Part shown: one piece after another, positions 1 to 64,000 of the stretch | Layout: the number at the start of each line of letters is the position of its first letter | Position numbering within the stretch: position 1 is the stretch's first letter | From: Phycisphaerae bacterium | Lineage (GTDB): Bacteria > Planctomycetota > Phycisphaerae > UBA1845 > Fen-1342 | DNA length: 64,000 nt | Direction of reading: 5' to 3' | Assembly: GCA_022072445.1 (NCBI GenBank) | Contig: JAJVHV010000017.1 | Location: 1-64,000, forward strand | Notes under the pieces: model-generated | Databases searched by the model: none | What the model was told of the DNA's origin: nothing | Seen by the model: only the letters and a program-made list of their open reading frames with translations | Program-made: the position numbers and the translations under genes

Positions 1-254
1 GTCGAACCCCTCCCTGACGGTCGGGGCTCGGCTGGGGGCGCGTGTTGGGGTCGGCTGGGGGCGCGTGTTGGGGTCGGCTGGGTGCGCGTGTTGGGGTCGG
101 CTGGGGGCGCGTCTCATGGTCGGGGCTCGGCTGGGGGGGCGCGTGTTGGGCTCGGCTGGGGGCGCGTGTTGGGGTCGGCTGGGTGCGCGTCTCATGGTCG
201 GGGCTCGGCTGGGGGCGCGTGTTGGGGTCGGATGGGGGCGCGCGGCCGGCGTGA
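1..254. repeat. GC-rich tandem repeat array at window start
   Basis: The first 28 bases match, in reverse orientation, a dispersed repeat seen four more times in this window (core CGAGCCCCGACC). It is followed by about nine units that each begin CGGCTGGGGGCGCG. Most units are 23 bp; two (from about 97 and 187) are 30 bp because they end with a fragment of the dispersed repeat (CTCATGGTCGGGGCT). One position alternates between G and T among units. Short ORFs through this block are repeat translations and are not called as genes. Confidence 0.85.
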
Positions 255-1400
255 TCAGGGTGGCGGGGGGATGGGCAGGACGCGGCCGGAGAGGATGTCT
301 TCGACGATGGCGTCGGCGAAGATTTCGGCGCCGCGCGGGTTGGGGTGGTTGGTGTCGATGGTGAAGAAGAGGCGGTTGTACGGAATCTGGCCGGCGAGCA
401 TCGCGTCGCGCTGGGACTTGACTTCGCGAAACAGGTGGCGGCCGGGGAGCTTGTACTTCGAGCAATAGTCGTCGAAGCGCTGGAAAGGGTCGACCGTGAT
501 CTTGCCGCGGTCGTAGTACTCGAGGTTGTCGCGCGGGTCGGCGCTGAGGAACTCCGCCTGGGGAAAGACGTAGACGCGGAAGCCGCGGCCGAGGTGGTCG
601 CAAGCGGCTTTCACGTCGGCCATGGCGGCGAATTGCTGGTCCCAGCGGGCGCGGATCACGTCGGAATCGGCGCCGGAGGCGAGGCCGGAGGTCGCCGGGT
701 CGAACGGGCCATTGGCATAGCGATAGAGCATCTTAGCCTGCTGCTCGATGAAGGCGAGCAGTGCGCTGGAGCGCAGGTATTTGACGCGCAGCACCTGGCC
801 GCCGTTGCGGAACAGGCCGGTGAAGCCGGCGTCGACTTTCATGGCTTTCTGGGTGAGCTGGTCGTCGGTCCAGGCGACGTCGTTGAGATGGAATTGGTAG
901 ATGACGGCGTCGACGGGCCACTTGTCGATGTCGGCGAGCACCTGGTCGCGGCGCGAGGCGGGTGTGACGCCCTGGCCGGCGAGGTTCACGCAGCGCCAGG
1001 GGATGTCGGGTCGTTTCTCGCGGAGCTTGCGCTGCACCTGGGCGGGGATGGAGTCTTCCTCGGCCAGTCCGCAGCCCCACATGACGGAGTCGCCGAGCAT
1101 GGCGAAGCGGATTTCGCGTGGCTGGCGCGGCTCGTAGACCAGGTGTTCGAACTCGTTTCCGCCGCGCTGGCCGACGGGTCTTCCGCCGGTGAGCGTTTCG
1201 GAGAACTGGAGGTAGGCGTATTGTGGGAGGAAGATGCGTACGGCGGCTTCGGGGATTCCGAAGAGCAGGGTGAAGAAGATGACGAGGAAGAGGATTTTCT
1301 TGCGAAGCGAGAGTTTGCGGCGCGTGGGCTGGGCGGCGTCCGCGGTGGCGGGCGTGTTGCCGCCGATCGAGTCGGGTGTGGGGTGTGCGGGCTCTGGCAT
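255..1400 (-). CDS. membrane-anchored SGNH/GDSL-hydrolase-like protein
   Basis: The predicted protein has 381 aa. A basic N-terminus is followed by one membrane segment (about residues 35-52, KILFLVIFFTLLFGIP), so the catalytic part should lie outside the cytoplasmic membrane. Block I is GDSVMWG (103-109), with Ser105 as the candidate nucleophile. Near the C-terminus a DTNHPNPRG segment matches the Asp-x-x-His block V of SGNH hydrolases. This family includes acyl-esterases and polysaccharide O-acetyl transfer or removal enzymes; the substrate cannot be read here. The frame is open up to 1724, but that extension runs into the divergent flavoprotein gene and is low-complexity, so I start at the ATG at 1400, just ahead of the basic/TM segment. 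The Shine-Dalgarno is weak. Confidence 0.75.
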   Translation of the reverse strand: MPEPAHPTPDSIGGNTPATADAAQPTRRKLSLRKKILFLVIFFTLLFGIPEAAVRIFLPQYAYLQFSETLTGGRPVGQRGGNEFEHLVYEPRQPREIRFAMLGDSVMWGCGLAEEDSIPAQVQRKLREKRPDIPWRCVNLAGQGVTPASRRDQVLADIDKWPVDAVIYQFHLNDVAWTDDQLTQKAMKVDAGFTGLFRNGGQVLRVKYLRSSALLAFIEQQAKMLYRYANGPFDPATSGLASGADSDVIRARWDQQFAAMADVKAACDHLGRGFRVYVFPQAEFLSADPRDNLEYYDRGKITVDPFQRFDDYCSKYKLPGRHLFREVKSQRDAMLAGQIPYNRLFFTIDTNHPNPRGAEIFADAIVEDILSGRVLPIPPPP

Positions 1401-1557
1401 TGTCTCAGCGATAATAGTGGCGATTGGGGTCGGGTTCGAGGAAGCGGGTTTGGCGCCGCGGATGCCGGCGCGGACCCGCGGATCAACGCCGATGAACGCG
1501 GATGGCGCGTTGAGCGGGCGGCCCGCTTGAGACGATCGGGCGGATGGAGCTTCGAAC

Positions 1558-2919
1558 ATGGCGGCCGCGTTTGACGTTGCGGTGGTGGGAGGGGGCGCTG
1601 CGGGGCTGGCGACGGCGATATTTGTGGGGCGGTTGTCGCCGGGGATGCGGCTGGTCGTGCTGGATGGGGCACGGCAGCTCGGGGCGAAGATTCTGGTGAG
1701 CGGGGGCGGGCGGTGCAATGTCACGAATCGCGTGGTGAGTGCGGCGGACTATTGCGGCGGGAGCCGGAATGTGATCCGGCGTGTTTTGAGCCGGCTGGGG
1801 GTGGCGGAGACGGTGGCGTTCTTTGAGGGGTTGGGGGTGCGATTGCACGAGGAGGCGGGCGGGAAGTTGTTTCCGGATTCGATGTCGGCGCGGACGGTGC
1901 TGAGTGCGCTGGTGCGCGAGGTGCAGCGCGTCGGCGCGCGGGTGATGTGCAGTTGGAAGGTGGGTGGGATCGAGCGCGCGGGGGATTTGTTCGTGGTGCG
2001 GCGGGTGCCTGTGGCGCGTGGCGCGGGAGCGGTGGGTGTCGCGCGGGCCGCGGGCCGAATGCAGAATGAAGAATGCAGAATGCAGAATGATGCGCGGGGC
2101 GGGGGCAAGGCGGCGCGGGAGGGTGAACTCGGGGAGATTCGCGCGCGGCGGGTGGTATTGGCGGCGGGTGGGCGGTCGCTGCCCAAGTCTGGGAGCGACG
2201 GGAGCGGCTTTGAGCTGGCGCGCGGCCTGGGGCACACGATCGTGGAGACGACGCCGGCACTGGCGCCGCTGGTGCTGGAAGGCGACTTTCACACGGGGTT
2301 GATGGGCGTATCGCACGAGGCGGAAGTGCGTGTGCGCGCGGCGGGGTTGCACGGCGTGGCGGCGCGGGGCGGACTGCTGTGGACGCATTTTGGCGTGAGC
2401 GGGCCGGCGGCGATGGACGTGTCGCGGCACTGGCTGCGGGCGCGGGTCGAGGGTAACACCGCCACGGCGGAGGTGAACTTCCTGCCGGGCGAGGAGTTTG
2501 GCGGCGTCGAGCGGCGGCTGATCGAAGCGGCGCGGGCCACGCCGCGGGCCATGCTGCGAACGGTGGTGGCGGGAATGCTGCCAGCGGCGGCGCTGGCGGA
2601 GCGGCTGATCGCAGCGCTGGGTCTGGGCGGAGCGACGGCGATGGCGCAGCTGACGCGCGAGGATCGGCGGCGGCTGGCGCACGGGCTGGTCGGCTGGCCG
2701 CTGAACGTGCGCGACAGCCGGGGATGGGACTACGCGGAGGCGACGGCGGGGGGCGTGTCGCTGGCGGAGGTGGACGCCGGCCATCTTGAATCGCGCTGCT
2801 GTCCCGGGCTGCACGTTGTGGGAGAGGTGCTGGACGTGGACGGGCGGATCGGCGGGTTTAACTTTCAGTGGGCGTGGGCGAGCGCGCGGGCGGCGGCGGA
2901 GGGGTTGGGGAGGGAATAA
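1558..2919 (+). CDS. BaiN/HI0933-family NAD(P)/FAD-dependent oxidoreductase
   Basis: A 453-aa flavoprotein of the HI0933/BaiN family. The N-terminal dinucleotide-binding motif GGGAAG is at residues 11-16, the family signature SGGGRCNVTN at 48-57, and the C-terminal GRIGGFNFQWAWASA completes the FAD site. The family is known for FAD binding and, in gut bacteria, bile-acid dehydroxylation steps; the role in most organisms is unknown. The ATG at 1558 follows GGATGGAG with good spacing. Residues about 167-178 are encoded by a repetitive AGAATG-type run (2058-2091) that looks like a small repeat inserted in frame. It falls in the middle domain, and the surrounding family motifs are intact. It diverges from the SGNH gene. 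Confidence 0.88.
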   Translation: MAAAFDVAVVGGGAAGLATAIFVGRLSPGMRLVVLDGARQLGAKILVSGGGRCNVTNRVVSAADYCGGSRNVIRRVLSRLGVAETVAFFEGLGVRLHEEAGGKLFPDSMSARTVLSALVREVQRVGARVMCSWKVGGIERAGDLFVVRRVPVARGAGAVGVARAAGRMQNEECRMQNDARGGGKAAREGELGEIRARRVVLAAGGRSLPKSGSDGSGFELARGLGHTIVETTPALAPLVLEGDFHTGLMGVSHEAEVRVRAAGLHGVAARGGLLWTHFGVSGPAAMDVSRHWLRARVEGNTATAEVNFLPGEEFGGVERRLIEAARATPRAMLRTVVAGMLPAAALAERLIAALGLGGATAMAQLTREDRRRLAHGLVGWPLNVRDSRGWDYAEATAGGVSLAEVDAGHLESRCCPGLHVVGEVLDVDGRIGGFNFQWAWASARAAAEGLGRE

Positions 2920-2953
2920 GAAGGGAACCGGGAACAGAAAAACAAAAAAGCGC

Positions 2954-2999
2954 TTGCCTTGTTACTATGGGCATAGTAATATGCCGATGTGGGTAGTAA
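2954..2999 (+). promoter_or_regulatory. blaI-blaR1 promoter with palindromic BlaI-type operator
   Basis: A -35 box TTGCCT (2954-2959) and a -10 box TAATAT (2977-2982) are separated by 17 nt. A perfect inverted repeat, TTACTAT-GGGC-ATAGTAA (2962-2979), fills the spacer and touches the -10, the classical place for a BlaI/MecI-family repressor. A further half site TAGTAA lies at 2994-2999, near the expected transcription start. The sequence is direct observation; that the downstream repressor binds here is inferred from family behaviour (autoregulation through TACTA-like dyads). Confidence 0.8.
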
Positions 3000-3040
3000 G
3001 TGATGAAGCTGACTGCGATCTTTGGACCGAGGCCGATGAG

Positions 3041-3463
3041 ATGAGCGTGGAAATGCCGCATATCACCGCCGCCGAACTGCGGATCATGAAGGTCGTCTGG
3101 CGGCTGGGCGAAGTGACGGTGCGTGACGTGCGGGATGCGCTGGAGGGCGACGGAGGGGAGTCGCCGGCGTATACGACCGTGATGACGCTGATGAACCAGC
3201 TCGCGGGCAAGGGTGCGCTGGCGGTCGATCGCGACCGGCAGCCTTTTCTCTACAAGGCGGCGGTGCGGCGCGAGAAGGTGCTGGGAGAGCGGCTGCGGCA
3301 ATTCGTGAGCCAGGTGTTCGACGGGCAGGCGGGCGAGCTGGTGCTGCGGCTGGTCGAGGAGGCGGAGCTGTCGGCGGATGATCTGAAGCGGCTGGAGGCG
3401 AAGATCGAGGCGCGCGAGCGCGGGCCGGAGGCGGGCGGTGGGCGCAAGGGGGGTGCGCGGTGA
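3041..3463 (+). CDS. blaI: BlaI/MecI/CopY-family transcriptional repressor
   Basis: A 140-aa protein with the BlaI winged-helix domain: ITAAELRIMKVVWRLGEVTVRDVRDAL followed by YTTVMTLMNQLAGKGAL and DRDRQPFLYKAAV. In this family the repressor binds a palindrome as a dimer and is removed by proteolysis triggered by the partner M56 protease. The frame is open further upstream, but that part would overlap the flavoprotein gene and the -10 box, so the ATG at 3041 (GAGG about 10 nt before) is preferred; ATG 3053 is an alternative. Its stop overlaps the GTG start of the M56 gene (GTGA). Expected cytoplasmic, autoregulated by the dyad just upstream. Confidence 0.88.
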   Translation: MSVEMPHITAAELRIMKVVWRLGEVTVRDVRDALEGDGGESPAYTTVMTLMNQLAGKGALAVDRDRQPFLYKAAVRREKVLGERLRQFVSQVFDGQAGELVLRLVEEAELSADDLKRLEAKIEARERGPEAGGGRKGGAR

Positions 3464-5874
3464 TTCCGAGCTGCCTTGCGACCGGTGCGGAAGTTCTTAA
3501 CTCGCTGCCGACGAGTGTGTCGACGCTGGAGCCGCTGGCGGCGAGCGTGCTGACGTGGATCGTGCAGGCGCTGCTGCTCGGGAGCGTGCTGGCGGCGTGC
3601 ACGTGGCTGGTGGCGGCGACGGTGATGCGCCGCGCGCGGCCGGCGCTGCAGGCTGGGCTGTGGCTGATCGTCCTGCTGAAATTCGTGATGCCGGTCGGCC
3701 CGGCGTGGTCGTGGTCGCTGGCGAGTCTGGTGAGCGGCGCAACGGGGATCGAACTGGCGGCGGCGCGCGCGCCACTGCCGAAGCAGCCCATGCCGGGCGC
3801 TTCGGACTATTCGTGGGTCGTGGTCTATGGCGAGGGGGCCAGCAGCGCGCGGGCGGCCGAGCCGCCCGTCGCGACGGCAGCGAAGCGCGACATGTCGGTG
3901 CCGCTGGTGCTGGCGCTGCTGTACGCGGCCGGTCTGCTGGTTGCGGCGCTGGTGCGGCTGACGAGTTATTTCCGGTTCGTGCGGAGCGTGCGTCGTCTGC
4001 CGCTGGCGAGCAACGCGCTGCGCGCGCGGGTGGCGTCGATCTGCCGGTCGGTGCGCGTGCGGCGTGTTCCGCTCATTCGCGTCAGCGAGGCTGCGACGGC
4101 GCCGTACATTCTGAACGCGTTTCGTCCCACGCTGGTGCTGGCAAAGCGTCACCTGGACCAGCCGGGGGAGTTGGAAGCTGTCGTGCTGCACGAGATTGCA
4201 CACCTGCGTCGCGGCGACCTGCTGGTGCGGTACCTGCAATGGTGCGCCGGGACGCTGCTTTACTTCTGGCCGGTAGTGGCATGGGTCAACCGGCGGATCG
4301 ACCTGGCGCGTGAGCAGGCGTGTGACGAATGGGCCCTTCGTCATGGGCGGTTCTCGCCGGTGGAGTATGCCCGTTGTCTGCTGCGGTGTGTGCGGCGGGC
4401 GCGATCCGGCTGGTCGGCGTATGCACCGGTTTCGATGGCGGCGAATGCAACTCACGTTGAAAGGAGAATCGAAGTGATCCTGAATACACACAGTGCGCGT
4501 CCGCGCAGCCGGTTTCTTGCGGCTGTGGGCGGAGCGACGGCGGCGGCGTGGCTCGGATTTGCGTTGAGCGGCGCCAGTGCGGCGGCGCGGATCGACGGTC
4601 CGGCGGGCATGGTGCAGGACGCGACGGCGCAGGCGGCAGCGGGCGCTACGGACGAGCGGGCGCCGCAGATGCTGGAATTGATCCGGATGTTCCACTCGCA
4701 GGAAGGCGCGGAGGTGCACCGGAAGATCATGCGGGCGTTTCATGGCGCCGAGGCGGCCGAGGGCGCGGATGCGTCCGCGCGGCCCGCGTTCATGCGCGTC
4801 GTGCACGGAACGCTGCTGGCCGGGGCTGCGCAGGAAGGGCCGTCGATCGTGACGATCGGCGGGCAAGGCGCGTCGCTGCCGATGGATACGGACGACGACG
4901 GGCGTGTTTCGATGGAAGAGCATCACGCGTACGTGATCGCCAAGGCGATGAGCGACCCGGAGGCGGTGCTGGCCCAGTTCCCGGACGCGGACGGCAACGC
5001 CGACGGCGCGCTCGATGCGGATGAAGCTGCGGCGCTGGTCACCGAGCCTTTCGAGGCGCCGTTGCTGCCGCCGGATTTCATTCAGATGCGCGCGATGCAC
5101 GGCGGCGATCAGACCGGTGAGGCGGATGCTGTCGCGCCGCAATGGGTGACGCCCGCGGACGCGGATTCGGACGTGCTGGTAGAGGCGCCGGCGGAAGGCG
5201 ATTTTGTCATGTTCTCGGGCGTGCAGGGTGACGAGACGGCGGCGTTCGTGACGCGCGGCGACCTCGCGCCGGGGACGATCCAGTTCGAGATTCGGCTGGA
5301 GGGTCTGCACGGCGTGAATCTCGCTACGACCGACCTCGGACACGTGGAGCTCTCGCTCGTGCAGGTCGACGAGGATCAGTGCGTGGAGTTGCAGGGCGTC
5401 GAGCCGCCGCAGGAGACCAGCAATGGGCTTGAGCTGCTGTCTGGGATTCCGATCCTGGGCGAGTTGTTCGCGGCCGAGCCGCCGGCCGAGAAGGTCGCGG
5501 CGGAGGGTGTTGGCGCGCAGTTTCTCCTGACGCCCCAGGTCGTGTTTGCTGAAGGCATGGACGGCAAGCTACCGCCGGAGATGTGGATTCTGCACAACAT
5601 CGAGAACCAGCCGACGCGTGAGGAGATCGGGCAGCATCTGTCGCGTGCGGAGGGTGCGTCGCTCAAGCAGTTTTTGAAGCTGCATCCGGAGGCCGACCTG
5701 GACGGCGACGGCAAGCTGACGCGGGCGGAGCGCGAGAAGTTTTCGGAGGAGCAGCGGCGCGAGCACCGGGTGCGTGGTGCGCGGATGCGGACGACGCAGA
5801 TCACCGCCGAAGGTGCTGCGGTCGAGCGGCAGGAGGCGGCCGCCGGGTCCGGCGCAGAGCGCGAACCGCGGTAG
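3460..5874 (+). CDS. BlaR1-type M56 zinc metallopeptidase with C-terminal EF-hand-like motifs
   Basis: An 804-aa membrane protein. Predicted membrane segments lie around residues 26-50, 62-80, 148-170, 255-275 and 352-372. The zinc-protease motif HEIAH is at 244-248, with the downstream acidic EQACDEWAL segment expected for family M56. The region after the last membrane segment (about 375-804) is not a penicillin-binding domain that I can recognise. Instead it carries three EF-hand-like calcium loops: 476-487 (DTDDDGRVSMEE), about 509-522 (DADGNADGALDADE) and 746-757 (DLDGDGKLTRAE). By family analogy it senses an external signal and cleaves the BlaI partner; the ligand is unlikely to be a beta-lactam sensed in the BlaR1 way. 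The GTG start overlaps the blaI stop. Confidence 0.85.
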   Translation: MIPSCLATGAEVLNSLPTSVSTLEPLAASVLTWIVQALLLGSVLAACTWLVAATVMRRARPALQAGLWLIVLLKFVMPVGPAWSWSLASLVSGATGIELAAARAPLPKQPMPGASDYSWVVVYGEGASSARAAEPPVATAAKRDMSVPLVLALLYAAGLLVAALVRLTSYFRFVRSVRRLPLASNALRARVASICRSVRVRRVPLIRVSEAATAPYILNAFRPTLVLAKRHLDQPGELEAVVLHEIAHLRRGDLLVRYLQWCAGTLLYFWPVVAWVNRRIDLAREQACDEWALRHGRFSPVEYARCLLRCVRRARSGWSAYAPVSMAANATHVERRIEVILNTHSARPRSRFLAAVGGATAAAWLGFALSGASAAARIDGPAGMVQDATAQAAAGATDERAPQMLELIRMFHSQEGAEVHRKIMRAFHGAEAAEGADASARPAFMRVVHGTLLAGAAQEGPSIVTIGGQGASLPMDTDDDGRVSMEEHHAYVIAKAMSDPEAVLAQFPDADGNADGALDADEAAALVTEPFEAPLLPPDFIQMRAMHGGDQTGEADAVAPQWVTPADADSDVLVEAPAEGDFVMFSGVQGDETAAFVTRGDLAPGTIQFEIRLEGLHGVNLATTDLGHVELSLVQVDEDQCVELQGVEPPQETSNGLELLSGIPILGELFAAEPPAEKVAAEGVGAQFLLTPQVVFAEGMDGKLPPEMWILHNIENQPTREEIGQHLSRAEGASLKQFLKLHPEADLDGDGKLTRAEREKFSEEQRREHRVRGARMRTTQITAEGAAVERQEAAAGSGAEREPR

Positions 5875-5905
5875 GACGCTGTTTGCAGGTTTCAAGTGAA
5901 AGCGG

Positions 5906-5938
5906 GCGGCGCGGGACGATCCGCGCCGCTCGTTCTTT
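5906..5938 (+). terminator. intrinsic terminator after blaI-blaR1
   Basis: A perfect 9-bp stem GCGGCGCGG/CCGCGCCGC with a 6-nt loop (5906-5929) is followed by TCGTTCTTT. It lies 32 nt after the protease stop codon. Confidence 0.65.
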
Positions 5939-5939
5939 G

Positions 5940-6796
5940 CGCCGCTGGTTCGCGGGGTTGGGCTGTTGGAACCGCGGATGAACGCGGATGAACGCGGATA
6001 CTTCTTGGGTGGCGAGGCGGTGACGCGAAATCGCCTGATGGGCACGTCGGGTATCGCATCGGCGCGGCGCATCGCGCATCGGCGTTCCGATGCGCGGGGC
6101 TGGGCTGGTGGAACCGCGGGTGGGTTTGATGGAACCGCGGATGAACGCGGATAAACGCGGATACTTCTTGGGTGGCGAGGCGGTGACGCGAAATCGGCTG
6201 ATGGGCACGTCGGGTATCGCATCGGCGCGGCGCATCGCGCATCGGCGTTCCGATGCGCGGGGCTGGGCTGGTGGAACCGCGGGTGGGTTTGATGGAACCG
6301 CGGATGAACGCGGATAAACGCGGATACTTCTTGGGTGGCGAGGCGGTGACGCGAAATCGGCTGATGGGCACGTCGGGTATCGCATCGGCGCGGCGCATCG
6401 CGCATCGGCGTTCCGATGCGCTGGGCTGGGCTGGTGGAACCGCGGGTGGGTTTGATGGAACCGCGGATGAACGCGGATAAACGCGGATACTTCTTGGGTG
6501 GCGAGGCGGTGACGCGAGAGCGGCTGATGGGCGTGGCGGGTGTCGCATGGGCGCGGCGCATCGCGCATCGGCGTTCATCCGCGTTCATCGGCGGTTCCGA
6601 CAACTTTGCGTTCGTCGGCGGTTGTTGGGGTGGCGGTGGCAGGTGGCGTGAAATCGGCTGATCGACGTGGCGGGTATCGCATGGGCGCGGCGCATCGCGC
6701 ATCGGCGTTCATCCGCGTTCATCGGCGGTTCCGACAACTGTGCGTTTGTCGGCGGTTGTTGGGGTGGCGGTGGCGGGTGGCGTGAAATCGGCTAAC
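5940..6796. repeat. 163-bp tandem repeat block followed by a 134-bp repeat pair
   Basis: Four copies of a 163-bp unit have equivalent points at 5968, 6131, 6294 and 6457; copies 2 and 3 are nearly identical. Each unit contains GATGAACGCGGAT in direct orientation. After the fourth copy the sequence changes into two 134-bp units starting at 6545 and 6679, which carry the same core inverted (GCGTTCATCCGCGTTCATCG at 6571 and 6705). The same core also occurs alone near 1480-1504. Open frames across the block (for example those reading NADERGYFLGG) are repeat translations. The rest of the gap, 6797-7020, holds no gene I can support and no clear promoter for the nuo operon. Confidence 0.9.
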
Positions 6797-7020
6797 ATTG
6801 TATCAGTTTGGTACGAAGTCGGCGGCTGTCGAGTCCGGTGCCGGCGTGCGGTGCGCGCGAGGGAAACCCCGCGCGAGCCTCGCCGAACTGACCGGGCGGA
6901 CCCGCCGAAGTGGGCCGGGCTGTCCGCCGGCTGGCGAGTCGCGTCTGCGCGTGGTGGACGCGAGCCGGCGGCGGCGCAACGGATGCGAGTGGCGGACGCG
7001 CGGAAGCGCGGCGACCGAAC

Positions 7021-7602
7021 ATGAACGAGTATTTTCGCAACATCTACAAGACCGTTCGGACGATTCTGATCGGGATGAAGATCACGCTGAAGTACCACTT
7101 CGCCAAAACGATCACGCTGCAGTATCCGGACGTGGCGCCGGCGCTGCAGCCGCGGTATCGCGGGTTTCACTATTTCGAGATCGAAAAGTGCATCGCCTGC
7201 GATCAATGCGCAAAGGCCTGTCCGGTGGACTGCATCTACATCGAGAAATCGGGCCCGCGGAAGATCGACAAGGAAAGCGGCGTGGCGCGGGGTGGGGCGC
7301 TGCAGCGTTACGCGATCGACTATTCGAAGTGCATGTTCTGCGCACTGTGCTGCGAGCCGTGCCCGACCGAGTGCATTCACATGGGCAATATTCACGACCT
7401 GTCGGGCTATGACCGCGAGAGCATGATTGTCGAGTTCACCGAGCTGGCCAAGGAGGGCTTGCAGACGCCGCAGCCGCTGTGGATGCAGCGGGCGGGTCTT
7501 CCGAAGTGGGCGGAAGAGCGGAAGCGCGAGTGGATCGAGCGTGGCGAGCCGCTGCGGGCAGAGATGATGCGGGCGCTGGAAGAGAGCAAGGCCGGCAAGT
7601 GA
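7021..7602 (+). CDS. nuoI: NADH-quinone oxidoreductase subunit I (2x[4Fe-4S])
   Basis: A 193-aa subunit of respiratory complex I, located in the peripheral arm, carrying electrons to the N2 cluster. Two ferredoxin motifs are visible: C57-x2-C60-x2-C63-x3-C67-P and C104-x2-C107-x2-C110-x3-C114-P. The N-terminus IYKTVRTILIGMKITLKYHF is the usual membrane-apposed helix. The ATG at 7021 is chosen because upstream in-frame sequence (from 6910) is low-complexity. It is the first gene of a run nuoI-A-B-C-Uma2-D; in the common nuoA-N arrangement nuoI follows nuoH, so its position here is unusual. Confidence 0.95.
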   Translation: MNEYFRNIYKTVRTILIGMKITLKYHFAKTITLQYPDVAPALQPRYRGFHYFEIEKCIACDQCAKACPVDCIYIEKSGPRKIDKESGVARGGALQRYAIDYSKCMFCALCCEPCPTECIHMGNIHDLSGYDRESMIVEFTELAKEGLQTPQPLWMQRAGLPKWAEERKREWIERGEPLRAEMMRALEESKAGK

Positions 7603-7645
7603 GCGGCCGGCGGGCCGAGGCGGATTGGGCCGAGGAAGCGGAGCG

Positions 7646-8098
7646 ATGCAGACGATGACGCCGATCACGTCGCCGGTGGTGGACCCGGCGTTGCTGGTGC
7701 AGGGGTTGTGGATTTTCATTTTTCTGGGCATCGCGATGGCGATGGCGCCGCTGATCATCGGCGCGTTTGTGCGGCCGAAGATGGCGCATCCGGAGAAGGG
7801 CGAGCCGTACGAGTGCGGCGAGCCGGCGATCGGATCGAGCTGGGTGCAGTTTGACCTGCGGTTTTACGTGGTGGCCCTGGTTTTCGTGATTTTCGACGTG
7901 GAAATCGCGCTGCTGTATCCGTGGGCGGTGGCGTTCAGCCTGGACCGTTTCGCGGCGCTGTGGGACATGCTGTTTTTCTTCGGGGTGCTGGTGGTCGGGT
8001 TCCTGTATCTGTGGCGCTCGGGTTACCTGGAGTGGGTGCGGGCGACGAATGCTCAGCGGCGCGCGTCGCCGCTGGAGCGTGGCGGCAAGGCGGCCTAG
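7646..8098 (+). CDS. nuoA: NADH-quinone oxidoreductase subunit A
   Basis: A 150-aa integral membrane subunit of complex I with three predicted membrane helices (about 20-42, 72-95 and 103-123). The conserved EPYECGEP segment (family E-x-YECG) and FDVEIALLYPWA after helix 2 identify NuoA. The ATG at 7646 has GAGGA 9 nt upstream; an earlier in-frame GTG/ATG at 7625 is less likely. It lies 43 nt after nuoI. Confidence 0.95.
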   Translation: MQTMTPITSPVVDPALLVQGLWIFIFLGIAMAMAPLIIGAFVRPKMAHPEKGEPYECGEPAIGSSWVQFDLRFYVVALVFVIFDVEIALLYPWAVAFSLDRFAALWDMLFFFGVLVVGFLYLWRSGYLEWVRATNAQRRASPLERGGKAA

Positions 8099-8146
8099 CA
8101 GCGGCGATGGTGTCAGCGGCTGATGCCGAGTTCATGCGAGGCGACG

Positions 8147-8665
8147 ATGAGCTGGATTGAGAATCGATTCGAGCCGGGGCTGATCGTGACCAGCCTGGAC
8201 TGGGCGATCAACTGGGGCCGCCAGTCGAGCGTCTGGCCGATGACGTTCGGGCTGGCGTGCTGCGCGATCGAGATGATGGCGACGGGCGCGAGCCGCTTCG
8301 ACATCGACCGCTTTGGCGCGGGCGCGTTTCGCGGGTCGCCGCGGCAGAGCGACCTGATGATCGTGGCCGGCACAGTGACGTACAAGATGGCGGAGCGCGT
8401 GCGGCGGCTTTACAACCAGATGCCCGAGCCGAAGTACGTGATGGCGATGGGTGCGTGCACGATCGGGGGCGGTCCGTATTTCAAGCACGGGTATCACGTC
8501 GTGAAGGGTGTCGACCTCGTGGTGCCGGTGGATATCTACGTGCCGGGTTGCCCGCCGCGGCCGGAGTCGCTGCTGGAAGGGCTGATCCGGCTTCAGGACA
8601 AGATCAGGAACGACACGATCGGGAAGGACAGTTTGACGCGTGCGAAAAAGGCGCTGGCGGTGTGA
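8147..8665 (+). CDS. nuoB: NADH-quinone oxidoreductase subunit B (N2 cluster)
   Basis: A 172-aa subunit holding the terminal [4Fe-4S] cluster N2 of complex I. The four ligands are visible: adjacent Cys38-Cys39 in [10 protein letters not shown], Cys104 in GACTIGG and Cys135 in VPGCPPRPE. The length is typical. The ATG at 8147 has GAGG 6-9 nt upstream; the frame opens at 8123 but the family starts near this position. It lies between nuoA and nuoC in one operon. Confidence 0.96.
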
Positions 8666-8693
8666 TGGAATTGACGGGCGGGAAGGGTGAGCG

Positions 8694-9230
8694 ATGACGC
8701 CGGAAGCGGTACTGAAGATTTTGAAGGACACGTTCGGAGACGACGTGAAGTCGGTGGTGGCGGATGGGCTGCATCCGTACGCGGAGGTGGCGGCGGGGCG
8801 CTGGCGCGAGATCGCGCGCTATCTGCGCGACGATCCGCGGCTGGCGTTCAACTGGCTGCGCTGCATCTCGGCGGTGGATCACCTCGAGGACAAGCTGATC
8901 ACGGTGGTGTACGACCTGCACGCGGCCGAGGCGGGCGCTCCGGCCGGCGCGATGTGGAAGCTGAAAAACGAGATCGCGATCCGCATTCGCGTCGAGCGCG
9001 ACCGGCCGCACATCCCGAGCGTGGCGGACGTGTGGCGCGCGGCGGATTGGCACGAGCGCGAGGCGTTCGACCTGCTGGGCGTGATCTTCGACGGGCATCC
9101 GGACTTGAAGCGCATCCTGTGCTGCGAGGACTGGGTCGGGCATCCGCTGCGCAAGGACTACGAGTTTCCGCTGGAGTATCACGGGATACCGGCGGTGACG
9201 GAGTACAACCAGACGCGGACTGTGCACTAA
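8694..9230 (+). CDS. nuoC: NADH-quinone oxidoreductase subunit C (30 kDa)
   Basis: A 178-aa peripheral-arm subunit of complex I. The family signature runs [20 protein letters not shown] then DLKRIL and [13 protein letters not shown] near the C-terminus. GGAAGG lies 8-13 nt before the ATG at 8694. The next gene starts only 10 nt after its stop, but that gene is not a nuo gene. NuoC and NuoD are separate here, not fused as in Escherichia coli. Confidence 0.95.
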
Positions 9231-9240
9231 GAAACTTGCC

Positions 9241-9879
9241 ATGCTTCTGCAATCTCGAAAACTGCGAGCCGTGCCGCGCCGGGGACGGATGACGCTTGGA
9301 CCTGCGGATGCGGGACGCGTGATCACTTTTCGCGAGTACGACGCGGCGCGCTATGAGGAAGGGTCGGTCTACGAGATCATCGACGGAGTGCTGATTGTGT
9401 CGCCTAATCCGGCTCCGTGGCACGACCATTGGGTCACGTGGGTGTATGAGCGACTGGAGGCTTACTCGAAGAAGCATTCCGAGAGGATCAACCGGGTCAG
9501 CCAGGCGTGCGAAATCTACATCCCAAGCCGCATCGGTCCCACGCGCCCGCAGCCGGATGTCGCAGCATACCGAAATTATCCAAAGGCTCCGCCGAAGCGC
9601 TGGGATGACGTCTGTCCGCTGGTGGTGGTGGAGGTGGTTTCGGCGCGGCGTGCGCTCAAGGATGTGCAGCGCAACCGCGAACTCTACTGGATGGCGAGCG
9701 GAATCGGCGAGTATTGGATCGTGAACCCGCTCGATGCGTGGGAGCGGCCGGCGTTGATCGCCCTGTGCCGGTCGCCAGACGCGGTGGATTGGCGGGAAAC
9801 GCGCATTTCCTATGGGCAAACGTACCGGACACCGACGCTGCCGGGCTTTTCGCTGAACCTGAAGCGTCAGGTTCGCTGA
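9241..9879 (+). CDS. Uma2-family (DUF820) restriction-endonuclease-like protein
   Basis: A 212-aa protein of the Uma2/DUF820 family, which has the PD-(D/E)xK nuclease fold. Visible core elements are YEIIDGVLIV, RPQPDVAAY (the PD acid), VVVEVVSARR (the E-x-V/K strand) and KDVQRNRELYWMASGIGEYWIVNP. The family is strongly expanded in cyanobacteria, Chloroflexi and Planctomycetes, usually without known function. It lies in frame-independent tight spacing between nuoC (10 nt) and nuoD (10 nt), so it is almost certainly co-transcribed with complex I genes. ATG 9289 is an alternative start; the family usually begins near GRVITFREYD, so the first 25 residues may not be real. Confidence 0.85.
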   Translation: MLLQSRKLRAVPRRGRMTLGPADAGRVITFREYDAARYEEGSVYEIIDGVLIVSPNPAPWHDHWVTWVYERLEAYSKKHSERINRVSQACEIYIPSRIGPTRPQPDVAAYRNYPKAPPKRWDDVCPLVVVEVVSARRALKDVQRNRELYWMASGIGEYWIVNPLDAWERPALIALCRSPDAVDWRETRISYGQTYRTPTLPGFSLNLKRQVR

Positions 9880-9889
9880 TGGGGCGAGA

Positions 9890-11089
9890 ATGAATCGAGT
9901 GCTTGAATCGGTTCCCGACGTCAACTTCGACATCCGCCGCGACGATTTCGGCGACCTGCAGACCGAAGAGATGCTGGTCAACATGGGACCGCAGCATCCG
10001 GCGACGCATGGCGTCCTGCGGGTCGTGCTGCGGACGGACGGCGAGATGGTGATGGAGGCGGTGCCGTACATCGGCTATCTGCACCGTTGCGCCGAGAAGA
10101 TCGGCGAGAACCTCCAGCCGTACCAGTGGATTCCCAAGACGGACCGCATGGACTACATCGCGGCGATGAACAACAACCACACGTTCTCGCTGGCGATCGA
10201 GCAGTTGTGCGGGATCGACGTGCCGGAGCGCGGCAAGTACATCCGCATCATCGCGGCCGAGCTGAACCGGCTGGCGTCGCACCTGGTGAGCTTCGGAACG
10301 TATGGTCTGGACATGGGGGCGTTTACGCCCTTCCTGCACGCCTTTCGCGAGCGCGAGCGGATTCTCGATCTGCTCGAGGCCATGTGCGGCGCGCGGCTGA
10401 CGTATTCGTACATCTACCCGGGCGGCCCGCAGTGGGACCTGCCGGATGGATTCGTGCAGACCTGCGGCGAGTTTCTGGATTATTTCGAGCCGAAGATCGA
10501 CGAATACAACGAGCTGCTGAGCTACAACCACATCTTCGTCAGGCGCACCGCCAACGTGGGCGTCGTGTCGCCCGAGCTGGCGCTGGCCTACGGCCTGAGC
10601 GGGCCGGTGCTGCGCGGCAGCGGCGTGCGCTGGGACCTGCGGAGGGTGCGGCCGTACGACATTTACGAGCGGTTCGAATTCGACGTGCCGATCGGCGTGG
10701 ACGGCGGCAGCGACGGCGTGCCAGACGAGGTCGTGGTGGGAGACTGCTGGAACCGCTATTTCGTGCGCATGCTGGAGATGAAGCAGAGCGTGCGAATCCT
10801 GCGGCAGGCCCTGGCGCAGATGCCGACCGACGGGGATTTCAAGGCCAAGGTGCCCAAGAACGTCAAGCTGCCGAAGAGCAGCATCTACTTCGAGGGCGAG
10901 AACCCGCGCGGGCAGCTCGGCTTCTACGTCGAGGGCGACGGCTCGCCGATCCCCTATCGCATCAAGGCCCGTGGCCCGAGCTTCTGCAACCTGTCTGTGC
11001 TGCACGAACTGTGTCACGAGGTGCTGCTGGCGGATGTTCCGGCGATCATCGGCAGTATTGACATCGTCATGGGGGAGGTGGATCGGTAG
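9890..11089 (+). CDS. nuoD: NADH-quinone oxidoreductase subunit D (49 kDa)
   Basis: A 399-aa peripheral-arm subunit that forms the quinone-binding pocket with NuoB. Signatures are NMGPQHPATHGVLR near residue 30, YIGYLHRCAEKIGE, DRMDYIAAMNNNHTF and the C-terminal DIVMGEVDR, which ends at the normal family terminus. GGGGCGAG precedes the ATG. It is the last nuo gene here; nuoE-H and nuoJ-N must be elsewhere or replaced. Confidence 0.96.
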   Translation: MNRVLESVPDVNFDIRRDDFGDLQTEEMLVNMGPQHPATHGVLRVVLRTDGEMVMEAVPYIGYLHRCAEKIGENLQPYQWIPKTDRMDYIAAMNNNHTFSLAIEQLCGIDVPERGKYIRIIAAELNRLASHLVSFGTYGLDMGAFTPFLHAFRERERILDLLEAMCGARLTYSYIYPGGPQWDLPDGFVQTCGEFLDYFEPKIDEYNELLSYNHIFVRRTANVGVVSPELALAYGLSGPVLRGSGVRWDLRRVRPYDIYERFEFDVPIGVDGGSDGVPDEVVVGDCWNRYFVRMLEMKQSVRILRQALAQMPTDGDFKAKVPKNVKLPKSSIYFEGENPRGQLGFYVEGDGSPIPYRIKARGPSFCNLSVLHELCHEVLLADVPAIIGSIDIVMGEVDR

Positions 11090-11098
11090 GTTGGGGGA

Positions 11099-11166
11099 CG
11101 GAGACACGAAGCGACGAAGCGACGAAGCGACGGAGGGACGGAGCGACGAAGCGACGAAACGGCAGT
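11099..11166. repeat. 8-bp direct repeats (ACGAAGCG) downstream of nuoD
   Basis: About seven imperfect copies of ACGAAGCG (variants ACGGAGGG, ACGGAGCG) begin 10 nt after the nuoD stop. There is no intrinsic terminator between this repeat and the sigma factor gene. Confidence 0.8.
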
Positions 11167-11240
11167 GATGGGAGGGGGGTGGTGAGGTATCCGCGGGGGC
11201 GCGGCGCTGCTGGGGGGCATTGCTGGGCGGGGGGTACAGG

Positions 11241-11268
11241 GGAACACGGAATCTCAAATCGACTCTAA
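11241..11268 (+). promoter_or_regulatory. putative ECF-type promoter of the sigma factor gene
   Basis: GGAAC (11241-11245) and TCTAA (11264-11268) are separated by 18 nt. This is the spacing and core of sigma-E-type promoters (GGAAC, TCTAA). The expected start of transcription near 11275 leaves a leader of about 50 nt before the ATG at 11327. The match is seen directly; recognition by the encoded sigma factor is inferred. Confidence 0.5.
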
Positions 11269-11326
11269 TAAGCGCGGCGTTCGATCGTAGTTCACGTTGC
11301 TAACGCGGCTGGCACGGGACAGGCGA

Positions 11327-11878
11327 ATGGGCGAGTCCGAGAATTCGACCACGTCACGGGCGGACGGCATTTGCGCCCTCGTGGCGCGCTGGCAGGGGCC
11401 GCTGCTGAGCTATGCGCGGCGCGTCACCGGCGACGCGGAGCGGGCGCGCGAGGTTGTGCAGGACACGTTTGTGCGCTTTGTGCGCGAACGGGCGGCCGCA
11501 GATAGGGAGCAGTCAGCCCCGGCCGAAAACCACGCCGCCGCCTGGCTGTTTGCGGTCTGCCGGCGGCGGGCGATCGACGTCAGACGCAAGGAGCGGCGCA
11601 TGAAGGCGGTCGGCGTGATCGAGGCGGATGAGCTGACGCGGCCGGGAGGGACGGCGGAGTCGCCGCCGGAGGCGGTCGAACGGCGCGACACGGGCGAGCA
11701 GGTGCGGGCGTTGCTGGCGGGGCTGCCGGAGCGGCAGCAGGAAGTGCTGCGGCTGAAGTTTCAGGCGGGGCTGAGCTACAAGGACATCGCGACGGTGACG
11801 AAACTGAGCGCGAGCAACGTGGGGTTTCTGATTCACACGGCGATCAGGGCGCTGCGCGCGCGGATGGGCGAAGGATGA
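11327..11878 (+). CDS. ECF-subfamily RNA polymerase sigma factor
   Basis: A 183-aa sigma-70-family protein of ECF length. Region 2 spans about residues 17-90 (LLSYARRVTGDAERAREVVQDTFVRFV, then AAWLFAVCRRRAIDVRRKERR). Region 4 spans about 121-178 (LPERQQEVLRLKFQAGLSYKDIA and SASNVGFLIHTAIRALR). A TTG at 11297 extends the frame, but the ATG at 11327 gives a family-length N-terminus. The gene is followed, after a long inverted repeat, by a protein whose N-terminus resembles an anti-sigma factor, so the pair probably forms a signalling unit. Confidence 0.88.
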   Translation: MGESENSTTSRADGICALVARWQGPLLSYARRVTGDAERAREVVQDTFVRFVRERAAADREQSAPAENHAAAWLFAVCRRRAIDVRRKERRMKAVGVIEADELTRPGGTAESPPEAVERRDTGEQVRALLAGLPERQQEVLRLKFQAGLSYKDIATVTKLSASNVGFLIHTAIRALRARMGEG

Positions 11879-11992
11879 GCGCGATCGGCGAGCAATACGT
11901 GCGATGGGCGAGGGAGAGCGATATGTGGATCGGGCGCGAACGAGAGATCGTTCCTGAGCGCGGCATCGCGCGGCACCGAGCGATCGTGCCCG

Positions 11993-12112
11993 GCCGAGCC
12001 CCGACCATGAAGGCGACCAAGGAGGGAGCCTGAATGGAGGGGTTCGAACACGCGCGACCTTCGACGCGCGCGGGCGCTCCCGCCTTGGTCGCCTTCATGG
12101 TCGGGGCTCGGC
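11993..12112. repeat. 37-nt inverted repeat (dispersed repeat pair) between sigma factor and VWA gene
   Basis: Two copies of the dispersed repeat lie head to head. Arm 11993-12029 and arm 12076-12112 are complementary over 37 positions with one mismatch, with a 46-nt loop. The core is CGAGCCCCGACCATGAAGG. In RNA the arms would form a very stable hairpin in the leader between the two genes. The remainder of the gap 11879-12223 shows no gene. Confidence 0.9.
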
Positions 12113-12223
12113 TGGGCGCGCGTATTCGCGCGGGGTGCGAGTTCACGCAAGCGCGAGCCCGGATGGGATGCGGAAAACTCGCGATCAAGCGGTCAACAGG
12201 ACGCGATCAACTGAACAGGCAGG

Positions 12224-14758
12224 ATGACGGTCATGAGACGAATCAACATCGATGATCCGCGGCTGACGGCGTATGCGTTGGGCGAGCTGGACGGCGCGGA
12301 GCGGGCACGGATGGAGGCGGCGATTGCCCAATCGCCGGAACTGCGCGCTGGTATCGAGGAGATTCGCGCGACGGCGGCGACTCTGCGCGCGGGATTCTCT
12401 GGCGAGCCGCTCCTGGTGCTGAATGGCGAACAGATGGCGGCCATCGATACGGCGCTGGCGTCGTGCGGTGCGTCGTCGCTCGTTGACGGTCGCGGATCGG
12501 AAGCGGGCGGTGTCGATTCGTTCGAGAGCAACTCGCTGTCCCCGCTCCCGGATGGTCGCGGCTCTGAACGTGTAGTCATGTCGGCCTGGACGCGCGGTGC
12601 GGCAATCGCAGGGCTGGCGTGCGCGGCGGGGCTGATGGGGCTGCTGGTGGCGCTGCCGACGGGGCCGGTGGCGCGCGAGGGCGCCAGCCGGTCGCTCGCA
12701 GCAGAGTTCGATGAGCTGCTGGCGCGCACACCCTCGCATGAGGTGAACGGCGCCGTGAGCGCCCTTGCGAAGCAACATGGCCTGCAAGTCCATGAGCCGA
12801 AGCCCGGCGATGCGCAGTCGCTGTCGTTTGAATTACGGCAATTCTCTGGCGACCACGCCGGAGCACGGATGAGGTACGCGCAAGAGCAGTACTCGAATGT
12901 CGGCGGAGCGAGGCGCAGCTCGATCACACGGAGTGCGCCTGCCGGTAGTGCGCGCGGCAACCTATTTGAATTCGCGGGTTATGACAACGTCAGCTACAGC
13001 TATCAGTTGATACCGGTACAACCGGACCGACAGGCCCAGGTCGTTCGACTTCCCGACGGACGCGTGTTGCGCTCGGGATCCGCGGCCGATGTAGAGCGCG
13101 TCGGCCAGGCCATCCAAACGCTGGGATACGCGGCCGACTCGTCGGATGCCTTCCAGGTGGCCTACCTCCGGACACCCGCCACTCAGCCGAACGGGTCCGA
13201 GGTCCCCGTCAAATGGGAGGCCGCCGGCGCCGAGGCCTACAAGCCCATCATCGACAACCCCTTCTTCCCCGTCGCCGACGCGCCGCTCTCCACGTTCTCG
13301 ATCGACGTTGACACGGCGTCGTATTCCAACATGCGGCGCCATCTGGTGTCGGGCCGACTTCCGCCGCGGGATGCGGTGCGGATCGAGGAGTTGCTGAACT
13401 ACTTCGAGTATGACTATCCGCCGCCCGCCGACGACACGCCGTTCGCGGCGAACATCGAGGTCGGCGCCTGCCCGTGGAACCCGCAGCATCGCCTGGCGCG
13501 GATCGGGCTGAAGGGCCGCGTCGTGGCCGACGAGCAGCGGCCGGTGTGCAACCTGGTGTTCCTGATCGACGTTTCGGGCTCGATGCAGCCGGAGAACAAG
13601 CTGCCGCTCGTGAAGCAGGGGTTGTCGCTGCTGGTCGAGCGGCTGTCGCCGGACGATCGCGTGGCGCTGGTGGTGTACGCCGGCGCGTCGGGGCTGGTGC
13701 TGCCGTCGACGCCGGCGGGGCAGCGCGAGAAAATCCTCGACGCGCTGGAGCAGCTTCGGTCGGGCGGATCGACCAATGGCGGCGAGGGGATCGTGCTGGC
13801 CTATTCGATCGCGATGGAGAACTTCATCCGCGGCGGGGTGAACCGCGTCATCCTGTGCACCGACGGCGACTTCAACGTCGGCATCACCGACCGGCACGAG
13901 CTTCAGAAGGTCATCGAGGAGCAGGCGCAGACGGGCGTGTTCCTGAGCGTGCTGGGCTTCGGCATGGGCAACCTGAAGGACGACACGCTTGAGACGCTGG
14001 CTGACAAGGGCAACGGCAACTACGCCTACATCGACACGCTGGCCGAGGCGCGCAAGGTGCTGGTCGAGCAGATGGGCGGCACGCTGGTCACCATCGCCAA
14101 GGACGTCAAGATTCAGGTCGAGTTCAACCCGGCCCAGGTCGCAGCGTATCGGCTGATCGGCTACGAGAACCGGCTGCTGGCGGCGCAGGATTTCAATGAC
14201 GACACGAAGGACGCGGGCGAGATCGGCGCCGGGCACACCGTGACGGCGCTGTACGAGATCGTGCCGGCGGGCGGCAACGTGCCGCAGGAGCCGCTGCCGC
14301 CGCCGCTGCCCGACCACCTGCTCGACGCGCCCGACATCAGCACGATCGACCCGCGCGATCTGCCGGCGTGGATGACCGAGGCGCCGCTGGACTACTCGGA
14401 CCCGAAAGTCGACCCGTTGCGATACCAGCTTGCCGGCAATGCGCTGGACGCAGAGGTGTCCAGCGAGCTGCTCACGCTGAAGTTGCGCTACAAGCAGCCG
14501 GACGGCGACACGAGCGCACTGCTGGAGTTTCCGGTGGTCGACCACTCCGACGCCGATGCCCTGCCGTCGGCGGATTTTGATTTTGCCGCGGCGGTCGCGG
14601 TGTTCGGCATGCTGCTGCGCGAGTCGCCGTATTGCGGTCAGTGGTCGCTCGCCGGGGTGGTGGAGCTGGCGCAGCGCGGGCTTGCGGACGATCCGAGCGG
14701 TTACCGGGCGGAGTTCGTGGAGTTGGTCAAACGCGCCCAGCAGCTCACGGCACACTGA
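12224..14758 (+). CDS. anti-sigma-like/von Willebrand factor A fusion (YfbK-type)
   Basis: An 844-aa protein. Residues 1-60 (INIDDPRLTAYALGELDGAE, then two helices) resemble the N-terminus of planctomycete anti-sigma/YfbK proteins. A membrane segment follows at about 126-146 (GAAIAGLACAAGLMGLLVA). The YfbK N-domain starts near 340 (NPFFPVADAPLSTFSIDVDTASY). The VWA domain spans about 440-615, with MIDAS residues D449-x-S451-x-S453 in FLIDVSGSM. A DUF3520-like C-terminal domain ends the protein. Residues 88-93 and 110-115 both read DGRGSE, translations of a small repeated DNA motif. Its place behind the ECF sigma gene suggests that it holds and releases that sigma factor; partners of the external VWA domain are unknown. 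ATG 12233 is an alternative start. Confidence 0.85.
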   Translation: MTVMRRINIDDPRLTAYALGELDGAERARMEAAIAQSPELRAGIEEIRATAATLRAGFSGEPLLVLNGEQMAAIDTALASCGASSLVDGRGSEAGGVDSFESNSLSPLPDGRGSERVVMSAWTRGAAIAGLACAAGLMGLLVALPTGPVAREGASRSLAAEFDELLARTPSHEVNGAVSALAKQHGLQVHEPKPGDAQSLSFELRQFSGDHAGARMRYAQEQYSNVGGARRSSITRSAPAGSARGNLFEFAGYDNVSYSYQLIPVQPDRQAQVVRLPDGRVLRSGSAADVERVGQAIQTLGYAADSSDAFQVAYLRTPATQPNGSEVPVKWEAAGAEAYKPIIDNPFFPVADAPLSTFSIDVDTASYSNMRRHLVSGRLPPRDAVRIEELLNYFEYDYPPPADDTPFAANIEVGACPWNPQHRLARIGLKGRVVADEQRPVCNLVFLIDVSGSMQPENKLPLVKQGLSLLVERLSPDDRVALVVYAGASGLVLPSTPAGQREKILDALEQLRSGGSTNGGEGIVLAYSIAMENFIRGGVNRVILCTDGDFNVGITDRHELQKVIEEQAQTGVFLSVLGFGMGNLKDDTLETLADKGNGNYAYIDTLAEARKVLVEQMGGTLVTIAKDVKIQVEFNPAQVAAYRLIGYENRLLAAQDFNDDTKDAGEIGAGHTVTALYEIVPAGGNVPQEPLPPPLPDHLLDAPDISTIDPRDLPAWMTEAPLDYSDPKVDPLRYQLAGNALDAEVSSELLTLKLRYKQPDGDTSALLEFPVVDHSDADALPSADFDFAAAVAVFGMLLRESPYCGQWSLAGVVELAQRGLADDPSGYRAEFVELVKRAQQLTAH

Positions 14759-15165
14759 CGCACCGGGACGCTCGGCACACCGGACGGGTCGCGCGCCCTG
14801 CCACCCGCAATTGTACACCGCTCACGTCGGTGCTACGCCGGTCGCGACTTGTGCTATCCGTGCCGTTGTGCGGCGGGCGAGCGGCGGTGGCGGATAGGCC
14901 GCGGTTGCGACTCACGTTCGCCCTCCCAGGGCTCCGTGGCGCGCGGACCGCGCACCGTGGGCTGGCGCCCACAGGCCACAGACGACCGCCCTTCCAGGGC
15001 TCACGGTCGCGGCGCTCGCGCGGTGTGCCGAGTTCGATGGTGCACTGGGCGTGATGGGCGAAGGGGCGATTTCACCGGCCGCCGCTCCCTGGCGGTCGCA
15101 GCTCTGGCGATGGGCTCGGGCTCGGTGGCGGGACTGCGGCTCGGTGTCAGGGTTGCGGCCTGGCG
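14759..15165. other. intergenic region with short GC-rich repeats
   Basis: No gene is supported between the converging VWA and cytochrome genes. The region holds two copies of a CGCCCTYCCAGGGCTC-like motif (14924-14939 and 14989-15004) and, at its right end (15141-15185), a 19-bp direct repeat around TCAGGGTTGCGGCC that runs into the last codons of the next gene. No terminator with a T-tract is visible. Confidence 0.6.
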
Positions 15166-17007
15166 TCAGGGTTGCGGCCCGGTGTGAGCGGGCGGAGCGA
15201 GCGGGGCGAGGGGCGGATTGGGCGGCAGCGTCAAGTCGCCGAGCTCGATCGTCAGCTCGCGATTGGCCGCCTTCAGCCCCGCGACACCGGCAGCCGAGAC
15301 GCGCGTCTGCCACAGGTACAACTGACGCAGCGCCGGCAACTCCAGCAATTCGGCCATGCCGTCGTTGGTCACGTCCGTCCCCACCAGGTTGAGATACGCG
15401 AGCTGCTTGAGCGGGCGAAGATTCTTGAGACCGGCGTCGCCGATTCCCGTGTGGTCGAGGCGCAGACGGCGAAGCGCGGTGAATCGGGCGACGCGCTTCA
15501 AGCCGTCGTCGCTGACGCCGGTGCCCGATAGATCGAGCCAGACGAGGCTTGATGCGAGCCCGTCGAGCAGCGCGAGGTCGGCGTCGGTCGCGTCCTTGCC
15601 GAGGCGGGCGAACTGCACCTGCACAACGTCCTGCGACGAGGCGATCGGCTCGGCCAATCCGCCACGCGCTCGTATCGCGGCGAGACGCTCCTGGATTGCG
15701 TGCCGCTGCGCGTCGGAGAGTCGCGGCCACTGTTCGGCGGGCGGCGGCGCCGCACGGCGGGCCGTTTGCGGCCCGGGGCCGGCGGAGGTGGGTGCTTCGG
15801 CGGCGGGTGACGGGGCCGCCGCCGCGGCTTCACGCGTGGCTTCGTCGGGCGTCCAGGGTGCGCCCTGGTCGATCCAGGCGCGGATCAGCGCGATCTGTTC
15901 GGGTTTCAGCGGATCGCCCTTGGCCGGCATGATGTCGGGGTCGCCGGCGGGAAGGCTGATCAACTTGACCAGCATGCTGTCGGCCGAGCGACCGGGCTGG
16001 ATCACCCAGGCGGATTTGTCCGGGCCGAAAACCTCTTCGCGCAGGTCGAGCCGCAAACCACCGCGCTGCTCCTCCTCGCCGTGACACTGATAGCAGCTCG
16101 CGGAGACGATCGGCGCGATGTGGGTGACGAATGTGATCCGCGGCGTGGCAGACGAGGCGCTCGACTCGGGCGCGGCGCTGGCCGGCGACGCGACGTCAGT
16201 CGCCTGAACCGGTTCGATCGGGGCCGGTGACGCGGCGGGCGTCGGCCCGACCGCGATTTCTTCGGCGGAAGGCGCTAACGGCGGGTTCACGGCGCGGCGG
16301 AGCAGCGCCGTCAGATAATCGTCGCCATAGACCAGCGAGCCGCCGAAATGCCCTGCGGCACAGAGCAGGATCACGTTGAGCACGAGCGACAGGCGGTAGA
16401 CCGAAAGCGTCGCGGGCCGCAGCGGCACGTCGTCGGTCTCAGCGCGCATGCGGATGCGGCGTCGGGCGGTGGCGCCGATGAGGGCGGCGAGCAAGGCCAG
16501 CGCGCCGGCGCCGATCGCCGTCCAGCGATGCCAGAAGATTGTTGCGTCGGCCGATGTGCCGTGCGACTCGAAGTCGGCGTTGAACCAGCCCGAGCTGATG
16601 GCCGCGGCCGCGGTCAACACGCCGAGCAGCAGGCACGCGTAGCCCGCCTCGGACGGGCCGCGGACCGACAAGACGGGCTTTGCGGCGGCGGCTTCCGCAC
16701 TGTCCGCTGTCATCCGCACGACTTCGATGCGGCGGCGCTGTACGCCGAGGATTTCGAAGAGCAGGGCGGCGAAGAGCAGCGCGATGGGAAAATGCACGAC
16801 CAGGGGGTGAGCGCGGCCGGCGAGGCGCAGCCAGAGGTTGGCGTCGGTGGAGAAGCGGACGCCGACCAGTTTGGTTGTGTTCGCGCTCCCCGCCGCGGCG
16901 CTGGCCTGGGTGGTCGCCTGTGCCGAGTGGGCAGCGACTGGCAAGGTGAGCAAGACGGCGACGGCGGCGCTGATCAGGCCGCCCGACGATCTATGATGGT
17001 GATGCAT
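15166..17007 (-). CDS. DUF2231 membrane/planctomycete-type cytochrome c/leucine-rich-repeat fusion
   Basis: A 613-aa protein. A signal peptide (1-30) starts with four histidines. A DUF2231-type membrane domain follows, with HPLVVHFPIALLFAALLFEI near 68 and further helices to about 240. A planctomycete-type cytochrome c module (PSCyt1-like) carries the haem motif C305-Y-Q-C308-H309 with GEEEQRGGLRLD. After an Ala/Pro-rich linker, about six leucine-rich-repeat strands run from about 460 to 600 (LVWLDLSGTGVSDDGLKRV, LRRLRLDHTGIGDAGLKNL). It is probably in the inner membrane with the haem and LRR parts outside. The ATG at 17007 is preceded by CCGGAGCG; the upstream open frame is not needed. The last residues overlap a short direct repeat. 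Confidence 0.85.
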   Translation of the reverse strand: MHHHHRSSGGLISAAVAVLLTLPVAAHSAQATTQASAAAGSANTTKLVGVRFSTDANLWLRLAGRAHPLVVHFPIALLFAALLFEILGVQRRRIEVVRMTADSAEAAAAKPVLSVRGPSEAGYACLLLGVLTAAAAISSGWFNADFESHGTSADATIFWHRWTAIGAGALALLAALIGATARRRIRMRAETDDVPLRPATLSVYRLSLVLNVILLCAAGHFGGSLVYGDDYLTALLRRAVNPPLAPSAEEIAVGPTPAASPAPIEPVQATDVASPASAAPESSASSATPRITFVTHIAPIVSASCYQCHGEEEQRGGLRLDLREEVFGPDKSAWVIQPGRSADSMLVKLISLPAGDPDIMPAKGDPLKPEQIALIRAWIDQGAPWTPDEATREAAAAAPSPAAEAPTSAGPGPQTARRAAPPPAEQWPRLSDAQRHAIQERLAAIRARGGLAEPIASSQDVVQVQFARLGKDATDADLALLDGLASSLVWLDLSGTGVSDDGLKRVARFTALRRLRLDHTGIGDAGLKNLRPLKQLAYLNLVGTDVTNDGMAELLELPALRQLYLWQTRVSAAGVAGLKAANRELTIELGDLTLPPNPPLAPLAPPAHTGPQP

Positions 17008-17140
17008 CGCACGCTCCGGATACGGACTATCATGCACAAGAGAATCATAACGGGCGGCCGGCGGTGCGGGACGGTGGCACCTCGCCGGCCCGCGGCCTGA
17101 CGAGCCGACCGCGACACGACGCGCGCTACAGGATGGACCC

Positions 17141-18613
17141 ATGCTCCATGCAATCGCGATACTCGCTATCTGGACGACGGCCGCCATGACCGCGCCGCGG
17201 CCGCTGCTCTGGACCGGCGACGAAAAGGAAAACCCGTGGAAGAAGAAAGCCCCGGACATCGTCGCGGCCGCGGAGCGCGGCTCGTCAGCCGCGGCGTGGG
17301 CCGAGGCGCTCGACGCGCTGTGGCGGGCGGACGACTGGCGCGAGGGGCTGCGGCTGGCGACGGCCGCGGAGCAACGCTTTACGCGCGAGGCCAGCCTGCG
17401 GGGCCGCATCGCCCGCGCGCTGTGGCGCGCTGGCCAGCTTACGCGGGCCGAAGCGACCATCGCCACGCTGGACGGGGACACGACCGATCGCGTCGCCCTG
17501 GCCGCGATGGCGCGCGCGCTGCACGCCCGCGGCGAAGTGGCGCGGGCCAGGGAACTGGCCGCGCGGCTGCGGCGCCTGCCCGAGCCCACCGCCGAGGAGC
17601 TGAGCCTCTTCATGGAGGTCGCGCTTCAGGACGCGCCCAGCGCTGAAGTGGCGCAGGTGGCGCGCGAGATCGCCCGGCGGATCGACGCGGCGAACGGCTA
17701 CCCCGACATCCACATGGCCGAGGCGATGGAGGGCATGCCCGAGTATTTCGATAAGGTCGGCGACCAGCCGCTGAATCGTGTTTCGTCCCACGGCAGCGCC
17801 GCCTGCGCGCCGATCTCGATGATCAACCTCCCGGGCGTCGACCTGTTCGTCAACGGCAAGGGGCCGTTCCGCGTGATCGTCGACACCGGCGGAAGCATCA
17901 CGCTCAGTCTGGACACCGAGCTGGGCGAAACGCTCGGACTGCCGCGCCTGGCGGGCGGGACGGTGCGCGGCGTCAGCGGAAAGGACGCGGCCTGGCAGAC
18001 GATCGCCGACGAAGTCCGCATCGGCGACATCGTCTGCAAGTGCGTCATGACGCGCGTCTTCGGCGTTCGCGCCGCCGCCGCCCAATCCTGCGACGGCATT
18101 CTCGGCACGGGCGTCTTCGGTGAGGCGCGGTTGACGTTCGACTTCGCCAATGGGCGGCTGCTGGTCGAGCCCAGCTCGGAGCGGCCCGCCGCCGGCCGCG
18201 AAACACCGCTGCGCGTCATCGCCGACTCGAAGCTGCTGTCGCCGGTGACGATTCACGGCGAGGCGGCGACGGCGTTGATCGACAGCGGGGCCGACACGAC
18301 CGCGCTGGCGCCGTCGCTGCTGCGGAGGCTCTTTCCGGGCGAGGAGATCGCGACCATCGCGGCGCCGATGGCGGGCGTCGGCTCGACCGAGGCGCCGGGA
18401 ATCGCGTTTGTGCGCGGCGTCGACGTGGAATTCGCCGGTCGCAAGTTCGATCGCTTCGGCGGCGTGGGGCTGGACGTACTGGACACGATTCTCAGCTCGC
18501 ATCTTGGGGTGCAGTCCGACCTGCTGATCGGCATGGCGGTGTTCCGCGAGATGAAATCGTTCACGGTTGATTTCCCCCGGCGGCGCATGTGGATCGACTG
18601 GCTCGATCCCTGA
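17141..18613 (+). CDS. secreted double retropepsin-like aspartic protease domain protein
   Basis: A 490-aa protein with a short signal-like N-terminus (LHAIAILAIWTTAAMTA), an alpha-helical, TPR-like region (about 40-190) and two retropepsin-like halves. The first half has VDTGGS with D247 and the second IDSGADTT with D381; each is followed by hydrophobic strands and an ILGTGVFG or LLIGMAVF segment. Single-chain proteins with two such halves resemble pepsin-like or ClpP-independent bacterial aspartic proteases, but whether both Asp residues act together is not visible. It is divergent from the cytochrome/LRR gene with a 133-bp gap. The start follows AGGATGG. Confidence 0.75.
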   Translation: MLHAIAILAIWTTAAMTAPRPLLWTGDEKENPWKKKAPDIVAAAERGSSAAAWAEALDALWRADDWREGLRLATAAEQRFTREASLRGRIARALWRAGQLTRAEATIATLDGDTTDRVALAAMARALHARGEVARARELAARLRRLPEPTAEELSLFMEVALQDAPSAEVAQVAREIARRIDAANGYPDIHMAEAMEGMPEYFDKVGDQPLNRVSSHGSAACAPISMINLPGVDLFVNGKGPFRVIVDTGGSITLSLDTELGETLGLPRLAGGTVRGVSGKDAAWQTIADEVRIGDIVCKCVMTRVFGVRAAAAQSCDGILGTGVFGEARLTFDFANGRLLVEPSSERPAAGRETPLRVIADSKLLSPVTIHGEAATALIDSGADTTALAPSLLRRLFPGEEIATIAAPMAGVGSTEAPGIAFVRGVDVEFAGRKFDRFGGVGLDVLDTILSSHLGVQSDLLIGMAVFREMKSFTVDFPRRRMWIDWLDP

Positions 18614-18822
18614 CGAAGCCGTTTTCTTCGCGTCGCGGCCCGGGCGCGACGGTCGGCCGGCGGAGGCAGATCGAGCCCCCGCCCGCCCCGCGGCCCCGCG
18701 GCCCCGCGGCAACTGCGCTTGACCCTGCCAATAGCCGATACTATTCTGCCCGGTCTCGGCTGAGCCGCGCCGGCGGCGCGAGCGTCGCCACGCGATCCTC
18801 CCGCCCGCGGGCCGACCGCCGG

Positions 18823-18895
18823 GGGCAGGTAGCTCAGTTGGTAGAGCAATGGACTGAAAATCCATGTGTCGCCGGTTCAAATCCGGCCCTGCCCA
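18823..18895 (+). tRNA. tRNA-Phe (GAA)
   Basis: A 73-nt cloverleaf with acceptor GGGCAGG/CCTGCCC, anticodon stem ATGGA/TCCAT with loop CTGAAAA (anticodon GAA), and T-arm GCCGG-TTCAAAT-CCGGC. The CCA end is not encoded. Confidence 0.95.
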
Positions 18896-18916
18896 TTTGA
18901 CAATTGAATCGTCGTC

Positions 18917-18989
<73 letters not shown>

Positions 18990-19126
18990 TTCCCTGACCC
19001 GTTGACAACGCTCGCCAGCGGGTCGTTTCTTTTTGCTACTGCGGCGCCTACAGTGACCGTTGCTGACAAGCGCGGCGCGCCGCGTCTGCCAGCGCTCGAT
19101 CACGTCGTGTTGGGTCATGAGGCGCC

Positions 19127-20731
19127 ATGTCCACGCTTGTACGACCCCTTGTCATGTCGCTCGGCGCGATCGGCATTATCGGCGGGTGCGCGGGCTGTGC
19201 GGCGACTGCGCGGAACGCCGCCGGCGACAGCGGGGGGTATCTGGTCGTCGCGCTGGCGCTGGAGGAGGCCGGCGACGACGCCAACGCATTCCGCAATGTC
19301 GCTCAGCGGGCCGCGGCGTTTCACCGCGGTGCGCTGATCGAGCTTGCCGGCCGAGACTACGGCGGTCTCGAGCGGACTCTCAAGGAGCGCCAGCCGCGGA
19401 ACGTGCTGTTCGTCGTGCCGCCCGCGGTGCTGGATTGCAACCTTCACCGCCGAATCTTTCTCATGTGCGGCCACCTGGATGAGGACGTGTTCGCGGACTT
19501 CGCTTTCGGCTACCTCACGGCGCGCGACGGCGAAGGTCTGCGACGCCTGTGGGAGCGCAGCGAGAAGCTGCATCGCCGCGGGCTGGCGGGAAAGACGTGG
19601 GTCGAAGCCAGCGTGGCAAGCGGCATCACGTCGACGGTCTACCCGGACGCACACACGAGCATCACGACGGCCGCCGGCTTTCGTGGGCCGCACATCTACT
19701 GGGCCGATCTGAAATCGGATCTCAACGTCGTGGCGTTTGTCGAGCGCGTGCTGCCGGAGCTGGAGAAAGCCGACGTCATCGCGCTCTCGGGCAACGGCGA
19801 TCCGCAGGGCATCTGGCTTTTCGACGACCAGCGCAACGTCGACTCCAGCAAGCACTGGGAATACGCGCCGGAAAAAGTGGGCCACGACCCGGCCGGCGAA
19901 ATGCCGCGGATCAGCGCCGATCGGCTGGCGAAGCTGCAACTGAAAAGCCCGATCGTCTGGAGCGGGACGTGCCACTCGGCGACGCCATGCAACGTGTACG
20001 TCGAAGGCGACATCGTCTCGACGTTCGGCCGTTGCGAGAAGACCGTGCTGCACCAGCTCAAGCCGGCCGAGAGCATGTGTCTGGCGATGCTGGAGGCGGG
20101 CGCCGCCGCGTTTCTGGCGCCGATCGGCCCGAACCATGGCTACAGCATGCTCAACGAGACGCAGTTTGCGCTGCAGCACGGGGCCTCGCTCGGCGAGGTG
20201 GTGCGCTCGACGTATAACGACGTACTGTTGGCCAGCCGCGGCCGGCCCGAGCTACGCCCGTACGTGCCCGGCGAGGAACATCGCGAGCCGGCCACGTCGA
20301 TCATGCAGGCCGGCGGGTCGAACCGCATCCTCATCGGCGATCCGGCGCTGTCGCCGTTCACGCCGACGAACGATCCACTGGAGCGGGTCACCGTTGAGCG
20401 GCGGGTCGACGGGTTCGACGTGCAGGTCGAGTGGAAGGACGGGTTTCATCCGCTCGCGTGGGACATCTACGGGAACGACCGCCAGCGCGACGGCCGCGTT
20501 TACGTTCGTGTCGCGCTGGATGAACTGGGCGGGGCAGGCGCGGGGCGGGCGTTCGCGGCCGAAGTTTCCGGCAGCGCCGCCGCCGGGACCGCACTTCCGT
20601 TTTCAAAGACGTACGCGGAGTTCGAGGCGTTCCACGGCCGCCGTTACCTGCACCTGCAAGCCAATGCACCCCGCCCGAGCTTCGATCACATGGAAATCCG
20701 CGTGACGTTTCGCGTCAAGCGCTCCGGCTGA
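19127..20731 (+). CDS. predicted lipoprotein with possible caspase-like fold, function unknown
   Basis: A 534-aa protein. The N-terminus MSTLVRPLVMSLGAIGIIGG ends at Cys21 (or Cys24), a plausible lipobox. The middle alternates hydrophobic strands and helices: VLFVVPPAVLD, ADVIALSGNGDPQGIW, SPIVWSGTCHSA, AAAFLAPIGPNHGYSM, then SLGEVVRSTYNDVLLA and ILIGDPALSPF. This order, and the final GDPAL, recall gingipain/clostripain-like peptidases, but a clear catalytic His before the TCHS cysteine is not visible, so the call is tentative. The C-terminal 130 residues look like a beta-sandwich. It stands alone after the tRNA pair. Confidence 0.55.
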   Translation: MSTLVRPLVMSLGAIGIIGGCAGCAATARNAAGDSGGYLVVALALEEAGDDANAFRNVAQRAAAFHRGALIELAGRDYGGLERTLKERQPRNVLFVVPPAVLDCNLHRRIFLMCGHLDEDVFADFAFGYLTARDGEGLRRLWERSEKLHRRGLAGKTWVEASVASGITSTVYPDAHTSITTAAGFRGPHIYWADLKSDLNVVAFVERVLPELEKADVIALSGNGDPQGIWLFDDQRNVDSSKHWEYAPEKVGHDPAGEMPRISADRLAKLQLKSPIVWSGTCHSATPCNVYVEGDIVSTFGRCEKTVLHQLKPAESMCLAMLEAGAAAFLAPIGPNHGYSMLNETQFALQHGASLGEVVRSTYNDVLLASRGRPELRPYVPGEEHREPATSIMQAGGSNRILIGDPALSPFTPTNDPLERVTVERRVDGFDVQVEWKDGFHPLAWDIYGNDRQRDGRVYVRVALDELGGAGAGRAFAAEVSGSAAAGTALPFSKTYAEFEAFHGRRYLHLQANAPRPSFDHMEIRVTFRVKRSG

Positions 20732-20798
20732 CACCCGCGCATGGCAGCGCAGCGCGCCTGCCGGCGGCTCTCGTTTCGCGCTAACCCAATGAAACGAC

Positions 20799-20828
20799 GC
20801 CGCACACCACCCTTCGGCGGTGTGCGGC
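20799..20828. terminator. hairpin between convergent genes
   Basis: A perfect 10-bp stem GCCGCACACC/GGTGTGCGGC with a 10-nt loop lies between the converging lipoprotein gene and the collagen-like gene. There is no strong T-tract on either side, so termination activity is uncertain. Confidence 0.4.
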
Positions 20829-20952
20829 GGCCAGAAGCCCGCGGGAACCATCCTCCTGGTTGACGGCATGGCGCTGGCCGGTTGGGCCATGCGCCATGTC
20901 GTCGAAGAGCCACCTCTGGACGGGTCGGGCTACTTCCCGCGGTCGTACCAGA

Positions 20953-22659
20953 TCAAGGCTGCGTCGGCTTGTCGCCGGCGAGCTGCTTCTCGATCGCCTC
21001 AAGGCGGGCCACCAGTCGCGCGTTCTGCGTCTCGGCGTCGGCCAGGCGCGCCCGCAGGGTGTCCACTTCTTTCTGCTGCGCCGCGAGCTTGTCCTGCTGC
21101 TCCGCGACGATCGCGTCGAGTCCTTTAAGGGCGGCGAGCGTCACGCCGTCGCCGTCGATCGTGGCGATGTGCTTGTCGTCCTCGCCCAGGTGGAACGCGT
21201 CGTAGAAGTCCTGCGCGGTCGGACCCATGTGGCGGATGGTCGGGTCTTCGTTGTTGTAGTTCCAGGTGAAGACCTTCATGTCGCGCAGCTTGGTGAGCAC
21301 CTCGCGTCCGTCGACCAGCTCGAAGGAGTTCTTGATGTTCACGTCCGACGAGTTCACCCACGTGCCGCCCGAGCTGAGATACGCGCCGACCGATGTGTTG
21401 ATCAGCCGCGCGCCGGCCCGGCGGAAGTCGAGCCAGTACGTGTCGGAGACGTCCATCCGCACGCCGCCGCGCGCCCGCAGGCGGAACTGGTCGTCGCGCT
21501 CGGTCTCGACGTCGCCCGCCGCCGAATCGGCCCAGACAAACGAGCCGATGTGCGTGGGCTTGGCGCTGCGGCCGAGAGCGACGTTCTGGTCGAGGTCGAA
21601 TCGCAGGACGGGCGTGCTGTCGATGCCAATTTCCAGCGCGGTCGCGTCGGTGGTGCCGAGGAAGTTCACGCCGCTCGCCGAACCGGGGTTGCCGTCGCGC
21701 CGCCAATACTGCTCATCCGTGTAGGTCAGGTCCAACGACAGCATTCCGGCTTCGAGCTTGAGGCCGTCGCCGGTGTTGAACGCCGTGCCGCCGCCATTCT
21801 GGCAGTCGAATGCGTTGAACAGACCGTCGCCGTTGGTGTCCTCGCTCGGGTCTCCGACGCCGTTACCGTTCAGGTCCCAGCAGTGCGTGCCGTCGGCGCC
21901 GCCCGATCCGGGCGGACCTTGCGGACCCTCGGGGCCTGGCGGACCATCCGGACCGGGAGGACCCTGCGGCCCGGCCTGACCGTCAGCCCCATCCGCGCCG
22001 TCGGCACCGTCCGCTCCGCGGCAGTCCGCGGCCGTGAACAAACCGTCGCCGTTCACGTCTTCGTCGGGATCGCCGACGCCATTGCCGTTGCTGTCCCAGC
22101 AGTTCAGACCCGGCAAACCCGCCGGACCATTCAAGCAGTCGCGCGCGTCGAACACGCCGTCGCCGTTGAAATCCTCGTTCGCATCGCCGACGCCGTTACC
22201 GTTCGAATCCCAACAGGCGATCCCTGCGGCACCCGCCGGACCTGCCGGACCCTGCGGACCTGCCGGACCTTGCGCGCCGACGGGACCCTGCGGGCCGGCC
22301 GCGCCGGCTTCGCCCTGCGGACCTTGGGCACCCGCCGCACCGGTCGAACCCTGCGGACCAGCCGGACCCTGTGGACCCGTCTGGCCCGTCTGGCCATCCT
22401 GGCCATCCTTGCCATTCTGTCCGTCAGCGCCCGCCGAACCATCAGAGCCGTTGGACCCATTGGTTCCGTTGGAGCCGTTGGTGCCATCGACACCGTTCTG
22501 ACCGGCGGCTCCGTCGCTTCCCGGGTCGCCGTTGTTTGGATCGAGCAGCGGGCAGCCGGCGAGGATGAGGCCGGCGGTGAGCGCAAGGGCGGCGAGTTTG
22601 ATCCACTCGGGCCGCCGTGACCGCGCACGATTCCGCGTCTGGAGCGAGCTCTGAGTCAT
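20953..22659 (-). CDS. collagen-like lipoprotein with C-terminal peptidase S74 chaperone domain
   Basis: A 568-aa protein. Lipobox LAGC ends at Cys36. About residues 42-130 are collagen-like G-x-y repeats. Three related cysteine-flanked, calcium-type modules follow (CWDSNGNGVGDxNEDxNGDG...DC), two of them separated by more G-x-y repeats. The C-terminal half contains a peptidase S74 intramolecular-chaperone domain, with SSDVNIKNSFELVDG (Ser437/Ser438-Asp439, Lys443) and IRHMGPTAQDFYDAF, then a coiled coil (about 505-560). In phage tail spikes S74 domains trimerise the fibre and then cut themselves off at the Ser; here this would fit trimeric collagen folding on the cell surface. The ATG at 22659 follows a strong GAGGAGGGA. 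Confidence 0.88.
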   Translation of the reverse strand: MTQSSLQTRNRARSRRPEWIKLAALALTAGLILAGCPLLDPNNGDPGSDGAAGQNGVDGTNGSNGTNGSNGSDGSAGADGQNGKDGQDGQTGQTGPQGPAGPQGSTGAAGAQGPQGEAGAAGPQGPVGAQGPAGPQGPAGPAGAAGIACWDSNGNGVGDANEDFNGDGVFDARDCLNGPAGLPGLNCWDSNGNGVGDPDEDVNGDGLFTAADCRGADGADGADGADGQAGPQGPPGPDGPPGPEGPQGPPGSGGADGTHCWDLNGNGVGDPSEDTNGDGLFNAFDCQNGGGTAFNTGDGLKLEAGMLSLDLTYTDEQYWRRDGNPGSASGVNFLGTTDATALEIGIDSTPVLRFDLDQNVALGRSAKPTHIGSFVWADSAAGDVETERDDQFRLRARGGVRMDVSDTYWLDFRRAGARLINTSVGAYLSSGGTWVNSSDVNIKNSFELVDGREVLTKLRDMKVFTWNYNNEDPTIRHMGPTAQDFYDAFHLGEDDKHIATIDGDGVTLAALKGLDAIVAEQQDKLAAQQKEVDTLRARLADAETQNARLVARLEAIEKQLAGDKPTQP

Positions 22660-22791
22660 TCTGATTCCCTCCTCTTCAACAGGGAAAAGGCTCAGCGAAC
22701 CTTGAGGCCCCCGACCCGGCTCACTTCGCAACTTTGCGAAGACGTCGCCCCCACCACCCGAGCGTGCACGCGGCACGCGATTGACCGGCTG

Positions 22792-22821
22792 ATTATAACT
22801 TGTCGCCGTGAGCGCTCACAA
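22792..22821 (-). promoter_or_regulatory. promoter and palindrome upstream of the collagen/S74 gene
   Basis: On the minus strand TTGTGA (22816-22821) and a perfect TATAAT (22792-22797) are 18 nt apart. The perfect palindrome GTGAGCGCTCAC (22808-22819) overlaps the -35 and could be an operator. The predicted leader is about 125 nt. Confidence 0.65.
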
Positions 22822-22915
22822 GGGCTGGCTGCGGAATTTTTAACACCTGTGAAGAAATGCCGCACCAACCAAGCTACGGCGCCTGCGTCCTGTTTTTATC
22901 GGTCGTTTGCCTGCG

Positions 22916-24235
22916 CTAATTCCGGCCGACCAATTGGCCGGTCCAGACCGCGAGACGTTCGACCGGGTTCGGCTCGCGCATGTTCGGCACGGTCGCGGTG
23001 ATGCCGCCGCTGGCGACGGCAACGTCCGCCACACCATCGTTGTTCACGTCAGCGACCGCGCAGCCCCAATTCAGTGCCATCCCAGTCGACGGCAGACCCG
23101 TGTTGGGAACGTAAGTCCAACCACCCGAACCATCCCCGCGCAGCAGCGAGACGCCGTACACGTTGCCAAGATCATTCCAGCGCAAGCGCCCCGAGACGAC
23201 CAGGTCGAGGTGCCCATCGCGATCGAGATCTCCCATGGCGACGCCGACAGCGCCGCCGGTCATTTCCGCAAAGACCTTTCCGGCCTTGAGCCACGATCCG
23301 TCAGCCTGTTGAAGGTAGACTTCCGGCCCATCGACCCAGTTGGCAGTCGCCAGATCGACGCGGCCGTCCTCATTCAGGTCGCCGAGCGCCAGACCGGTGT
23401 AGAGACCTTGGATCATCGGTTCGGGCGGCAAACCGATCGACGCCGGACGGAAGTTCCCGGCCGCATCGCCGAGAAACACGCGCGGCCCGTTGTGCATGGT
23501 CGCGGCAATATCCATGGCGTGGTCGCCGTTGATGTCGGCGATGGCGACACGATGGACCCATCCGCTAGCCGGAAGCTGTCCACGCGGCAGCTCGGCCCAC
23601 TCGCGTCCGGAGCCATTGCCAAGGAAAACGTACAGGCCGCCCTCGTCGATCGAGCCGGCGGCGATGTCGAGCGCGCCGTCGGCGTTCAAGTCGCCCAGGG
23701 CGATGCATTCGGAGCCGACGGAAACTTCGCCGGGCTTGCGGCCGCCGAGGTCCGGGTGCAGCCCATCGGTGACGCGGGTCCATTGTCCGGTGCCGTCGCC
23801 CAGGAAGACGAAGATGCCGTTGCAATGGTCGCCGACGGCGATGTCGAGATGTCCGTCGTTGTTCACGTCCCCCACGGCCACGCCGCCGCCGCAGACTTGC
23901 TGGCCGATGTCGAGGCCGGTGGCGGCGGATTTCCAGCCGCCCGCGCCGTCGCCGAACCAGACGTGCGGGCCGTTGGACCCGAGTCGCAGGGTGGCGACCA
24001 GGTCCATCGCGCCGTCCTTGTTGATGTCGACGAAGACCGGGTCACACTTCCAGTTGCCCTCGATCGGCAGACCGCGCGTCGAGAGGGCATAAGCGACCGG
24101 TGGCGGCGGCGCCGCGGGCGGCTGCGGAGTGCCGTCGTTCTGGGGTGTAGACGTTCGTGTCTCGCGACCGGTTCCGCCGGTGCAGCCGGTCAACAGCAGC
24201 GTCGGCACAAGGCCTGCTAGGATGAACTTGTACAC
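22916..24235 (-). CDS. FG-GAP/VCBS-repeat beta-propeller lipoprotein
   Basis: A 439-aa secreted protein. The N-terminus VYKFILAGLVPTLLLTGC is a lipoprotein signal. Seven calcium-binding blades are visible through motifs such as DINKDGAMDL, DVNNDGHLDIA, DLNADGALDIA, DINGDHAMDIA, DLNEDGRVDLA, DLDRDGHLDLV and DVNNDGVADVA, as in integrin-like propellers. I start at GTG 24235 because it directly precedes the signal sequence and has GAGGGA 6 nt upstream; the open frame to 24334 would overlap the upstream gene. It is the second gene of an operon with the lipoprotein at 24262-25083 (26-nt gap). Likely a surface binding or scaffold protein. Confidence 0.82.
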   Translation of the reverse strand: MYKFILAGLVPTLLLTGCTGGTGRETRTSTPQNDGTPQPPAAPPPPVAYALSTRGLPIEGNWKCDPVFVDINKDGAMDLVATLRLGSNGPHVWFGDGAGGWKSAATGLDIGQQVCGGGVAVGDVNNDGHLDIAVGDHCNGIFVFLGDGTGQWTRVTDGLHPDLGGRKPGEVSVGSECIALGDLNADGALDIAAGSIDEGGLYVFLGNGSGREWAELPRGQLPASGWVHRVAIADINGDHAMDIAATMHNGPRVFLGDAAGNFRPASIGLPPEPMIQGLYTGLALGDLNEDGRVDLATANWVDGPEVYLQQADGSWLKAGKVFAEMTGGAVGVAMGDLDRDGHLDLVVSGRLRWNDLGNVYGVSLLRGDGSGGWTYVPNTGLPSTGMALNWGCAVADVNNDGVADVAVASGGITATVPNMREPNPVERLAVWTGQLVGRN

Positions 24236-24261
24236 GCGGTTCCCTCGATATGGTTTCTCGC

Positions 24262-25083
24262 TCAGCGAATCTGCACCGGGCCGCCCGGCTGGCGCTTGAG
24301 GTCGAGATACCACTCTCCGTCGATCAGAGTCCACATTTCAACCGAATACGCCTCGCGCGGGGGCAGATCACCCAGGCTGGGGTCGTTGAGCTTGATGCCA
24401 AACAGCGCCATGACGCGGCCATACTGCCCGCGAACCTCGACCCAGCGGCGGTCGAGGCGGGTGAAGTTCAGCCGGTCGGCCTCGCGGGCGTAGTCGTCAA
24501 TCTTCATACCCTCGCGATCGCGCGGGTCGACGAATTCGTACGCCGCCGTCCAGTTCCGCGCGAACCGCAACTCCTTGAGCTTGTCGAAGCGCGCCGCGAG
24601 GCGCTGCTCCTGCTCGGCGTCGCGGACGCGCGGCGACTCGGGATACGAGTCGAGCTGGTCGCGCGGCACCGGGAACCAGTCCGTCTCGCGCCAGTGCCAG
24701 CGCTGCCACGTGGTGGCGTCGCGCGGCGGGAGGTTCGGAATGCGGCGCATGGTCGAACTATAGCGGATCTGCACCCAGCCCATGTCGCCTTCGATCAGCG
24801 GCGTATCGGCGGTGTACGACTTGATGACGAAGGGCTCCTCCGCGTTGTGCCAGGCGCAGAACTTGTCCACGTTGGAGGCCGCCTGCCGGACGGGGTCCTC
24901 GAACAGGAAGATGCGCTTGCAGTCGTCGGCGACGCGCGCGTCCCAGAGCGTCTTGGTCCGCTGCAGCAGCCGGTCCGCCGTCGGCGCCGCGGGCGTCGAC
25001 CCGCTGGTTCTCATCTCCCCGCGACCGCCACAGCCGACGACACTGGCGATGATCAACAGCGATGCCGGACCGATCGTTCTCAT
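24262..25083 (-). CDS. hypothetical lipoprotein
   Basis: A 273-aa protein I do not recognise. The N-terminus MRTIGPASLLIIASVVGCGG is a clear lipoprotein signal. The rest is soluble, with many Trp and charged residues (ATTWQRWHWRETDWFPV) and a compact C-terminal domain ending in a WTLIDGEWYLDLKR pattern that resembles SnoaL/NTF2-like or DUF4440-like endings, where small secreted domains often close with a W-Y-D strand. The ATG at 25083 follows AGGGTGAG. It leads an operon with the FG-GAP lipoprotein. Confidence 0.7.
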   Translation of the reverse strand: MRTIGPASLLIIASVVGCGGRGEMRTSGSTPAAPTADRLLQRTKTLWDARVADDCKRIFLFEDPVRQAASNVDKFCAWHNAEEPFVIKSYTADTPLIEGDMGWVQIRYSSTMRRIPNLPPRDATTWQRWHWRETDWFPVPRDQLDSYPESPRVRDAEQEQRLAARFDKLKELRFARNWTAAYEFVDPRDREGMKIDDYAREADRLNFTRLDRRWVEVRGQYGRVMALFGIKLNDPSLGDLPPREAYSVEMWTLIDGEWYLDLKRQPGGPVQIR

Positions 25084-25396
25084 GAATCTCACCCTGTAGG
25101 GTTCTCGCGAAGCGCCGGGCGTGGCTGGCGCCGTGCGCGACCCATGACTGTAGATCGCATGACGGACTGCGGCGCGGCGGCTGGGCGCAAAATCAGCGCT
25201 GTGTCGCGACCCGTGACTGCAATTGATCACGGTCACTCATTTATCGGAAATATGCTGGGTCCGCAAAATCCCGCGTTTCAATTTTGCCTGCGCCGTCCGA
25301 TACTTGCCGAGGCAGGCAAACGCCGAAATAATCGGCGCAGTCGGAGTTGGCATCCGCCTGTCGGCGGGCTCATTTTCGGACGGAAAAGGACCCAGC
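25084..25396. other. divergent intergenic region with a direct repeat
   Basis: Two copies of CGCGACCCrTGACTGyA start at 25136 and 25205, between the lipoprotein operon (left) and the TPR-like membrane protein (right). The second copy continues into GATCACGGTCAC, which pairs with its own CGTGAC. This could bind a regulator. No gene is supported here; the open frame from 25223 is the upstream extension of the next gene. Confidence 0.45.
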
Positions 25397-26527
25397 ATGC
25401 CCGAATCGGAATCGCACGACGCCGCCTCGCCACCCGAGTCGCTCAGCCGGGCGCGTCTGATCGCGGCCAGCCTGGAGTTCATCGCCATCCTGCTGGGGCT
25501 GGCGTCGATCGTCTGGGCCGGGCAGCGGCTCTGGACGATCAGCCAGGCCCAACCGATCGACACCGGGGCCGCCTTGAGCAGCGTCCTGGGGCTGGCGGCG
25601 GCGCTGGCGGGCAGCGTTCTGCTGTGGGGTGTCGGCGAGGCTGTGCGGCGGATCGACGCGCTGCATCGCGCGCTGAGCTCGTATTTGGGCCAGCCGCGCG
25701 AGCTGCGGGTGATATCCAGTGGCGAACCGCAGAAGGGTTCGGCGAGCGACCGGTTGCTGGCCGAGCTGGTGACGCTGACGCGCGAGGCGCGCGACATCTC
25801 GCTGCTGACCGAGGCGCAGCGCGCCGCGCGACTCGACATGCAGGGCGAGGCCCTGGCCCACCGTATGGAGCAGGAAGTTCCCGAACTGCTGCGCGGCCAC
25901 AACTGGTTCGAAGCTTCAAAACGCGTCGAGGCGGCGCGGCAGCGCTTCCCCGGCATGCCGATCTGGGATTCGCTGCACGCGCAGATCGAAACCGTGCGCG
26001 CTCAGGTCGAGGCCAAGGACGTCGACGGCGCCACGCGCCAGATCGACGAGCTGGTCGCGCTGGGGGCCTGGGACCGCGTGCAAGACGTGCTGAACGACCT
26101 GCTCGAACGGCATCCGCGTTCGGCCGGCGCCCTCGATCTCGCCCGGCGAATTCGCGCGCAGCGCGACAAGGCCGAATCCGAAATCCGCATGCGGCTGATG
26201 GCCCAGGCACAGGGACACGCCGACCGCCGCGAATGGCAGGAGGCGCTCTCCGCCGCCCGTGCCCTCATTCAGCGCTTCCCGCGCTCGGCCGAGAGCGAGG
26301 CGCTGCGCCAGCAACTACCGACGCTGGAGGCCAACTCGGAAATCCGCGCCCGCCAGCAGATGGAGGCTAACTACCGGCAGCACGTCGCGCAGCGCCGCTT
26401 CGCCGACGCGCTGCGCCTCGCGCAACAGATCATCGAGCGCTACCCGTCGTCGCCGCAGGCCGAAGCCCTGCGCGAGCAGATTCCCAAGCTTGAAGAGCGG
26501 GCGGGCATCGTGCGGCAGTGGGCCTGA
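25397..26527 (+). CDS. membrane-anchored TPR-like protein
   Basis: A 376-aa protein. Two membrane helices lie near residues 22-45 (LIAASLEFIAILLGLASIVWAG) and 58-80 (SSVLGLAAALAGSVLLWGVG). A long helical region follows in which units of about 34 residues end with RHPRSAGAL, RFPRSAESEALRQQLP and RYPSSPQAEALREQIP, a TPR-like spacing. AAAGGA precedes the ATG. The stop overlaps the start of the DUF309 gene (TGATG), so both are translated together. A role as an assembly scaffold at the membrane is inference. Confidence 0.75.
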   Translation: MPESESHDAASPPESLSRARLIAASLEFIAILLGLASIVWAGQRLWTISQAQPIDTGAALSSVLGLAAALAGSVLLWGVGEAVRRIDALHRALSSYLGQPRELRVISSGEPQKGSASDRLLAELVTLTREARDISLLTEAQRAARLDMQGEALAHRMEQEVPELLRGHNWFEASKRVEAARQRFPGMPIWDSLHAQIETVRAQVEAKDVDGATRQIDELVALGAWDRVQDVLNDLLERHPRSAGALDLARRIRAQRDKAESEIRMRLMAQAQGHADRREWQEALSAARALIQRFPRSAESEALRQQLPTLEANSEIRARQQMEANYRQHVAQRRFADALRLAQQIIERYPSSPQAEALREQIPKLEERAGIVRQWA

Positions 26528-26997
26528 TGTCGTCGTTCGGCCCTTCCGAACCGGAAGAGCGGGCGGCGTTTCTGGCGGGTCTGGCGGCGTTCAACGCGGG
26601 AGACTACTACGACGCGCACGATCTGTGGGAAGAAATCTGGCAGCAGCTCACCGGCCGCCGCGCGCTCTTCTACCAGGCCCTCATTCAGACCGCCGTCGTC
26701 TTCGTGCAGATGGAGAATCAGAATGCCGCCGGCGTGCGGGCGGTGTATCTCAGCGCGCGGGACAAGCTCGGGCAACTGCCGGCGCTGTATCGCGGCGTGC
26801 GGCTGGATCGGGTGCTGGCCGGGTTGACGCACGCGGCCGGTTGGATCGTCGAGCGGCCGCCGGGGGCGTGGCGCGACGTCGCCCCGCGGGCTGATGACGG
26901 AATGCCGCTGCTGTTCGATCGCTCGCGCGCCTTTCGGATCGAGCTGGAGTACGACCCGTTCGAGTCGCCGCGCGACGGGGACGTGGAACGGCGGTGA
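26527..26997 (+). CDS. DUF309 family protein
   Basis: A 156-aa protein with the DUF309 signature FNAGDYYDAHDLWEEIWQQL (His and Glu residues conserved in the family) followed by RALFYQALIQTAVVFVQ and a second helical pair. DUF309 proteins are small all-helical proteins without established function. The ATG at 26527 overlaps the preceding stop; a GTG at 26518 is possible. Confidence 0.82.
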   Translation: MSSFGPSEPEERAAFLAGLAAFNAGDYYDAHDLWEEIWQQLTGRRALFYQALIQTAVVFVQMENQNAAGVRAVYLSARDKLGQLPALYRGVRLDRVLAGLTHAAGWIVERPPGAWRDVAPRADDGMPLLFDRSRAFRIELEYDPFESPRDGDVERR

Positions 26998-27020
26998 GGA
27001 TGTGAGGCGAGCGCTCAGTT

Positions 27021-27222
27021 GCGCCCCCAGTCGAGCCCCGACCGTGAGGGAGGGGTCCGAATATCGGTCACCAACGGACTCGGCGAAGCTCGGTGCGACG
27101 CGGATGGTGAGATTCGCGAAGAATAGCCCTGCGCGCGACGCGGACTCCCTTCGGTCGAAACCATCCCTCACGGTCGGGGCTCGGCCGGAAACGTCCCTCA
27201 CGGTCGGGACTCGGCTGGGCGC
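27021..27222. repeat. three copies of the dispersed GC-rich repeat, inverted
   Basis: One forward copy (27021-27060, core CGAGCCCCGACCGTGAGGG) and two reverse copies (about 27155-27190 and 27193-27222) surround about 95 bp of unrelated sequence. The reverse copies are themselves tandem. Together they can form a long stem as at 11993-12112. The gap 26998-27435 has no gene. Confidence 0.88.
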
Positions 27223-27289
27223 ATTTAGCCCGCCGCTCGAAAAATACGGCGCTGGCCCGCGGCCGGTGCGAAACGGCGGTTTTTCGGCT

Positions 27290-27317
27290 TTGCGTTTTTC
27301 TCAAGAGGTCTTATACT
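27290..27317 (+). promoter_or_regulatory. predicted promoter of the phosphorylase-amidohydrolase operon
   Basis: TTGCGT (27290-27295) and TATACT (27312-27317) are 16 nt apart. The predicted leader is about 110 nt and includes a 17-bp direct repeat. Confidence 0.55.
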
Positions 27318-27376
27318 GTTTCCAACACTGAACTGAATGGGCGGTTGGCACTCAAGTCGTTGTACGTACCTGAGAC

Positions 27377-27421
27377 TGGTTCGCTACAGATAGTGGTTCG
27401 CTACCGGTAGCGGTTCGCGCG
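27377..27421 (+). repeat. 17-bp direct repeats in the leader of the phosphorylase gene
   Basis: TGGTTCGCTACAGATAG (27377-27393) and TGGTTCGCTACCGGTAG (27394-27410) are followed by a third partial unit CGGTTCGC. They end 15 nt before the ATG. Confidence 0.7.
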
Positions 27422-27435
27422 AAGCTGGAGTCGCC

Positions 27436-28335
27436 ATGAGCGCCAAGTTGGCATGTATCGGCGGGACGCTTGCGTATGACCTGCTCAAGCAGGGTGCGTT
27501 GGTCGCGTCGCGGCTCGGGCCGCAGAGCACGCCGTTCGGCGACTCGCAGCCAATTTACGTGTGTCAGACGCGCTTCGGCGAGTTTTTGTTTTTGTCGCGG
27601 CATGGCGAGTCGGGTTACGACCTGGCGCCGAGCTTCGTGAACTACCGGGCGAACATTTACGCCCTCAAGGCGCTGGGCATCCGCGCGATCGTCTCCTGGA
27701 GCGAGACGCGCGCGATCTCGCACAACTTCAAGATCGGCGAGTATCTGATCGTTGACGACATCATCGACGAGACGGTGCGTCGCCCGAACACCTTTTTCGA
27801 GAATCAGTCGCTGGGCGTTGTGCGGCAGTGGCCGGTGTTCTGCCCGAGCCTGCGGACGGCGTTTGCGACGGCGCTGAAGGAGTCGGGCTGCCCGTTCTCG
27901 AAGGACGGCGTGTACGTCTGCATCGAAGGTCCGCGGATGGAAACCCCTGCTGAGACGCGCAAGTACGCGGTTTACGGGGCGGACGTGATCGGGCAGACGC
28001 TGGCGCCCGAGGTGTTTCTGGCCAAGGAACTTCAGCTCTGCTACGCGAGCTTGTGCTACGTGGCCCGCTACGCGGAAACGGGCTGCGACTCGCGCCCCTT
28101 CGAGAACGGCCGCGTGCTGGACGACGAAGCGCTGCGGGCCCGCGCCCGGGCCGCGGTCGAACGCCTGCCGCGGATCATCGAGCGGCTGTGCGACGTACTG
28201 ACGCGCACGCCGGCGATGTGCCAGTGCGACCGGTCGATGCAGCATCACGTCGCGAGCGGACAGATCAGTTGGGATTGGCGGACCTGGTTCGAAGACGTTT
28301 CGCCCGCCCGCGAAGTCCGCCGCCCGGTCGCGTGA
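27436..28335 (+). CDS. methylthioadenosine/methylthioinosine phosphorylase family protein
   Basis: A 299-aa member of the MTAP/PNP (purine nucleoside phosphorylase) family, which cleaves 5'-methylthio-nucleosides with phosphate. Visible: IGGTLAYDL, FLSRHGESGYDLAPSFVNYRANIYALK, VSWSETRAIS and the signature CIEGPRMETPAETRKY. In MTA-specific enzymes a TDYD loop after the CYA helix contacts the 6-amino group; here the equivalent is C207-Y-V-A-R-Y-A-E-T-G216, without these aspartates. With the adjacent deaminase-like amidohydrolase this suggests a deaminated substrate such as methylthioinosine. The stop overlaps the GTG start of that gene. Confidence 0.8.
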   Translation: MSAKLACIGGTLAYDLLKQGALVASRLGPQSTPFGDSQPIYVCQTRFGEFLFLSRHGESGYDLAPSFVNYRANIYALKALGIRAIVSWSETRAISHNFKIGEYLIVDDIIDETVRRPNTFFENQSLGVVRQWPVFCPSLRTAFATALKESGCPFSKDGVYVCIEGPRMETPAETRKYAVYGADVIGQTLAPEVFLAKELQLCYASLCYVARYAETGCDSRPFENGRVLDDEALRARARAAVERLPRIIERLCDVLTRTPAMCQCDRSMQHHVASGQISWDWRTWFEDVSPAREVRRPVA

Positions 28336-29615
28336 TTTTCAGAGCAGCCTGGGTCGTTCCGGTCGATTCGCCGCCGATCCGCGACGGCTGCGTGCACGTG
28401 GCGCGCGGCCGGATCACGTGCGTGCAGAGCTGGGCGGGGGGCGTCGGCATACCCGCGGCGGGCAGCGCCGTCGGAAGTGCCGAAGACGTGCTCAACCTGG
28501 GCGACTGCATCCTGACGCCCGGCCTGGTCAATCCGCACACGCATCTCGAACTCACCTGTTACGCCGGCACCACGCCGCCCGCGCCCTTCTGGAGCTGGTT
28601 TCGCGAGCTGATCCGCCTGCGCGGCGGGCCGGATTCCCTGGAGCGCGAGCGCGGCAGCGTCGCCGACGGCGCGTGGCAGTCGCTGCGGAGCGGCGTGACG
28701 TGCGTCGGCGACATTTCTCGCCGCAACATCGCCTGGCCCGAGCTGAAGCGCGTGCCGATCCGCAAAGTCTGCTTCGCCGAACTGCTCAGCATCGCGGACT
28801 CTCCGCCGCGCAACCCCGCCGAGCTGCGCTCCGCCGTCGCCGAAATGGCCGAAGACGATCTGCTGACGATCGGCATCACGCCGCACGCGCCGTACACCGT
28901 GCCGGCGGATCAGATTCGCGCGGCGGTGGAGCTGGCGGCGGAGCTGCGGAGGCCGTGGTGCGCGCACTGGGCCGAGACGCGCGAGGAGAACGCGTTTGTC
29001 GCCGGTCGGCGCGGCGTGTTGCTGGAGATGATCGAGCGGGCGGCGGCGGCGGCGGGCATCGACGGCGGCGGGCGCGGGTCGCTGGACTACCTGGAGCACT
29101 GCACCCGCGGCGCGCCGCCCGGCGCGCTGGCGCACGTGAATTACGTCGAACCGCGCGAGATCGAGCAGCTTGCGGCACGCGGGCACGTCGTGATGTACTG
29201 CCCGCGGGCGCACGCCTTCTTCGGCCACACGCGGCACCCGATCGCCGAGATGAGGCGCGCCGGCGTGCCCGTTGCGCTGGGGACCGACAGCCTGGCCAGT
29301 AATCAGAGCCTGGCACTGCTCGACGAGGCGCGCTTTCTGGCGACCTGCGGAGCGCGTGAGACGAATTCTTCGTCGCCAGGGGATCAAGCTGCTTCGCCAG
29401 AGTTCTCCGCGGCGGAGCTGCTGAGGATGATCACACTCGTTGCGGCCCGGGCGCTGCGGCTGGACGATCAGATCGGCTCGCTGGCGGTCGGCAAATGGGC
29501 CGACCTGGCGGCGTTTCGCGTCGCTACGCCGCCCGACGACGATCCCGTTGCCAGCCTGCTCGGAATGGAGTCAACGGTGGCGGGCGTCTGGGTGGGCGGC
29601 GCGCGCGTCGTGTAA
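28332..29615 (+). CDS. amidohydrolase, MTA/SAH/aminofutalosine deaminase-like
   Basis: A 427-aa metal-dependent amidohydrolase (TrzA/MtaD/ADF-deaminase group). Metal and catalytic residues are visible: H69 and H71 in NPHTHLEL, H185 in TPHAPYT, H212 and E215 in AHWAETREE, and D319 in ALGTDSLASN. The C-terminal LRLDDQIGSLAVGKWADLAAF is the usual composite-sandwich end of the family. Substrates in this group are methylthioadenosine, S-adenosylhomocysteine and aminodeoxyfutalosine (menaquinone synthesis). Coupling to a phosphorylase of the MTAP family favours MTA salvage through methylthioinosine, but a futalosine role cannot be excluded. The GTG start overlaps the previous stop; the frame is open further upstream inside the phosphorylase gene and is ignored. 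Confidence 0.8.
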   Translation: MIFRAAWVVPVDSPPIRDGCVHVARGRITCVQSWAGGVGIPAAGSAVGSAEDVLNLGDCILTPGLVNPHTHLELTCYAGTTPPAPFWSWFRELIRLRGGPDSLERERGSVADGAWQSLRSGVTCVGDISRRNIAWPELKRVPIRKVCFAELLSIADSPPRNPAELRSAVAEMAEDDLLTIGITPHAPYTVPADQIRAAVELAAELRRPWCAHWAETREENAFVAGRRGVLLEMIERAAAAAGIDGGGRGSLDYLEHCTRGAPPGALAHVNYVEPREIEQLAARGHVVMYCPRAHAFFGHTRHPIAEMRRAGVPVALGTDSLASNQSLALLDEARFLATCGARETNSSSPGDQAASPEFSAAELLRMITLVAARALRLDDQIGSLAVGKWADLAAFRVATPPDDDPVASLLGMESTVAGVWVGGARVV

Positions 29616-29717
29616 CGGACGAGGCGGGGATGCCGGGCGGGGGCAGCGGCAGCAGGAGCGAGTCGATCACGCGGCAGCGCGCGGCAGGACGAGAAGCTCG
29701 CGGCGCTTGCCCGCAAA

Positions 29718-30515
29718 TCAGATACCCAGCACGTCGCGCATCGAATAGCGGCCGGGCGGCTTGCCCGCGATCCAGCGGGCCGCACGCAGCGCGCCGCGCG
29801 CAAACGTCTCGCGCGCCTGCGCCCGATGCCGCAGGCACAGCGCCTCGCCTGGACCGGCGAAATGCAGCTCGTGTTCGCCGATCACGTCGCCCAGCCGCAG
29901 GGCGTGAATGCCGATCTGCGACCGCTCGCGCGGCCCGGCATTCGTCCCACGCCCGAGCAGTAGCGCCGACGCCGGGTCGCGCTGCGTCGCCGCGCAGATC
30001 GCCCGCGCGATCTCCAGCGCCGTTCCGCTGGGGGCATCGCGCTTCCCGTGATGATGTTGCTCCACCAGCTCGATGTCGTATTCGGCCCCCAGCGCCCGCG
30101 CCGCCTCCGCCGCCAGCCGCATCAGCAGATTCGCCCCCAGGCTCATGTTCGCCGACCACAGAACCGCCGTCCGCCGCCCGGCACCATCCAGCAGCGCCAT
30201 CTGCTCCTGCGTCAGGCCAGTTGACCCACTGACCAGCGCGATGCCGCCGTCGGCACAGCGCCCCGCCCACGCCACGGCACCCGCCGCGTTGCTGAAGTCG
30301 ACCACCACGTCGGTGGCGACCAGCAATTCATCACTGATTGGTACGCCCAGCGGCGCCTGTCCATGAAACTCGCCCGCGTCGCGGCCGACCGCCGCGTGTC
30401 CGCGCCGAGTCAGCGCGGCGACGAGCGTCAGATCGGGCGCGTCGCGGAGGCAGGCCAGCAGATGAGCGCCCATGCGGCCGGTGCATCCGGCCAGGGCGAC
30501 GCGAGTTGTTGTCAC
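29718..30515 (-). CDS. dapB: 4-hydroxy-tetrahydrodipicolinate reductase
   Basis: A 265-aa enzyme of the lysine/diaminopimelate pathway that reduces the DapA product with NAD(P)H in the cytoplasm. The N-terminal nucleotide motif is GCTGRMG (about residues 9-15). VDFSNAAG, SGSTGLT and the active-site block EQHHHGKRDAPSGTALEIA (His/Lys catalytic pair) are all present; length is normal. The GTG start at 30515 overlaps the stop of the TPR gene (GTGA). It is the last gene of a three-gene operon. Confidence 0.95.
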   Translation of the reverse strand: MTTTRVALAGCTGRMGAHLLACLRDAPDLTLVAALTRRGHAAVGRDAGEFHGQAPLGVPISDELLVATDVVVDFSNAAGAVAWAGRCADGGIALVSGSTGLTQEQMALLDGAGRRTAVLWSANMSLGANLLMRLAAEAARALGAEYDIELVEQHHHGKRDAPSGTALEIARAICAATQRDPASALLLGRGTNAGPRERSQIGIHALRLGDVIGEHELHFAGPGEALCLRHRAQARETFARGALRAARWIAGKPPGRYSMRDVLGI

Positions 30516-30817
30516 AGCGAGTCCAGCAGTTCCTGCATCTCGTTCTGCGTCTTCCAATCGCCTTTGGCGCGGGCGGCCTCCATCCCGGCCGTCAGCGTTG
30601 TGCGGGCCTCCTCTCCGCGGCCCGCGCCGAGCTGGGCGCGCGCCTTGTGGTAATACGCGGCGGAGTAGCCAGCATCCAGGGCCAGCGTGCGGTCGAAGGA
30701 AGCGATGGCGTCGTCCCACGACTGGGCGCCGAGATGCTCCAGCGCCAGGCCGTAGTGCGCGAGCGGGTCCGACGGCATCATTTCAGCCAGACGGCGCAGT
30801 TGCTCAAGACGCGACAT
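30512..30817 (-). CDS. small TPR protein
   Basis: A 101-aa protein made almost entirely of two to three TPR-type helical hairpins (DPLAHYGLALEHLGAQSWDDAIASF, YSAAYYHKARAQLGAGRGEEA). It sits between the SPOR-like protein (26-nt gap) and dapB (4-nt overlap). The ATG at 30817 is chosen; the frame opens 16 codons earlier. Function unknown. Confidence 0.8.
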   Translation of the reverse strand: MSRLEQLRRLAEMMPSDPLAHYGLALEHLGAQSWDDAIASFDRTLALDAGYSAAYYHKARAQLGAGRGEEARTTLTAGMEAARAKGDWKTQNEMQELLDSL

Positions 30818-30843
30818 GGGCGATTTTCGCGCTCCAACCCGAT

Positions 30844-31968
30844 TCAATACTTGTCGGCGTAGCACTGGTCAAACGCGTAGCCGCCTTTCCGGGCGTACGC
30901 CTTGCCCAGCTCGCGCACGCGCCGCCGCGTCTCTTCCAATCGGGCGCGTTCCTGCTGACCGACGTTCTTGTCCTTGTGCTCCAGCGCGAATTGCTGATTG
31001 ACGAACACGACGATGTCCGAGCCCTGCCGCGCGATCGCTGCCGGCACGCCCGCTTCGGCCAGATAGCGCGCCGCCTGCTGGGCCTGGTCGAGCTTCGACT
31101 TCGGAAAGTGCTGCACGATCAGATAGTGATAGCCGCGCTCGCGCACCGCCGACTCGCTCACGTCGGCCGTAGCCGCCGGCGGTCCCGCCGTTGCGTCGCT
31201 CGCCCGCGGCGGTTCAGCCGGCGCGTTCGGGGCGCCCGGGTCCGGTGTCGCCGCAGGCTTCTCGGCCGGCGCGGCACTCTTGTCTTCCGGCTTCTCCGGC
31301 GGTTTGCGCTCGGCGGATTCGTTGGCACGTCGCTCAGCCGACACTGCCGGCCGACGCGCCTTGTCGTCGTTGCGCGGCGGCGTGGCGATGCGGCGGCCGG
31401 CCGGGCGGCGCTCGGCCTCCGGCAGATGGGTGACCGATTCGTTCGGCGGCGCGGCGCGAGCCGCCTCGAGCTTGCCGTCGGCCGCGCCGGCCGGCGATCC
31501 GCCCGCGAAGCGCGCCCCGGCCTGAAACGCCACCAGCAGCAGCAGAAGAAGCGCCAGCAGCGCCCCGGACAGACCGATCCAGCCGAATTCGAGCTGAAAC
31601 CGCCCGGCGGCGTAGCGCAACGGCGAACGGACGCGCGAGGCATCGGCCGCCCCCGACGCACGTGGAGCCGCCACGGCGCGCGGTGTCAGCGACGGTCGCG
31701 CTGGCGCGCTGACCGCGGCCGTGCTGCGCGACGTGGGTGCATCGGTCCGCGAAGCCGCCGGCGCAGGCCCGTCGGTCCGTTGTGCGGGCTCGTCCGGTGT
31801 TCTCGGTTCGGTGGGAGTTTCGGATGCGCCGGGACGAACGAGGCGTGAGGTCGCGCTCAGCAGGCTGCGCCAAGGCGACGGACCAGGCGGCCGGGCTTCG
31901 GCCCCGCGGTTCATCTCCTCGCGCTTGACGACTTCAAACAGAACCGGCCGGTCCTTCGGGCGGGGCAT
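30844..31968 (-). CDS. membrane protein with SPOR-like C-terminal domain
   Basis: A 374-aa protein with a cytoplasmic Pro/Ala-rich N-terminus (starts MPRPKDRPVLFEVVKREEM), one membrane segment (about 135-155, GLSGALLALLLLLLVAF), a long Pro/Ala/Glu-rich linker and a C-terminal domain YHYLIVQHFPKSKLDQAQQAARYL...GVPAAIA...VFVNQQF. The last part has the alternating strand-helix layout of SPOR domains, which bind denuded septal peptidoglycan; this is a weak match by eye. GGAGGGTC lies just before the ATG at 31968. The frame continues upstream over trpG and is ignored. Confidence 0.7.
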   Translation of the reverse strand: MPRPKDRPVLFEVVKREEMNRGAEARPPGPSPWRSLLSATSRLVRPGASETPTEPRTPDEPAQRTDGPAPAASRTDAPTSRSTAAVSAPARPSLTPRAVAAPRASGAADASRVRSPLRYAAGRFQLEFGWIGLSGALLALLLLLLVAFQAGARFAGGSPAGAADGKLEAARAAPPNESVTHLPEAERRPAGRRIATPPRNDDKARRPAVSAERRANESAERKPPEKPEDKSAAPAEKPAATPDPGAPNAPAEPPRASDATAGPPAATADVSESAVRERGYHYLIVQHFPKSKLDQAQQAARYLAEAGVPAAIARQGSDIVVFVNQQFALEHKDKNVGQQERARLEETRRRVRELGKAYARKGGYAFDQCYADKY

Positions 31969-32143
31969 CCGCAGACCCTCCGTGACAAACAAGCGCGCCT
32001 CCGAGCGCAACACCTGAAGTGTATCCGCGTTCGAGCGCCTGTCCAATTGATTTCCCCTGCTGGCGAATGGTGTTTGACAGCCCCCGACTCGCGCGCTACG
32101 GTCGATCATGGTATTAAACCGCTGACGCCTGCGAACGCCGATT

Positions 32144-32173
32144 CTGAACCCTGAACCCTGAACCCTGAACCCT
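32144..32173 (+). repeat. heptanucleotide repeat (CTGAACC)4 before trpG
   Basis: Four perfect CTGAACC units plus CT end 5 nt before the ATG of the glutamine amidotransferase gene, where a ribosome binding site would be expected. Confidence 0.9.
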
Positions 32174-32178
32174 CGCCC

Positions 32179-32768
<590 letters not shown>

Positions 32769-32772
<4 letters not shown>

Positions 32773-33344
32773 TTCGCTCACCACGGCTGATCGGCGCCGC
32801 GCTCGCGTTCGTCATCCTGCTCGCCGGATGCGCCACCGCCCCGCGCCGCGGCGACGTGCAAACCCACGAATTGCCGGCCACCGCCGTCGCGGCAGAACCG
32901 AGCACTTCCGTCGACGTCGGCGTTGATGAGCACCACTTTCCCCCGCCGCCGCGCTCGGCCTATGTGGCGCGACTTCCAGCCCCGGAATTGACACCCGAGG
33001 AAAAGAGCAAGCTCGCCACACCGAAGGAAGACTACAACCCGCTCGATCTGTATCGGCCGCAGCGCTCCGATCGCCCGGTGCAGCGTGTCGATCTCTCGCG
33101 GCCGGTCGTGTATGACATGGCGGTAACCGTCGCCGGCCGGACCCCCGTCCTCTCCTCGCTCGCCGGCCGCGAACCCGCCCGCCCGGTTGTCGGCGTGAAC
33201 ACGCTGGGCACCTCGCCCGCCGCCGGCGTCAGCCTGCCCTGGACTGCGCTGGTCGGCCGCTCGGGCGACGGCAGCGTCCGCGTCGGCTACGACGCACCAC
33301 GCCATGTCGCCGGCCGTGCTCCGCTCCGCCGCGCACGACCCTGA
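32769..33344 (+). CDS. hypothetical lipoprotein
   Basis: A 191-aa protein with a lipoprotein signal ([16 protein letters not shown], Cys21). The mature part is proline-rich and low in predicted structure ([40 protein letters not shown]). I do not recognise a domain. It is translationally coupled to trpG through a 4-nt overlap although the functions look unrelated. Confidence 0.7.
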
Positions 33345-33458
33345 ACGCTGCTCAGGTCGACGCGCTCCCGACGCCGATATCGACTCCGCGGGACTGCGCA
33401 GTTTCGGCGCCGGCATCGTCGCCGGTTCGCCGCGCCGCACGTCCTGGGAGCACCGCGC

Positions 33459-34463
33459 ATGGGCCACAGGGCTCGCAACTTCGGTCGCGCATCGGCGGCA
33501 CTGCCGCTCGGTCTGTTGCTGCTGGTTGCGTCCGCGCTGATCGCGCAATCCTCCCCCGGGTGCGAGTCGACCGAAGACGCCGACGACAGCGAATACCCGA
33601 TCACGCTCCTGAACGTCATCCCGGGTCCGCCCGGCGAAACGGGCCCACCCGGCGCGGACGGTTCGCAGGGCAGTCCCGGCTCGCAGGGGCCAACGGGCGC
33701 TTCCGGTCCGCAGGGAATTCCGGGCTCGCCGGGGACCACCGATCACAGCCAGCTTGTGAATCTGGACCACGACGATCACCCGCTGTACATCATGACCGAC
33801 GAGGCCGACACGATTACCACCGTCATGCTGGTCGACGGCAGTGTCACCGACGCCAAAATCGCGTCGGTCTCACCCTCCAAGATCACACCCCAGGGTACCG
33901 GCAGCGGGCTCGATGCCGACACGATCGGCGGCCGCTCACCGGCGAGCTTTCTTCTGCCCGGCGAAGTCCGGCTGTGGGCCGGCCCGACCACGGCCGCGCC
34001 CGCGGGCTGGCTTATCTGCGACGGCTCGGCCGTCTCGCGCACAACCTATGCCACGCTCTTCGGCGTGATCGGGACCATCTACGGTCCGGGCGACGGCTCG
34101 AGCACGTTCAATCTGCCCGACCTGCGCGACCGCTCGCCGATCGGCGCCGCACAGGACGACCTCGGCGTGCCGAAGACTACCGTGACCGGCACGCTCACCC
34201 AGTCGGGCGGCGAAGCCACCCACACACTCAGCGTCACCGAAATGCCGGCCCACACGCACGATATGACGCACACGCACACCTATGAGGTCGGGAGCGGCGC
34301 CGGCTTCTCCTTTCTGCTCTCGTCCACGTTGCTCGGATCGCAAGCCAGCGAAACGACCAGCGGCCCGAACGTGACCGACACCGGCAGCGCGGGTGGCGGC
34401 GCGCCCTTCAACAACGTCCACCCCTACCTGGCGATGCACTTCATCATCTGCACGGGCAACTGA
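33459..34463 (+). CDS. secreted collagen-like protein with phage tail-collar domain
   Basis: A 334-aa protein. A signal peptide (about 1-30) is followed by a short acidic stretch and about 13 collagen-like G-x-y triplets ([19 protein letters not shown]...). A beta-rich linker follows, then a tail-collar/microcystin-dependent-protein-type domain, with [43 protein letters not shown] and [13 protein letters not shown], ending [15 protein letters not shown]. In phages such domains close the tip of trimeric tail fibres. Neighbouring genes are not phage genes, so this looks like a chromosomal surface protein that uses the fold, as in other Mdp-type proteins. Confidence 0.85.
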
Positions 34464-34486
34464 AAAGCGTCGGCGGCGAAAGGAAA

Positions 34487-34515
34487 GGAGGCTCGCACAC
34501 CAAGTGCGAACCTCC
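34487..34515. terminator. terminator hairpin between convergent genes
   Basis: Arms GGAGGCTCGCAC/GTGCGAACCTCC pair over 12 bp with one mismatch and a 5-nt loop. On the minus strand the stem is followed by CCTTTCCTTT, so it suits the PEP-CTERM-like gene best but may stop both directions. Confidence 0.55.
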
Positions 34516-34538
34516 GCTGGCCGAATCGCGGAAAGACG

Positions 34539-35099
34539 CTATCGAACCCGCCGCCGCAACAGCATCAGCACCGGCGCCAGCAGCAGCACCGTCGCCGGCT
34601 CGGGCGTCGTGAACGCGGCGACAATCGGGTCCGAGCTCGGCAGGCCCGACGGTCCGACGTCGTGCGCCCGCAGCGTGACGTGCCACTCGGTTTGGTCGGG
34701 GTCGAACGCCGGATCGTCCGAGTCGATCAGCCACACCGGGTGATAGTGAATATCGGGGCTGCCCAGGCCGATCCGCTCGCCCGGATGCACCTCGCTGAGA
34801 TCGTCCCGAAACAGCCGGAACGCCGGGTCGCTCGCAACCAGCTCCACCTCGATGCCCGCCACCTCCGGTAGTTGAAACAGATCCTCTTCCGGGTCGTCCA
34901 CGTCAACCGACTTCAACGCGGGATGATCGTCCGCCCAGCCGTTGAACAAACCGCTCACCGGCTGTAGGACGAAAGGCTGATCGTCGGCGTGTGCATGCAT
35001 CTTGAGCTGACCGCCCGAGGTCTGGCCGATTAGAATGTCGGCCAGAGCTGGCGAGACAAGTACGGCGGCCGCAACCAGCGTTCCGATAACACGTCGCAT
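34539..35099 (-). CDS. secreted protein with PEP-CTERM-like C-terminal sorting signal
   Basis: A 186-aa protein with signal peptide (MRRVIGTLVAAAVLVSPALA) and a C-terminal tail of a PEP motif (TTPEPAT), a hydrophobic stretch (VLLLAPVLMLL) and RRRVR. This is the layout of PEP-CTERM proteins sorted by an exosortase-type enzyme. The central domain (LIGQTSGGQLKMH, GWADDHPAL, FRLFRDDLSEVHPGE, HYHPVWLIDSDDPAFDPDQTEWHVTL) is clearly homologous to the neighbouring gene at 35202-35921. The ATG at 35099 follows GGAGAG; ATG 35117 is possible. Function of the central domain unknown. Confidence 0.8.
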   Translation of the reverse strand: MRRVIGTLVAAAVLVSPALADILIGQTSGGQLKMHAHADDQPFVLQPVSGLFNGWADDHPALKSVDVDDPEEDLFQLPEVAGIEVELVASDPAFRLFRDDLSEVHPGERIGLGSPDIHYHPVWLIDSDDPAFDPDQTEWHVTLRAHDVGPSGLPSSDPIVAAFTTPEPATVLLLAPVLMLLRRRVR

Positions 35100-35201
35100 G
35101 CTTCTCTCCACGCTCATTCGCACCCGGAGCAGCCCCACACGCAGTTTAGCGAGCTGGGCGCGCGTGAGTCAATCAGAACCTCCGCTCGTCCGCTCGCCCG
35201 C

Positions 35202-35921
35202 CTATCCGCCCGTCAGCACGCCCACGAACGGTTCGATGTCGAAGCCGTTCACCTCGCCGTCCCAGTTCACGTCCGCCGCGCAGCGCTCCTCCGGCGACGC
35301 GCTCGCGCCGGCCAGGATCGCGACGAACGGATCGACGTCGAAGCCGTTCACGCTGCCATCCTGGTTCACGTCGCCGGGCGTGCAGGCGACGTTGGCGAAG
35401 TACATGGTGAACGGCAGGGAGTCCGCGTAGCCGGTGGAACCGAGGTCAAAGAGCGTCAGCGTGACGCGCCACTTCGTGCGCTGGGCGTCGAAGAACGGAT
35501 CGTCACTGTTGATGTGCCAGATAAGGTGCGTGTGCAGCGCTTCATCGCCCAGGACGATCTCGTCGCCGACGGTCTTGTAGACCTGAAAGCCGCTGTCGAC
35601 CAACTGGAACGCCACGTCGATCGCCTCGATGCGCATCCACACGTCCGCCCCGGCGCTCAGTGGGTAGATGTCATTGCCCGCGTCCGGTTCCGTGACGTGA
35701 TCGAAACCCGGCTCGTTGTCCGACCAGCCGGCCAGAATCCCATTGACCGGCGGCAGCACGATCGTCTCGTGATCCACGTCGAACCCGCTGCGCTTGAGTT
35801 GCCCCGCGCCCGACACCCCGACGATGACGTCACCCTCGTGCTGTGCGCGTGCCACGCCGGGCACGATTGCGACCAGCATGACGACCATGGAGCTTTGAAC
35901 GAACTTCCGACAGATATTCAT
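35202..35921 (-). CDS. secreted paralogue with dockerin-like C-terminal repeats
   Basis: A 239-aa protein with signal peptide (ending GVARA). Its central domain matches the preceding protein segment by segment: VIVGVSGAGQLKRSG, GWSDNEPGFDHV, THLIWHINSDDPFFDAQRTKWRVTLTLFDLG. Instead of a PEP-CTERM tail it ends with two dockerin-like, calcium-loop units: GDVNQDGSVNGFDVDPFVAIL and ADVNWDGEVNGFDIEPFVGVL. In Planctomycetes these terminal units are common on secreted proteins and may be attachment or sorting tags. AAGGGTG precedes the ATG. Confidence 0.82.
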   Translation of the reverse strand: MNICRKFVQSSMVVMLVAIVPGVARAQHEGDVIVGVSGAGQLKRSGFDVDHETIVLPPVNGILAGWSDNEPGFDHVTEPDAGNDIYPLSAGADVWMRIEAIDVAFQLVDSGFQVYKTVGDEIVLGDEALHTHLIWHINSDDPFFDAQRTKWRVTLTLFDLGSTGYADSLPFTMYFANVACTPGDVNQDGSVNGFDVDPFVAILAGASASPEERCAADVNWDGEVNGFDIEPFVGVLTGG

Positions 35922-36078
35922 GGAACACCCTTCGATCTTGGATTTACTTGCAGGGCAAACGCCACAAGCCGCCACTGGAGGCGACGCGTCCGCCGTGCGG
36001 TTCACAGCCAGAGGCACGGCGGCCTCTGACCACTCTTCCAGCAGACTTTGACAACCGTATGGAACCCGGCCGACCGCT

Positions 36079-36780
36079 TCAGTGAGCGATGTCCGGGTCC
36101 CACTTGTTCTCCAGAAAGCGCGGCGGAATCCCACTGCCCGGCTCGATCAGGTAGGTCTTCTCGAACGTGAGCGTTTCGGCGTGCCCGTCGAGCATGCCGT
36201 AGTTAGCCCGTCCGACGTGCTGATCCAGCTCCAGCTCGCGGCGCGCGATCGTGCGCGAGTCGCCGAACCACCACGTCTCAGGATGCACGTGGTCCGCCAC
36301 GGCGTACTGCCCTTCCTCCGCCAGCTCGGCCCAGAAGGTCGTCGCCGAGCTGTTGCGGATGCGATCCTGCCGGTCGAACGGCAGTCGATTGCCGATGCGG
36401 TAGACCGTGTACGAGTTGCTGGCAAAGCTCGTCTGCCGCAGGTGCGAGTCCGTCAGCGGCTGCGACCAGTACGGGCTCTTGTCCGCCGGACAGCGAAACA
36501 CGTCCTTCTGCCGTCCGTACTCCGTGGCCAGTTGCACGATCCAGCTTTTCGGTTCGTCGAACGAGCCGCCATGGCCGAGCCCGGCGCTGGGGAACTTTCC
36601 GGTGTTGGCGTCGGCGTACATCAGCACGGCGGTGGACATGCAGCGCAGATTGCTGAGGCAGACGGTGGTCTTTCCCTGCTCGCGGGCCCGTCCCAGCGAC
36701 GGGAGCAGGATTGCGATCAGCGTGGCGATGATTGCCACCACTACGAGCAGTTCAATCAGTGTGAATGCGCGACGTCTCAT
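36079..36780 (-). CDS. type II secretion/pseudopilin-like protein (prepilin-type N-terminus)
   Basis: A 233-aa protein starting [25 protein letters not shown], the prepilin peptidase cleavage and methylation motif with the hydrophobic spine. The C-terminal part has the planctomycete pseudopilin ending YGMLDGHAETLTF (an H-x-DG-type motif). Such proteins are very numerous in Planctomycetes, with unknown cargo. A tight palindrome ACGGGCAT-GA-ATGCCCGT lies about 90 nt upstream (36867-36884). Confidence 0.88.
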   Translation of the reverse strand: MRRRAFTLIELLVVVAIIATLIAILLPSLGRAREQGKTTVCLSNLRCMSTAVLMYADANTGKFPSAGLGHGGSFDEPKSWIVQLATEYGRQKDVFRCPADKSPYWSQPLTDSHLRQTSFASNSYTVYRIGNRLPFDRQDRIRNSSATTFWAELAEEGQYAVADHVHPETWWFGDSRTIARRELELDQHVGRANYGMLDGHAETLTFEKTYLIEPGSGIPPRFLENKWDPDIAH

Positions 36781-37000
36781 GGATTCCGATTCCTGGAGAT
36801 TATCGATGTTGAGCGGCACACGGATGACGGCGCCGGCAGGGCCGGCGGCCGGTCCGCGCCTCGCGAACGGGCATGAATGCCCGTCCGAAGAGACCCGCGG
36901 CACAACCCATTCGATTCGTCAAAGAGGGGATGCGACGACCGAGCGCGCGGCCACACCAGCGGGCACGGTCGCCCGTGGCGAGGTGTGATCGGTCAGCGCG

Positions 37001-37345
37001 TCACGCCGCGGGCGGCGGAGCGCGCGGCTGAATCGCGGAGCAATGTCCGTTGAGAACGACGTGAGGCAGGTTGAGGCAGGCCGTCCGCGGAACGAATCGT
37101 CCCGCCTCGATCAGCTCGAACGACGGCACCGTCGCGGTCGTATCGGCCCGCAGGACCGCGCATACGCCGCAGGACGATTCGTCGTGGTGGTGCGAATGGG
37201 GTTTTTTTGGTTGCGACTCGCCGGGGTCGCGACACTCGCAGTTGTGCCGGTCGGCCTCGTGATGGTGCAGCGCGACGCTCAACCCGCTGGCATGCGCGAG
37301 CAGGGCGGCAAGACACGTCGCAACCAGGAACCTCGGCCACGGCAT
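37001..37345 (-). CDS. small secreted or membrane His/Cys-rich protein
   Basis: A 114-aa protein with an N-terminal hydrophobic segment (MPWPRFLVATCLAALLAHASG) and a dense metal-ligand stretch, LHHHEADRHNCECRD, then HSHHHDESSCGVCAVL. The ligand pattern suggests binding of a soft or transition metal; the family is not known to me. A perfect dyad TAATAC-GAT-GTATTA lies 24 nt before the ATG, so expression is probably controlled. It is divergent from the glycosyltransferase. Confidence 0.65.
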   Translation of the reverse strand: MPWPRFLVATCLAALLAHASGLSVALHHHEADRHNCECRDPGESQPKKPHSHHHDESSCGVCAVLRADTTATVPSFELIEAGRFVPRTACLNLPHVVLNGHCSAIQPRAPPPAA

Positions 37346-37368
37346 CGATCGAACCCGCCGGCAGTTGT

Positions 37369-37383
37369 TAATACGATGTATTA
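37369..37383. promoter_or_regulatory. perfect palindrome TAATACGATGTATTA
   Basis: A 15-bp inverted repeat with 6-bp arms lies in the divergent gap, 24 nt upstream of the His/Cys-rich gene and 60 nt upstream of the glycosyltransferase. TACATCGTA on the minus strand resembles CopY/BlaI-type cores (TACAnnTGTA) loosely. The binding protein is unknown. Confidence 0.55.
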
Positions 37384-37442
37384 TCTCGCCCGCCGTCCAG
37401 CCGTCAAGCCCCCGACCGACGTCAGGGGTACTATCTCTGGCA

Positions 37443-38732
37443 ATGGACACACTCCTGCTGGCGTTCGGCTCGCACGGCGACGTCCACCCCGTGCTCGGCG
37501 TTGGACAGGCGCTCGTGCGGCGCGGACACGACGTCCGCGTCATGGCGCACCCCTACTTCCAGCCCGACATCGACGCCGCCGGCCTCAGCTTTCGACCCGT
37601 CGGCGCGGATATCGACGTTCACGGCCTGATGCGTCACCCCGACCTGTTCCACCGGCGCCGCGGCAGCCACGTCGTCATGAACAGCGTGCTGACCGCGGTC
37701 CCTGACTTTATCGCCGGCCTGAACGCCGAACTCGACGCCCGCCGCCCCGACGTGATCGTGGCGCATCTGATCTGCATCGGCGTCCGCTGGGTCGCACAGC
37801 AGCGGCGGATCCCACTGGCCACCATCACACTCGCGCCGCCGACGTGGTTCTCGCGGCTCGATCCCGTTCCGGCTTTGCAGAAACGCCGCGGGCAATTCTG
37901 GCGGGCGGCGTCGTACGCGGTGCATCCCCTGCTGCGACCGCTCATCCGTCTGCTCACCGACGGCCGCATCAACCGCATCCGCCGCGCCTGCGGATTCCCG
38001 CCAGAACGCGACAATCTGCTGAGAGACTTTCAGTCCGGCGACGTGAATCTCGGCCTCTGGTCGACCTGCTTTCGCGACGCCATGCCCGATGATCCGCCGC
38101 GGGCGCGCATCTGCGGCTTCACCTGGTACGACGGCGGCGCACGCCGGCCCAGCCCGCCGGAATTGCGCGCCTTCCTCGACGACGGTCCCCCGCCGGTGGT
38201 CTTTTCGCTGGGAAGTGCGGCGTATCACGGCGGTGCGGAGTTCTACGCGCTGGCGGCGCAGGCCTGCGGCGTCTTGGGCCGGCGCGGCGTGCTGCTGAGC
38301 GGCGCGCCGGAGTATGCGCCGCGCGAGCTGCCTGCCGGCGTCATGGCCTGCGACTACGCACCTTTCGCCGAACTGCTGCCGCGCGCCGCGGCGGTCGTGC
38401 ATCACGGCGGCATCGGCTCGACGGCGCAGACGCTGCGCGCCGGTCGCCCGTCGCTGCTGGTCGCTCACGCGCATGATCAGTTCAACAACGGCCTGCGCGT
38501 CGAGCGACTCGGCGCCGGGCGAATGCTGCCGCGACACACGCTCTCGGCCCGCCGGCTGAGCGCGGCGCTCGACGCGCTGCTGAACGACTCCGCCGCGGCC
38601 GGCGCCGCCAGCCAGCTCGGCCGCAAGCTGGCGCGCGAAGACGGCGCCGCGGTCGCGGTTCGGCACATCGAAGACGCCGCCCGCCGCGGCGTGCGTCCCG
38701 CGGCTGCGCCCCCAACCGAGCCCCGACCATGA
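37443..38732 (+). CDS. GT1-family (UGT-like) glycosyltransferase
   Basis: A 429-aa protein of the GT-B fold, UDP-glucosyltransferase/erythromycin-type family. The N-terminal GSHGDVHPVLGVGQALVRRGHDVRVMAHP is the acceptor-domain signature. The donor-site block CDYAPFAELLPRAAAVVHHGGIGST, followed by AGRPSLLVAHAHDQFNNGLRVERLG, matches the HxGGxGT and DQ elements. Likely acceptors are sterols, lipids or secondary metabolites; not resolvable here. The final residues PPTEPRP and the stop codon come from a copy of the dispersed GC-rich repeat (38704-38767), so the natural C-terminus may have been altered. Confidence 0.88.
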   Translation: MDTLLLAFGSHGDVHPVLGVGQALVRRGHDVRVMAHPYFQPDIDAAGLSFRPVGADIDVHGLMRHPDLFHRRRGSHVVMNSVLTAVPDFIAGLNAELDARRPDVIVAHLICIGVRWVAQQRRIPLATITLAPPTWFSRLDPVPALQKRRGQFWRAASYAVHPLLRPLIRLLTDGRINRIRRACGFPPERDNLLRDFQSGDVNLGLWSTCFRDAMPDDPPRARICGFTWYDGGARRPSPPELRAFLDDGPPPVVFSLGSAAYHGGAEFYALAAQACGVLGRRGVLLSGAPEYAPRELPAGVMACDYAPFAELLPRAAAVVHHGGIGSTAQTLRAGRPSLLVAHAHDQFNNGLRVERLGAGRMLPRHTLSARRLSAALDALLNDSAAAGAASQLGRKLAREDGAAVAVRHIEDAARRGVRPAAAPPTEPRP

Positions 38733-38767
38733 AGGCGAGCGAGGAGCGAGCCTGAATGGAGGGGTTC
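38704..38767 (+). repeat. dispersed GC-rich repeat overlapping the glycosyltransferase 3' end
   Basis: The sequence matches the copy at about 11993-12046 over roughly 55 positions (CGAGCCCCGACCATGAAGG, then GAGCCTGAATGGAGGGGTTC). The TGA stop of the upstream gene is the one inside CCATGAAGG. Confidence 0.88.
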
Positions 38768-38902
38768 GTCCGAGAGTGGTCGGCGCCGAGCGCACAATTG
38801 CCGTCAGTTGCCCCGCGGCTTGCCTCCCGTCCGAGCCCGGCTGTCCGCAGGTGGCGTCATCGCGCAACTGATGCACTCCTGCCCGAACGTCGCCGTTCGC
38901 AG

Positions 38903-40570
38903 TCAAGCGGCGTGGGCACACGCCGGCTCCGCCCGCCGGCGGCGCTGGAAAATCAGCCGGGCTTCCGGCAACCGCAATACCCAGGCGGCCGCCAGGTAGC
39001 CGGCCACGCCGACCGTCAGCGAGCCAAAGACGTCGACCGCCCGCAGCAGCGCGCTCGAAGCGCTCGACGAGAGGATCAGCGGGCGCGCCACGAGTACACA
39101 GCCGGCGCTGATCGCGCCAGCCGCCAGCATGCGGCCCAGAGCCGCCAGCATTCGCCGGTCGAAGATCGTGACTCTCGACCTGTTCTGGAGAATCGTCAGC
39201 CCCACGACCACGTTGATCGACGCCGTCAGCGACGTGCTTAGCCCGAAGCCCGCCTCGCGCAACGCTGGCAGCCACACCACCAGCAGGCTGATCAACAGAT
39301 TCAACGGCAGCAGCACGCAACTGATCTTCAGCGGCGTGCGCACGTCAGCGATGCTGTAGAAGCCGCGCAGCACGATGTGCAGCGCGCAGAACGCCCACAT
39401 CCCGATCCCGTAACACGCCAGGGCCCGCGCGGCACGCGGCGTGTCGGCCGCCGTGAACTTCCGGTACTCAAACAGCAGACGCACGATCGGTTCCGACAGC
39501 AGCAGCATCATGACCCCCGCCAGCAATCCCGCGAAAATCGCCAGCCGCAGCGACGAGCGCATCTCGCCCGTCCAGGCCACCCAGTCCTTGCGGGCCGCGA
39601 TGCGGCTCAGCGTTGGCAGCACCGCCACCGCCAGCGAGATCGCCAGCACCCCCAGCGGAAACTGGTACAGCCGCTGCGCCACCGTCAGCACCGTAATCGC
39701 CCCCTCCTCCAGCGGAAAAGGCAGCGACCAGCCCAGCAACGCAAACCGCTCTGCCGTGTTCGGCGGGTGTGTCAGCCCCTTGGCGATCGCCGTGTCCAGG
39801 AACACGCCGATCATCAGCACGCCCTGCCCCAGGATGACCGGCCCCATCCGCCGCATCATCACCCGCACCTTCGCATCCTTCAGGTCGAACTGCCAGCGCC
39901 AGGGCACGCCGTGCCGGCGCATGACCGGCCAGAGCGCCAGCACCTCGATCACCCCCGCGAGCACGACCGAAGCCGCGACGCCGAAGATCTGCACCGTCGG
40001 ATCGGTGCGGCTCAGCAGCGGCCCGATAAACCAGATCCCTCCCAGCGTGACCAGATTGAAGACCAGCGGCATGAGCGCCGGGGGCCCGAAACAGCCGACG
40101 CAGTTCAGAATGCTCGAGAGCAGCGCGACCACGCTAATGAAGAGCATGAACGGCAGCATCAGCGCCGTCAGCGCCACCAGCAGCCGCCGATCCGCCGCCA
40201 CCGTCGGATCGTCTCCCGGAAACGCGAACCACAGCGCGACGACGGCCAGCTCGGCGACGATCAGAATCGCGACCAGCGTGGTCACCAGCAGCGCCAGCGT
40301 GCGGGCCAGCAGGCGCCAGCCGCTCTCGCGGCCCTCCTGCTCCAGCGTGCCCGAGAAAACCGGCACGAAGACCGCCGACATGGCCCCTTCGGCAAACAGC
40401 CGGCGGAACAGATTGGGCACCTGGAACGCAAAGTTGTAATTGTCGGCCACCCAAGTCGCGCCGAACCAGCTTGCCAGCACCATGTCGCGCACCATCCCGG
40501 TGATGCGCGACAGCAGGGTCGCGACGCCGATCAAACGGGCCGACGAGATCACATGGCGGGATTCAGACAT
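38903..40570 (-). CDS. murJ: lipid II flippase MurJ
   Basis: A 555-aa MOP-superfamily transporter that flips the peptidoglycan precursor lipid II across the inner membrane. The N-terminus SARLIGVATLLSRITGMVRD and NLFRRLFAEGAMSAVFVPVF are MurJ signatures; about 13-14 membrane helices follow, including RLYQFPLGVLAISLAVAVLPTLSR. Its presence shows conventional peptidoglycan synthesis. The ATG at 40570 is at the expected place. The gene stands alone, convergent with the glycosyltransferase. Confidence 0.94.
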   Translation of the reverse strand: MSESRHVISSARLIGVATLLSRITGMVRDMVLASWFGATWVADNYNFAFQVPNLFRRLFAEGAMSAVFVPVFSGTLEQEGRESGWRLLARTLALLVTTLVAILIVAELAVVALWFAFPGDDPTVAADRRLLVALTALMLPFMLFISVVALLSSILNCVGCFGPPALMPLVFNLVTLGGIWFIGPLLSRTDPTVQIFGVAASVVLAGVIEVLALWPVMRRHGVPWRWQFDLKDAKVRVMMRRMGPVILGQGVLMIGVFLDTAIAKGLTHPPNTAERFALLGWSLPFPLEEGAITVLTVAQRLYQFPLGVLAISLAVAVLPTLSRIAARKDWVAWTGEMRSSLRLAIFAGLLAGVMMLLLSEPIVRLLFEYRKFTAADTPRAARALACYGIGMWAFCALHIVLRGFYSIADVRTPLKISCVLLPLNLLISLLVVWLPALREAGFGLSTSLTASINVVVGLTILQNRSRVTIFDRRMLAALGRMLAAGAISAGCVLVARPLILSSSASSALLRAVDVFGSLTVGVAGYLAAAWVLRLPEARLIFQRRRRAEPACAHAA

Positions 40571-40769
40571 CGGGCGCGAATGATATCGGGCGGGGGTGGC
40601 GCGGTCCCGCGCGAGGGAGCGCGGCCTCGATGCCAGCGAGACAGGCGTCACCGTCGGGGTACGGCTGATCGCGTTTGTGGGCTGGGCTGCGAAACCGCTG
40701 GCTCACTCGCGGGAATCGGCTGGGAGCGCGGCTGGGGAACTGGCTGAGCCGCGCGGGGGCGGCGCGGCG

Positions 40770-41615
40770 CTATTCCATCCCCTCTTCCACCGGCGCCAGG
40801 TAGCGCAGGCGCGTGCCGACGGTGTTGGGCCAACCCACGTCGAAAGAGCGCAGATTGATGTTTTCGGCGTGGCCGTCGTAGAAGAGGTTGTTGATCCCGC
40901 CGGGGTGGCGGCGGTCGTTGGCGATGCGCGGCCGCGAGGCGAACGGAAGCTGCGAGCCGCGGAAGAAGTGGTGGAAGCGCAGCTCGTCGATTGCCAGCGA
41001 CTTGTGCCCCTCCGTCACGTAGACAAATCGCGCCGGACTGGCCTTCACCTTATCCAGGTCGGAGATGCGGAAGAAGCTCAGGTATCCGATCGGCGTCTCG
41101 CCGCGCCACTCGCCGCTGTCTTCGTCCGAATAACCGGGGTCGTGGTCCCACTGGGCGGTCGATTTGAGATACGGCTTGGTCATGGCGCTGGCGACGTAGT
41201 CGTTGGACTGGTTGGGCGTCGGGTGCGTCGGGCACTGGAACTGCGGAATGTCCTTGAGAATCTTGATCAGGTCGGTCTGACCGGTCGGCTGCCAGAGGCC
41301 GTCCCAGAGGTGGCCGGGGTAGTTGATGCCGCGCAGCACGGTGATCTCGTAGCAGACGTGACGAATCGCCCGCCGCCCGCCCTCGGGCATCGGGATGCCG
41401 CCACACTGCCAGTCTTCGTTGGCATGGGCGTAAAACGTCGTTGCCTGGCCATGCGTGCGGAGGTTGGTCATGCAGACGAGCTGCTTGGCGGAGCCGCGCG
41501 CCTTGTTGAGCGCTGGGAGGAGAATGCTGATGAGCAGCGCGATGATGGCGACGACGACCAGCAACTCGATGAGCGTGAAACCGCGGCGAGCGCCGACGCG
41601 AAAGGTCTGAATCAT
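40770..41615 (-). CDS. type II secretion/pseudopilin-like protein (prepilin-type N-terminus)
   Basis: A 281-aa protein with [27 protein letters not shown] at residues 10-36, the prepilin peptidase site and spine. The body contains [18 protein letters not shown] and ends with [21 protein letters not shown], the planctomycete H-x9-DG-type motif (YDGHAE). GGGAGACG precedes the ATG at 41615; an ATG 15 codons upstream is possible. A second member of the family lies at 36079-36780, only distantly similar outside the N-terminus. Confidence 0.88.
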
Positions 41616-41835
41616 TCTGCGTCTCCCGGATGCAGTGGTGCCACTGTTAAGGACCGACATGAACGGCCGTTCGAGCCGGCTGCTGCCAATGTGCCGGCGC
41701 CCGAGCGATCCTGCAACGTGACACATCAGTATAGCGAATCGCCACCCGCTGGAACAGCCCCGTGCCGCTCCTGCCGGCTTCCGACCGAAGCGGGGACCGG
41801 GCAAGCCGGGCGCGGTGCGCCGGTGGTTCGCAGGG

Positions 41836-43494
41836 CTACGGCGCGACGAGCAGGGCCAGGAACGGCTCGATGTCGAAGCCGTCGATACGGCCGTCGCGGT
41901 TGACGTCGGCCCGCAGGCGGACGTTGTCGTCGGGCACGTCGCCCATCAGGGCGTTGACGAACGGCTCGATGTCGGCGGGGGTGACCGAGCCGTCGCCGTC
42001 GAAATCGCCCTGCACGCGGACGAACTGAATCGTCTGTCGCGGCGAGACGTGGCTGGCGGAGTTCCAGCTTCCATCAGGCCAGGTGACTGTGATAACGTCG
42101 GCGTGCGGCGCGGAGCCGAGGCCGAAGAGCAGCGAGCCATCCTCCTGTGAATAGAAGCTCATGCCGCTCGTGAGCTCGCGGAGTTGTGTCACGCCCCCGG
42201 CGGTCAGCGTGACACGCGAACCGATGGCCTGCGGGTTGTGGCCGGTCCGGTCGGCGAGGCGCACGCGGAGCCAGTTGGCGGCGTTTCCGCCGTCATTTCG
42301 AAACAGCAGCGCCGGGCCGCCGGTGTTGGTCAGGATCAGGTCGAGGTCGCCGTCAAGGTCGTAGTCGACGGCGGCGAGTCCGCTGGCGGTTCCGACAGGG
42401 GCGAAGCCGGCGGCGGAGCTGACGTTCTCGAACGTGCCGTCGGCGCGGTTACGGAAGAGTCGCGATGCGCCGGCGCTGTTGGTGACGGCAAGGTCGAGCC
42501 AGCGGTCGTTGTCGTAGTCGAGAGAGGTTACGCCCCAACTGAAACCCGTATCGCTGACGCCGGCGGTCTTGGCCACGTCGGTGAACATGAGGCCGCCGCC
42601 GGTGCTGAGGGCGCTGCGGAAGAGGCGGTTTCCGCCCATGCCCTGGATGGTGTAGTCGGTCGTGTAGACGTCGAGGTCGCCGTCGTTGTCGTAGTCCCAG
42701 GCGACGACACCCATGTCGGGGGCTTTCTTGGTGATGCCGACGTTGAAACCGACGTCTTCGAGCAGGCCGTCGAGGCGGTTGATGAAAACGCGGCTCTGGG
42801 TCCAGGTGTCTTCGGGGACGAAGACGTCGGTGCGGCCGTCGGCGTTCAGATCGGCGGCGAGCGGCTGCCAGTTGATGCAGCCGTCGCTCATCGGCAGGCA
42901 CGGCAGCATCAGCGTCATCGTGCCGTCGCCGTTGTTGTGGTAGACTAAGTTTCCCGGGGCGGCGGTGGAGCACTCGCCGGCGACGCCGACGAAGAGGTCG
43001 AGGAAGCCGTCGCCGTCGTGGTCGAAGGCGGTGATGCCCTTGAAGAAGAGCTCGGTGAATCGTTCGAGCAGGCCGGCGGCGTCGCTGATGTCGATGAACC
43101 CGCCGCCGACGTTTCGCAGCAGGCGCACGCGGTTTTCGCCGCCGGCGTTCTGGCTGTTGAGCGCCACATCCAGACGGCCGTCGTTATCGAGATCGAAGAA
43201 GACCTGCGAGATGGTGATTTCGGGGGTGCGGACGCCCCAGGCGGCGCCGACCTCGGTGAACGTGCCGTCGCCGTTGTTCAGATAAAGCTCGTTGTTGAAG
43301 CCGGCGACGTCATTGAAGAACAGCTCGGCGTAACCGTCGCCGGTGAGGTCCACGGCGCAGACGCCGGAGTGGTTGATGGCGGCGTGATTGGTGAAGTTGA
43401 TGCCGGCCTGGGTGGTGACGTTGGTGAAGACGGGGTCGGCCAAGGCGGTGGTGGCCAGGAGGGCGGCGGTGAGGGTGACTGTGGGTCGGCACAT
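41836..43494 (-). CDS. FG-GAP/ASPIC-UnbV propeller protein with dockerin-like tail
   Basis: A 552-aa secreted protein. The signal peptide ends ATTALA. VCBS/FG-GAP blades are seen in [60 protein letters not shown] and [12 protein letters not shown]. An ASPIC/UnbV-type segment follows: [24 protein letters not shown]...[10 protein letters not shown]. The C-terminus has two dockerin-like units, [21 protein letters not shown] and [21 protein letters not shown]. The calcium-loop content suggests an extracellular, surface-attached role. Confidence 0.86.
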
Positions 43495-43869
43495 ATCGGA
43501 TTCTCGAATGCGGGGCGCACCCGCGGATGCGGACTTGCCCGGCTGGCTCGACGCGAGCTGAAAGCGAACGGCGAACTGACGTAGCGCGCAGCGCGGCAAA
43601 CGAATGGCGAGCGCCGTGCCGCCCCGCGACATAGAGAGTTTAGTCGGCGTGATGGCGTGGCTCAAGTTTTTCCGCGTGTGGTGACGGACGGGGGTCCGAT
43701 AAGTGAGCGCGGGCGGAGAATGGCGAGTAGCGAGTCGCGAATGACGAATGAATCGGCGAGAGCCGGATTTCGGTATTCAAAATCCGACATTCGCCATTTC
43801 ACGCGCGGGTTCCGACCGCCGACGCCGGTTCATTGACCGGCCACGTCCGCGCCGGGTAGGCTGCGACGA
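43495..43869. other. intergenic region with small repeats
   Basis: No gene is supported. At about 43717-43752 a run of GCGAGTAGCGAGTCGCG and GAATGACGAATG elements resembles, in style, the AGAATG-type run inside the flavoprotein gene. No promoter with both boxes is clear. Confidence 0.5.
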
Positions 43870-44772
43870 ATGGAAATGGTCGGCGACGCGCCCACGCATG
43901 AGTCAGGTCTGTTCAAGCGCACCGTGGCGCGCGTCCGGTTTCTGCTGGGCGCCGCGCTGGTGTTGGGGCTGCTGTACTTCGTGGTTGGGGGTCTGGTGCT
44001 GCCGCGGGGATTGCAGCGCCCACCGGTGGTCACCGCCGCGCCGCTGGCCGCGTTGCTGGCGGCGGTGTGTACGATCGGCGGGGCGTACGTGGCGGTGTGG
44101 GTGGCCGGCTCGCGGACGACGCCGACCGCGCTGATGGTCGTGGGATTGGCACTGGTGGTGTGGGCGTTTCCGGGCGGGACGATCGATGACTGGCTGAAGC
44201 TGCGCAACGTGACGGCGTCGCAATCGGCCGGGCCGGCGTATTGGGCGCTGCTGCCCGAGCACGTTTACTGGTTCATGGTGTCACTGGGCGTGCTGGTGGC
44301 GGCGCAGTTCGCCGAGCGGCCGGACGGCGGGGCGGTTCGGCGGGCGCTCGGGTTGGACCGGCTCCGCGCCGAGCTGGCGCGCGGCGTGTTTTCGAGTCTG
44401 ATCTGCGCGGGCGCGGTGGGAGTGTGTCTGTCGGTGCTGAACGTGCCGGCGGTGTCGGACACCCGCCGTCAGCAGGTTTACTTCGCGTTGGCGGTGGGTT
44501 TCGCGCTGGCGCTCGGGCTGTGTCGCTACGCCCTGCCGGGGCGACGTCACGTCGTCTGGTATCTGCTATCGCCGCTGGTCGTGGGCCTGGTGGGCGTGGT
44601 GTCGGCGGGCGCGGCTCCGCGGCTGGCGGGGGCGTACGGCGGGATCAACGTCATTCCGGTGTCGGGGCTGGTGCGGGCGCTGCCGGTGGAACTGACGGGC
44701 ATGGCGCTGCTGTTCATCGGCTGGTCGGCGTCGGTGGCGCGGCCGCCGAGCGAGGCATCGGGGGCGACATGA
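43870..44772 (+). CDS. multi-pass membrane protein, function unknown
   Basis: A 300-aa protein with about eight hydrophobic segments (for example VRFLLGAALVLGLLYFVVGG, LAALLAAVCTIGGAYVAVWVAG, YWFMVSLGVLVAAQFA, QQVYFALAVGFALALGLC and YLLSPLVVGLVGVVSAGAAP). I do not recognise the family. It overlaps the small gene at 44769 by 4 nt and is followed by a radical SAM gene on the same strand, so the three may form an operon. Confidence 0.75.
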   Translation: MEMVGDAPTHESGLFKRTVARVRFLLGAALVLGLLYFVVGGLVLPRGLQRPPVVTAAPLAALLAAVCTIGGAYVAVWVAGSRTTPTALMVVGLALVVWAFPGGTIDDWLKLRNVTASQSAGPAYWALLPEHVYWFMVSLGVLVAAQFAERPDGGAVRRALGLDRLRAELARGVFSSLICAGAVGVCLSVLNVPAVSDTRRQQVYFALAVGFALALGLCRYALPGRRHVVWYLLSPLVVGLVGVVSAGAAPRLAGAYGGINVIPVSGLVRALPVELTGMALLFIGWSASVARPPSEASGAT

Positions 44773-44966
44773 CCCGCAAGCGGCGCCGACGGCGAGAGTC
44801 GGAGGACGAGATTCGCAATCGGGTCGTCAATGAGACGGCGCTGTATCTCACGACGTGCCTGGATCATCCGGAGCTGGCCGTCTCGATTCCGGTGATTCCG
44901 GCCGGCAGCGGCGAATTTCCCAGGTCACTGGCGGGGAATTTCTGGCGTCACGTATTATTCGAGTGA
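44769..44966 (+). CDS. small hypothetical protein (65 aa)
   Basis: A short ORF starting at an ATG that overlaps the preceding TGA (ATGA). The product begins with a basic cluster (MTRKRRRRRESEDEIRN), continues with ETALYLTTCLDHPELAVSIPVIPAG and ends FWRHVLFE. Translational coupling and the non-repetitive composition make it a plausible gene; no family is recognised. Confidence 0.5.
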   Translation: MTRKRRRRRESEDEIRNRVVNETALYLTTCLDHPELAVSIPVIPAGSGEFPRSLAGNFWRHVLFE

Positions 44967-45009
44967 AGCGGCCGATCCGCGCTGCGCGGGCACGGCCCCA
45001 CGGCGGCTC

Positions 45010-46332
45010 ATGCGGATTCTCATACTTCAATTCGTGCCGGACGTGCGTGGCCGCCCCCTGCCGCGCTTCGAGCCGCAGCTCGGGACGCTCGGCGCACTCC
45101 TGCGGCTGCGCGACCACGAGCTCGGGCTGATCGCCCTGACACGCTATGACCAGGCGGCGCTGAAGGCGGCGCTGGCGCGGTACCTGCCGCAGCTCATCTA
45201 TGCCGACGTCTCGGCCGTCTGCATTGACGCCGCCCGCCGGACGCTGCAATACGTCGCCGAGCACGAGTTCGTGCCGGTGGTCGCGGGAGGGCAGTTTCCG
45301 ACGGTCGATCCTTCGGCGGCGCTGAGTTTGCCAGCGGTGCAAGCGGTGGCGATCGGCGAGCCGGACGCCTCGCTGGTGACCTACCTGGAGCGGATGAAGG
45401 ACCCGGCGGTGGGGCAGGTCGTGTCGGGGGTCTGGCTGCGGGATGAGCAGGGCTTGGCGCGGCCCGACCTGCCAGCACTGGTGGAGGACCTTGATTCGCT
45501 GCCGTTTCCGGAGCGTGACCTGTTCAACTACGCGGACGTTGTTCGGCAGACCGGCCAGATTGAGATCGCGGTGGGACGCGGCTGCCCGCAATCGTGCGCC
45601 TACTGCATCAACGACTGGGTGGAGTCGCTCTACGAGGAGAAGGGTTCCTGGACGCGGCGGCGCTCGCCGGGGAACATCGTCGATGAGATCGATCTGCTGC
45701 GGAACCGCTACGTGGGGACGCGCAGCGTTCGATTCCTGGATCACGCCTTTGCGCTCGACCGGACTTGGATCGAGGCGTTTCTGCCGGCGTATCGGGCGGA
45801 GATTGACCTGCCGTTCCGGTGTCATCTGCGGGCCAATGCGCTCGACGCCGACCTGGCTCGACACCTGGCGCAGGCGGGGTGCCGCTGGGCGGACGTGGAG
45901 CTGGTGAGCGGGAGCGACTTCGTCCGCAACGAGATCTTCGACATGGAGCTCTCGGGCGAGCAGATCGACGCGAGCATGTCGGCGCTGCACGCCGCGGGGA
46001 TCAGCGCGCGCGTGGTCGTCTATCTGGGATCGCCGTACGAGAGCGAGGCCTCGCTGGACGAGACGGTGGCGCTTTTGGCGCGGCTGAAGCCGGCGAGCGT
46101 CGACGTGCGGACATATTTTCCCTGGCCGGGCACGCGGGCGGCGGAGACGGCGCGCGATCACGGCTGGATTCACCCGCGCGGCGAGGAGCAGTATCACCGC
46201 GGGCAGTGCGGCATCAACATGCCGGCGTGCCGACCGGACGTTGTGGCGGCGTACGTGCGGCGCTTGCAGCACGAGTTTCCCGCCGCGGTTGGGGAGCCGT
46301 GGTGGCGGCGGTGGACGCATTTCGGCCGGTAG
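45010..46332 (+). CDS. B12-binding-type radical SAM protein
   Basis: A 440-aa protein. Residues 1-150 have the B12-binding-like Rossmann layout (FVPDVRGRPLPRFEPQLGTLGALL; VVAGGQFPTVDP) without a visible DxHxxG cobalamin-ligand motif. The radical SAM cluster ligands are C192-P-Q-S-C196-A-Y-C199. SVRFLDHAFALDRTWIEAFL, RCHLRANALD and the TIM-barrel strand VVVYLGSPYESEASLDET fit MiaB/BchE-like radical SAM enzymes acting on unknown substrates. It is downstream of the membrane protein and the 65-aa ORF. Confidence 0.85.
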   Translation: MRILILQFVPDVRGRPLPRFEPQLGTLGALLRLRDHELGLIALTRYDQAALKAALARYLPQLIYADVSAVCIDAARRTLQYVAEHEFVPVVAGGQFPTVDPSAALSLPAVQAVAIGEPDASLVTYLERMKDPAVGQVVSGVWLRDEQGLARPDLPALVEDLDSLPFPERDLFNYADVVRQTGQIEIAVGRGCPQSCAYCINDWVESLYEEKGSWTRRRSPGNIVDEIDLLRNRYVGTRSVRFLDHAFALDRTWIEAFLPAYRAEIDLPFRCHLRANALDADLARHLAQAGCRWADVELVSGSDFVRNEIFDMELSGEQIDASMSALHAAGISARVVVYLGSPYESEASLDETVALLARLKPASVDVRTYFPWPGTRAAETARDHGWIHPRGEEQYHRGQCGINMPACRPDVVAAYVRRLQHEFPAAVGEPWWRRWTHFGR

Positions 46333-46480
46333 CGCTGGTCACGAGCGAATCGCGCGTGCGCAATCCGAACCCCCGATGCCAGTCGAGGCATCCGAACTCC
46401 GGACGCGAGGCGCGGGCCGTAGGGACGCCTCCGCACCCTGGCGACGATCCTGACCCGGTACGCCGGCCGCAGCCTCCGGG

Positions 46481-46498
46481 CCCTCACGCGCGTGAGGG
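46481..46498. terminator. 18-bp palindrome between convergent genes
   Basis: CCCTCACGCGCGTGAGGG is self-complementary and lies 40 nt after the end of the btaA gene (minus strand) in the gap to the radical SAM gene. It has no clear T-tract; termination is a guess. Confidence 0.35.
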
Positions 46499-46538
46499 TT
46501 CGGTTGGATCGACGCACATCGGCGCGCTGCGCCCTGCT

Positions 46539-47642
46539 CTACGCCTTCCCGTTCACGCTGAATACGTAGAAACTGCCGTACGTCGCCGAGCGATCCGTCG
46601 CAAACAGCTCGCGCGCCAGATCGGCGTGCGACGTCACGTGCTTGAGAATCGTCGTCGGCGGATCGAGCTTGTAACTGCCCGAGCGGTAGATGAACGTCGC
46701 CCCGGGCGCCGCCGCCCGCAGCACGCTGTGCAGCGTGGCCTCAAACGCCTCCGGCGTCATCCAGTCGAAAATGTCGAGCAGGTTGAACTTGTGGATACTC
46801 CCCGGCGGGAGCGAGTCGAGGTAGGGGCCGAGCCAGCCGTTGACGACCTGCACGCGGTCGAGGTTGTTCTTGAGCGTCTCGAAATTCTCCTCGAGCAGGT
46901 AGGGCGGCACGTAGTTCCCGCGGAAGCGGCCTGAGACGGTGATGCTCAGGAAGTAGTTGTTGTAGATCGGCACCTGCGTCAGGACGTACTCGATCCGCTC
47001 CTTGACGTAGTCGAACATGTCGTGACGGTCGTCGACCAGGTCGAACTGCCTCGGGTGCACCCCCGCCAGGTACATGAACGGCCGAAAACGGATCAGGGCC
47101 TTGCTGGCCGGCCCCCAGAAGCGCCCGGCCAGGTGCCGGTTGTACCAGGCCCGCTGCTCTTCGAGCGTGCGCGAGTCGAGGAATTCGTCGATCTGCTCCG
47201 GGCGCAGCATCGTGTGCAGATAGGCCCGCAGAATGCGGCAGAACAGGCCCATCCGCCCGAACTGGTAGACCCCGCGGGCCGCCATCCACAGCCGCTTGTC
47301 CCAGAAACTCCGCGCTTTGGCCGACAGGCACGGCCGCAGCCGGCTGCGATAGACACTCGTCACACGCGACGGCCTGCGGGCCGCGAAGATGTCGAAAAAC
47401 GTCTCGTGGTCCAGCGTCGCAATCCCCGCCAGCTTCAGCTCCAGCAGCGCCGTCTGCGCCGGGTTCGAGTCGATGCTGATCAGCTTGCGCGGGCTCTGGC
47501 ACAGAAAATTTAGCGGGTTGCAACCCGCCGACGTGATCGAAATCACCACGTCGTCGGGCGTGATGCGGAACGCCCGGCGATCCATCTCCGGGTCTTCCCA
47601 CGACATGTTGAACACAATGCCGCGGAAGACCAGGCTCTCCAT
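46539..47642 (-). CDS. btaA: BtaA-like (DUF3419) S-adenosylmethionine:diacylglycerol 3-amino-3-carboxypropyl transferase
   Basis: A 367-aa protein of the DUF3419/BtaA family. BtaA transfers the aminocarboxypropyl group of SAM to diacylglycerol, the first step of the betaine lipid DGTS. Family signatures: FNMSWEDPEMDRRAF at the N-terminus, ISITSAGCNPLNFLCQSP, LISIDSNPAQTALLELKLAGI (SAM fold) and near the C-terminus FNLLDIFDWM and TFIYRSGS. The ATG at 47642 starts at MESLVFRGIVFNMSW; the frame continues over the btaB end and is ignored. It lies 28 nt after a methyltransferase matching BtaB, so the pair can make the whole headgroup. Confidence 0.85.
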   Translation of the reverse strand: MESLVFRGIVFNMSWEDPEMDRRAFRITPDDVVISITSAGCNPLNFLCQSPRKLISIDSNPAQTALLELKLAGIATLDHETFFDIFAARRPSRVTSVYRSRLRPCLSAKARSFWDKRLWMAARGVYQFGRMGLFCRILRAYLHTMLRPEQIDEFLDSRTLEEQRAWYNRHLAGRFWGPASKALIRFRPFMYLAGVHPRQFDLVDDRHDMFDYVKERIEYVLTQVPIYNNYFLSITVSGRFRGNYVPPYLLEENFETLKNNLDRVQVVNGWLGPYLDSLPPGSIHKFNLLDIFDWMTPEAFEATLHSVLRAAAPGATFIYRSGSYKLDPPTTILKHVTSHADLARELFATDRSATYGSFYVFSVNGKA

Positions 47643-47670
47643 TAACCCGCGCCGGCCCGGACTCGGCAGG

Positions 47671-48321
47671 TCAATGACCGGGGCCAGCCCCGGCGTTCTC
47701 GCTGATGGCAGTAAAGTTGTAGCCGCCGAGCCAATGCTGAACGCGGACATTGCCGAAGACCTTTCTCATTTCCTCAACATAAGACTCGTGCGTCTGCACG
47801 TGGTTCAGCTTCAACCACCCACGCATCACCGGCTTCAGCGGCCCCCAGCCCGAGAACATGCCGAAATCGAGCACCGCGACGCGGCCGCCGGGCCGCAGAT
47901 GCTCCCGCGCGCGCCGCAGCGCCCCGGGCCAGTCCGGAATCATCGTCAGGCTGTACGCAAACAGAATCGCGTCGTACCGCTGGTCGCGGCTGAACGTCGA
48001 CGCGTCGTCCTGAACCAGCTCGACGCAGCGCCAGTCGTGCCGCGCCACCCGCCGCCGCGCCCGTTCCAGCATGTCGGCCGAAAAATCCAGTCCGGTCAGC
48101 CGGCCGCAGCTTGGGTCCAGATATTGCAGCACGTGCCGGAAGTTCAACCCGGTGCCGCAACCGATTTCGAGCACCGCGCTGTCCGGCCGCAGCCGCAGCA
48201 TCGCCACCGCGCGGGCCCGGCCGTGCAGAATCATCCAGCGCGTGAAGTCGTAGACGTACGCGTGAAATCGGTAGAACCGTTGAACCGCGGTCTGCGTCAA
48301 CGCGCGACACTCCTCCGGCAC
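47671..48321 (-). CDS. btaB: BtaB-like SAM-dependent N-methyltransferase
   Basis: A 216-aa class I methyltransferase. The SAM motif VLEIGCGTGLN is at residues 50-60, motif II GLDFSADMLERARRR, and YDAILFAYSLTMIPDW then HLRPGGRVAVLDFGMF follow. It resembles phosphatidylethanolamine N-methyltransferases, the group that includes BtaB, which trimethylates diacylglyceryl-homoserine. The start codon is GTG at 48321. It precedes btaA on the same strand. Confidence 0.82.
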   Translation of the reverse strand: MPEECRALTQTAVQRFYRFHAYVYDFTRWMILHGRARAVAMLRLRPDSAVLEIGCGTGLNFRHVLQYLDPSCGRLTGLDFSADMLERARRRVARHDWRCVELVQDDASTFSRDQRYDAILFAYSLTMIPDWPGALRRAREHLRPGGRVAVLDFGMFSGWGPLKPVMRGWLKLNHVQTHESYVEEMRKVFGNVRVQHWLGGYNFTAISENAGAGPGH

Positions 48322-48377
48322 CCGTCTCGCTCACGCCCGGTGGAGCCCAGCACCCCAACCGCGCCTGGCAGAAGAAG

Positions 48378-48827
48378 TTAATCGCTGCCCGCGACCGGAG
48401 CAACGCCGTCCGTCGAGTCCGCGGGCGGTGATCGCGTCGCCCGCGCCGCCCGCGGCGGCAGATATCGGGCCAGCAGCTCGCGCGTCGCGGCCTCGCTCAG
48501 CGCCGCCTTGCCAAAGCCCGGCTCCGCGCCTGCCGCCTTCGCCGCGGCCTGCGCGTCTGCATGATTGCTGACCAGCATGATCGGAACGTCGCGCAGCGCC
48601 GGGCTGGACTTCATCCGCCGGATCAGCTCCGACCCGTCGCTGTCGTCCGCGAAAATCCGTCGATTTACGAGCACGAGGCGATAAGCGCGCTTCGCCAGCG
48701 CGACGAGCGCTTCGTCGACGAACATGACGCGATCCACCTCGACGTCAAAGCTGGTCGTGAGCATGGCGCGCATCGCGCCATGGTCCGGATCGCAATTCCC
48801 CACGTCCAGCACACACGTTCTGTCCAT
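48378..48827 (-). CDS. degenerate response-regulator receiver protein
   Basis: A 149-aa single-domain protein with receiver-like order: DVGNCDPDH (acidic pair), YRLVLVNRRIFADDSDGSEL, VPIMLVSNHAD and PGFGKAAL (Lys). The phosphoacceptor Asp is replaced by Asn55 in LVLVNRR, while the Ser in LVSNH and the Lys are kept. So it is probably a pseudo-receiver that does not take phosphate at this site. A Pro/Ala-rich tail follows. The ATG at 48827 is chosen; the frame opens further upstream near a tRNA gene. Confidence 0.65.
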   Translation of the reverse strand: MDRTCVLDVGNCDPDHGAMRAMLTTSFDVEVDRVMFVDEALVALAKRAYRLVLVNRRIFADDSDGSELIRRMKSSPALRDVPIMLVSNHADAQAAAKAAGAEPGFGKAALSEAATRELLARYLPPRAARATRSPPADSTDGVAPVAGSD

Positions 48828-48889
48828 GCTCTGTCCATTCCGCGGGCGACGGCCCGCGCGCGCTGGCGCGCGCTGCGACAACCCATCAA

Positions 48890-48973
48890 TGCCGAAGGTG
48901 GGACTCGAACCCACACTCCCTTGCGGGAACGGGTTTTTGAAACCCGCGCGTCTGCCAATTCCGCCACTCCGGC
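48890..48973 (-). tRNA. tRNA-Leu (CAA)
   Basis: An 84-nt class II tRNA with acceptor GCCGGAG/CTTCGGC, anticodon stem CGGGT/ACCCG around loop TTCAAAA (CAA), a long variable arm TTCCCGCAAGGGAGT and T-arm GTGGG-TTCGAGT-CCCAC. CCA is not encoded. Confidence 0.93.
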
Positions 48974-49275
48974 GATTGCCGTTTTCGGTCCTGGCGAATT
49001 GTGCGACGGGGCGTGTGTGGCGTCAAATCGCCGCCCGTCGGCCGCGTGGACTGTCAAACTGACAGTCGCGGCCATTTCGACGGAGGCGGAAGCGACGAAT
49101 CCGGTTTCATGTAACTAGCTCATCCATAACCAGTTACATCCTACACCCATTCGCCCGCCCACGCCGTGCAATTGGTACGCCGCTTGCTATGCCGCGCCCG
49201 TCGTGGGGGAATTTGTTTGACGTGTGGTCCAAACGTGGTGTAATGGGAATTCAATACTAGCTGAAGGGTGGTCCG
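48974..49275. promoter_or_regulatory. groES upstream region: inverted repeat and sigma-70-type promoter
   Basis: An inverted repeat ATGTAACT/AGTTACAT with a 15-nt spacer lies at 49109-49139. Further down, TTGACG (49217-49222) and TAATGG (49241-49246) are 18 nt apart and 30 nt before the groES ATG. No CIRCE element (TTAGCACTC dyad) is present. No gene is supported in the gap. Confidence 0.6.
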
Positions 49276-49572
49276 ATGAAGTCTGTGCCGATTCGTCCGC
49301 TGGGCGAAAAAGTCATCGTCAAGAGAATGGAAGCCGAGGAGCGCACGGCGGGTGGCATCGTGCTGCCCGACACCGCCAAGGAAAAGCCCAAGCGCGGCAA
49401 GGTGCTCAGCGTCGGCGACGGAAAACTCCTCGACACAGGCAAGCGAAAGCCGCTTCAGGTCAAGGCCGGCGATCAGGTGCTCTTCACCAGCTACGCCGGC
49501 ACTGAAGTGAAAGTCGACGGCGAAGAAATGCTCATCATGGATGAGAGCGACATTCTCGCCGTCGTGGAATGA
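49276..49572 (+). CDS. groES: co-chaperonin GroES
   Basis: A 98-aa GroES with [35 protein letters not shown] (including the mobile loop GGIVLP) and [42 protein letters not shown] precedes the ATG. groEL does not follow; instead an 83-aa ORF overlaps the stop (ATGA). So this is an orphan or second groES. Confidence 0.95.
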
Positions 49573-49820
49573 CAATCATGCTCGCCAGCACGACTACGCT
49601 GCGAACGTCCGTCGAGGATGCCATCAAGCTGGTCAATCTGCACTCCGGCCAGGCCAACGTGCGTCTCTGGTTCAACACGCAGCCGCCCTACGACTTCATC
49701 GCCAACTCCGGCACGCTTCAGGGCGATAACTTCGTGTTCACGGCCGGCTTCGAGACCATCGAGGGTCGCATCCACGATCTGCGCGAAATTCGCGCCGAGC
49801 TGATCAACCGCGGTTCGTAG
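49569..49820 (+). CDS. hypothetical protein coupled to groES (83 aa)
   Basis: An 83-aa protein, mixed alpha/beta ([35 protein letters not shown], then [22 protein letters not shown]). No family is recognised. The ATG overlaps the groES stop by 4 nt and an intrinsic terminator follows, so it is made with GroES. ATG 49578 is an alternative. Confidence 0.75.
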
Positions 49821-49845
49821 CAGCGGAATGACTGGAAAAGAATGA

Positions 49846-49886
49846 CGGCCAGTTCGCGGCGAAGACGTCGCGAACCGGCCGTTTTT
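49846..49886 (+). terminator. intrinsic terminator of the groES operon
   Basis: Arms CGGCCAGTTCGCG and CGCGAACCGGCCG pair with one mismatch and an 11-nt loop; TTTTT follows. Confidence 0.85.
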
Positions 49887-50161
49887 GCATGCGCTGTGGA
49901 CTCGGGAGGGCTTCCGAGCGCACGCCCGGGAATGTTGCCCGGGGCTGCTCCGCTGGTAAGAGGCTCAATCAAACCTGCAGACGGACCCCGGGCCTTGAAC
50001 TACTATGTCCGGCCGGCCGAATCGGATTGCGGGAATCCCGTTTTTTTCAAACATCGCCGCGCCTTGCGCCAGCGGGCGCACCGCCATCCCGTTCGCCGGA
50101 CAATGAGCGGCTATACTCCTCGTTCGACGCGTGGTTGCGCCGACCGGGAGCGGCTCGCTGG
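49887..50161. other. intergenic region before mutL
   Basis: No gene is supported; the open frame is an upstream extension of mutL. A possible -10 box TATACT lies at 50112-50117 without a convincing -35. A T7 run at 50041-50047 is not preceded by a workable stem. Confidence 0.45.
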
Positions 50162-52255
50162 ATGGGTCAGATTCGCGTTCTGCCACAGGCCTTGGTGAAC
50201 CGCATCGCCGCGGGCGAATGCGTCGAACGGCCCGCGAGCGTCGTCAAGGAACTCGTCGAAAACGCCCTCGACGCCGGCGCCGGGCGGATCGACATCGTGG
50301 TCGAGGGTGGCGGCCGCGACCTGATCCGCGTCAGCGACGACGGCCGCGGCATGGACGCCGACGATCTGCGGCTCTGCGTTCAGCCCCACGCCACCAGCAA
50401 AATCGCCGACGACGACGATCTGTTTCGCATCCACACGCTCGGCTTTCGCGGCGAGGCTCTGCCGAGCATCGGTTCGGTGGCCCGGCTGCGCATCACGACC
50501 CGCCGCCAGGCTGACCGGTCGAACCGGCCCGCGCCCGCCGAGCCCGGCTCTCCTGAGTTCCAATCAGCCGACGAAGACGGTGCGGCGCAGTGCGTTTCCG
50601 CCGCCGACGCGCACACGCTGACCGTCGAGGGTGGCTCTGTCGGGGCGCTCCAACCGGCCGGCGCGCCGCCCGGCACGGTCGTCGAAGTGCGCGATCTGTT
50701 CTTCAACGTCCCAGCCCGGCGGCGTTTTCTGCGGACGCCGCAGACCGAAATGTCCAACATCACCGAGCAGCTCGCGCGGATCGCGCTGCCGCATCCCGAG
50801 ATCAGTTTCTCGCTGGTGCACGGCGGGCGGGTGGTGTATCGGCTGCCGGCCGCCGCGGAGCAGCGCAAGCGGCTGAGCGACTTTTACGGTCCGGAGCTGG
50901 CGAGCGTGCTGATGCCGGTGGCGCGCGCGGTCGAGGGTCTGCGCATTGACGGGCTGGTCGCGCCACCCGCGGAGTGCCGCGGGTCGTCGAAGTGGGAATA
51001 CCTGTTCGTCAACGGCCGCTACGTGCGCGACAAGTTCGTCTCGCACGCGGTCAAGGAAGCCTACCGCAGCCTGATTCAGCCGGGGCAATATCCGGTCAGC
51101 TTCCTGTTCGTCACGATCGACCCCGGCGCCGTCGACGTGAACGTGCACCCGATGAAGATGGAGGTGCGCTGGCGCGACTCGAACTTCATCCACGGACAAG
51201 TGTTGGCCGCCATCCGCGAACTGTTTCTGCGGACCAACCTCGACCGGCGGCTGCGAACGCCCGAGAGCGACGACTATCGCGAGCGCGTCCGCTCGGCGAT
51301 GGTGGACTATTTCACGCAGGCGCGGCCCGCGGCCGGCAGCGCGGCGGCGGTGCCCCCGGCGTCCGGCACGCTGCACCGCAGCGCTGGACCGCCGCTCGAT
51401 CTCACCGGCGAACTCGCGACGCACCCGGGCGACGCGAGCCGCGTCGCGCATCGGCCGCAGCAAAGCGAACCGCCGGCCGTCAGTCCGCCTGCGGCGCATC
51501 TGATGCGGTTGCCGGCCGAATCTGCGCCGTTCGCGCCGCCGCCCTCACACGCGGAGCGCTTCGCGGGCGGCGCGCCCGATGAAGCACCGCCTGCGGCGAA
51601 CGAGCCTTACCCGACTGCGAGGTCCGACGCGGCACGCCGCGCGGCGGCCGAGCTAGTCGGCACTGCCGCGCCCGGCCCGGCTTCGCGGCAGACCGCCATC
51701 CAGATTCACAGAAGCTATCTGGTCGTCGAGACGGCCGACGGCCTGATGATCATCGACCAGCACGCGCTGCACGAGCGCGTGCTGTACGAGCAGCTTCGGC
51801 AGCGCATCGCGCAACGGCCGCTCGAATCGCAGCGGCTGCTCATCCCCGACGTCGTCCGCGTCGCTCCCGACCGCATCGCGGCCCTTGAGCCGCACGCCGC
51901 GACGCTGGCGCGGCTGGGCATCGAGGTCCAGCCGGCCGGGCCCAACACGGTCATGCTCAGCGCCTTTCCGACGTTTCTGGAGCGGCTCGATCGGGTGGGA
52001 TTCGTCCGCGGGCTGCTCGACGCCCTCGCCGAACACGGCGCCCGGCCCGAGACCGACTCGCTCGTTCACCATCTGCTCGACATGATGGCCTGCAAGGCGG
52101 CGGTCAAGGCGGGCGACGAGCTGACTTCCGCTGAGATCGCGGCGCTGCTCTCCAGCCGCGAGCTGGCCGAGCGCTCCAGCAACTGCCCGCACGGCCGGCC
52201 GACGACGCTGCATCTGACGCTCCGCGATCTGGAGCGGCAATTCAAGCGGCATTGA
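50162..52255 (+). CDS. mutL: DNA mismatch repair endonuclease MutL
   Basis: A 697-aa GHKL ATPase/endonuclease of mismatch repair. N-terminal ATP motifs: ELVENALDAGA (E30, N34), DDGRGM and THT-like HTLGFRGEALPSI. The N-terminal domain has a longer loop (about residues 120-160) than usual. A Pro/Ala-rich linker (about 390-515) connects to the C-terminal dimerisation domain, with the nuclease motifs DQHALHERVLYE (from D532), ACKAAVKAGDE and CPHGRPT. So this is the nicking type of MutL used where no MutH exists. mutS is not adjacent. Confidence 0.95.
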   Translation: MGQIRVLPQALVNRIAAGECVERPASVVKELVENALDAGAGRIDIVVEGGGRDLIRVSDDGRGMDADDLRLCVQPHATSKIADDDDLFRIHTLGFRGEALPSIGSVARLRITTRRQADRSNRPAPAEPGSPEFQSADEDGAAQCVSAADAHTLTVEGGSVGALQPAGAPPGTVVEVRDLFFNVPARRRFLRTPQTEMSNITEQLARIALPHPEISFSLVHGGRVVYRLPAAAEQRKRLSDFYGPELASVLMPVARAVEGLRIDGLVAPPAECRGSSKWEYLFVNGRYVRDKFVSHAVKEAYRSLIQPGQYPVSFLFVTIDPGAVDVNVHPMKMEVRWRDSNFIHGQVLAAIRELFLRTNLDRRLRTPESDDYRERVRSAMVDYFTQARPAAGSAAAVPPASGTLHRSAGPPLDLTGELATHPGDASRVAHRPQQSEPPAVSPPAAHLMRLPAESAPFAPPPSHAERFAGGAPDEAPPAANEPYPTARSDAARRAAAELVGTAAPGPASRQTAIQIHRSYLVVETADGLMIIDQHALHERVLYEQLRQRIAQRPLESQRLLIPDVVRVAPDRIAALEPHAATLARLGIEVQPAGPNTVMLSAFPTFLERLDRVGFVRGLLDALAEHGARPETDSLVHHLLDMMACKAAVKAGDELTSAEIAALLSSRELAERSSNCPHGRPTTLHLTLRDLERQFKRH

Positions 52256-52411
52256 AGTCCCGGACAGGTCTGGCGCCCACGGCACAGCGTCTGGGGGACC
52301 GGCCTCTGGTAGACCTGCCTCTGCGGGACCGGCCTCTGGCGGGTTTAGCTAGCTAGACTGGACGAAGTCCGGCCCGGGCACGTTGCCGCCGTTGGCGACC
52401 TGCCGATACCG
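52256..52411. repeat. short direct repeats and CTAG cluster
   Basis: GGACCGGCCTCTGG occurs at 52297 and 52337, with a diverged unit (GACCTGCCTCTG) between. They are followed by TTTAGCTAGCTAGACTGG, which holds two overlapping CTAG sites. Confidence 0.65.
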
Positions 52412-53041
52412 CTAGCCAAGCGCCTCCACCATCGACCGCGCCTGTCGCGCCACCGCGGCACGCGGGTTGTCCTGCTGCCGCCGAATGAACCCCGCCGCGT
52501 CGGCCCGCCGACACACGTCCGTTCCCAACGCTTCGAGCGCCTTGAGCGCCGCGCCGATCGCCACGTTGCGGCACTCGGCGGTCTTGAAGCTTGCCCGCTG
52601 CACGTCGAGCAGCGCCGGCACGATCTGCTCGACCAGGTCTGCCCGGCACGAGGCGATGCGGCCGGCACCCTCGATCGCGTTCGCCGCACTCACCAGATTC
52701 CCGGACGTGATGAGCGAAAGGTACGCGTCGAGGACCGCGTCGATCCTGCCGTCAGCATCGGCGTGCGCCAGCGATGCGATGATCTGCGTCGCGTTCCAGC
52801 AGACCACCTTGCTCGGGCTGCCCAGCAGCGCCGCAATGGCGTCAAAATGCGGGTAGACGCGCGGCGGGTCCCTGCGGGCGGTCGCGACCAGCGCCTTGCC
52901 CGCCGCGAAGCGCGCCGTGCCGCTCGGCGACGCCATCACCCGCACCGCTCCGGGCACCTGCGCACGCGGAATCAGACGCGGTTCGGCTCGTTCGCGCTTC
53001 TGCCGGCGAACCTTCGGCTGGCGGGTGCTTGCGAGGGCCAT
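52412..53041 (-). CDS. HEAT-repeat-like protein
   Basis: A 209-aa all-helical protein, basic at the N-terminus (RQPKVRRQKRERAEPR), then helix pairs of HEAT type: GTARFAAGKALVATARRDP, KVVCWNATQIIASLAHADADG, NLVSAANAIEGAGRIASC, FKTAECRNVAIGAALKALEAL. Similar small HEAT proteins (DUF-type DNA-alkylation or scaffold proteins) have unclear roles. AGGAGGAG precedes the ATG. It is monocistronic as far as can be seen. Confidence 0.72.
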   Translation of the reverse strand: MALASTRQPKVRRQKRERAEPRLIPRAQVPGAVRVMASPSGTARFAAGKALVATARRDPPRVYPHFDAIAALLGSPSKVVCWNATQIIASLAHADADGRIDAVLDAYLSLITSGNLVSAANAIEGAGRIASCRADLVEQIVPALLDVQRASFKTAECRNVAIGAALKALEALGTDVCRRADAAGFIRRQQDNPRAAVARQARSMVEALG

Positions 53042-53133
53042 GGAATCTCCTCCTCGCTCGACGTGAGGCGCGACACCCCGTCTGCCTCACGCGACACCCT
53101 CATTCTACCACCCCGCGTCCGGCGGCGGCAGCA

Positions 53134-53544
53134 TCACTTCCGGGTCGTCGTGCCGCGGCGCGACGAACCGGCAGCCGCGGCCGCGTTCTCGGCGATGCGG
53201 GCCTTCACCAGTTTCCGTACCAGGGCTGCCGGCAGCGGGCGATCGGGCTGAAAGCGGATCGTGCCCTTGCTGGTGTCGTAGCCCTCCAGCGCCTCGCGAT
53301 GCGCCGCGATGGTCTTGTCGCTCATGAGATAAAACGCGCAGTGCTTGGCAGTCGCGCCCAGCGCCACGAGCATCCGGCCCTGATGCCGAAACGCCGCAAG
53401 CTGGTAGCTGATGCACTCCTCGGCACCCGGCGCCGCGGCGCGGATCGTGCGGCGGAGCTTCTGCAGCGCGGCGCGCTGCTCCGTGCCCAATGCGGCGAGG
53501 TACTCGTCAAATGACGTCGCTGCGGTCCTGGACTCACCTGGCAT
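53134..53544 (-). CDS. DUF1801 (YdhG-like) protein
   Basis: A 136-aa protein with the DUF1801 pattern: FDEYLAALGTEQRAALQKLRRTIRAAAPGAEECISYQLAAF, MLVALGATAKHCAFYLMS, and GTIRFQPDRPLPAALVRKLVKARIAEN. These cytoplasmic proteins are often linked to ArsR/AHSA1 genes and may bind iron or small molecules, but function is open. It overlaps the DUF998 gene by 11 nt and is the last gene of the arsR operon. Confidence 0.85.
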   Translation of the reverse strand: MPGESRTAATSFDEYLAALGTEQRAALQKLRRTIRAAAPGAEECISYQLAAFRHQGRMLVALGATAKHCAFYLMSDKTIAAHREALEGYDTSKGTIRFQPDRPLPAALVRKLVKARIAENAAAAAGSSRRGTTTRK

Positions 53545-54235
53545 CCGGCATCCTCCTCGAGCGCCGCGCGCCGGCCGCCCATCCCGCGATCAGCATGAGC
53601 CACGCGGCGTGAGACAGGATCATGATTCGATTCGGCCAGCCCAACCGCGTCTCGGGACCAGGCCTGCCGCCGGCCGCTGGCAGCACGCTCATCATAGCCC
53701 AGACGAAAACGACGGTCCCCGCGAGCGGGATCCACGCGCTCCAGAAGAGTCCCGGCCGGTAGACCCGCCACGCCGGGCTACGCGACAGGCTCCAGTTGAT
53801 CAGCAGCGCTGCCAGCGGAATCATGTCCAGCATGGCGCCCAGCTCGTGCAGCCGACCGCGACCGGTCGGAGTCGGGTCGGCTGCCGTGAGCGAGTCACAC
53901 TCGAAGATCGCCGCGAGCACCATGCCGGCCGCGCTGGCTGCCAGCATCAACAACCCGAGATAGCCCGCGATAGTCCGGACGTGTGCCAGCAAGGCCGCGC
54001 CCAGGCTGATGCAGCTCAGCGCCAACGCCACGAACGCCGCGCGCATCACCCAGCCGAAGTCGCCCAGCTCATACTCGCTGATGAAGCGCCGCGACGGATC
54101 GAGCTCCGGTTTCAGCAGGTGCAGCACGGCCAGCAGGACGACAAACGCCGCGCCGCACGCGAGCGCGAGCTGCGCCGCCCCGCGCGGCGGCACAGCGCAA
54201 TCGCGACCCGTTTGCGGAAGCGCCGCGCGCGTCAT
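53534..54235 (-). CDS. DUF998 family membrane protein
   Basis: A 233-aa membrane protein with six predicted helices (LALACGAAFVVLLAVLHLL, GWVMRAAFVALALSCISL, IAGYLGLLMLAASAAGMVL, IPLAALLINWSL, FWSAWIPLAGTVVFVW, LSHAAWLMLIAGWAAG) and the DUF998-type RRFISEYELGDFGWV and GRLHELGA segments. The start overlaps the AHSA1 stop (ATGA) and the end overlaps the DUF1801 start. Confidence 0.82.
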   Translation of the reverse strand: MTRAALPQTGRDCAVPPRGAAQLALACGAAFVVLLAVLHLLKPELDPSRRFISEYELGDFGWVMRAAFVALALSCISLGAALLAHVRTIAGYLGLLMLAASAAGMVLAAIFECDSLTAADPTPTGRGRLHELGAMLDMIPLAALLINWSLSRSPAWRVYRPGLFWSAWIPLAGTVVFVWAMMSVLPAAGGRPGPETRLGWPNRIMILSHAAWLMLIAGWAAGARRSRRMPDAR

Positions 54236-54756
54236 CGCTTCATGCCCGCGAGGATCGCATCCAGCGCGTCGTAGCCGGCCGCCACGCCACGCTCCATGCC
54301 CGACGTCAGCGCCGCGTCGCGCGCCTCCTTCGAGTTGAACAGCAGCGTCATCCGCAGGTGTGTCTTACCGCCCGACTCCGTCAGCTCAAGCGTCGCAAGC
54401 AGTTCCCACGGTTCGGCGTCCGCGCAATCCGAGCCGCAACCCCCGGCGCCAGGCCCCATCGTCATGAGTTCGTTGTGTACGATCCTTGCGGGCGGGACGA
54501 CTTCGCGGTGCTCCCCCCAGATCGACAGCGCCCGCTCGCCGTTCGGCCCGTTCCACTCCCAGCGATACTTGCCGCCCACCCGCACGTCCATCTCGCACGC
54601 CGCCCACGACCACCCGGGCGGCGTGAACATCCACTGCCTGACCAGCTCGGGTTTGGTCATGGCGTCCCAAACGAGCCGCCGCGGCGCATCGAACGCGCGC
54701 GTCATGACGATCTCAAGGTTCGACGGCGTCGTGACTTTCAGGCCGGTGCTGTTCAT
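54232..54756 (-). CDS. AHSA1/SRPBCC-domain protein
   Basis: A 174-aa START-like (SRPBCC, AHSA1/CalC) protein: IVMTRAFDAPRRLVWDAMTKPELVRQWMFTPPGWSWAACEMDVRVGGKYRWEW and the terminal helix ERGVAAGYDALDAILAG. The fold binds hydrophobic ligands; pairs with ArsR-type regulators are common and suggest a ligand-responsive unit. Two cysteines (GGCGSDCADAEPWE) sit in a loop. AGAGAGGATCG precedes the ATG at 54756, chosen over the long upstream frame, which overlaps arsR. Confidence 0.88.
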   Translation of the reverse strand: MNSTGLKVTTPSNLEIVMTRAFDAPRRLVWDAMTKPELVRQWMFTPPGWSWAACEMDVRVGGKYRWEWNGPNGERALSIWGEHREVVPPARIVHNELMTMGPGAGGCGSDCADAEPWELLATLELTESGGKTHLRMTLLFNSKEARDAALTSGMERGVAAGYDALDAILAGMKR

Positions 54757-54845
54757 CGATCGATCCTCTCTGGTGAGTGGGTTATCCGATACGGAGTTCC
54801 GTAACGCGCGTGTCCTCGGGCGTGCCCGCGTCGGCGATGCGAGCT

Positions 54846-55316
54846 TCAGACCTCGCCCGCACCCTCGCCGCGCTCTTCCGACTTCATCACCTCCAGCAGC
54901 GCATCCAGCGCCTGGAAGCGCTTCTCCCACAACGCGCGGAATTGCTCGGTCCACAGGGCGACCGCCCGAAGCGGCGTCGCCTTCAGCCGGCACACATGCT
55001 CGCGCCCGGACACGCGCCGCCTCACCAGCTTCGCCCGCTCCAGCACGCGAACGTGTTTGGAGGCCGCCGGAAACGACATCCGCAACGGCGCGGCCAGCTC
55101 GCTCAGGTTCCACTCGCCCTCCGCCAGACGCCGGATCATCGAGCGGCGTGCAGGGTGCGCCAGGGCGTGAAAGACGCGGTCCAGGCTGGGAGAGAGGTCC
55201 ACGCTGGGCGAACCCCGCGCTTTCGCCGAACGCGGCAGGCTGGGCGAGTGGCGACGATCCGGCGTGCGCTGCGGGGAGCGCGAGCGGCGCGATGCGGGCG
55301 GACGATTTGTAACCAT
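54846..55316 (-). CDS. ArsR-family transcriptional regulator
   Basis: A 156-aa winged-helix protein: DRVFHALAHPARRSMIRRLAEGEWNLSELAAPLRMSFPAASKHVRVLERAKLVRRRVSGREHVC. It lacks the ELCVCDL metal site of ArsR/SmtB sensors, so it belongs to the SRPBCC-linked branch. The first 40 residues are basic and Pro/Ser-rich. The ATG at 55316 lies inside the proximal operator and at the predicted transcription start. Confidence 0.87.
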   Translation of the reverse strand: MVTNRPPASRRSRSPQRTPDRRHSPSLPRSAKARGSPSVDLSPSLDRVFHALAHPARRSMIRRLAEGEWNLSELAAPLRMSFPAASKHVRVLERAKLVRRRVSGREHVCRLKATPLRAVALWTEQFRALWEKRFQALDALLEVMKSEERGEGAGEV

Positions 55317-55362
55317 GTGGTTTAGTATATCCGCTCCCGCCAAGACGGGCAACCATTTGGTT
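55311..55362 (-). promoter_or_regulatory. arsR promoter with two palindromic operators
   Basis: On the minus strand TTGCCC (55347-55352) and TATACT (55324-55329) are 17 nt apart. Two dyads AACCA-NN-TGGTT lie at 55311-55322 (over the start codon) and 55351-55362 (over the -35), 40 bp apart, each followed by TTArTAT. Transcription should begin close to 55317, next to the ATG, so the mRNA is probably leaderless. Confidence 0.8.
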
Positions 55363-55589
55363 TAATATTTTCGCAGATCCCGATCCTCCGACCGCCCCAC
55401 CGGGCCAGAGCGCCCACCCCCAACGCCGCGCGCGGAATACACCATTTCCCTAGCGCCGGGCATCCCAGGGGCTGTCATCGCGGCGTGCAAACCGCTACAC
55501 TGACGGCAAGGGTGTGTTCCAAGCGCTCCGCCGACCGCGGGAGCGCTAACCTCAATGCCCATTCCAGACTGCGATGCAAGGAGTGTTCA

Positions 55590-56336
55590 ATGGTACGGTT
55601 CCGGATAACGTTGATCGCGCTGCCGCTGCTCGTCGCGGGCTGCCAGCCAAGCGGCTCAACGTCGATGCAGACCAGCGCGCCGCCGTCCAACGAGCGCGTG
55701 CTCGCGGCGATGGCGCCCGGCGCGCCCGATGAGTCGAAAGGCGCGGCCAGCCCGATCGACGACTATCGCCGCGGACGGGTGATCGCCGCGATGCGCGGCC
55801 TGCGCTACGAAAGCGGCCTCGTCGAAATCGACGCTGCCGAGGCCGGCAAGATTGTCGCCACGCAGGACCCCGACGAAGCGGCCGCGGAGAACGCCCGGGG
55901 GCGGCAACTGCTCGACGAGGGCATGTCGGTCGAGGCCGTCGCGGCCCACACCCGCGCCGTCCTGCTCGCGCCCAACGTCGCAGCCTACTACGACGCGCTC
56001 GGCACCGCGCTGGTGACCAAGGGGCGGATCGCGGAGGCGCTGGCAAGCTATCGGACGGCGTTGAAGCTCGATCCGCGGCTGATTGAAACGCGCTATCGCG
56101 CCGGCAACATGCTCGAGATGCTCGGCCGCTCGGACGAAGCCATCGCGGTTTGGGAGGACGTAGTCGCGCAAATGCCGGCGCATGCCGATGCGCATCGCAA
56201 GCTCGCGATCGCGCACTATTTCCAGGGTCGTTACGACGCGGCCTGGGTTGAAACTCACCTCGTCGAGGCCCTGGGTCAGTCGGTGCCGCCGCAATTCCGA
56301 AAGTTGCTCGAAGGCCAGATGGCCGAGCCGCAGTGA
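55590..56336 (+). CDS. TPR lipoprotein
   Basis: A 248-aa protein with lipoprotein signal (VRFRITLIALPLLVAGC) and C-terminal TPRs: MSVEAVAAHTRAVLLAPNVAAYYDALGTALVTKGRIAEALASYRTALKLDP and two more units. AAGGAG precedes the ATG; the frame opens earlier. Its end overlaps the first possible codon of the next frame, and the sialidase-like gene starts 60 nt later on the same strand. Confidence 0.8.
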   Translation: MVRFRITLIALPLLVAGCQPSGSTSMQTSAPPSNERVLAAMAPGAPDESKGAASPIDDYRRGRVIAAMRGLRYESGLVEIDAAEAGKIVATQDPDEAAAENARGRQLLDEGMSVEAVAAHTRAVLLAPNVAAYYDALGTALVTKGRIAEALASYRTALKLDPRLIETRYRAGNMLEMLGRSDEAIAVWEDVVAQMPAHADAHRKLAIAHYFQGRYDAAWVETHLVEALGQSVPPQFRKLLEGQMAEPQ

Positions 56337-56395
56337 ATCGCGCTTCGACCCATGAATCGATCTGGAAAACCCCTCAATCCGGAAAAACAGAGCAC

Positions 56396-58135
56396 ATGAA
56401 CACGAAACATACACGATACAGCAAGCTGGCCGGCGCGTGCCTGCTGGCAATTATGTCCTCGACCGCCCTGGCACAGACCGTCGGCCCTCAGGTGCGGATC
56501 GACGTCAACGGCGGAACCGACGCAGCGAACGAAACCTCGATGGCGTCGGTCGAAGGGGCCCCGCTTGAAGCCGTCGGCGTCTGGAACGACTGGCGCGACA
56601 GCACCGCGTCCGAGATCATCCGCATGGGCGTGGCCGCCACCATCGACGGCGGCGCGACCTGGACCGACTTTCTCGTCCGCCCGCCGCTCGCGAACCAGTC
56701 GTCGGTCGAAGGCGACCCGATGACGGCGTATGACACGCGCACCGGGACCCTGTGGGTGGGCGCGATCTCGTTTGCAGGCAATGGCGGCGTGTTTGTGGCG
56801 CGGAAGAACCCCGGCCTGACGACCTTTCAGCCCTCGGTCATGGCCCGCGCGACCTCCAGTGCCGACAAATGCTGGATGGCCGCCGGCATCCGGCCGGGTC
56901 TGCCCAACTCAACGCGCCTCTACATCGCCTTTAACCAGGGCGTCATCTGGTCCGACGACATGGGGGCAACCTGGACCGCGCCGAAGTCGCTCGGCACCGG
57001 CATCGGCTTTCTGCCGCGCGTCGGGCCGGCGGGCGAACTCTACGTCGCCTACTGGGACTTCGGCACCGGCGTCCTGCTGAAGCGCAGCCTCGACGGCGGG
57101 ACGACCATCACCTCCCACACCATCGCGACGCGCATGGTCACCTGGGGAACGCAGGACGGGTCCAAATTCCCCGGCCGCTTCCGCGTGCCGCCGATGAATT
57201 ACCTCGCCGTCGATCCGGTCAGCGGCACGCTCTATTGTGTCTACTTCGACCAGACCTCGGTGGACGCCAACGGCGCCAACATCGACCTCTACTTCACCAA
57301 GTCGACCAACCAGGGCACCACCTGGACCACGCCCGTCGTCATCAACGGCGATTCCAACCCGCGCGGCGACCAGTTCTGGCCATGGCTCGAGGTCGATCAG
57401 TGCGGCGCGCTGCACATGGTGTTCCTCGACACGCGCGGCATCGTGCAGGCCGACAACACCATCAACGGCATGTTCAACGCCTATTACTCGTATAGCGACG
57501 ACGGCGGCGCGACGTGGGCCGAGACGAAGCTCACGCCCGCGGCGTTCAACAGCAATAACGACGGCCTGAATCGCAGCGACCAGTTCATGGGCGACTACCT
57601 GGGGCTGGGCCTGGGCGCCGATCGCGTCTATCCCTGCTATCTGTCCAGCCAGAACGGCGACACCGACATCTTCACGAACGTCGTCATCACGCCTGACCCG
57701 GAGGCGCCCACCTCGGTCACCGTCAATCGCGAGGGCTTCTGCCGCGACGACGCCGGCACGATCACGCTGACAGCCGTCGGCGGGTCGGGCTCGCGGATGC
57801 GCTGGTTCGACGACGCGTGCGGCGGACACCAGATCGGAACGGGCAACCCGCTCGTGATCGCCTCGCCGACGGACACGACCACGTATTACGCGCGCTGGGA
57901 GACCTGCGCCGGCGACTCCGCGTGTGCCAGCGCGAGCGTGTTCGTGCAGATTCCGTGCGACGCGAACTGCGACGGCAGCGTCAACGGGTTCGACGTCGAC
58001 CCATTCGTCGAGCAGCTCACCGGCGGCGGCGGCTCGCCCTGCGCCGACTGCATCGGCGACATGAACGGCGACGGGTCGGTGAACGGTTTCGACGTCGACG
58101 ACTTTGTCGCCGCTCTTCTCGCCGGAGGGTGCTGA
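56396..58135 (+). CDS. sialidase/BNR-type beta-propeller protein with dockerin-like tail
   Basis: A 579-aa secreted protein. The signal peptide ends SSTALA. Asp-box (BNR) motifs S-x-D-x-G-x-T-W are visible: TIDGGATWTDF, SDDMGATWTAP, SLDGGTTIT, STNQGTTWTTP and SDDGGATWAET, indicating a six-bladed sialidase-like fold. The arginine triad of true sialidases is not evident. An Ig-like part (TSVTVNREGFCRDDAGTITLTAVGGSGSRMRWF) precedes two dockerin-like units, CDGSVNGFDVDPFVEQL and GDMNGDGSVNGFDVDDFVAALL. It may bind or process surface glycans; unproven. Confidence 0.82.
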   Translation: MNTKHTRYSKLAGACLLAIMSSTALAQTVGPQVRIDVNGGTDAANETSMASVEGAPLEAVGVWNDWRDSTASEIIRMGVAATIDGGATWTDFLVRPPLANQSSVEGDPMTAYDTRTGTLWVGAISFAGNGGVFVARKNPGLTTFQPSVMARATSSADKCWMAAGIRPGLPNSTRLYIAFNQGVIWSDDMGATWTAPKSLGTGIGFLPRVGPAGELYVAYWDFGTGVLLKRSLDGGTTITSHTIATRMVTWGTQDGSKFPGRFRVPPMNYLAVDPVSGTLYCVYFDQTSVDANGANIDLYFTKSTNQGTTWTTPVVINGDSNPRGDQFWPWLEVDQCGALHMVFLDTRGIVQADNTINGMFNAYYSYSDDGGATWAETKLTPAAFNSNNDGLNRSDQFMGDYLGLGLGADRVYPCYLSSQNGDTDIFTNVVITPDPEAPTSVTVNREGFCRDDAGTITLTAVGGSGSRMRWFDDACGGHQIGTGNPLVIASPTDTTTYYARWETCAGDSACASASVFVQIPCDANCDGSVNGFDVDPFVEQLTGGGGSPCADCIGDMNGDGSVNGFDVDDFVAALLAGGC

Positions 58136-58278
58136 CGGAGCGGATTCGCGTCGGCGGCATGGTTGTCACTCGCCGGTCGTGTCCGGGCAGGCCAGGGCGC
58201 GCCTGGGCACGATCGGCGTACACTTGACGCGGCCGCGCGCGGCGCGTAGGCTCGCACTGGCGTTAGAGTCGTGTTTCA

Positions 58279-58353
58279 CGGGGCGTGGCGCAGTCTGGTT
58301 AGCGCGTCTGCATGGGGTGCAGAAGGTCGCTGGTTCGAATCCAGTCGCCCCGA
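58279..58353 (+). tRNA. tRNA-Pro (GGG)
   Basis: A 75-nt cloverleaf with acceptor CGGGGCG/CGCCCCG, anticodon stem TCTGC/GCAGA around ATGGGGT (anticodon GGG) and T-arm GCTGG-TTCGAAT-CCAGT. C1-G72 is typical of proline tRNAs. CCA is not encoded. Confidence 0.95.
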
Positions 58354-58397
58354 GTTGACTGGCCGAGTTTGAACGCGGGAGTGTACAATCTCACATC

Positions 58398-58604
58398 ATG
58401 AAGCTGACCATCGAGATCGAACAGGAAGCAGACGGTCGTTGGATCGCGGAAGTTCCTGAACTCCCCGGTGTCATGGTCTACGGAGCCTCGCGAGACCAGG
58501 CCATCGCGAACGCTGAGGCCTTGGCGTTCCGGGTGCTCGCCGAACGCCTGGAGAACGGCGAGCCGATTCCGCAACTGCCGATGCTGTTTGCAGTTGCGTC
58601 GTGA
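58398..58604 (+). CDS. hicB: HicB-family antitoxin
   Basis: A 68-aa protein with the HicB partial RNase-H-like fold: MKLTIEIEQEADGRWIAEVPELPGVMVYGASRDQAIANAEALAFRVLAERLENGE. No separate DNA-binding tail is present, so it is the short type. It starts 45 nt after tRNA-Pro and overlaps hicA by 4 nt (GTGA). Confidence 0.88.
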   Translation: MKLTIEIEQEADGRWIAEVPELPGVMVYGASRDQAIANAEALAFRVLAERLENGEPIPQLPMLFAVAS

Positions 58605-58813
58605 GTCGATGGCCCGCCACACCCGCGCGGCGCGTCCTGGCAGCGCTGTTTCGAATCGGCTGGACCCTCAAGCGACAGACGGGCTCGCATCGAACCCTGT
58701 CGAGAGGCGGCTGGGCCGATTTCGTCTTTGCCTTCCACGACAGCGAGGAGATCGGGCCACGCATGCTCGCCCGAATCGCGAAGCGCACCGGACTCAACCC
58801 GCAAGACCTTTGA
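58601..58813 (+). CDS. hicA: HicA-family mRNA interferase toxin
   Basis: A 70-aa dsRBD-like toxin that cleaves mRNA when free of HicB. The catalytic His is H30 in KRQTGSHRTLSR, in the usual G-S-H position; the C-terminus IGPRMLARIAKRTGLNPQDL matches the family helix. The GTG start overlaps the hicB stop. The order hicB-hicA is the less common one. Confidence 0.88.
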   Translation: MSRWPATPARRVLAALFRIGWTLKRQTGSHRTLSRGGWADFVFAFHDSEEIGPRMLARIAKRTGLNPQDL

Positions 58814-59180
58814 CTCGGCGCAGGCGGCAATCCAAGCCAGCGCCAACGGTTCAAACGAGTGCCAGTGGCCCCGATTGGGTTCACCCGCGACCGACCTTTC
58901 GGGCGGTCGTCTTGTTCCCAGAGAGGGCCGGCGGCCGGGCTCAGCAGCATCTCGGCGCGCTTCTGCGGGCGCGGCGGCTCAACTCGCGGATGGGAGCGGG
59001 TCACAATCGATGGGTTGGACGCACACTAGCTAGTCTAGTGACTCAGAATAATCGCATCGTATTCATGCGGGGAGCATCGGCGTCCCGCCGGTCCGGGAGG
59101 GCTTTTGGCGCCGGCCTGAGGCTAGCGCTCCCCACGCGGGTACGATCCAGCTCGTGTCCGGGGCCGGAGAGGCGCCGCCT
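58814..59180. other. intergenic region with CTAG-rich element
   Basis: No gene is supported between hicA and the converging aminotransferase. At 59027-59041 CACTAGCTAGTCTAGTG-type sequence holds three CTAG sites and an imperfect dyad; a similar CTAG cluster lies at 52347-52357. Nothing else is evident. Confidence 0.5.
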
Positions 59181-60488
59181 CTACCCGGGTAGTCCGTTCG
59201 CCAGGACCGCCTCGACCGCGTCGCAGAACATGTCCACTTCCCCGAGCGTCGAATACACGTTCGGCGTGACGCGGATGCCCGAGACGTCCTTGTGCTTGAT
59301 GGCCGTCGTAATGATGCGGTGTTTCTCCACCAGGTGTGCCGACAGCTTCTCCGGATCGACGCCCTCGACCGCGAACGTGCCGATCCCGCACGAGTGCTGC
59401 GGCTCGAGCCGCGTGTACAGCCGCACGCGCTTGTCCTGCATCAGCCGTTTCGCCCACCGATCGCGCAGATAGCGCAGCCGCGCCTCTTTGCGCTGCGGGC
59501 CGATCCCTTCCCAGAACGTGATCGCCTCCGCGATCGCCAGCCGCGGCGCCGTCGGGTGCGTGCCGATCTCCTCGAACTTGCGAATGTTGTCGCTCTTCGG
59601 CTCCACCGCCGCCATCAGCGGCCACAGCTCGCCGATCCGCTCCTTGCGGACGTACAGCAGCCCCGTGCCATGCGGCGCCGTCAGCCACTTGTGCAGGCTC
59701 ACGCCGTAATAGTCGCACTCCAGTTCGTCGCGCTTGAAGCAGAAGTGCGCGAAAGCATGCGCCCCATCGACAATCACCGGAATGCCGTGCGCGCGACCCA
59801 GCCGCACAATCTCGCGCACCGGAAAAATCTGCCCCGTGATGTTCACAATGTGGCAGCACAGCATCACCTTCGTCCGCGGCGTGATCGCCTTGCGGAAAAC
59901 CTCCACGAGCTCCGCTGGATCGCCGCACGGCGTCGGCACCGGCACGGTCTTCAGCACGATCCCCTCGCGCAGCTCGCGCTGCTTGTACGTGTTGATCATC
60001 CGCGGATAGTCCTGATCGGTCGTCAACACCTCGTCGCCCGGCTTCAGATCGATGCCGTAGATGCATATCTCCAGCGACTCGCTCGAATTCCGCGTGATCG
60101 CCATTTCGTCGGCCGAGCAGCCGAACGCCCGCGCCAGCCGCGCCCGCACCGTCTCCACCTGCGGATCGAGCACCGCCCACAAGTGCCGCGACGGCGCGTT
60201 GTTGGCGAACTCAAAATGCCGTCGGTGAACGTCCAATACCCCCCGCGGCGACGGCGCCACACCGCCGTTGTTGAAATTGATCAGACTGCGGTCGATGTCG
60301 AAGGCCGACTGAATCTCCCGCCAGTAGAACTCGTTCGCCGCCACCTGCTCCGGCGGTTCGTCGCCGGCATGCCGCTGGGCTGCCTCGACCGAACGCATCC
60401 AGTCGTCGCGCAGCGCTCCACCCGCGATTGCTCCAAGCGCGACGGCACGTTGCAAAAACTCCCGCCGATTGTTCAACATCGCCGCCAT
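59181..60488 (-). CDS. Tat-exported class V aminotransferase (isopenicillin N epimerase-like)
   Basis: A 435-aa PLP enzyme. Near the N-terminus NNRREFLQRAVALGAIAGG is a twin-arginine signal. The fold-type I core includes INFNNGGVAPSPRGV, ITRNSSESLEICIYG, VIVDGAHAFAHF (PLP Asp) and the Schiff-base Lys267 in SLHKWLTAPHGTGLLYV; the C-terminal HRIITTAIKHKDVSGIRVTPNVY ends the small domain. The CefD/isopenicillin-N-epimerase-like branch includes many enzymes of unknown substrate, including sulphur-handling ones. GAGGATGG precedes ATG 60488; GTG 60521 is a possible longer start. Confidence 0.87.
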   Translation of the reverse strand: MAAMLNNRREFLQRAVALGAIAGGALRDDWMRSVEAAQRHAGDEPPEQVAANEFYWREIQSAFDIDRSLINFNNGGVAPSPRGVLDVHRRHFEFANNAPSRHLWAVLDPQVETVRARLARAFGCSADEMAITRNSSESLEICIYGIDLKPGDEVLTTDQDYPRMINTYKQRELREGIVLKTVPVPTPCGDPAELVEVFRKAITPRTKVMLCCHIVNITGQIFPVREIVRLGRAHGIPVIVDGAHAFAHFCFKRDELECDYYGVSLHKWLTAPHGTGLLYVRKERIGELWPLMAAVEPKSDNIRKFEEIGTHPTAPRLAIAEAITFWEGIGPQRKEARLRYLRDRWAKRLMQDKRVRLYTRLEPQHSCGIGTFAVEGVDPEKLSAHLVEKHRIITTAIKHKDVSGIRVTPNVYSTLGEVDMFCDAVEAVLANGLPG

Positions 60489-60816
60489 TCGACCATCCTC
60501 GCCGATTCCATGCTCGGCCACAGATTATCAGTCCCGCGCGTTGCGACGGGGCACCGATGTTGCGTGGGCAGTGTCCGACGCGCGCCGTCCGAATCGCGCG
60601 GTGCTGGACACGCGGCCACGCCGCTGGATAGCATAACCAATCAGGGCGATTTGTCCCCGCAGAGTCGCGATGCGACGACGGGGCCGTTGCGCCGTGCCGA
60701 GGTCTATGCGGACGTGGGGGGGCGCGGCGTGTGACGCAGGTTGGGACCGCGCGGCGAGCGGCCGCGGTGGGCAAGTCGACGGACATCGAAACGCTGTCGG
60801 GCAGGGAGAAGCAGGC
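60489..60816. other. divergent intergenic region
   Basis: The gap lies between the aminotransferase and the PD40 lipoprotein. I see no gene, repeat or clear promoter pair; the open frame from 60670 is the upstream extension of the next gene. Confidence 0.4.
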
Positions 60817-62952
60817 ATGTACACGCCGCGCCGCTGGACCACACGTGCCGCCACGCTCGTTCTGCTGCTGATGTCCGCGTCCCTGCCGGGCGGCTGCCCG
60901 GTTTCCGACCCGGGCGGGGGCGGCGGAGGGGGCGGCAACAATACCGGCAACGACAACACCAACACGTCCGGGTCCAGTAACCGCAACAATGTCGGGCCAC
61001 CGCCGCCGCCGGCAAATGGAAACACCAACAGCAATGACAACACCGGCGACAACGACAACACGGGCGATAACTCGAACGCGAACGACAACCAGTCGCAGGC
61101 GGTCGCCCCGCTGATCGCCGCCCTTCAGACCCAGAACATCACCGCTCAGACGCCCTACACCGGCCCGACGCCGACGCTGCTTCAGGGCACCCCGCCGATC
61201 GCCTGGTCGCTGGCGGCCGGCCCCAGCGGCATGACGATCGCGGCCGAGACGGGCGTGGTGAACTGGGCAAACTCGGAAAACGTGACCCGCGACTACGTCA
61301 TCCGCATCGTCGCCACCAACGCCGCCGGCTCCGACGACGCCGCCTGGACGCTGCGCGTCAAGGAGCGCGTCGACCCGACCGTCATCGCCGACATCCCGTC
61401 ACAGGAGATCGGCGAGGCGGAACCGTGGACCAGCGCCGCGCCGACGCTGATCTCCGGCACGGGCAAGATCACCTGGCAACTGATCCAGAAGCCCGCGGGC
61501 ATGACCATCGCGACAGACACCGGCGTCATGACCTGGCCGGACCCGGTCCTCGGCAGTCACCCGGTCGTGATTCGGGCCACCGGCAGCGGCGGCGCCGACG
61601 ACGAGGATTTCACGCTGACCGTCAAGAACCTGCGCATGTTCCTGGTAAGCCGCACGCTTGACACCGCCTCCGACGGCTACTGCCAGAACGCGAGCTGCTC
61701 GAACAACGGCCAGATCGTCGCCTTCACCAGCACGGCCTCGAACCTCGACCCGGACGACAACAACGGCGTGCTCGACGTTTTCGTGACCGACCGCGGCACG
61801 GGCCAGGTGCACCGCGTCAGCGAGCCGCCCGGCGGCGGCGACCCCGACGGCATCAGCCTGCGGCCGGCCGTATCCGCCGACGGCCGCTTCATCGCCTTTG
61901 ACACGATGGCCTCCAACCTCAGCGCCGCCGACAACGAGGCCTACTTCGACGTCTACGTGCTCGACCGCGTCAGCGGCGCGCTGGAGCTGGTCAGCGTGAA
62001 CACCGCCGGCAAGAAGGGCAACGCCGGCAGCATCGCCCCGTCGATCAGCGCCGACGGCCGCTTCATCGCCTTCGAAAGCGACGCCACCAACCTGGTCAGC
62101 GACGACACCCTCGGCGTGCACGACGTCTTCGTGCGCGACCGCGGCCCGCGCGTCGGCGACACGTTCGACTCGACACAGGCCAAGACCGTCCGCGTCAGCG
62201 TCCGCTCGGCCGGCTTCGTCCCCGGCGTCGCCGAAAGCGTCAACGCGTCGATCTCCGCCGACGGCCGCTACGTCGTCTTCGAGAGCTTCGCCGACAATCT
62301 GGTCGACGACGACAACAACGACGAGTATGACGTGTTCGTGCACGACCGCGACGCCGACGGCAACGGCGTCTTCGACGAGCACTTCTATTTCGACCAGGAC
62401 ACGCAGCAGACGCTGCCGGCCTCCGTCACCGAGCGCGTCAGCGTGGTCGAGGGCGGCGAGGCTGACGGCCGCAGCGGTACGGCCTGCATCACGCTCGATG
62501 GGCGCTTCGTCGCGTTCCAGAGCGCGGCGAACAACCTTGTGAGCGACGATCTCAACCCGGGCGTCGACGTGTTCATCTACGACCGGCAGGACGGCCTGAT
62601 GATCCTCGCCAGCCGCGCGACGCCGCAGGCCGGCAAGCGCTTCACCAGCATCAACGCCAGCATCTCCGCCGACGGGCGCTACGTCACGTTCGAGAGCGAC
62701 GCCGACGTGCTCGTCGCCGCCGACACGAACAAGCTGGCCGACGTTTTCGTCTTCGATCGCGTCACCAACACGACGCAGCGGCTGAGCGTGGCGCTGCGCG
62801 ACGTGCAGGCCGAAGGCGCCAGCCAGAATCCGTTCATGACGCCCAACGCGCGCTACATCGTCTTCGAAAGCGCCGCCCCCAACCTCGTGCCGGCCAACGT
62901 CGATACCAACGGCGGGCTGACCGACATCTTCGTGCGCGATCGCACGCACTAG
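60817..62952 (+). CDS. PD40/TolB-like beta-propeller lipoprotein with Asn-rich linker
   Basis: A 711-aa protein. The N-terminus (ATLVLLLMSASLPGGCP) looks like a lipoprotein signal. A low-complexity Gly/Asn/Asp/Thr stretch follows (about 30-90). Two related Ig-like putative domains come next (about 95-270, APTLISGTGKITWQLIQKPAGMT). From about 275 to the end, six to seven PD40/WD40-like repeats read SISADGRFIAFESDATNLVSDD, DVFVRDR. AGGGAGA precedes the ATG. Likely anchored to a membrane with an extended surface propeller; ligand unknown. Confidence 0.85.
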   Translation: MYTPRRWTTRAATLVLLLMSASLPGGCPVSDPGGGGGGGGNNTGNDNTNTSGSSNRNNVGPPPPPANGNTNSNDNTGDNDNTGDNSNANDNQSQAVAPLIAALQTQNITAQTPYTGPTPTLLQGTPPIAWSLAAGPSGMTIAAETGVVNWANSENVTRDYVIRIVATNAAGSDDAAWTLRVKERVDPTVIADIPSQEIGEAEPWTSAAPTLISGTGKITWQLIQKPAGMTIATDTGVMTWPDPVLGSHPVVIRATGSGGADDEDFTLTVKNLRMFLVSRTLDTASDGYCQNASCSNNGQIVAFTSTASNLDPDDNNGVLDVFVTDRGTGQVHRVSEPPGGGDPDGISLRPAVSADGRFIAFDTMASNLSAADNEAYFDVYVLDRVSGALELVSVNTAGKKGNAGSIAPSISADGRFIAFESDATNLVSDDTLGVHDVFVRDRGPRVGDTFDSTQAKTVRVSVRSAGFVPGVAESVNASISADGRYVVFESFADNLVDDDNNDEYDVFVHDRDADGNGVFDEHFYFDQDTQQTLPASVTERVSVVEGGEADGRSGTACITLDGRFVAFQSAANNLVSDDLNPGVDVFIYDRQDGLMILASRATPQAGKRFTSINASISADGRYVTFESDADVLVAADTNKLADVFVFDRVTNTTQRLSVALRDVQAEGASQNPFMTPNARYIVFESAAPNLVPANVDTNGGLTDIFVRDRTH

Positions 62953-63002
62953 AAAGCGGCGTGCCGCGGCCCGAGCCGCGCACGACCCGGCGCAAGCGCA
63001 AG

Positions 63003-63040
63003 GGCGCCCCCAGCCGAGCCCCGAGCGTCAGCGAGGAGTT
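63003..63040 (+). repeat. dispersed GC-rich repeat copy
   Basis: The sequence GCGCCCCCAGC then CGAGCCCCGAGCGTCAG and GAGGAGTTCGACC matches the family seen at 1, 11993, 27021 and 38704, with a few substitutions. It lies 50 nt after the PD40 gene. Confidence 0.82.
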
Positions 63041-63183
63041 CGACCTGAGCGTGCGTTCGGATTTGGCGCATGCGTCCCAGCGAGCCGTCCGACCTGAGCA
63101 TGCCTTCGAACGCGCTGGACACGCCGCCGGGAACGAACGAAAATCAGTCACCCACGCGTTTCGCTTTCGCCAGGAGCACACCC

Positions 63184-63744
63184 ATGTTCACGAACCGTCA
63201 TCGACCGCTCGTCGCCGCCGGACTGCTCACGCTCGGCGTCGCCCCCCTGTGCACCTGGAGCACCTCCGCGCAGAACGCCGCGCCGAACAAAGCCGATCTG
63301 GCCCGCCAGGCGCTGCTGCGCTTCGCCGCCGCCATCCGCTCCAACGACCTGAAACTGGCCAGCGAGGTGCTGCCCACGCCGGAGGACCTCAAGGGCCTCT
63401 TCGAGCCCGCGGAGTGTCAGATCGTCGCCAACCGCATCCGCTCGCGCGCCACCTCGTTCTTCGAGCAGTACACCGCCGCGCTGAAGATCTTCGGCGAACA
63501 CGACATGCTGGAGGTCACGCCGGGCAAACCGAAGATCATCCCGAAGGGCGCGCAGAAGAACCTGGTGGACATTCGCGCGATGGAGGATGGGGTGATTTCC
63601 TACGTCAAGAACTGCGACGCGCTGATCGAGCTGAAAATCCGCGTGGGCGGGATGATGGAATGCGCCAACGGGAAGTGGGTGGTCTCGAACCTGACCTCGC
63701 GGCAGGAGCTGATCGACCGGCTCGAGTTGGAAAAACGCCGCTGA
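63184..63744 (+). CDS. hypothetical secreted protein
   Basis: A 186-aa protein with signal peptide (about 1-30, PLVAAGLLTLGVAPLCTWSTSAQ). The mature part is helical then beta: KADLARQALLRFAAAIRSNDLKLASEVLPTPEDL, then YVKNCDALIELKIRVGGMMECANGKWVVSNL. I do not recognise the family; the size and layout recall small NTF2-like secreted domains. CAGGAG precedes the ATG at 63184. Confidence 0.72.
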   Translation: MFTNRHRPLVAAGLLTLGVAPLCTWSTSAQNAAPNKADLARQALLRFAAAIRSNDLKLASEVLPTPEDLKGLFEPAECQIVANRIRSRATSFFEQYTAALKIFGEHDMLEVTPGKPKIIPKGAQKNLVDIRAMEDGVISYVKNCDALIELKIRVGGMMECANGKWVVSNLTSRQELIDRLELEKRR

Positions 63745-63765
63745 TCGCGGGTGGCATGCCCCGTG

Positions 63766-63795
63766 GCATGCTCTCGCCGCCCGGCGTGAGCATGC
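63766..63795. terminator. hairpin downstream of the secreted protein gene
   Basis: Arms GCATGCTC/GAGCATGC (8 bp) enclose a 14-nt loop that can itself pair (GCC/GGC). No T-tract follows, so it may be only a spacer structure. Confidence 0.35.
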
Positions 63796-63867
63796 ATGCC
63801 TCGCTCTCGGCGCACGCGTCCATCGCGCCCTATCGCCGCCAGCGCGCTGCGATAGAATACCGCCCGC

Positions 63868-64000
63868 ATGACTGCCCCTCCGACCGCTCGCATCGGCCCG
63901 TTCACGCTCGGCCGCGGCCAGCCGCTCGTCCTGATCGGCGGACCCTGCGTGATCGAATCGCTCGACCACTGCCTGCGCCTCGGCGGGCAGATCGCCCGCG
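63868..64000 (+). CDS. kdsA: 3-deoxy-8-phosphooctulonate synthase, 5' part
   Basis: The first 44 codons are in the window: MTAPPTARIGPFTLGRGQ, then PLVLIGGPCVIESLDHCLRLG. The xxxGGPCVIES segment is the start of the KDO8P synthase barrel, in which phosphoenolpyruvate and arabinose 5-phosphate are joined for lipopolysaccharide core synthesis. A -10-like TAGAAT (63853-63858) ends 9 nt before the ATG, so the transcript may have almost no leader. The gene runs off the window end. Confidence 0.88.
   Translation, partial: MTAPPTARIGPFTLGRGQPLVLIGGPCVIESLDHCLRLGGQIAR

Follow-up and report, generated by a model that had tools for sequence, protein, structure and literature searches.

A predicted betaine-lipid operon with reversed gene order, btaB-btaA, from a third, early-branching BtaA lineage of uncultured Phycisphaerae

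The window, by which we mean the whole stretch of 64,000 nucleotides analysed here (contig JAJVHV010000017.1 of a Phycisphaerae bacterium, positions 1 to 64,000), carries on its minus strand a btaB-like gene followed by a btaA-like gene. Both ORFs were found adjacent and in the same direction, as in the original prediction. The features of the locus are the following.

46539..47750, minus strand: btaA (DUF3419), 403 aa, predicted SAM:diacylglycerol 3-amino-3-carboxypropyltransferase
47671..48321, minus strand: btaB, ORF from GTG 48321, 216 aa, predicted diacylglycerylhomoserine N-methyltransferase
47671..47750, minus strand: overlap of 80 nt between the btaB and btaA ORFs as listed
48310..48316, minus strand: GGAGGAG, probable ribosome-binding site of btaB, 9 nt before TTG 48300, read from the sequence
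48378..48827, minus strand: degenerate receiver-like gene, directly upstream of btaB and co-directional with it, with a weak Response_reg match below the cut-off

The start of btaB, as read from the sequence, is probably TTG 48300 behind the GGAGGAG motif rather than GTG 48321, given that several relatives show TTG at the same place. In relatives, btaB and btaA are usually joined by short overlaps or separated by short gaps. The next gene upstream of the receiver-like gene in the window is a tRNA-Leu. Convergent with btaA lies a gene for a B12-type radical SAM protein (45010-46332, plus strand), whose nearest NCBIfam model, HpnJ, gave 74 bits, well short of the 577.6 required, and further away a minus-strand gene (41836-43665) encodes an FG-GAP/UnbV_ASPIC protein with a C-terminal dockerin type I domain.

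The window BtaA matched PF11899 (DUF3419) with an E-value of 3.1e-87 over residues 42-397 of 403, spanning positions 6-383 of the 385 of the profile, and a search of the 5.25 Mb genome found no second DUF3419 gene. A scan of genome contigs gave Phycisphaerae and Phycisphaerales MAGs as the nearest named relatives (66-69% identity in BtaA). The btaB gene encodes a class I SAM methyltransferase (E-value of the top Pfam match 2e-20) for which none of the NCBIfam equivalogs scored above its cut-off; searching the genome with a profile of 14 BtaBs of the A-B type (btaA before btaB) placed it at rank 1 of 11 matches, with 163.3 bits vs 53.3 for the next one. The predicted structure of BtaA (pLDDT 90) is a class I SAM fold with a large helical insertion, around which the fold core takes up approximately residues 30-115 and 290-403, boundaries that were read from predicted secondary structure. 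VIA-align of this structure found numerous class I methyltransferases with Z scores of 13-15 (best 14.8), indicating the fold and not the function. Foldseek with the predicted structure returned no match at E < 0.001, and a PDB sequence search gave a single 15-bit match.

DUF3419 is a heterogeneous family, in which BtaB neighbours are lacking for many members. Residues were compared at columns defined from A-B-clade rows alone, which made the test of the window non-circular. The columns kept in at least 97% of the 77 A-B-clade rows numbered 43, and the window BtaA keeps 36 of them (84%), compared with 37-74% in 30 other DUF3419 proteins. Thirteen of the 43 are rare in the other DUF3419 proteins; 10 of these are kept in the window and at most 6 in any of the others. 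A set of columns that included the window's own lineage had given 43/43 and was set aside as circular. The window BtaA departs from the A-B clade at Y47F, Y82F, V93I, G123A, P232H, Y276F and W340L, and with seven A-B-clade positions changed an altered substrate or product is possible. Together, the PF11899 match, the residue test, the rank of BtaB in the profile search and the tree position described below support the identification of the pair as btaB and btaA with which the analysis started.

In a tree of 131 BtaA rows, the window fell inside a BtaB-linked clade of 101 rows (SH-aLRT 99), and the 24 B-A rows formed one group (SH-aLRT 100), with gene order changing once on the tree. The rows for this tree had been thinned by removing duplicate loci, a part of the near-duplicates and roughly half of L152-L224; L055 and L052, in both of which btaA reads as two ORFs, are absent from it. 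Further thinning gave a tree of 51 rows, whose root depends on a distant outgroup of other DUF3419 proteins, and in which the BtaB-linked clade comprised 45 rows including the window (support 100/97). Three lineages emerged, each with bootstrap 100: lineage I, consisting of the B-A operons; lineage II, of Alphaproteobacteria and some planctomycetes of the window's class; and lineage III, of other planctomycetes, Gammaproteobacteria and others. Lineages II and III join, leaving lineage I outside (100/97) on a stem of 0.79-1.0 changes per site, the deepest branch among the BtaB-linked BtaAs. The 24 B-A rows stood together in the BtaB tree as well (SH-aLRT 99), a tree of a short alignment with many weak forks. 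As judged from these sequence comparisons, the window operon is a member of a third, early-branching BtaA lineage with reversed gene order.

Analysis of the window's GTDB family revealed btaA in 23 of 27 genomes, with a btaB-like gene directly upstream in all 23; the four genomes without btaA are 83-84% complete. In one carrier (G020, locus L052) btaA reads as two overlapping ORFs and the btaB-like gene is still directly upstream, and in another (G015) an extra C-terminal BtaA fragment lies ~3 kb from the intact operon (L034:5546-5908, minus strand). Among 87 genomes of the rest of the order, four carry a close btaA relative (one in family f4, three in family f8) and two a distant DUF3419. BtaB is directly upstream in three of these four carriers, the exception being G481, where no BtaB occurs within the sequence stretch examined around its btaA. 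In all, BtaB directly precedes btaA in 26 of the 27 lineage I genes found in the order, indicating that the B-A arrangement is not due to chance.

Beyond the pair, gene clustering found no gene cluster in at least 4 of 25 loci. The one exception consisted of ORFs antisense to the operon that came from the greedy ORF caller, which is crude in this GC-rich DNA and missed the receiver-like gene. Direct search recovered the latter in 6 of the 25 loci, namely the window and 5 of the 24 loci of relatives, in each case directly upstream of btaB. Given that no other shared flanking gene was found, we consider the pair itself to be the conserved unit. Clear homologues of the stand-alone receiver-like protein occur in 8 of the 27 family genomes, six of them directly upstream of btaB, and its phospho-acceptor position is Asn (LVLVNR) in 6/6 rows. 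It is possible that the receiver-like gene is the first gene of the btaBA transcript.

The order of the two genes elsewhere was surveyed in 80 named bacterial loci, the best matches among at least 586 relatives and hence a sample biased towards the window's kin. B-A was found in 7 of the 80, all planctomycete (6 titled Phycisphaerae or Phycisphaerales and one 'uncultured planctomycete'), and A-B in 59, from Planctomycetota, Pseudomonadota, Acidobacteriota, Cyanobacteriota and Candidatus Sumerlaeota; in the remaining 14, BtaB was not found in the locus. The commoner order within Planctomycetota is A-B. The rhizobial records are likewise A-B, and the observation that the order here differs from the usual btaAB was thus borne out.

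In some genomes outside the window's family, the pair adjoins a predicted gene of phospholipid turnover. Two of the three family f8 genomes carrying lineage I have the order plcP-btaB-btaA, with the following genes next to btaBA.

L035:7495-8490, plus strand: PlcP/LpxH-like metallophosphoesterase
L238:2-673, plus strand: PlcP/LpxH-like metallophosphoesterase

In L035, plcP and btaB overlap by 4 nt (ATGA) and btaA begins one base after btaB; in L238/L242, both from one genome (G470), a gap of ~150 nt separates the plcP homologue from btaB. The third f8 genome with lineage I has its PlcP homologue on another contig. The f8 PlcP homologue is 46% identical to a Sinorhizobium meliloti protein annotated as UDP-2,3-diacylglucosamine diphosphatase, which we take to be a common annotation of PlcP. 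An LpxH-like metallophosphoesterase gene also lies directly upstream of btaA in many lineage III loci, including most of those of family f39. PlcP is reported to release diacylglycerol, on which BtaA acts, from phospholipids (PMC4796936, PMC3972451), and in Phaeobacter plcP adjoins btaA and btaB and its deletion abolished DGTS (PMC4796936). Of the functional evidence for lineage I, the plcP-btaB-btaA operon is the strongest, and it ties this lineage to phospholipid remodelling.

Based on these data, we consider it very probable that the window btaB-btaA is a betaine-lipid operon making DGTS, a membrane lipid free of phosphorus. BtaA would transfer the 3-amino-3-carboxypropyl group of S-adenosylmethionine to diacylglycerol, yielding diacylglycerylhomoserine, and BtaB would methylate the nitrogen of this product three times to give DGTS. 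The reading draws on homology, conservation of the operon and of residues, lineage and the plcP-btaB-btaA arrangement in another family, and from these we infer both enzymatic steps, the lipid formed and its location in the membrane. Weighing against it are the seven changed BtaA positions, the low identity to rhizobial BtaA (~29-33%), the G481 locus without BtaB and the btaA of G020 that reads as two ORFs. All 27 family genomes encode PS decarboxylase; PE is therefore also expected, and DGTS as the sole zwitterionic lipid was ruled out.

Two other accounts of the pair were weighed against DGTS synthesis. That the DUF3419 protein is a paralogue of the kind found in other biosynthetic clusters, with the methyltransferase as its chance neighbour, could be argued from the 30 DUF3419 rows that fall outside the BtaA clade, all without BtaB, those inspected sitting with dikinase, reductase, aminotransferase or AMP-binding genes. 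However, the window lies inside the BtaB-linked clade in both trees (99; 100/97), and B-A adjacency is kept in 26 of 27 genes while most flanks differ; given the tree and the kept adjacency, this account is largely refuted and we regard it as hardly credible. A genuine BtaA/BtaB pair might instead act on another lipid acceptor, such as an alkyl or branched glycerol, or stop short of three methylations. The depth and long stem of lineage I (0.79-1.0 changes per site), the seven changed BtaA positions and the shorter BtaB of lineage I (~204 aa vs ~245 in planctomycete A-B operons) would fit such a shift, whereas the retention of 10 of the 13 residues that separate BtaA from other DUF3419 proteins, and the presence of PlcP, a source of diacylglycerol, in the same operon in two relatives speak against it, and we hold a shifted product to be quite improbable.

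A separate issue, compatible with DGTS synthesis, is whether the operon is Pho-regulated, DGTS replacing phospholipid when phosphate is short. In favour of this, PhoU, pst-like genes and PhoB-like regulators are encoded in the window genome, PhoB control has been reported for rhizobial btaA and btaB (PMC3972451), and family f8 has plcP-btaB-btaA. A search for a Pho box upstream of btaB, proposed along with the original prediction, came out negative: in the 360 bp before btaB at 25 loci (two shorter than 360 bp and one of only 5 bp, too short to score), the mean best match was 8.28 of 14 vs 8.22 for shuffled sequences, using the E. coli-type consensus, by which boxes of other types would be missed. 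With the same consensus, the ~250 bp before the receiver-like gene, scanned at 6 loci and judged by raw score, gave 7/14 as the best match in the window. On visual inspection, a 9-bp direct repeat with an 11-bp period (ATGGACAGA, 48818-48840) resembled a Pho box; it lies across the start codon of the receiver gene and was dropped. PlcP homologues were found in 0 of the 27 genomes of the window's family, while the same query was positive in 5 of 9 other genomes, including all three f8 carriers, and the PlcP-like protein of f39 used as query gave no match in the window's genome. The phosphate link of the original prediction thus found no backing in either the Pho-box scan or the PlcP search; a phosphate role of the operon in the window's family is doubtful, and we give Pho regulation somewhat less than even weight. 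Since neither a Pho box nor a PlcP homologue was found there, we would guess, leaning neither way, that DGTS in this family is a standing membrane lipid rather than one made in starvation only.

The pattern TA[CG]ACT, which resembles the -10 element of sigma-70 promoters, lies in the 150 bp before btaB in 12 of the 18 loci that lack the receiver gene (shuffles averaged 0.2 and reached 2 at most) and in none of the 6 loci that have it. The pattern was spotted in the same data in which it was counted, two of the loci being near-copies, and we treat it as a lead only. TAAACT, TACTAT or TAAAAT precedes the receiver gene in 3 of the 6 loci, the window not being among them.

The btaA-btaB genes of the Alphaproteobacteria (Rhodobacter sphaeroides, Sinorhizobium meliloti; lineage II) belong to the same two enzyme families and are likewise adjacent and co-directional, with identities between window and rhizobial proteins of ~29-33% for BtaA and 29-34% for BtaB. 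The rhizobial records are nevertheless A-B and the window B-A, in separate clades with bootstrap 100 each, and whereas PhoB control was reported for rhizobial btaAB (PMC3972451), no E. coli-type Pho box was found before the window btaB. The A-B operons of lineage III (other Planctomycetota, Gammaproteobacteria and others) encode a BtaA ~29-38% identical to that of the window together with a BtaB partner; they often have a PlcP-like gene upstream (most family f39 loci) and, in planctomycetes, a longer BtaB of ~245 aa, and they cluster with lineage II, the window's lineage branching outside.

The original prediction further held that DGTS is little known in this kind of bacterium, which is half right. 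A 2023 tree already includes BtaA of planctomycetes, as a basal branch of the marine A-B clade (PMC10685587). Planctomycetes are, however, absent from a list of groups with reported betaine lipids in a 2023 lipidomics paper (PMC10667739), which also states that betaine lipids correlate with Planctomycetota among others. The open-licence papers searched contained no report of a lineage of reversed-order (B-A) operons, and no tested lineage I enzyme was found in the literature; the name 'btaBA' is used in passing in PMC4796936. Planctomycete BtaA itself is hence not new (PMC10685587), and what we did not find in print, within these open-licence papers, is the reversed-order lineage. The operon represents a third, early-branching lineage of predicted betaine-lipid synthases that is core to one family of uncultured Phycisphaerae, with no sign there of phosphate control, and some environmental betaine lipids may come from planctomycetes even where phosphate is not short.

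Bacteria make DGTS with BtaA and BtaB, eukaryotes with the fused BTA1, which exists in two domain orders, A-B (chiefly marine lineages) and B-A (freshwater and green lineages) (PMC10685587, PMC8752610). For DGTS, product-ion signals at m/z 144, 162 and 236 have been reported (PMC8752610). Type B BTA1 of green algae such as Chlamydomonas and Chlorella has the same B-A order as the window, but as one fused protein vs two genes here (PMC8752610). By analogy of gene order, the one feature common to both, the Phycisphaerae B-A operon might be the bacterial counterpart of the B-A BTA1 of green algae, plants and fungi, and the A-B planctomycete operons perhaps that of the marine-algal A-B BTA1, the two operons having been taken up separately and fused in place. 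We consider this unlikely; if true, the domain order of eukaryotic BTA1 would record the gene order of the donor. The existence of a bacterial B-A operon makes the origin of the two opposite eukaryotic fusions testable by one tree. Three scans of viral contigs for BTA1 yielded just a single A-B locus, of alphaproteobacterial type, and phages yielded none; the A-B pair on a 24 kb IMG/VR contig (L144) is close to rhizobial btaAB.

Outside the BtaA clade, DUF3419 was seen in other contexts. In L121:2366-6001 (plus strand) it is fused to a class I/II aminotransferase, and in L058, L059, L106 and L109 it lies beside PPDK-like, AMP-binding, ketoacyl synthase or NAD_binding_4 genes. In Bacteroidota, three loci (L192:3281-5149, L212:3299-5149 and L219:3185-5143, all plus strand) encode a membrane methyltransferase of the PEMT type (PF04191), a family different from that of BtaB, fused N-terminally to DUF3419/BtaA. 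These proteins are of 616-652 aa in 3/3 cases and, from their sequences, may possibly be one-protein betaine-lipid synthases.

Follow-up and report, generated by a model that had tools for sequence, protein, structure and literature searches.

A predicted leaderless arsR-AHSA1 operon with a putative repressor operator centred on the start codon of its first gene

The window analysed here, a stretch of 64,000 nucleotides from a Phycisphaerae bacterium (assembly GCA_022072445.1, contig JAJVHV010000017.1, positions 1 to 64,000), carries a compact minus-strand unit in the order arsR, AHSA1, DUF998 and DUF1801, preceded by a putative promoter and two copies of a palindrome:

55351..55362, minus strand: upstream operator (op1), AACCAAATGGTT, overlapping the -35 hexamer with its right half
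55347..55352, minus strand: -35 hexamer TTGCCC by sequence reading, with a 17-nt spacer to the -10 hexamer
55324..55329, minus strand: -10 hexamer TATACT by sequence reading, with 7 nt between its end and the arsR ATG
55311..55322, minus strand: start-codon-centred operator (op2), AACCAC/ATGGTT, with the dyad axis at the presumed +1, the A of ATG
54846..55316, minus strand: arsR, 156 aa, HTH_20/HTH_5, N-terminus Met-Val
54232..54756, minus strand: AHSA1 (SRPBCC/START-like) protein, 174 aa, with an SD-like GAGAGG upstream
53534..54235, minus strand: DUF998 protein, probably membrane-bound, 233 aa, its start overlapping the AHSA1 stop (ATGA)
53134..53544, minus strand: DUF1801 protein, 136 aa, overlapping the end of the DUF998 gene by 11 nt

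All domains that the original prediction had assigned to this operon of arsR, AHSA1, DUF998 and DUF1801 were found again with Pfam. The ArsR protein scores 40.7 bits against HTH_20 (cut-off 27), 26.5 bits against HTH_5 (cut-off 22) and 73.2 bits against NF033788 (cut-off 55), which places it among the ArsR-type winged helix-turn-helix proteins, and the product of the second gene is likewise placed in Pfam AHSA1 with 81.8 bits (cut-off 22.1). Reading the ArsR translation by eye revealed neither of the metal-site motifs looked for (alpha3 CxC and alpha5 DxHxxH) and a single Cys only. It should also be mentioned that in this protein the first residues, MVTNR, are separated from the HTH domain by an insert of about 37 residues, rich in Arg, Ser and Pro, that its relatives do not have; the corresponding DNA (minus strand, 55200-55310) contains imperfect repeats and the peptide the repeats SPSL/SPSV, and the insert has the look of a partial duplication of the domain's first codons. 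In addition, an open frame of 374 aa (54232-55356, minus strand) begins at an ATG of the upstream operator, crosses arsR in a different frame and continues into that of AHSA1; it is probably a chance product of a G+C-rich region.

The arsR ATG lies at 55316 on the minus strand and is separated from TATACT by the seven nucleotides AAACCAC, in agreement with the -10 box that had been placed about 7 nt before the ATG (55329-55324). TTGCCC-17-TATACT is the sole sigma-70-like site in the 2.9 kb scanned (0.2 in shuffled sequences), and by sequence reading no Shine-Dalgarno sequence is found ahead of the ATG. Since transcription normally starts about 7 nt after a -10 box, this spacing points to leaderless transcription. 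The perfect dyad AACCAnnTGGTT / AACCANNTGGTT is found twice in the window, 40 bp apart, against an expectation of 0, and these two are also the only perfect copies in the whole genome of 5.25 Mb, where a reversed-pattern control gave none; the operator is thus duplicated as had been proposed. When one mismatch is allowed the count in the genome rises to 38 sites, compared with 23 in the control, and since this is near background and only two perfect sites exist, the regulator looks local. The axis of op2 passes precisely between position -1 and the first letter of the ATG, by which the earlier statement that one operator covers the start codon can be made more precise.

A homology search with the ArsR domain gave 63 loci, mostly from Phycisphaerales, other Planctomycetota and Myxococcota, the rest being from Acidobacteria, Gemmatimonadetes, Alphaproteobacteria, Verrucomicrobia and one haloarchaeon. 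The AHSA1 gene directly adjoins arsR in nearly all of them, as it does in the window, and its product is likely to be the conserved effector. As to the notion of a ligand-sensing unit, the AHSA1 adjacency is general and DUF1801 recurs among the genes downstream (9 of 74 scanned), but DUF998 was not found in the loci of the relatives and no ligand is indicated. From the window and from homologue, whole-genome and plasmid loci, 73 distinct promoters were assembled that have a dyad with at most two mismatches and its axis on the ATG. They span several bacterial phyla as well as haloarchaea, and in every one the axis coincides exactly with the A of the start codon; in 64 of the 73 the best -10 stops 7 nt 5' of the ATG, the spacer to the best -35 is mostly 16-17, and SD-like 4-mers precede the arsR ATG in none. 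By way of control, the AHSA1 starts in the same operons have an SD in 38 of 44 cases, and a dyad with at least 5 of 6 pairs in 0 of 44. A second dyad is found at 39/40 bp, on the -35 box, in the 36 promoters scored as class A (AACCAnnTGGTTGACA), one of which (L013) looks by eye like class B, and at 17 bp, between -35 and -10, in the 24 promoters of class B, and the remaining 13 are arranged differently or have one site only. When 294 Planctomycetota genomes were scanned blind for the two-operator pattern, this gave five matches, the window and four others, all at arsR-AHSA1, and no control match. The class B pattern with its 17-bp spacing was not found in these 294 genomes, and class B is therefore rare in the sampled phylum, though common among the nearest homologues. 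Related arsR genes of Burkholderia arboris (L097) and of Sinorhizobium meliloti pSymB (L095/L106) have palindromes upstream of the start codon that are not centred on it, and appear to be alternative architectures inside the family. Genome G004, which belongs to the window's family, encodes seven arsR relatives (L072, L081-L086) with differing half-sites, and these paralogues constitute a natural set for studying operator cross-talk.

The right half of op2 is at the same time the beginning of the gene. Codon 2 is GTT in 63 and GTA in 10 of the 73 promoters and never GTC or GTG, whereas in the rest of these genes GTC and GTG account for 422 of 477 Val codons; this restriction against the preference of the genes argues for a DNA site and not for conservation of the protein. 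A wider set of 154 genes was picked by protein similarity without regard to dyads, the nearest in-frame ATG being taken as the start, and here the palindrome score peaks exactly at the ATG with 3.47 of 6 pairs against a mean of 1.56 over axes (2.76 against 1.56 in a reduced set of 88 members). In either set the covariation of the positions -4/+4, -5/+5, -7/+7 and -9/+9 exceeds that of each of 2000 shuffles; the shuffles ignore relatedness, which the reduced set lessens without removing. No start-centred dyad is present in 63 of the 154 genes, or about 40% of these wider relatives. Alternative half-sites with the same centre include TTAGCCAT/ATGGCTAA (Met-Ala, L083), TTAGGCAA/ATGCCTAA (Met-Pro, L144), TTAAGTAT/ATGCTTAA (Met-Leu, L149), CTGAACCAG/ATGGTTCAG (Met-Val-Gln, L112) and CTACAACCAA/ATGGTTGTAG (Met-Val-Val, L167), and the non-coding left arm and codons 2-3 thus change together.

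Furthermore, the operator covaries with the recognition helix of the repressor. The invariant His is preceded by Lys (once by Arg) where the dyad is of the Val type, in 80 cases, and by Gln in each of the five dyads of the Leu/Pro type. Among all genes with a usable dyad, 98 combine Lys/Arg with G at +4 and 10 combine Gln with C; a single gene has Lys/Arg together with C and none has Gln together with G, so that 108 of 109 fit. Fisher's test on this table gives p ~1e-6 with relatedness ignored. On an ArsR tree built with the residue masked, which is short (102 columns) and weakly resolved, residue and base change seven times each; the independent pairs are never opposite in direction, but only three of the seven fall on branches with strong support, a number too small for a sign test to reach significance. 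Two actinobacterial arsR genes beside a palindrome of the Rv2034 type (see below) encode SQH and likewise fit the rule. Judged from this covariation, it is most likely ArsR itself that reads the start-codon-centred operator, and the pairing of Lys/Arg with G and of Gln with C at +4 would, if this holds, provide a testable rule by which to predict the operators of a large and mostly uncharacterised ArsR subfamily.

The haloarchaeal arsR copies form one group on the ArsR tree with a support of 99. They keep the start-centred operator, and their second one, 35/36 bp away (34 bp in L119), runs with its right half into a TTTAA/TTAAATA box that lies roughly where a TATA box would be expected. This suggests a single transfer to haloarchaea, after which the second operator would have been re-fitted to the archaeal promoter, and if so, the haloarchaeal copies would exemplify a single repressor and its operator adapted to two unrelated transcription machineries. 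One of the helix/+4 switches falls inside this group, in L119. In this locus on a plasmid of Haladaptatus sp. DYSN1 (around 650-700), op1 (TTAAGCAAATGCTTAA), codon 2 (CTT, Leu) and the helix (SQH) are all switched relative to the haloarchaeal relatives.

The geometry of promoter and operators, its conservation, the DNA constraint on codons 2-3 and the covariation of helix and operator are established by the sequence comparisons, and we hold it to be very probable that they reflect a self-repressed arsR-AHSA1 operon, the message of which would begin at the A of the arsR ATG and the repressor of which would act on the two dyads. According to this model, the transcript starts at the arsR ATG, a dimer of ArsR bound to op2 would cover +1 together with the downstream edge of the -10 box, a second one bound to op1 would cover the -35 box, and the two, perhaps with cooperativity, would exclude RNA polymerase and thereby repress the operon. 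A signal, probably not a metal, would lower the occupancy and allow arsR, AHSA1, DUF998 and DUF1801 to be made together. Since the promoter-proximal operator straddles the start codon, it would also set the N-terminal residues of the repressor, its right half forming codons 1-2, and in some relatives codon 3 as well, which in the window gives Met-Val. The leaderless start and the autorepression by way of the dyads, both part of the original prediction, appear well supported by the 73 promoters with their 7-nt spacing, the missing SD and the covariation.

The clearest competitor is a leadered message that starts further upstream, for example with translation from the in-frame TTG at 55352 or from an upstream promoter, in which case the dyad over the ATG would be an operator placed at the beginning of the gene by chance. 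An ORF of 168 aa starting at this TTG does exist, and in 26 of the 36 class A promoters the two dyads are 39 bp apart, so that the op1 triplet, often ATG or GTG, is in frame and an upstream start may be used in these relatives; the 40-bp spacing of the window puts it out of frame. However, 11 of the 36 have something other than a start codon at the op1 triplet (TAG in L005), whereas op2 has ATG in 73 of 73, and the annotated start is the dyad-centred ATG in nine of 13 annotated plasmid loci, the other four being without an AACC-type start dyad. Together with the uniform lack of an SD and the exact position of the -10 box, this makes an upstream start improbable.

It might also be argued that the Met-Val start and the neighbouring bases are conserved at the level of the protein or the promoter and that there is no operator at all, and since the -10 box (TATACTAAACC) adjoins the left arm, this arm could indeed be partly promoter. 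Such a reading is poorly compatible with the use of GTT and GTA alone in G+C-rich genes, with a left arm that follows codons 2-3 across differing half-sites, with a second dyad copy at 17, 35/36 or 39/40 bp and with the covariation of the recognition helix; it is already largely contradicted and we consider it most improbable. Equally faint is the chance that ArsR in addition acts on the message by stopping ribosome entry at the leaderless AUG. The notion stems from the position of the start codon inside the operator, and a block of both transcription and the first codon had been predicted, but ArsR-family repressors bind duplex DNA and the transcript would hold a single half-site (AUGGUU) and no RNA dyad. 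A translational operator was rejected because only one half-site is transcribed, and the predicted block is retained for transcription only.

If this picture of a self-repressed operon with two DNA operators is correct, regulatory site and coding start would coincide in a single sequence with unusual clarity, the covariation can be read in three places at once, namely the left arm, codons 2-3 and the recognition helix, and the arrangement would offer a sequence signature for leaderless genes that does not depend on transcript data. With somewhat less assurance, but still as the favoured view, we propose that an ArsR subfamily of bacteria and haloarchaea places its dyad axis on the start codon of a leaderless gene, that operator specificity, recognition helix and residues 2-3 coevolve, and that the module has crossed domains with its second operator on the TATA box instead of the -35 box. 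No prior description of the motif or the arrangement was found in the open literature searched, the limited coverage of which makes this absence provisional.

Among known systems, Rv2034 of M. tuberculosis is a proven ArsR autorepressor of the Rv2034-Rv2035-Rv2036 operon with a footprinted palindrome, is unaffected by the metals tested, and has in its footprint (CCGTAAGT-N4-ACTTACGG) a C at the position equivalent to +4 (PMC3338718). As in the window, the ArsR gene is followed by one of the SRPBCC type (polyketide_cyc2 in the Rv2034 operon), and the palindrome, whose arms have the same geometry (GTAAG-N6-CTTAC), lies beside the start codon, but the half-site is CTTAC as opposed to GTT.. in the window, and the footprint covers -30 to +3 with the palindrome just upstream of the annotated GTG, whereas op2 is centred on the ATG. 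Rv2034 moreover regulates other genes too, whereas the window's genome has only the two operators. One of the two actinobacterial loci with a palindrome of the Rv2034 type, L172, resembles class B in that two copies of the dyad lie at its start with a spacing of 17 bp. The SdpR-type autorepressors (NCBIfam NF033789) share the ArsR fold and autorepression of a short operon, the latter predicted for the window, but the window ArsR scores 44.2 bits against this model, well under the curated cut-off of 100, and the partner SdpI is absent from the Pfam matches of the operon. Leaderless regulator messages with operators around their own promoter are also known from lambda cI, transcribed from PRM, and from the C proteins of restriction-modification systems, although these operators are not known to be centred on a start codon. 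These proteins belong to families unrelated to ArsR, and what they would have in common with the window is the leaderless autoregulator predicted here.
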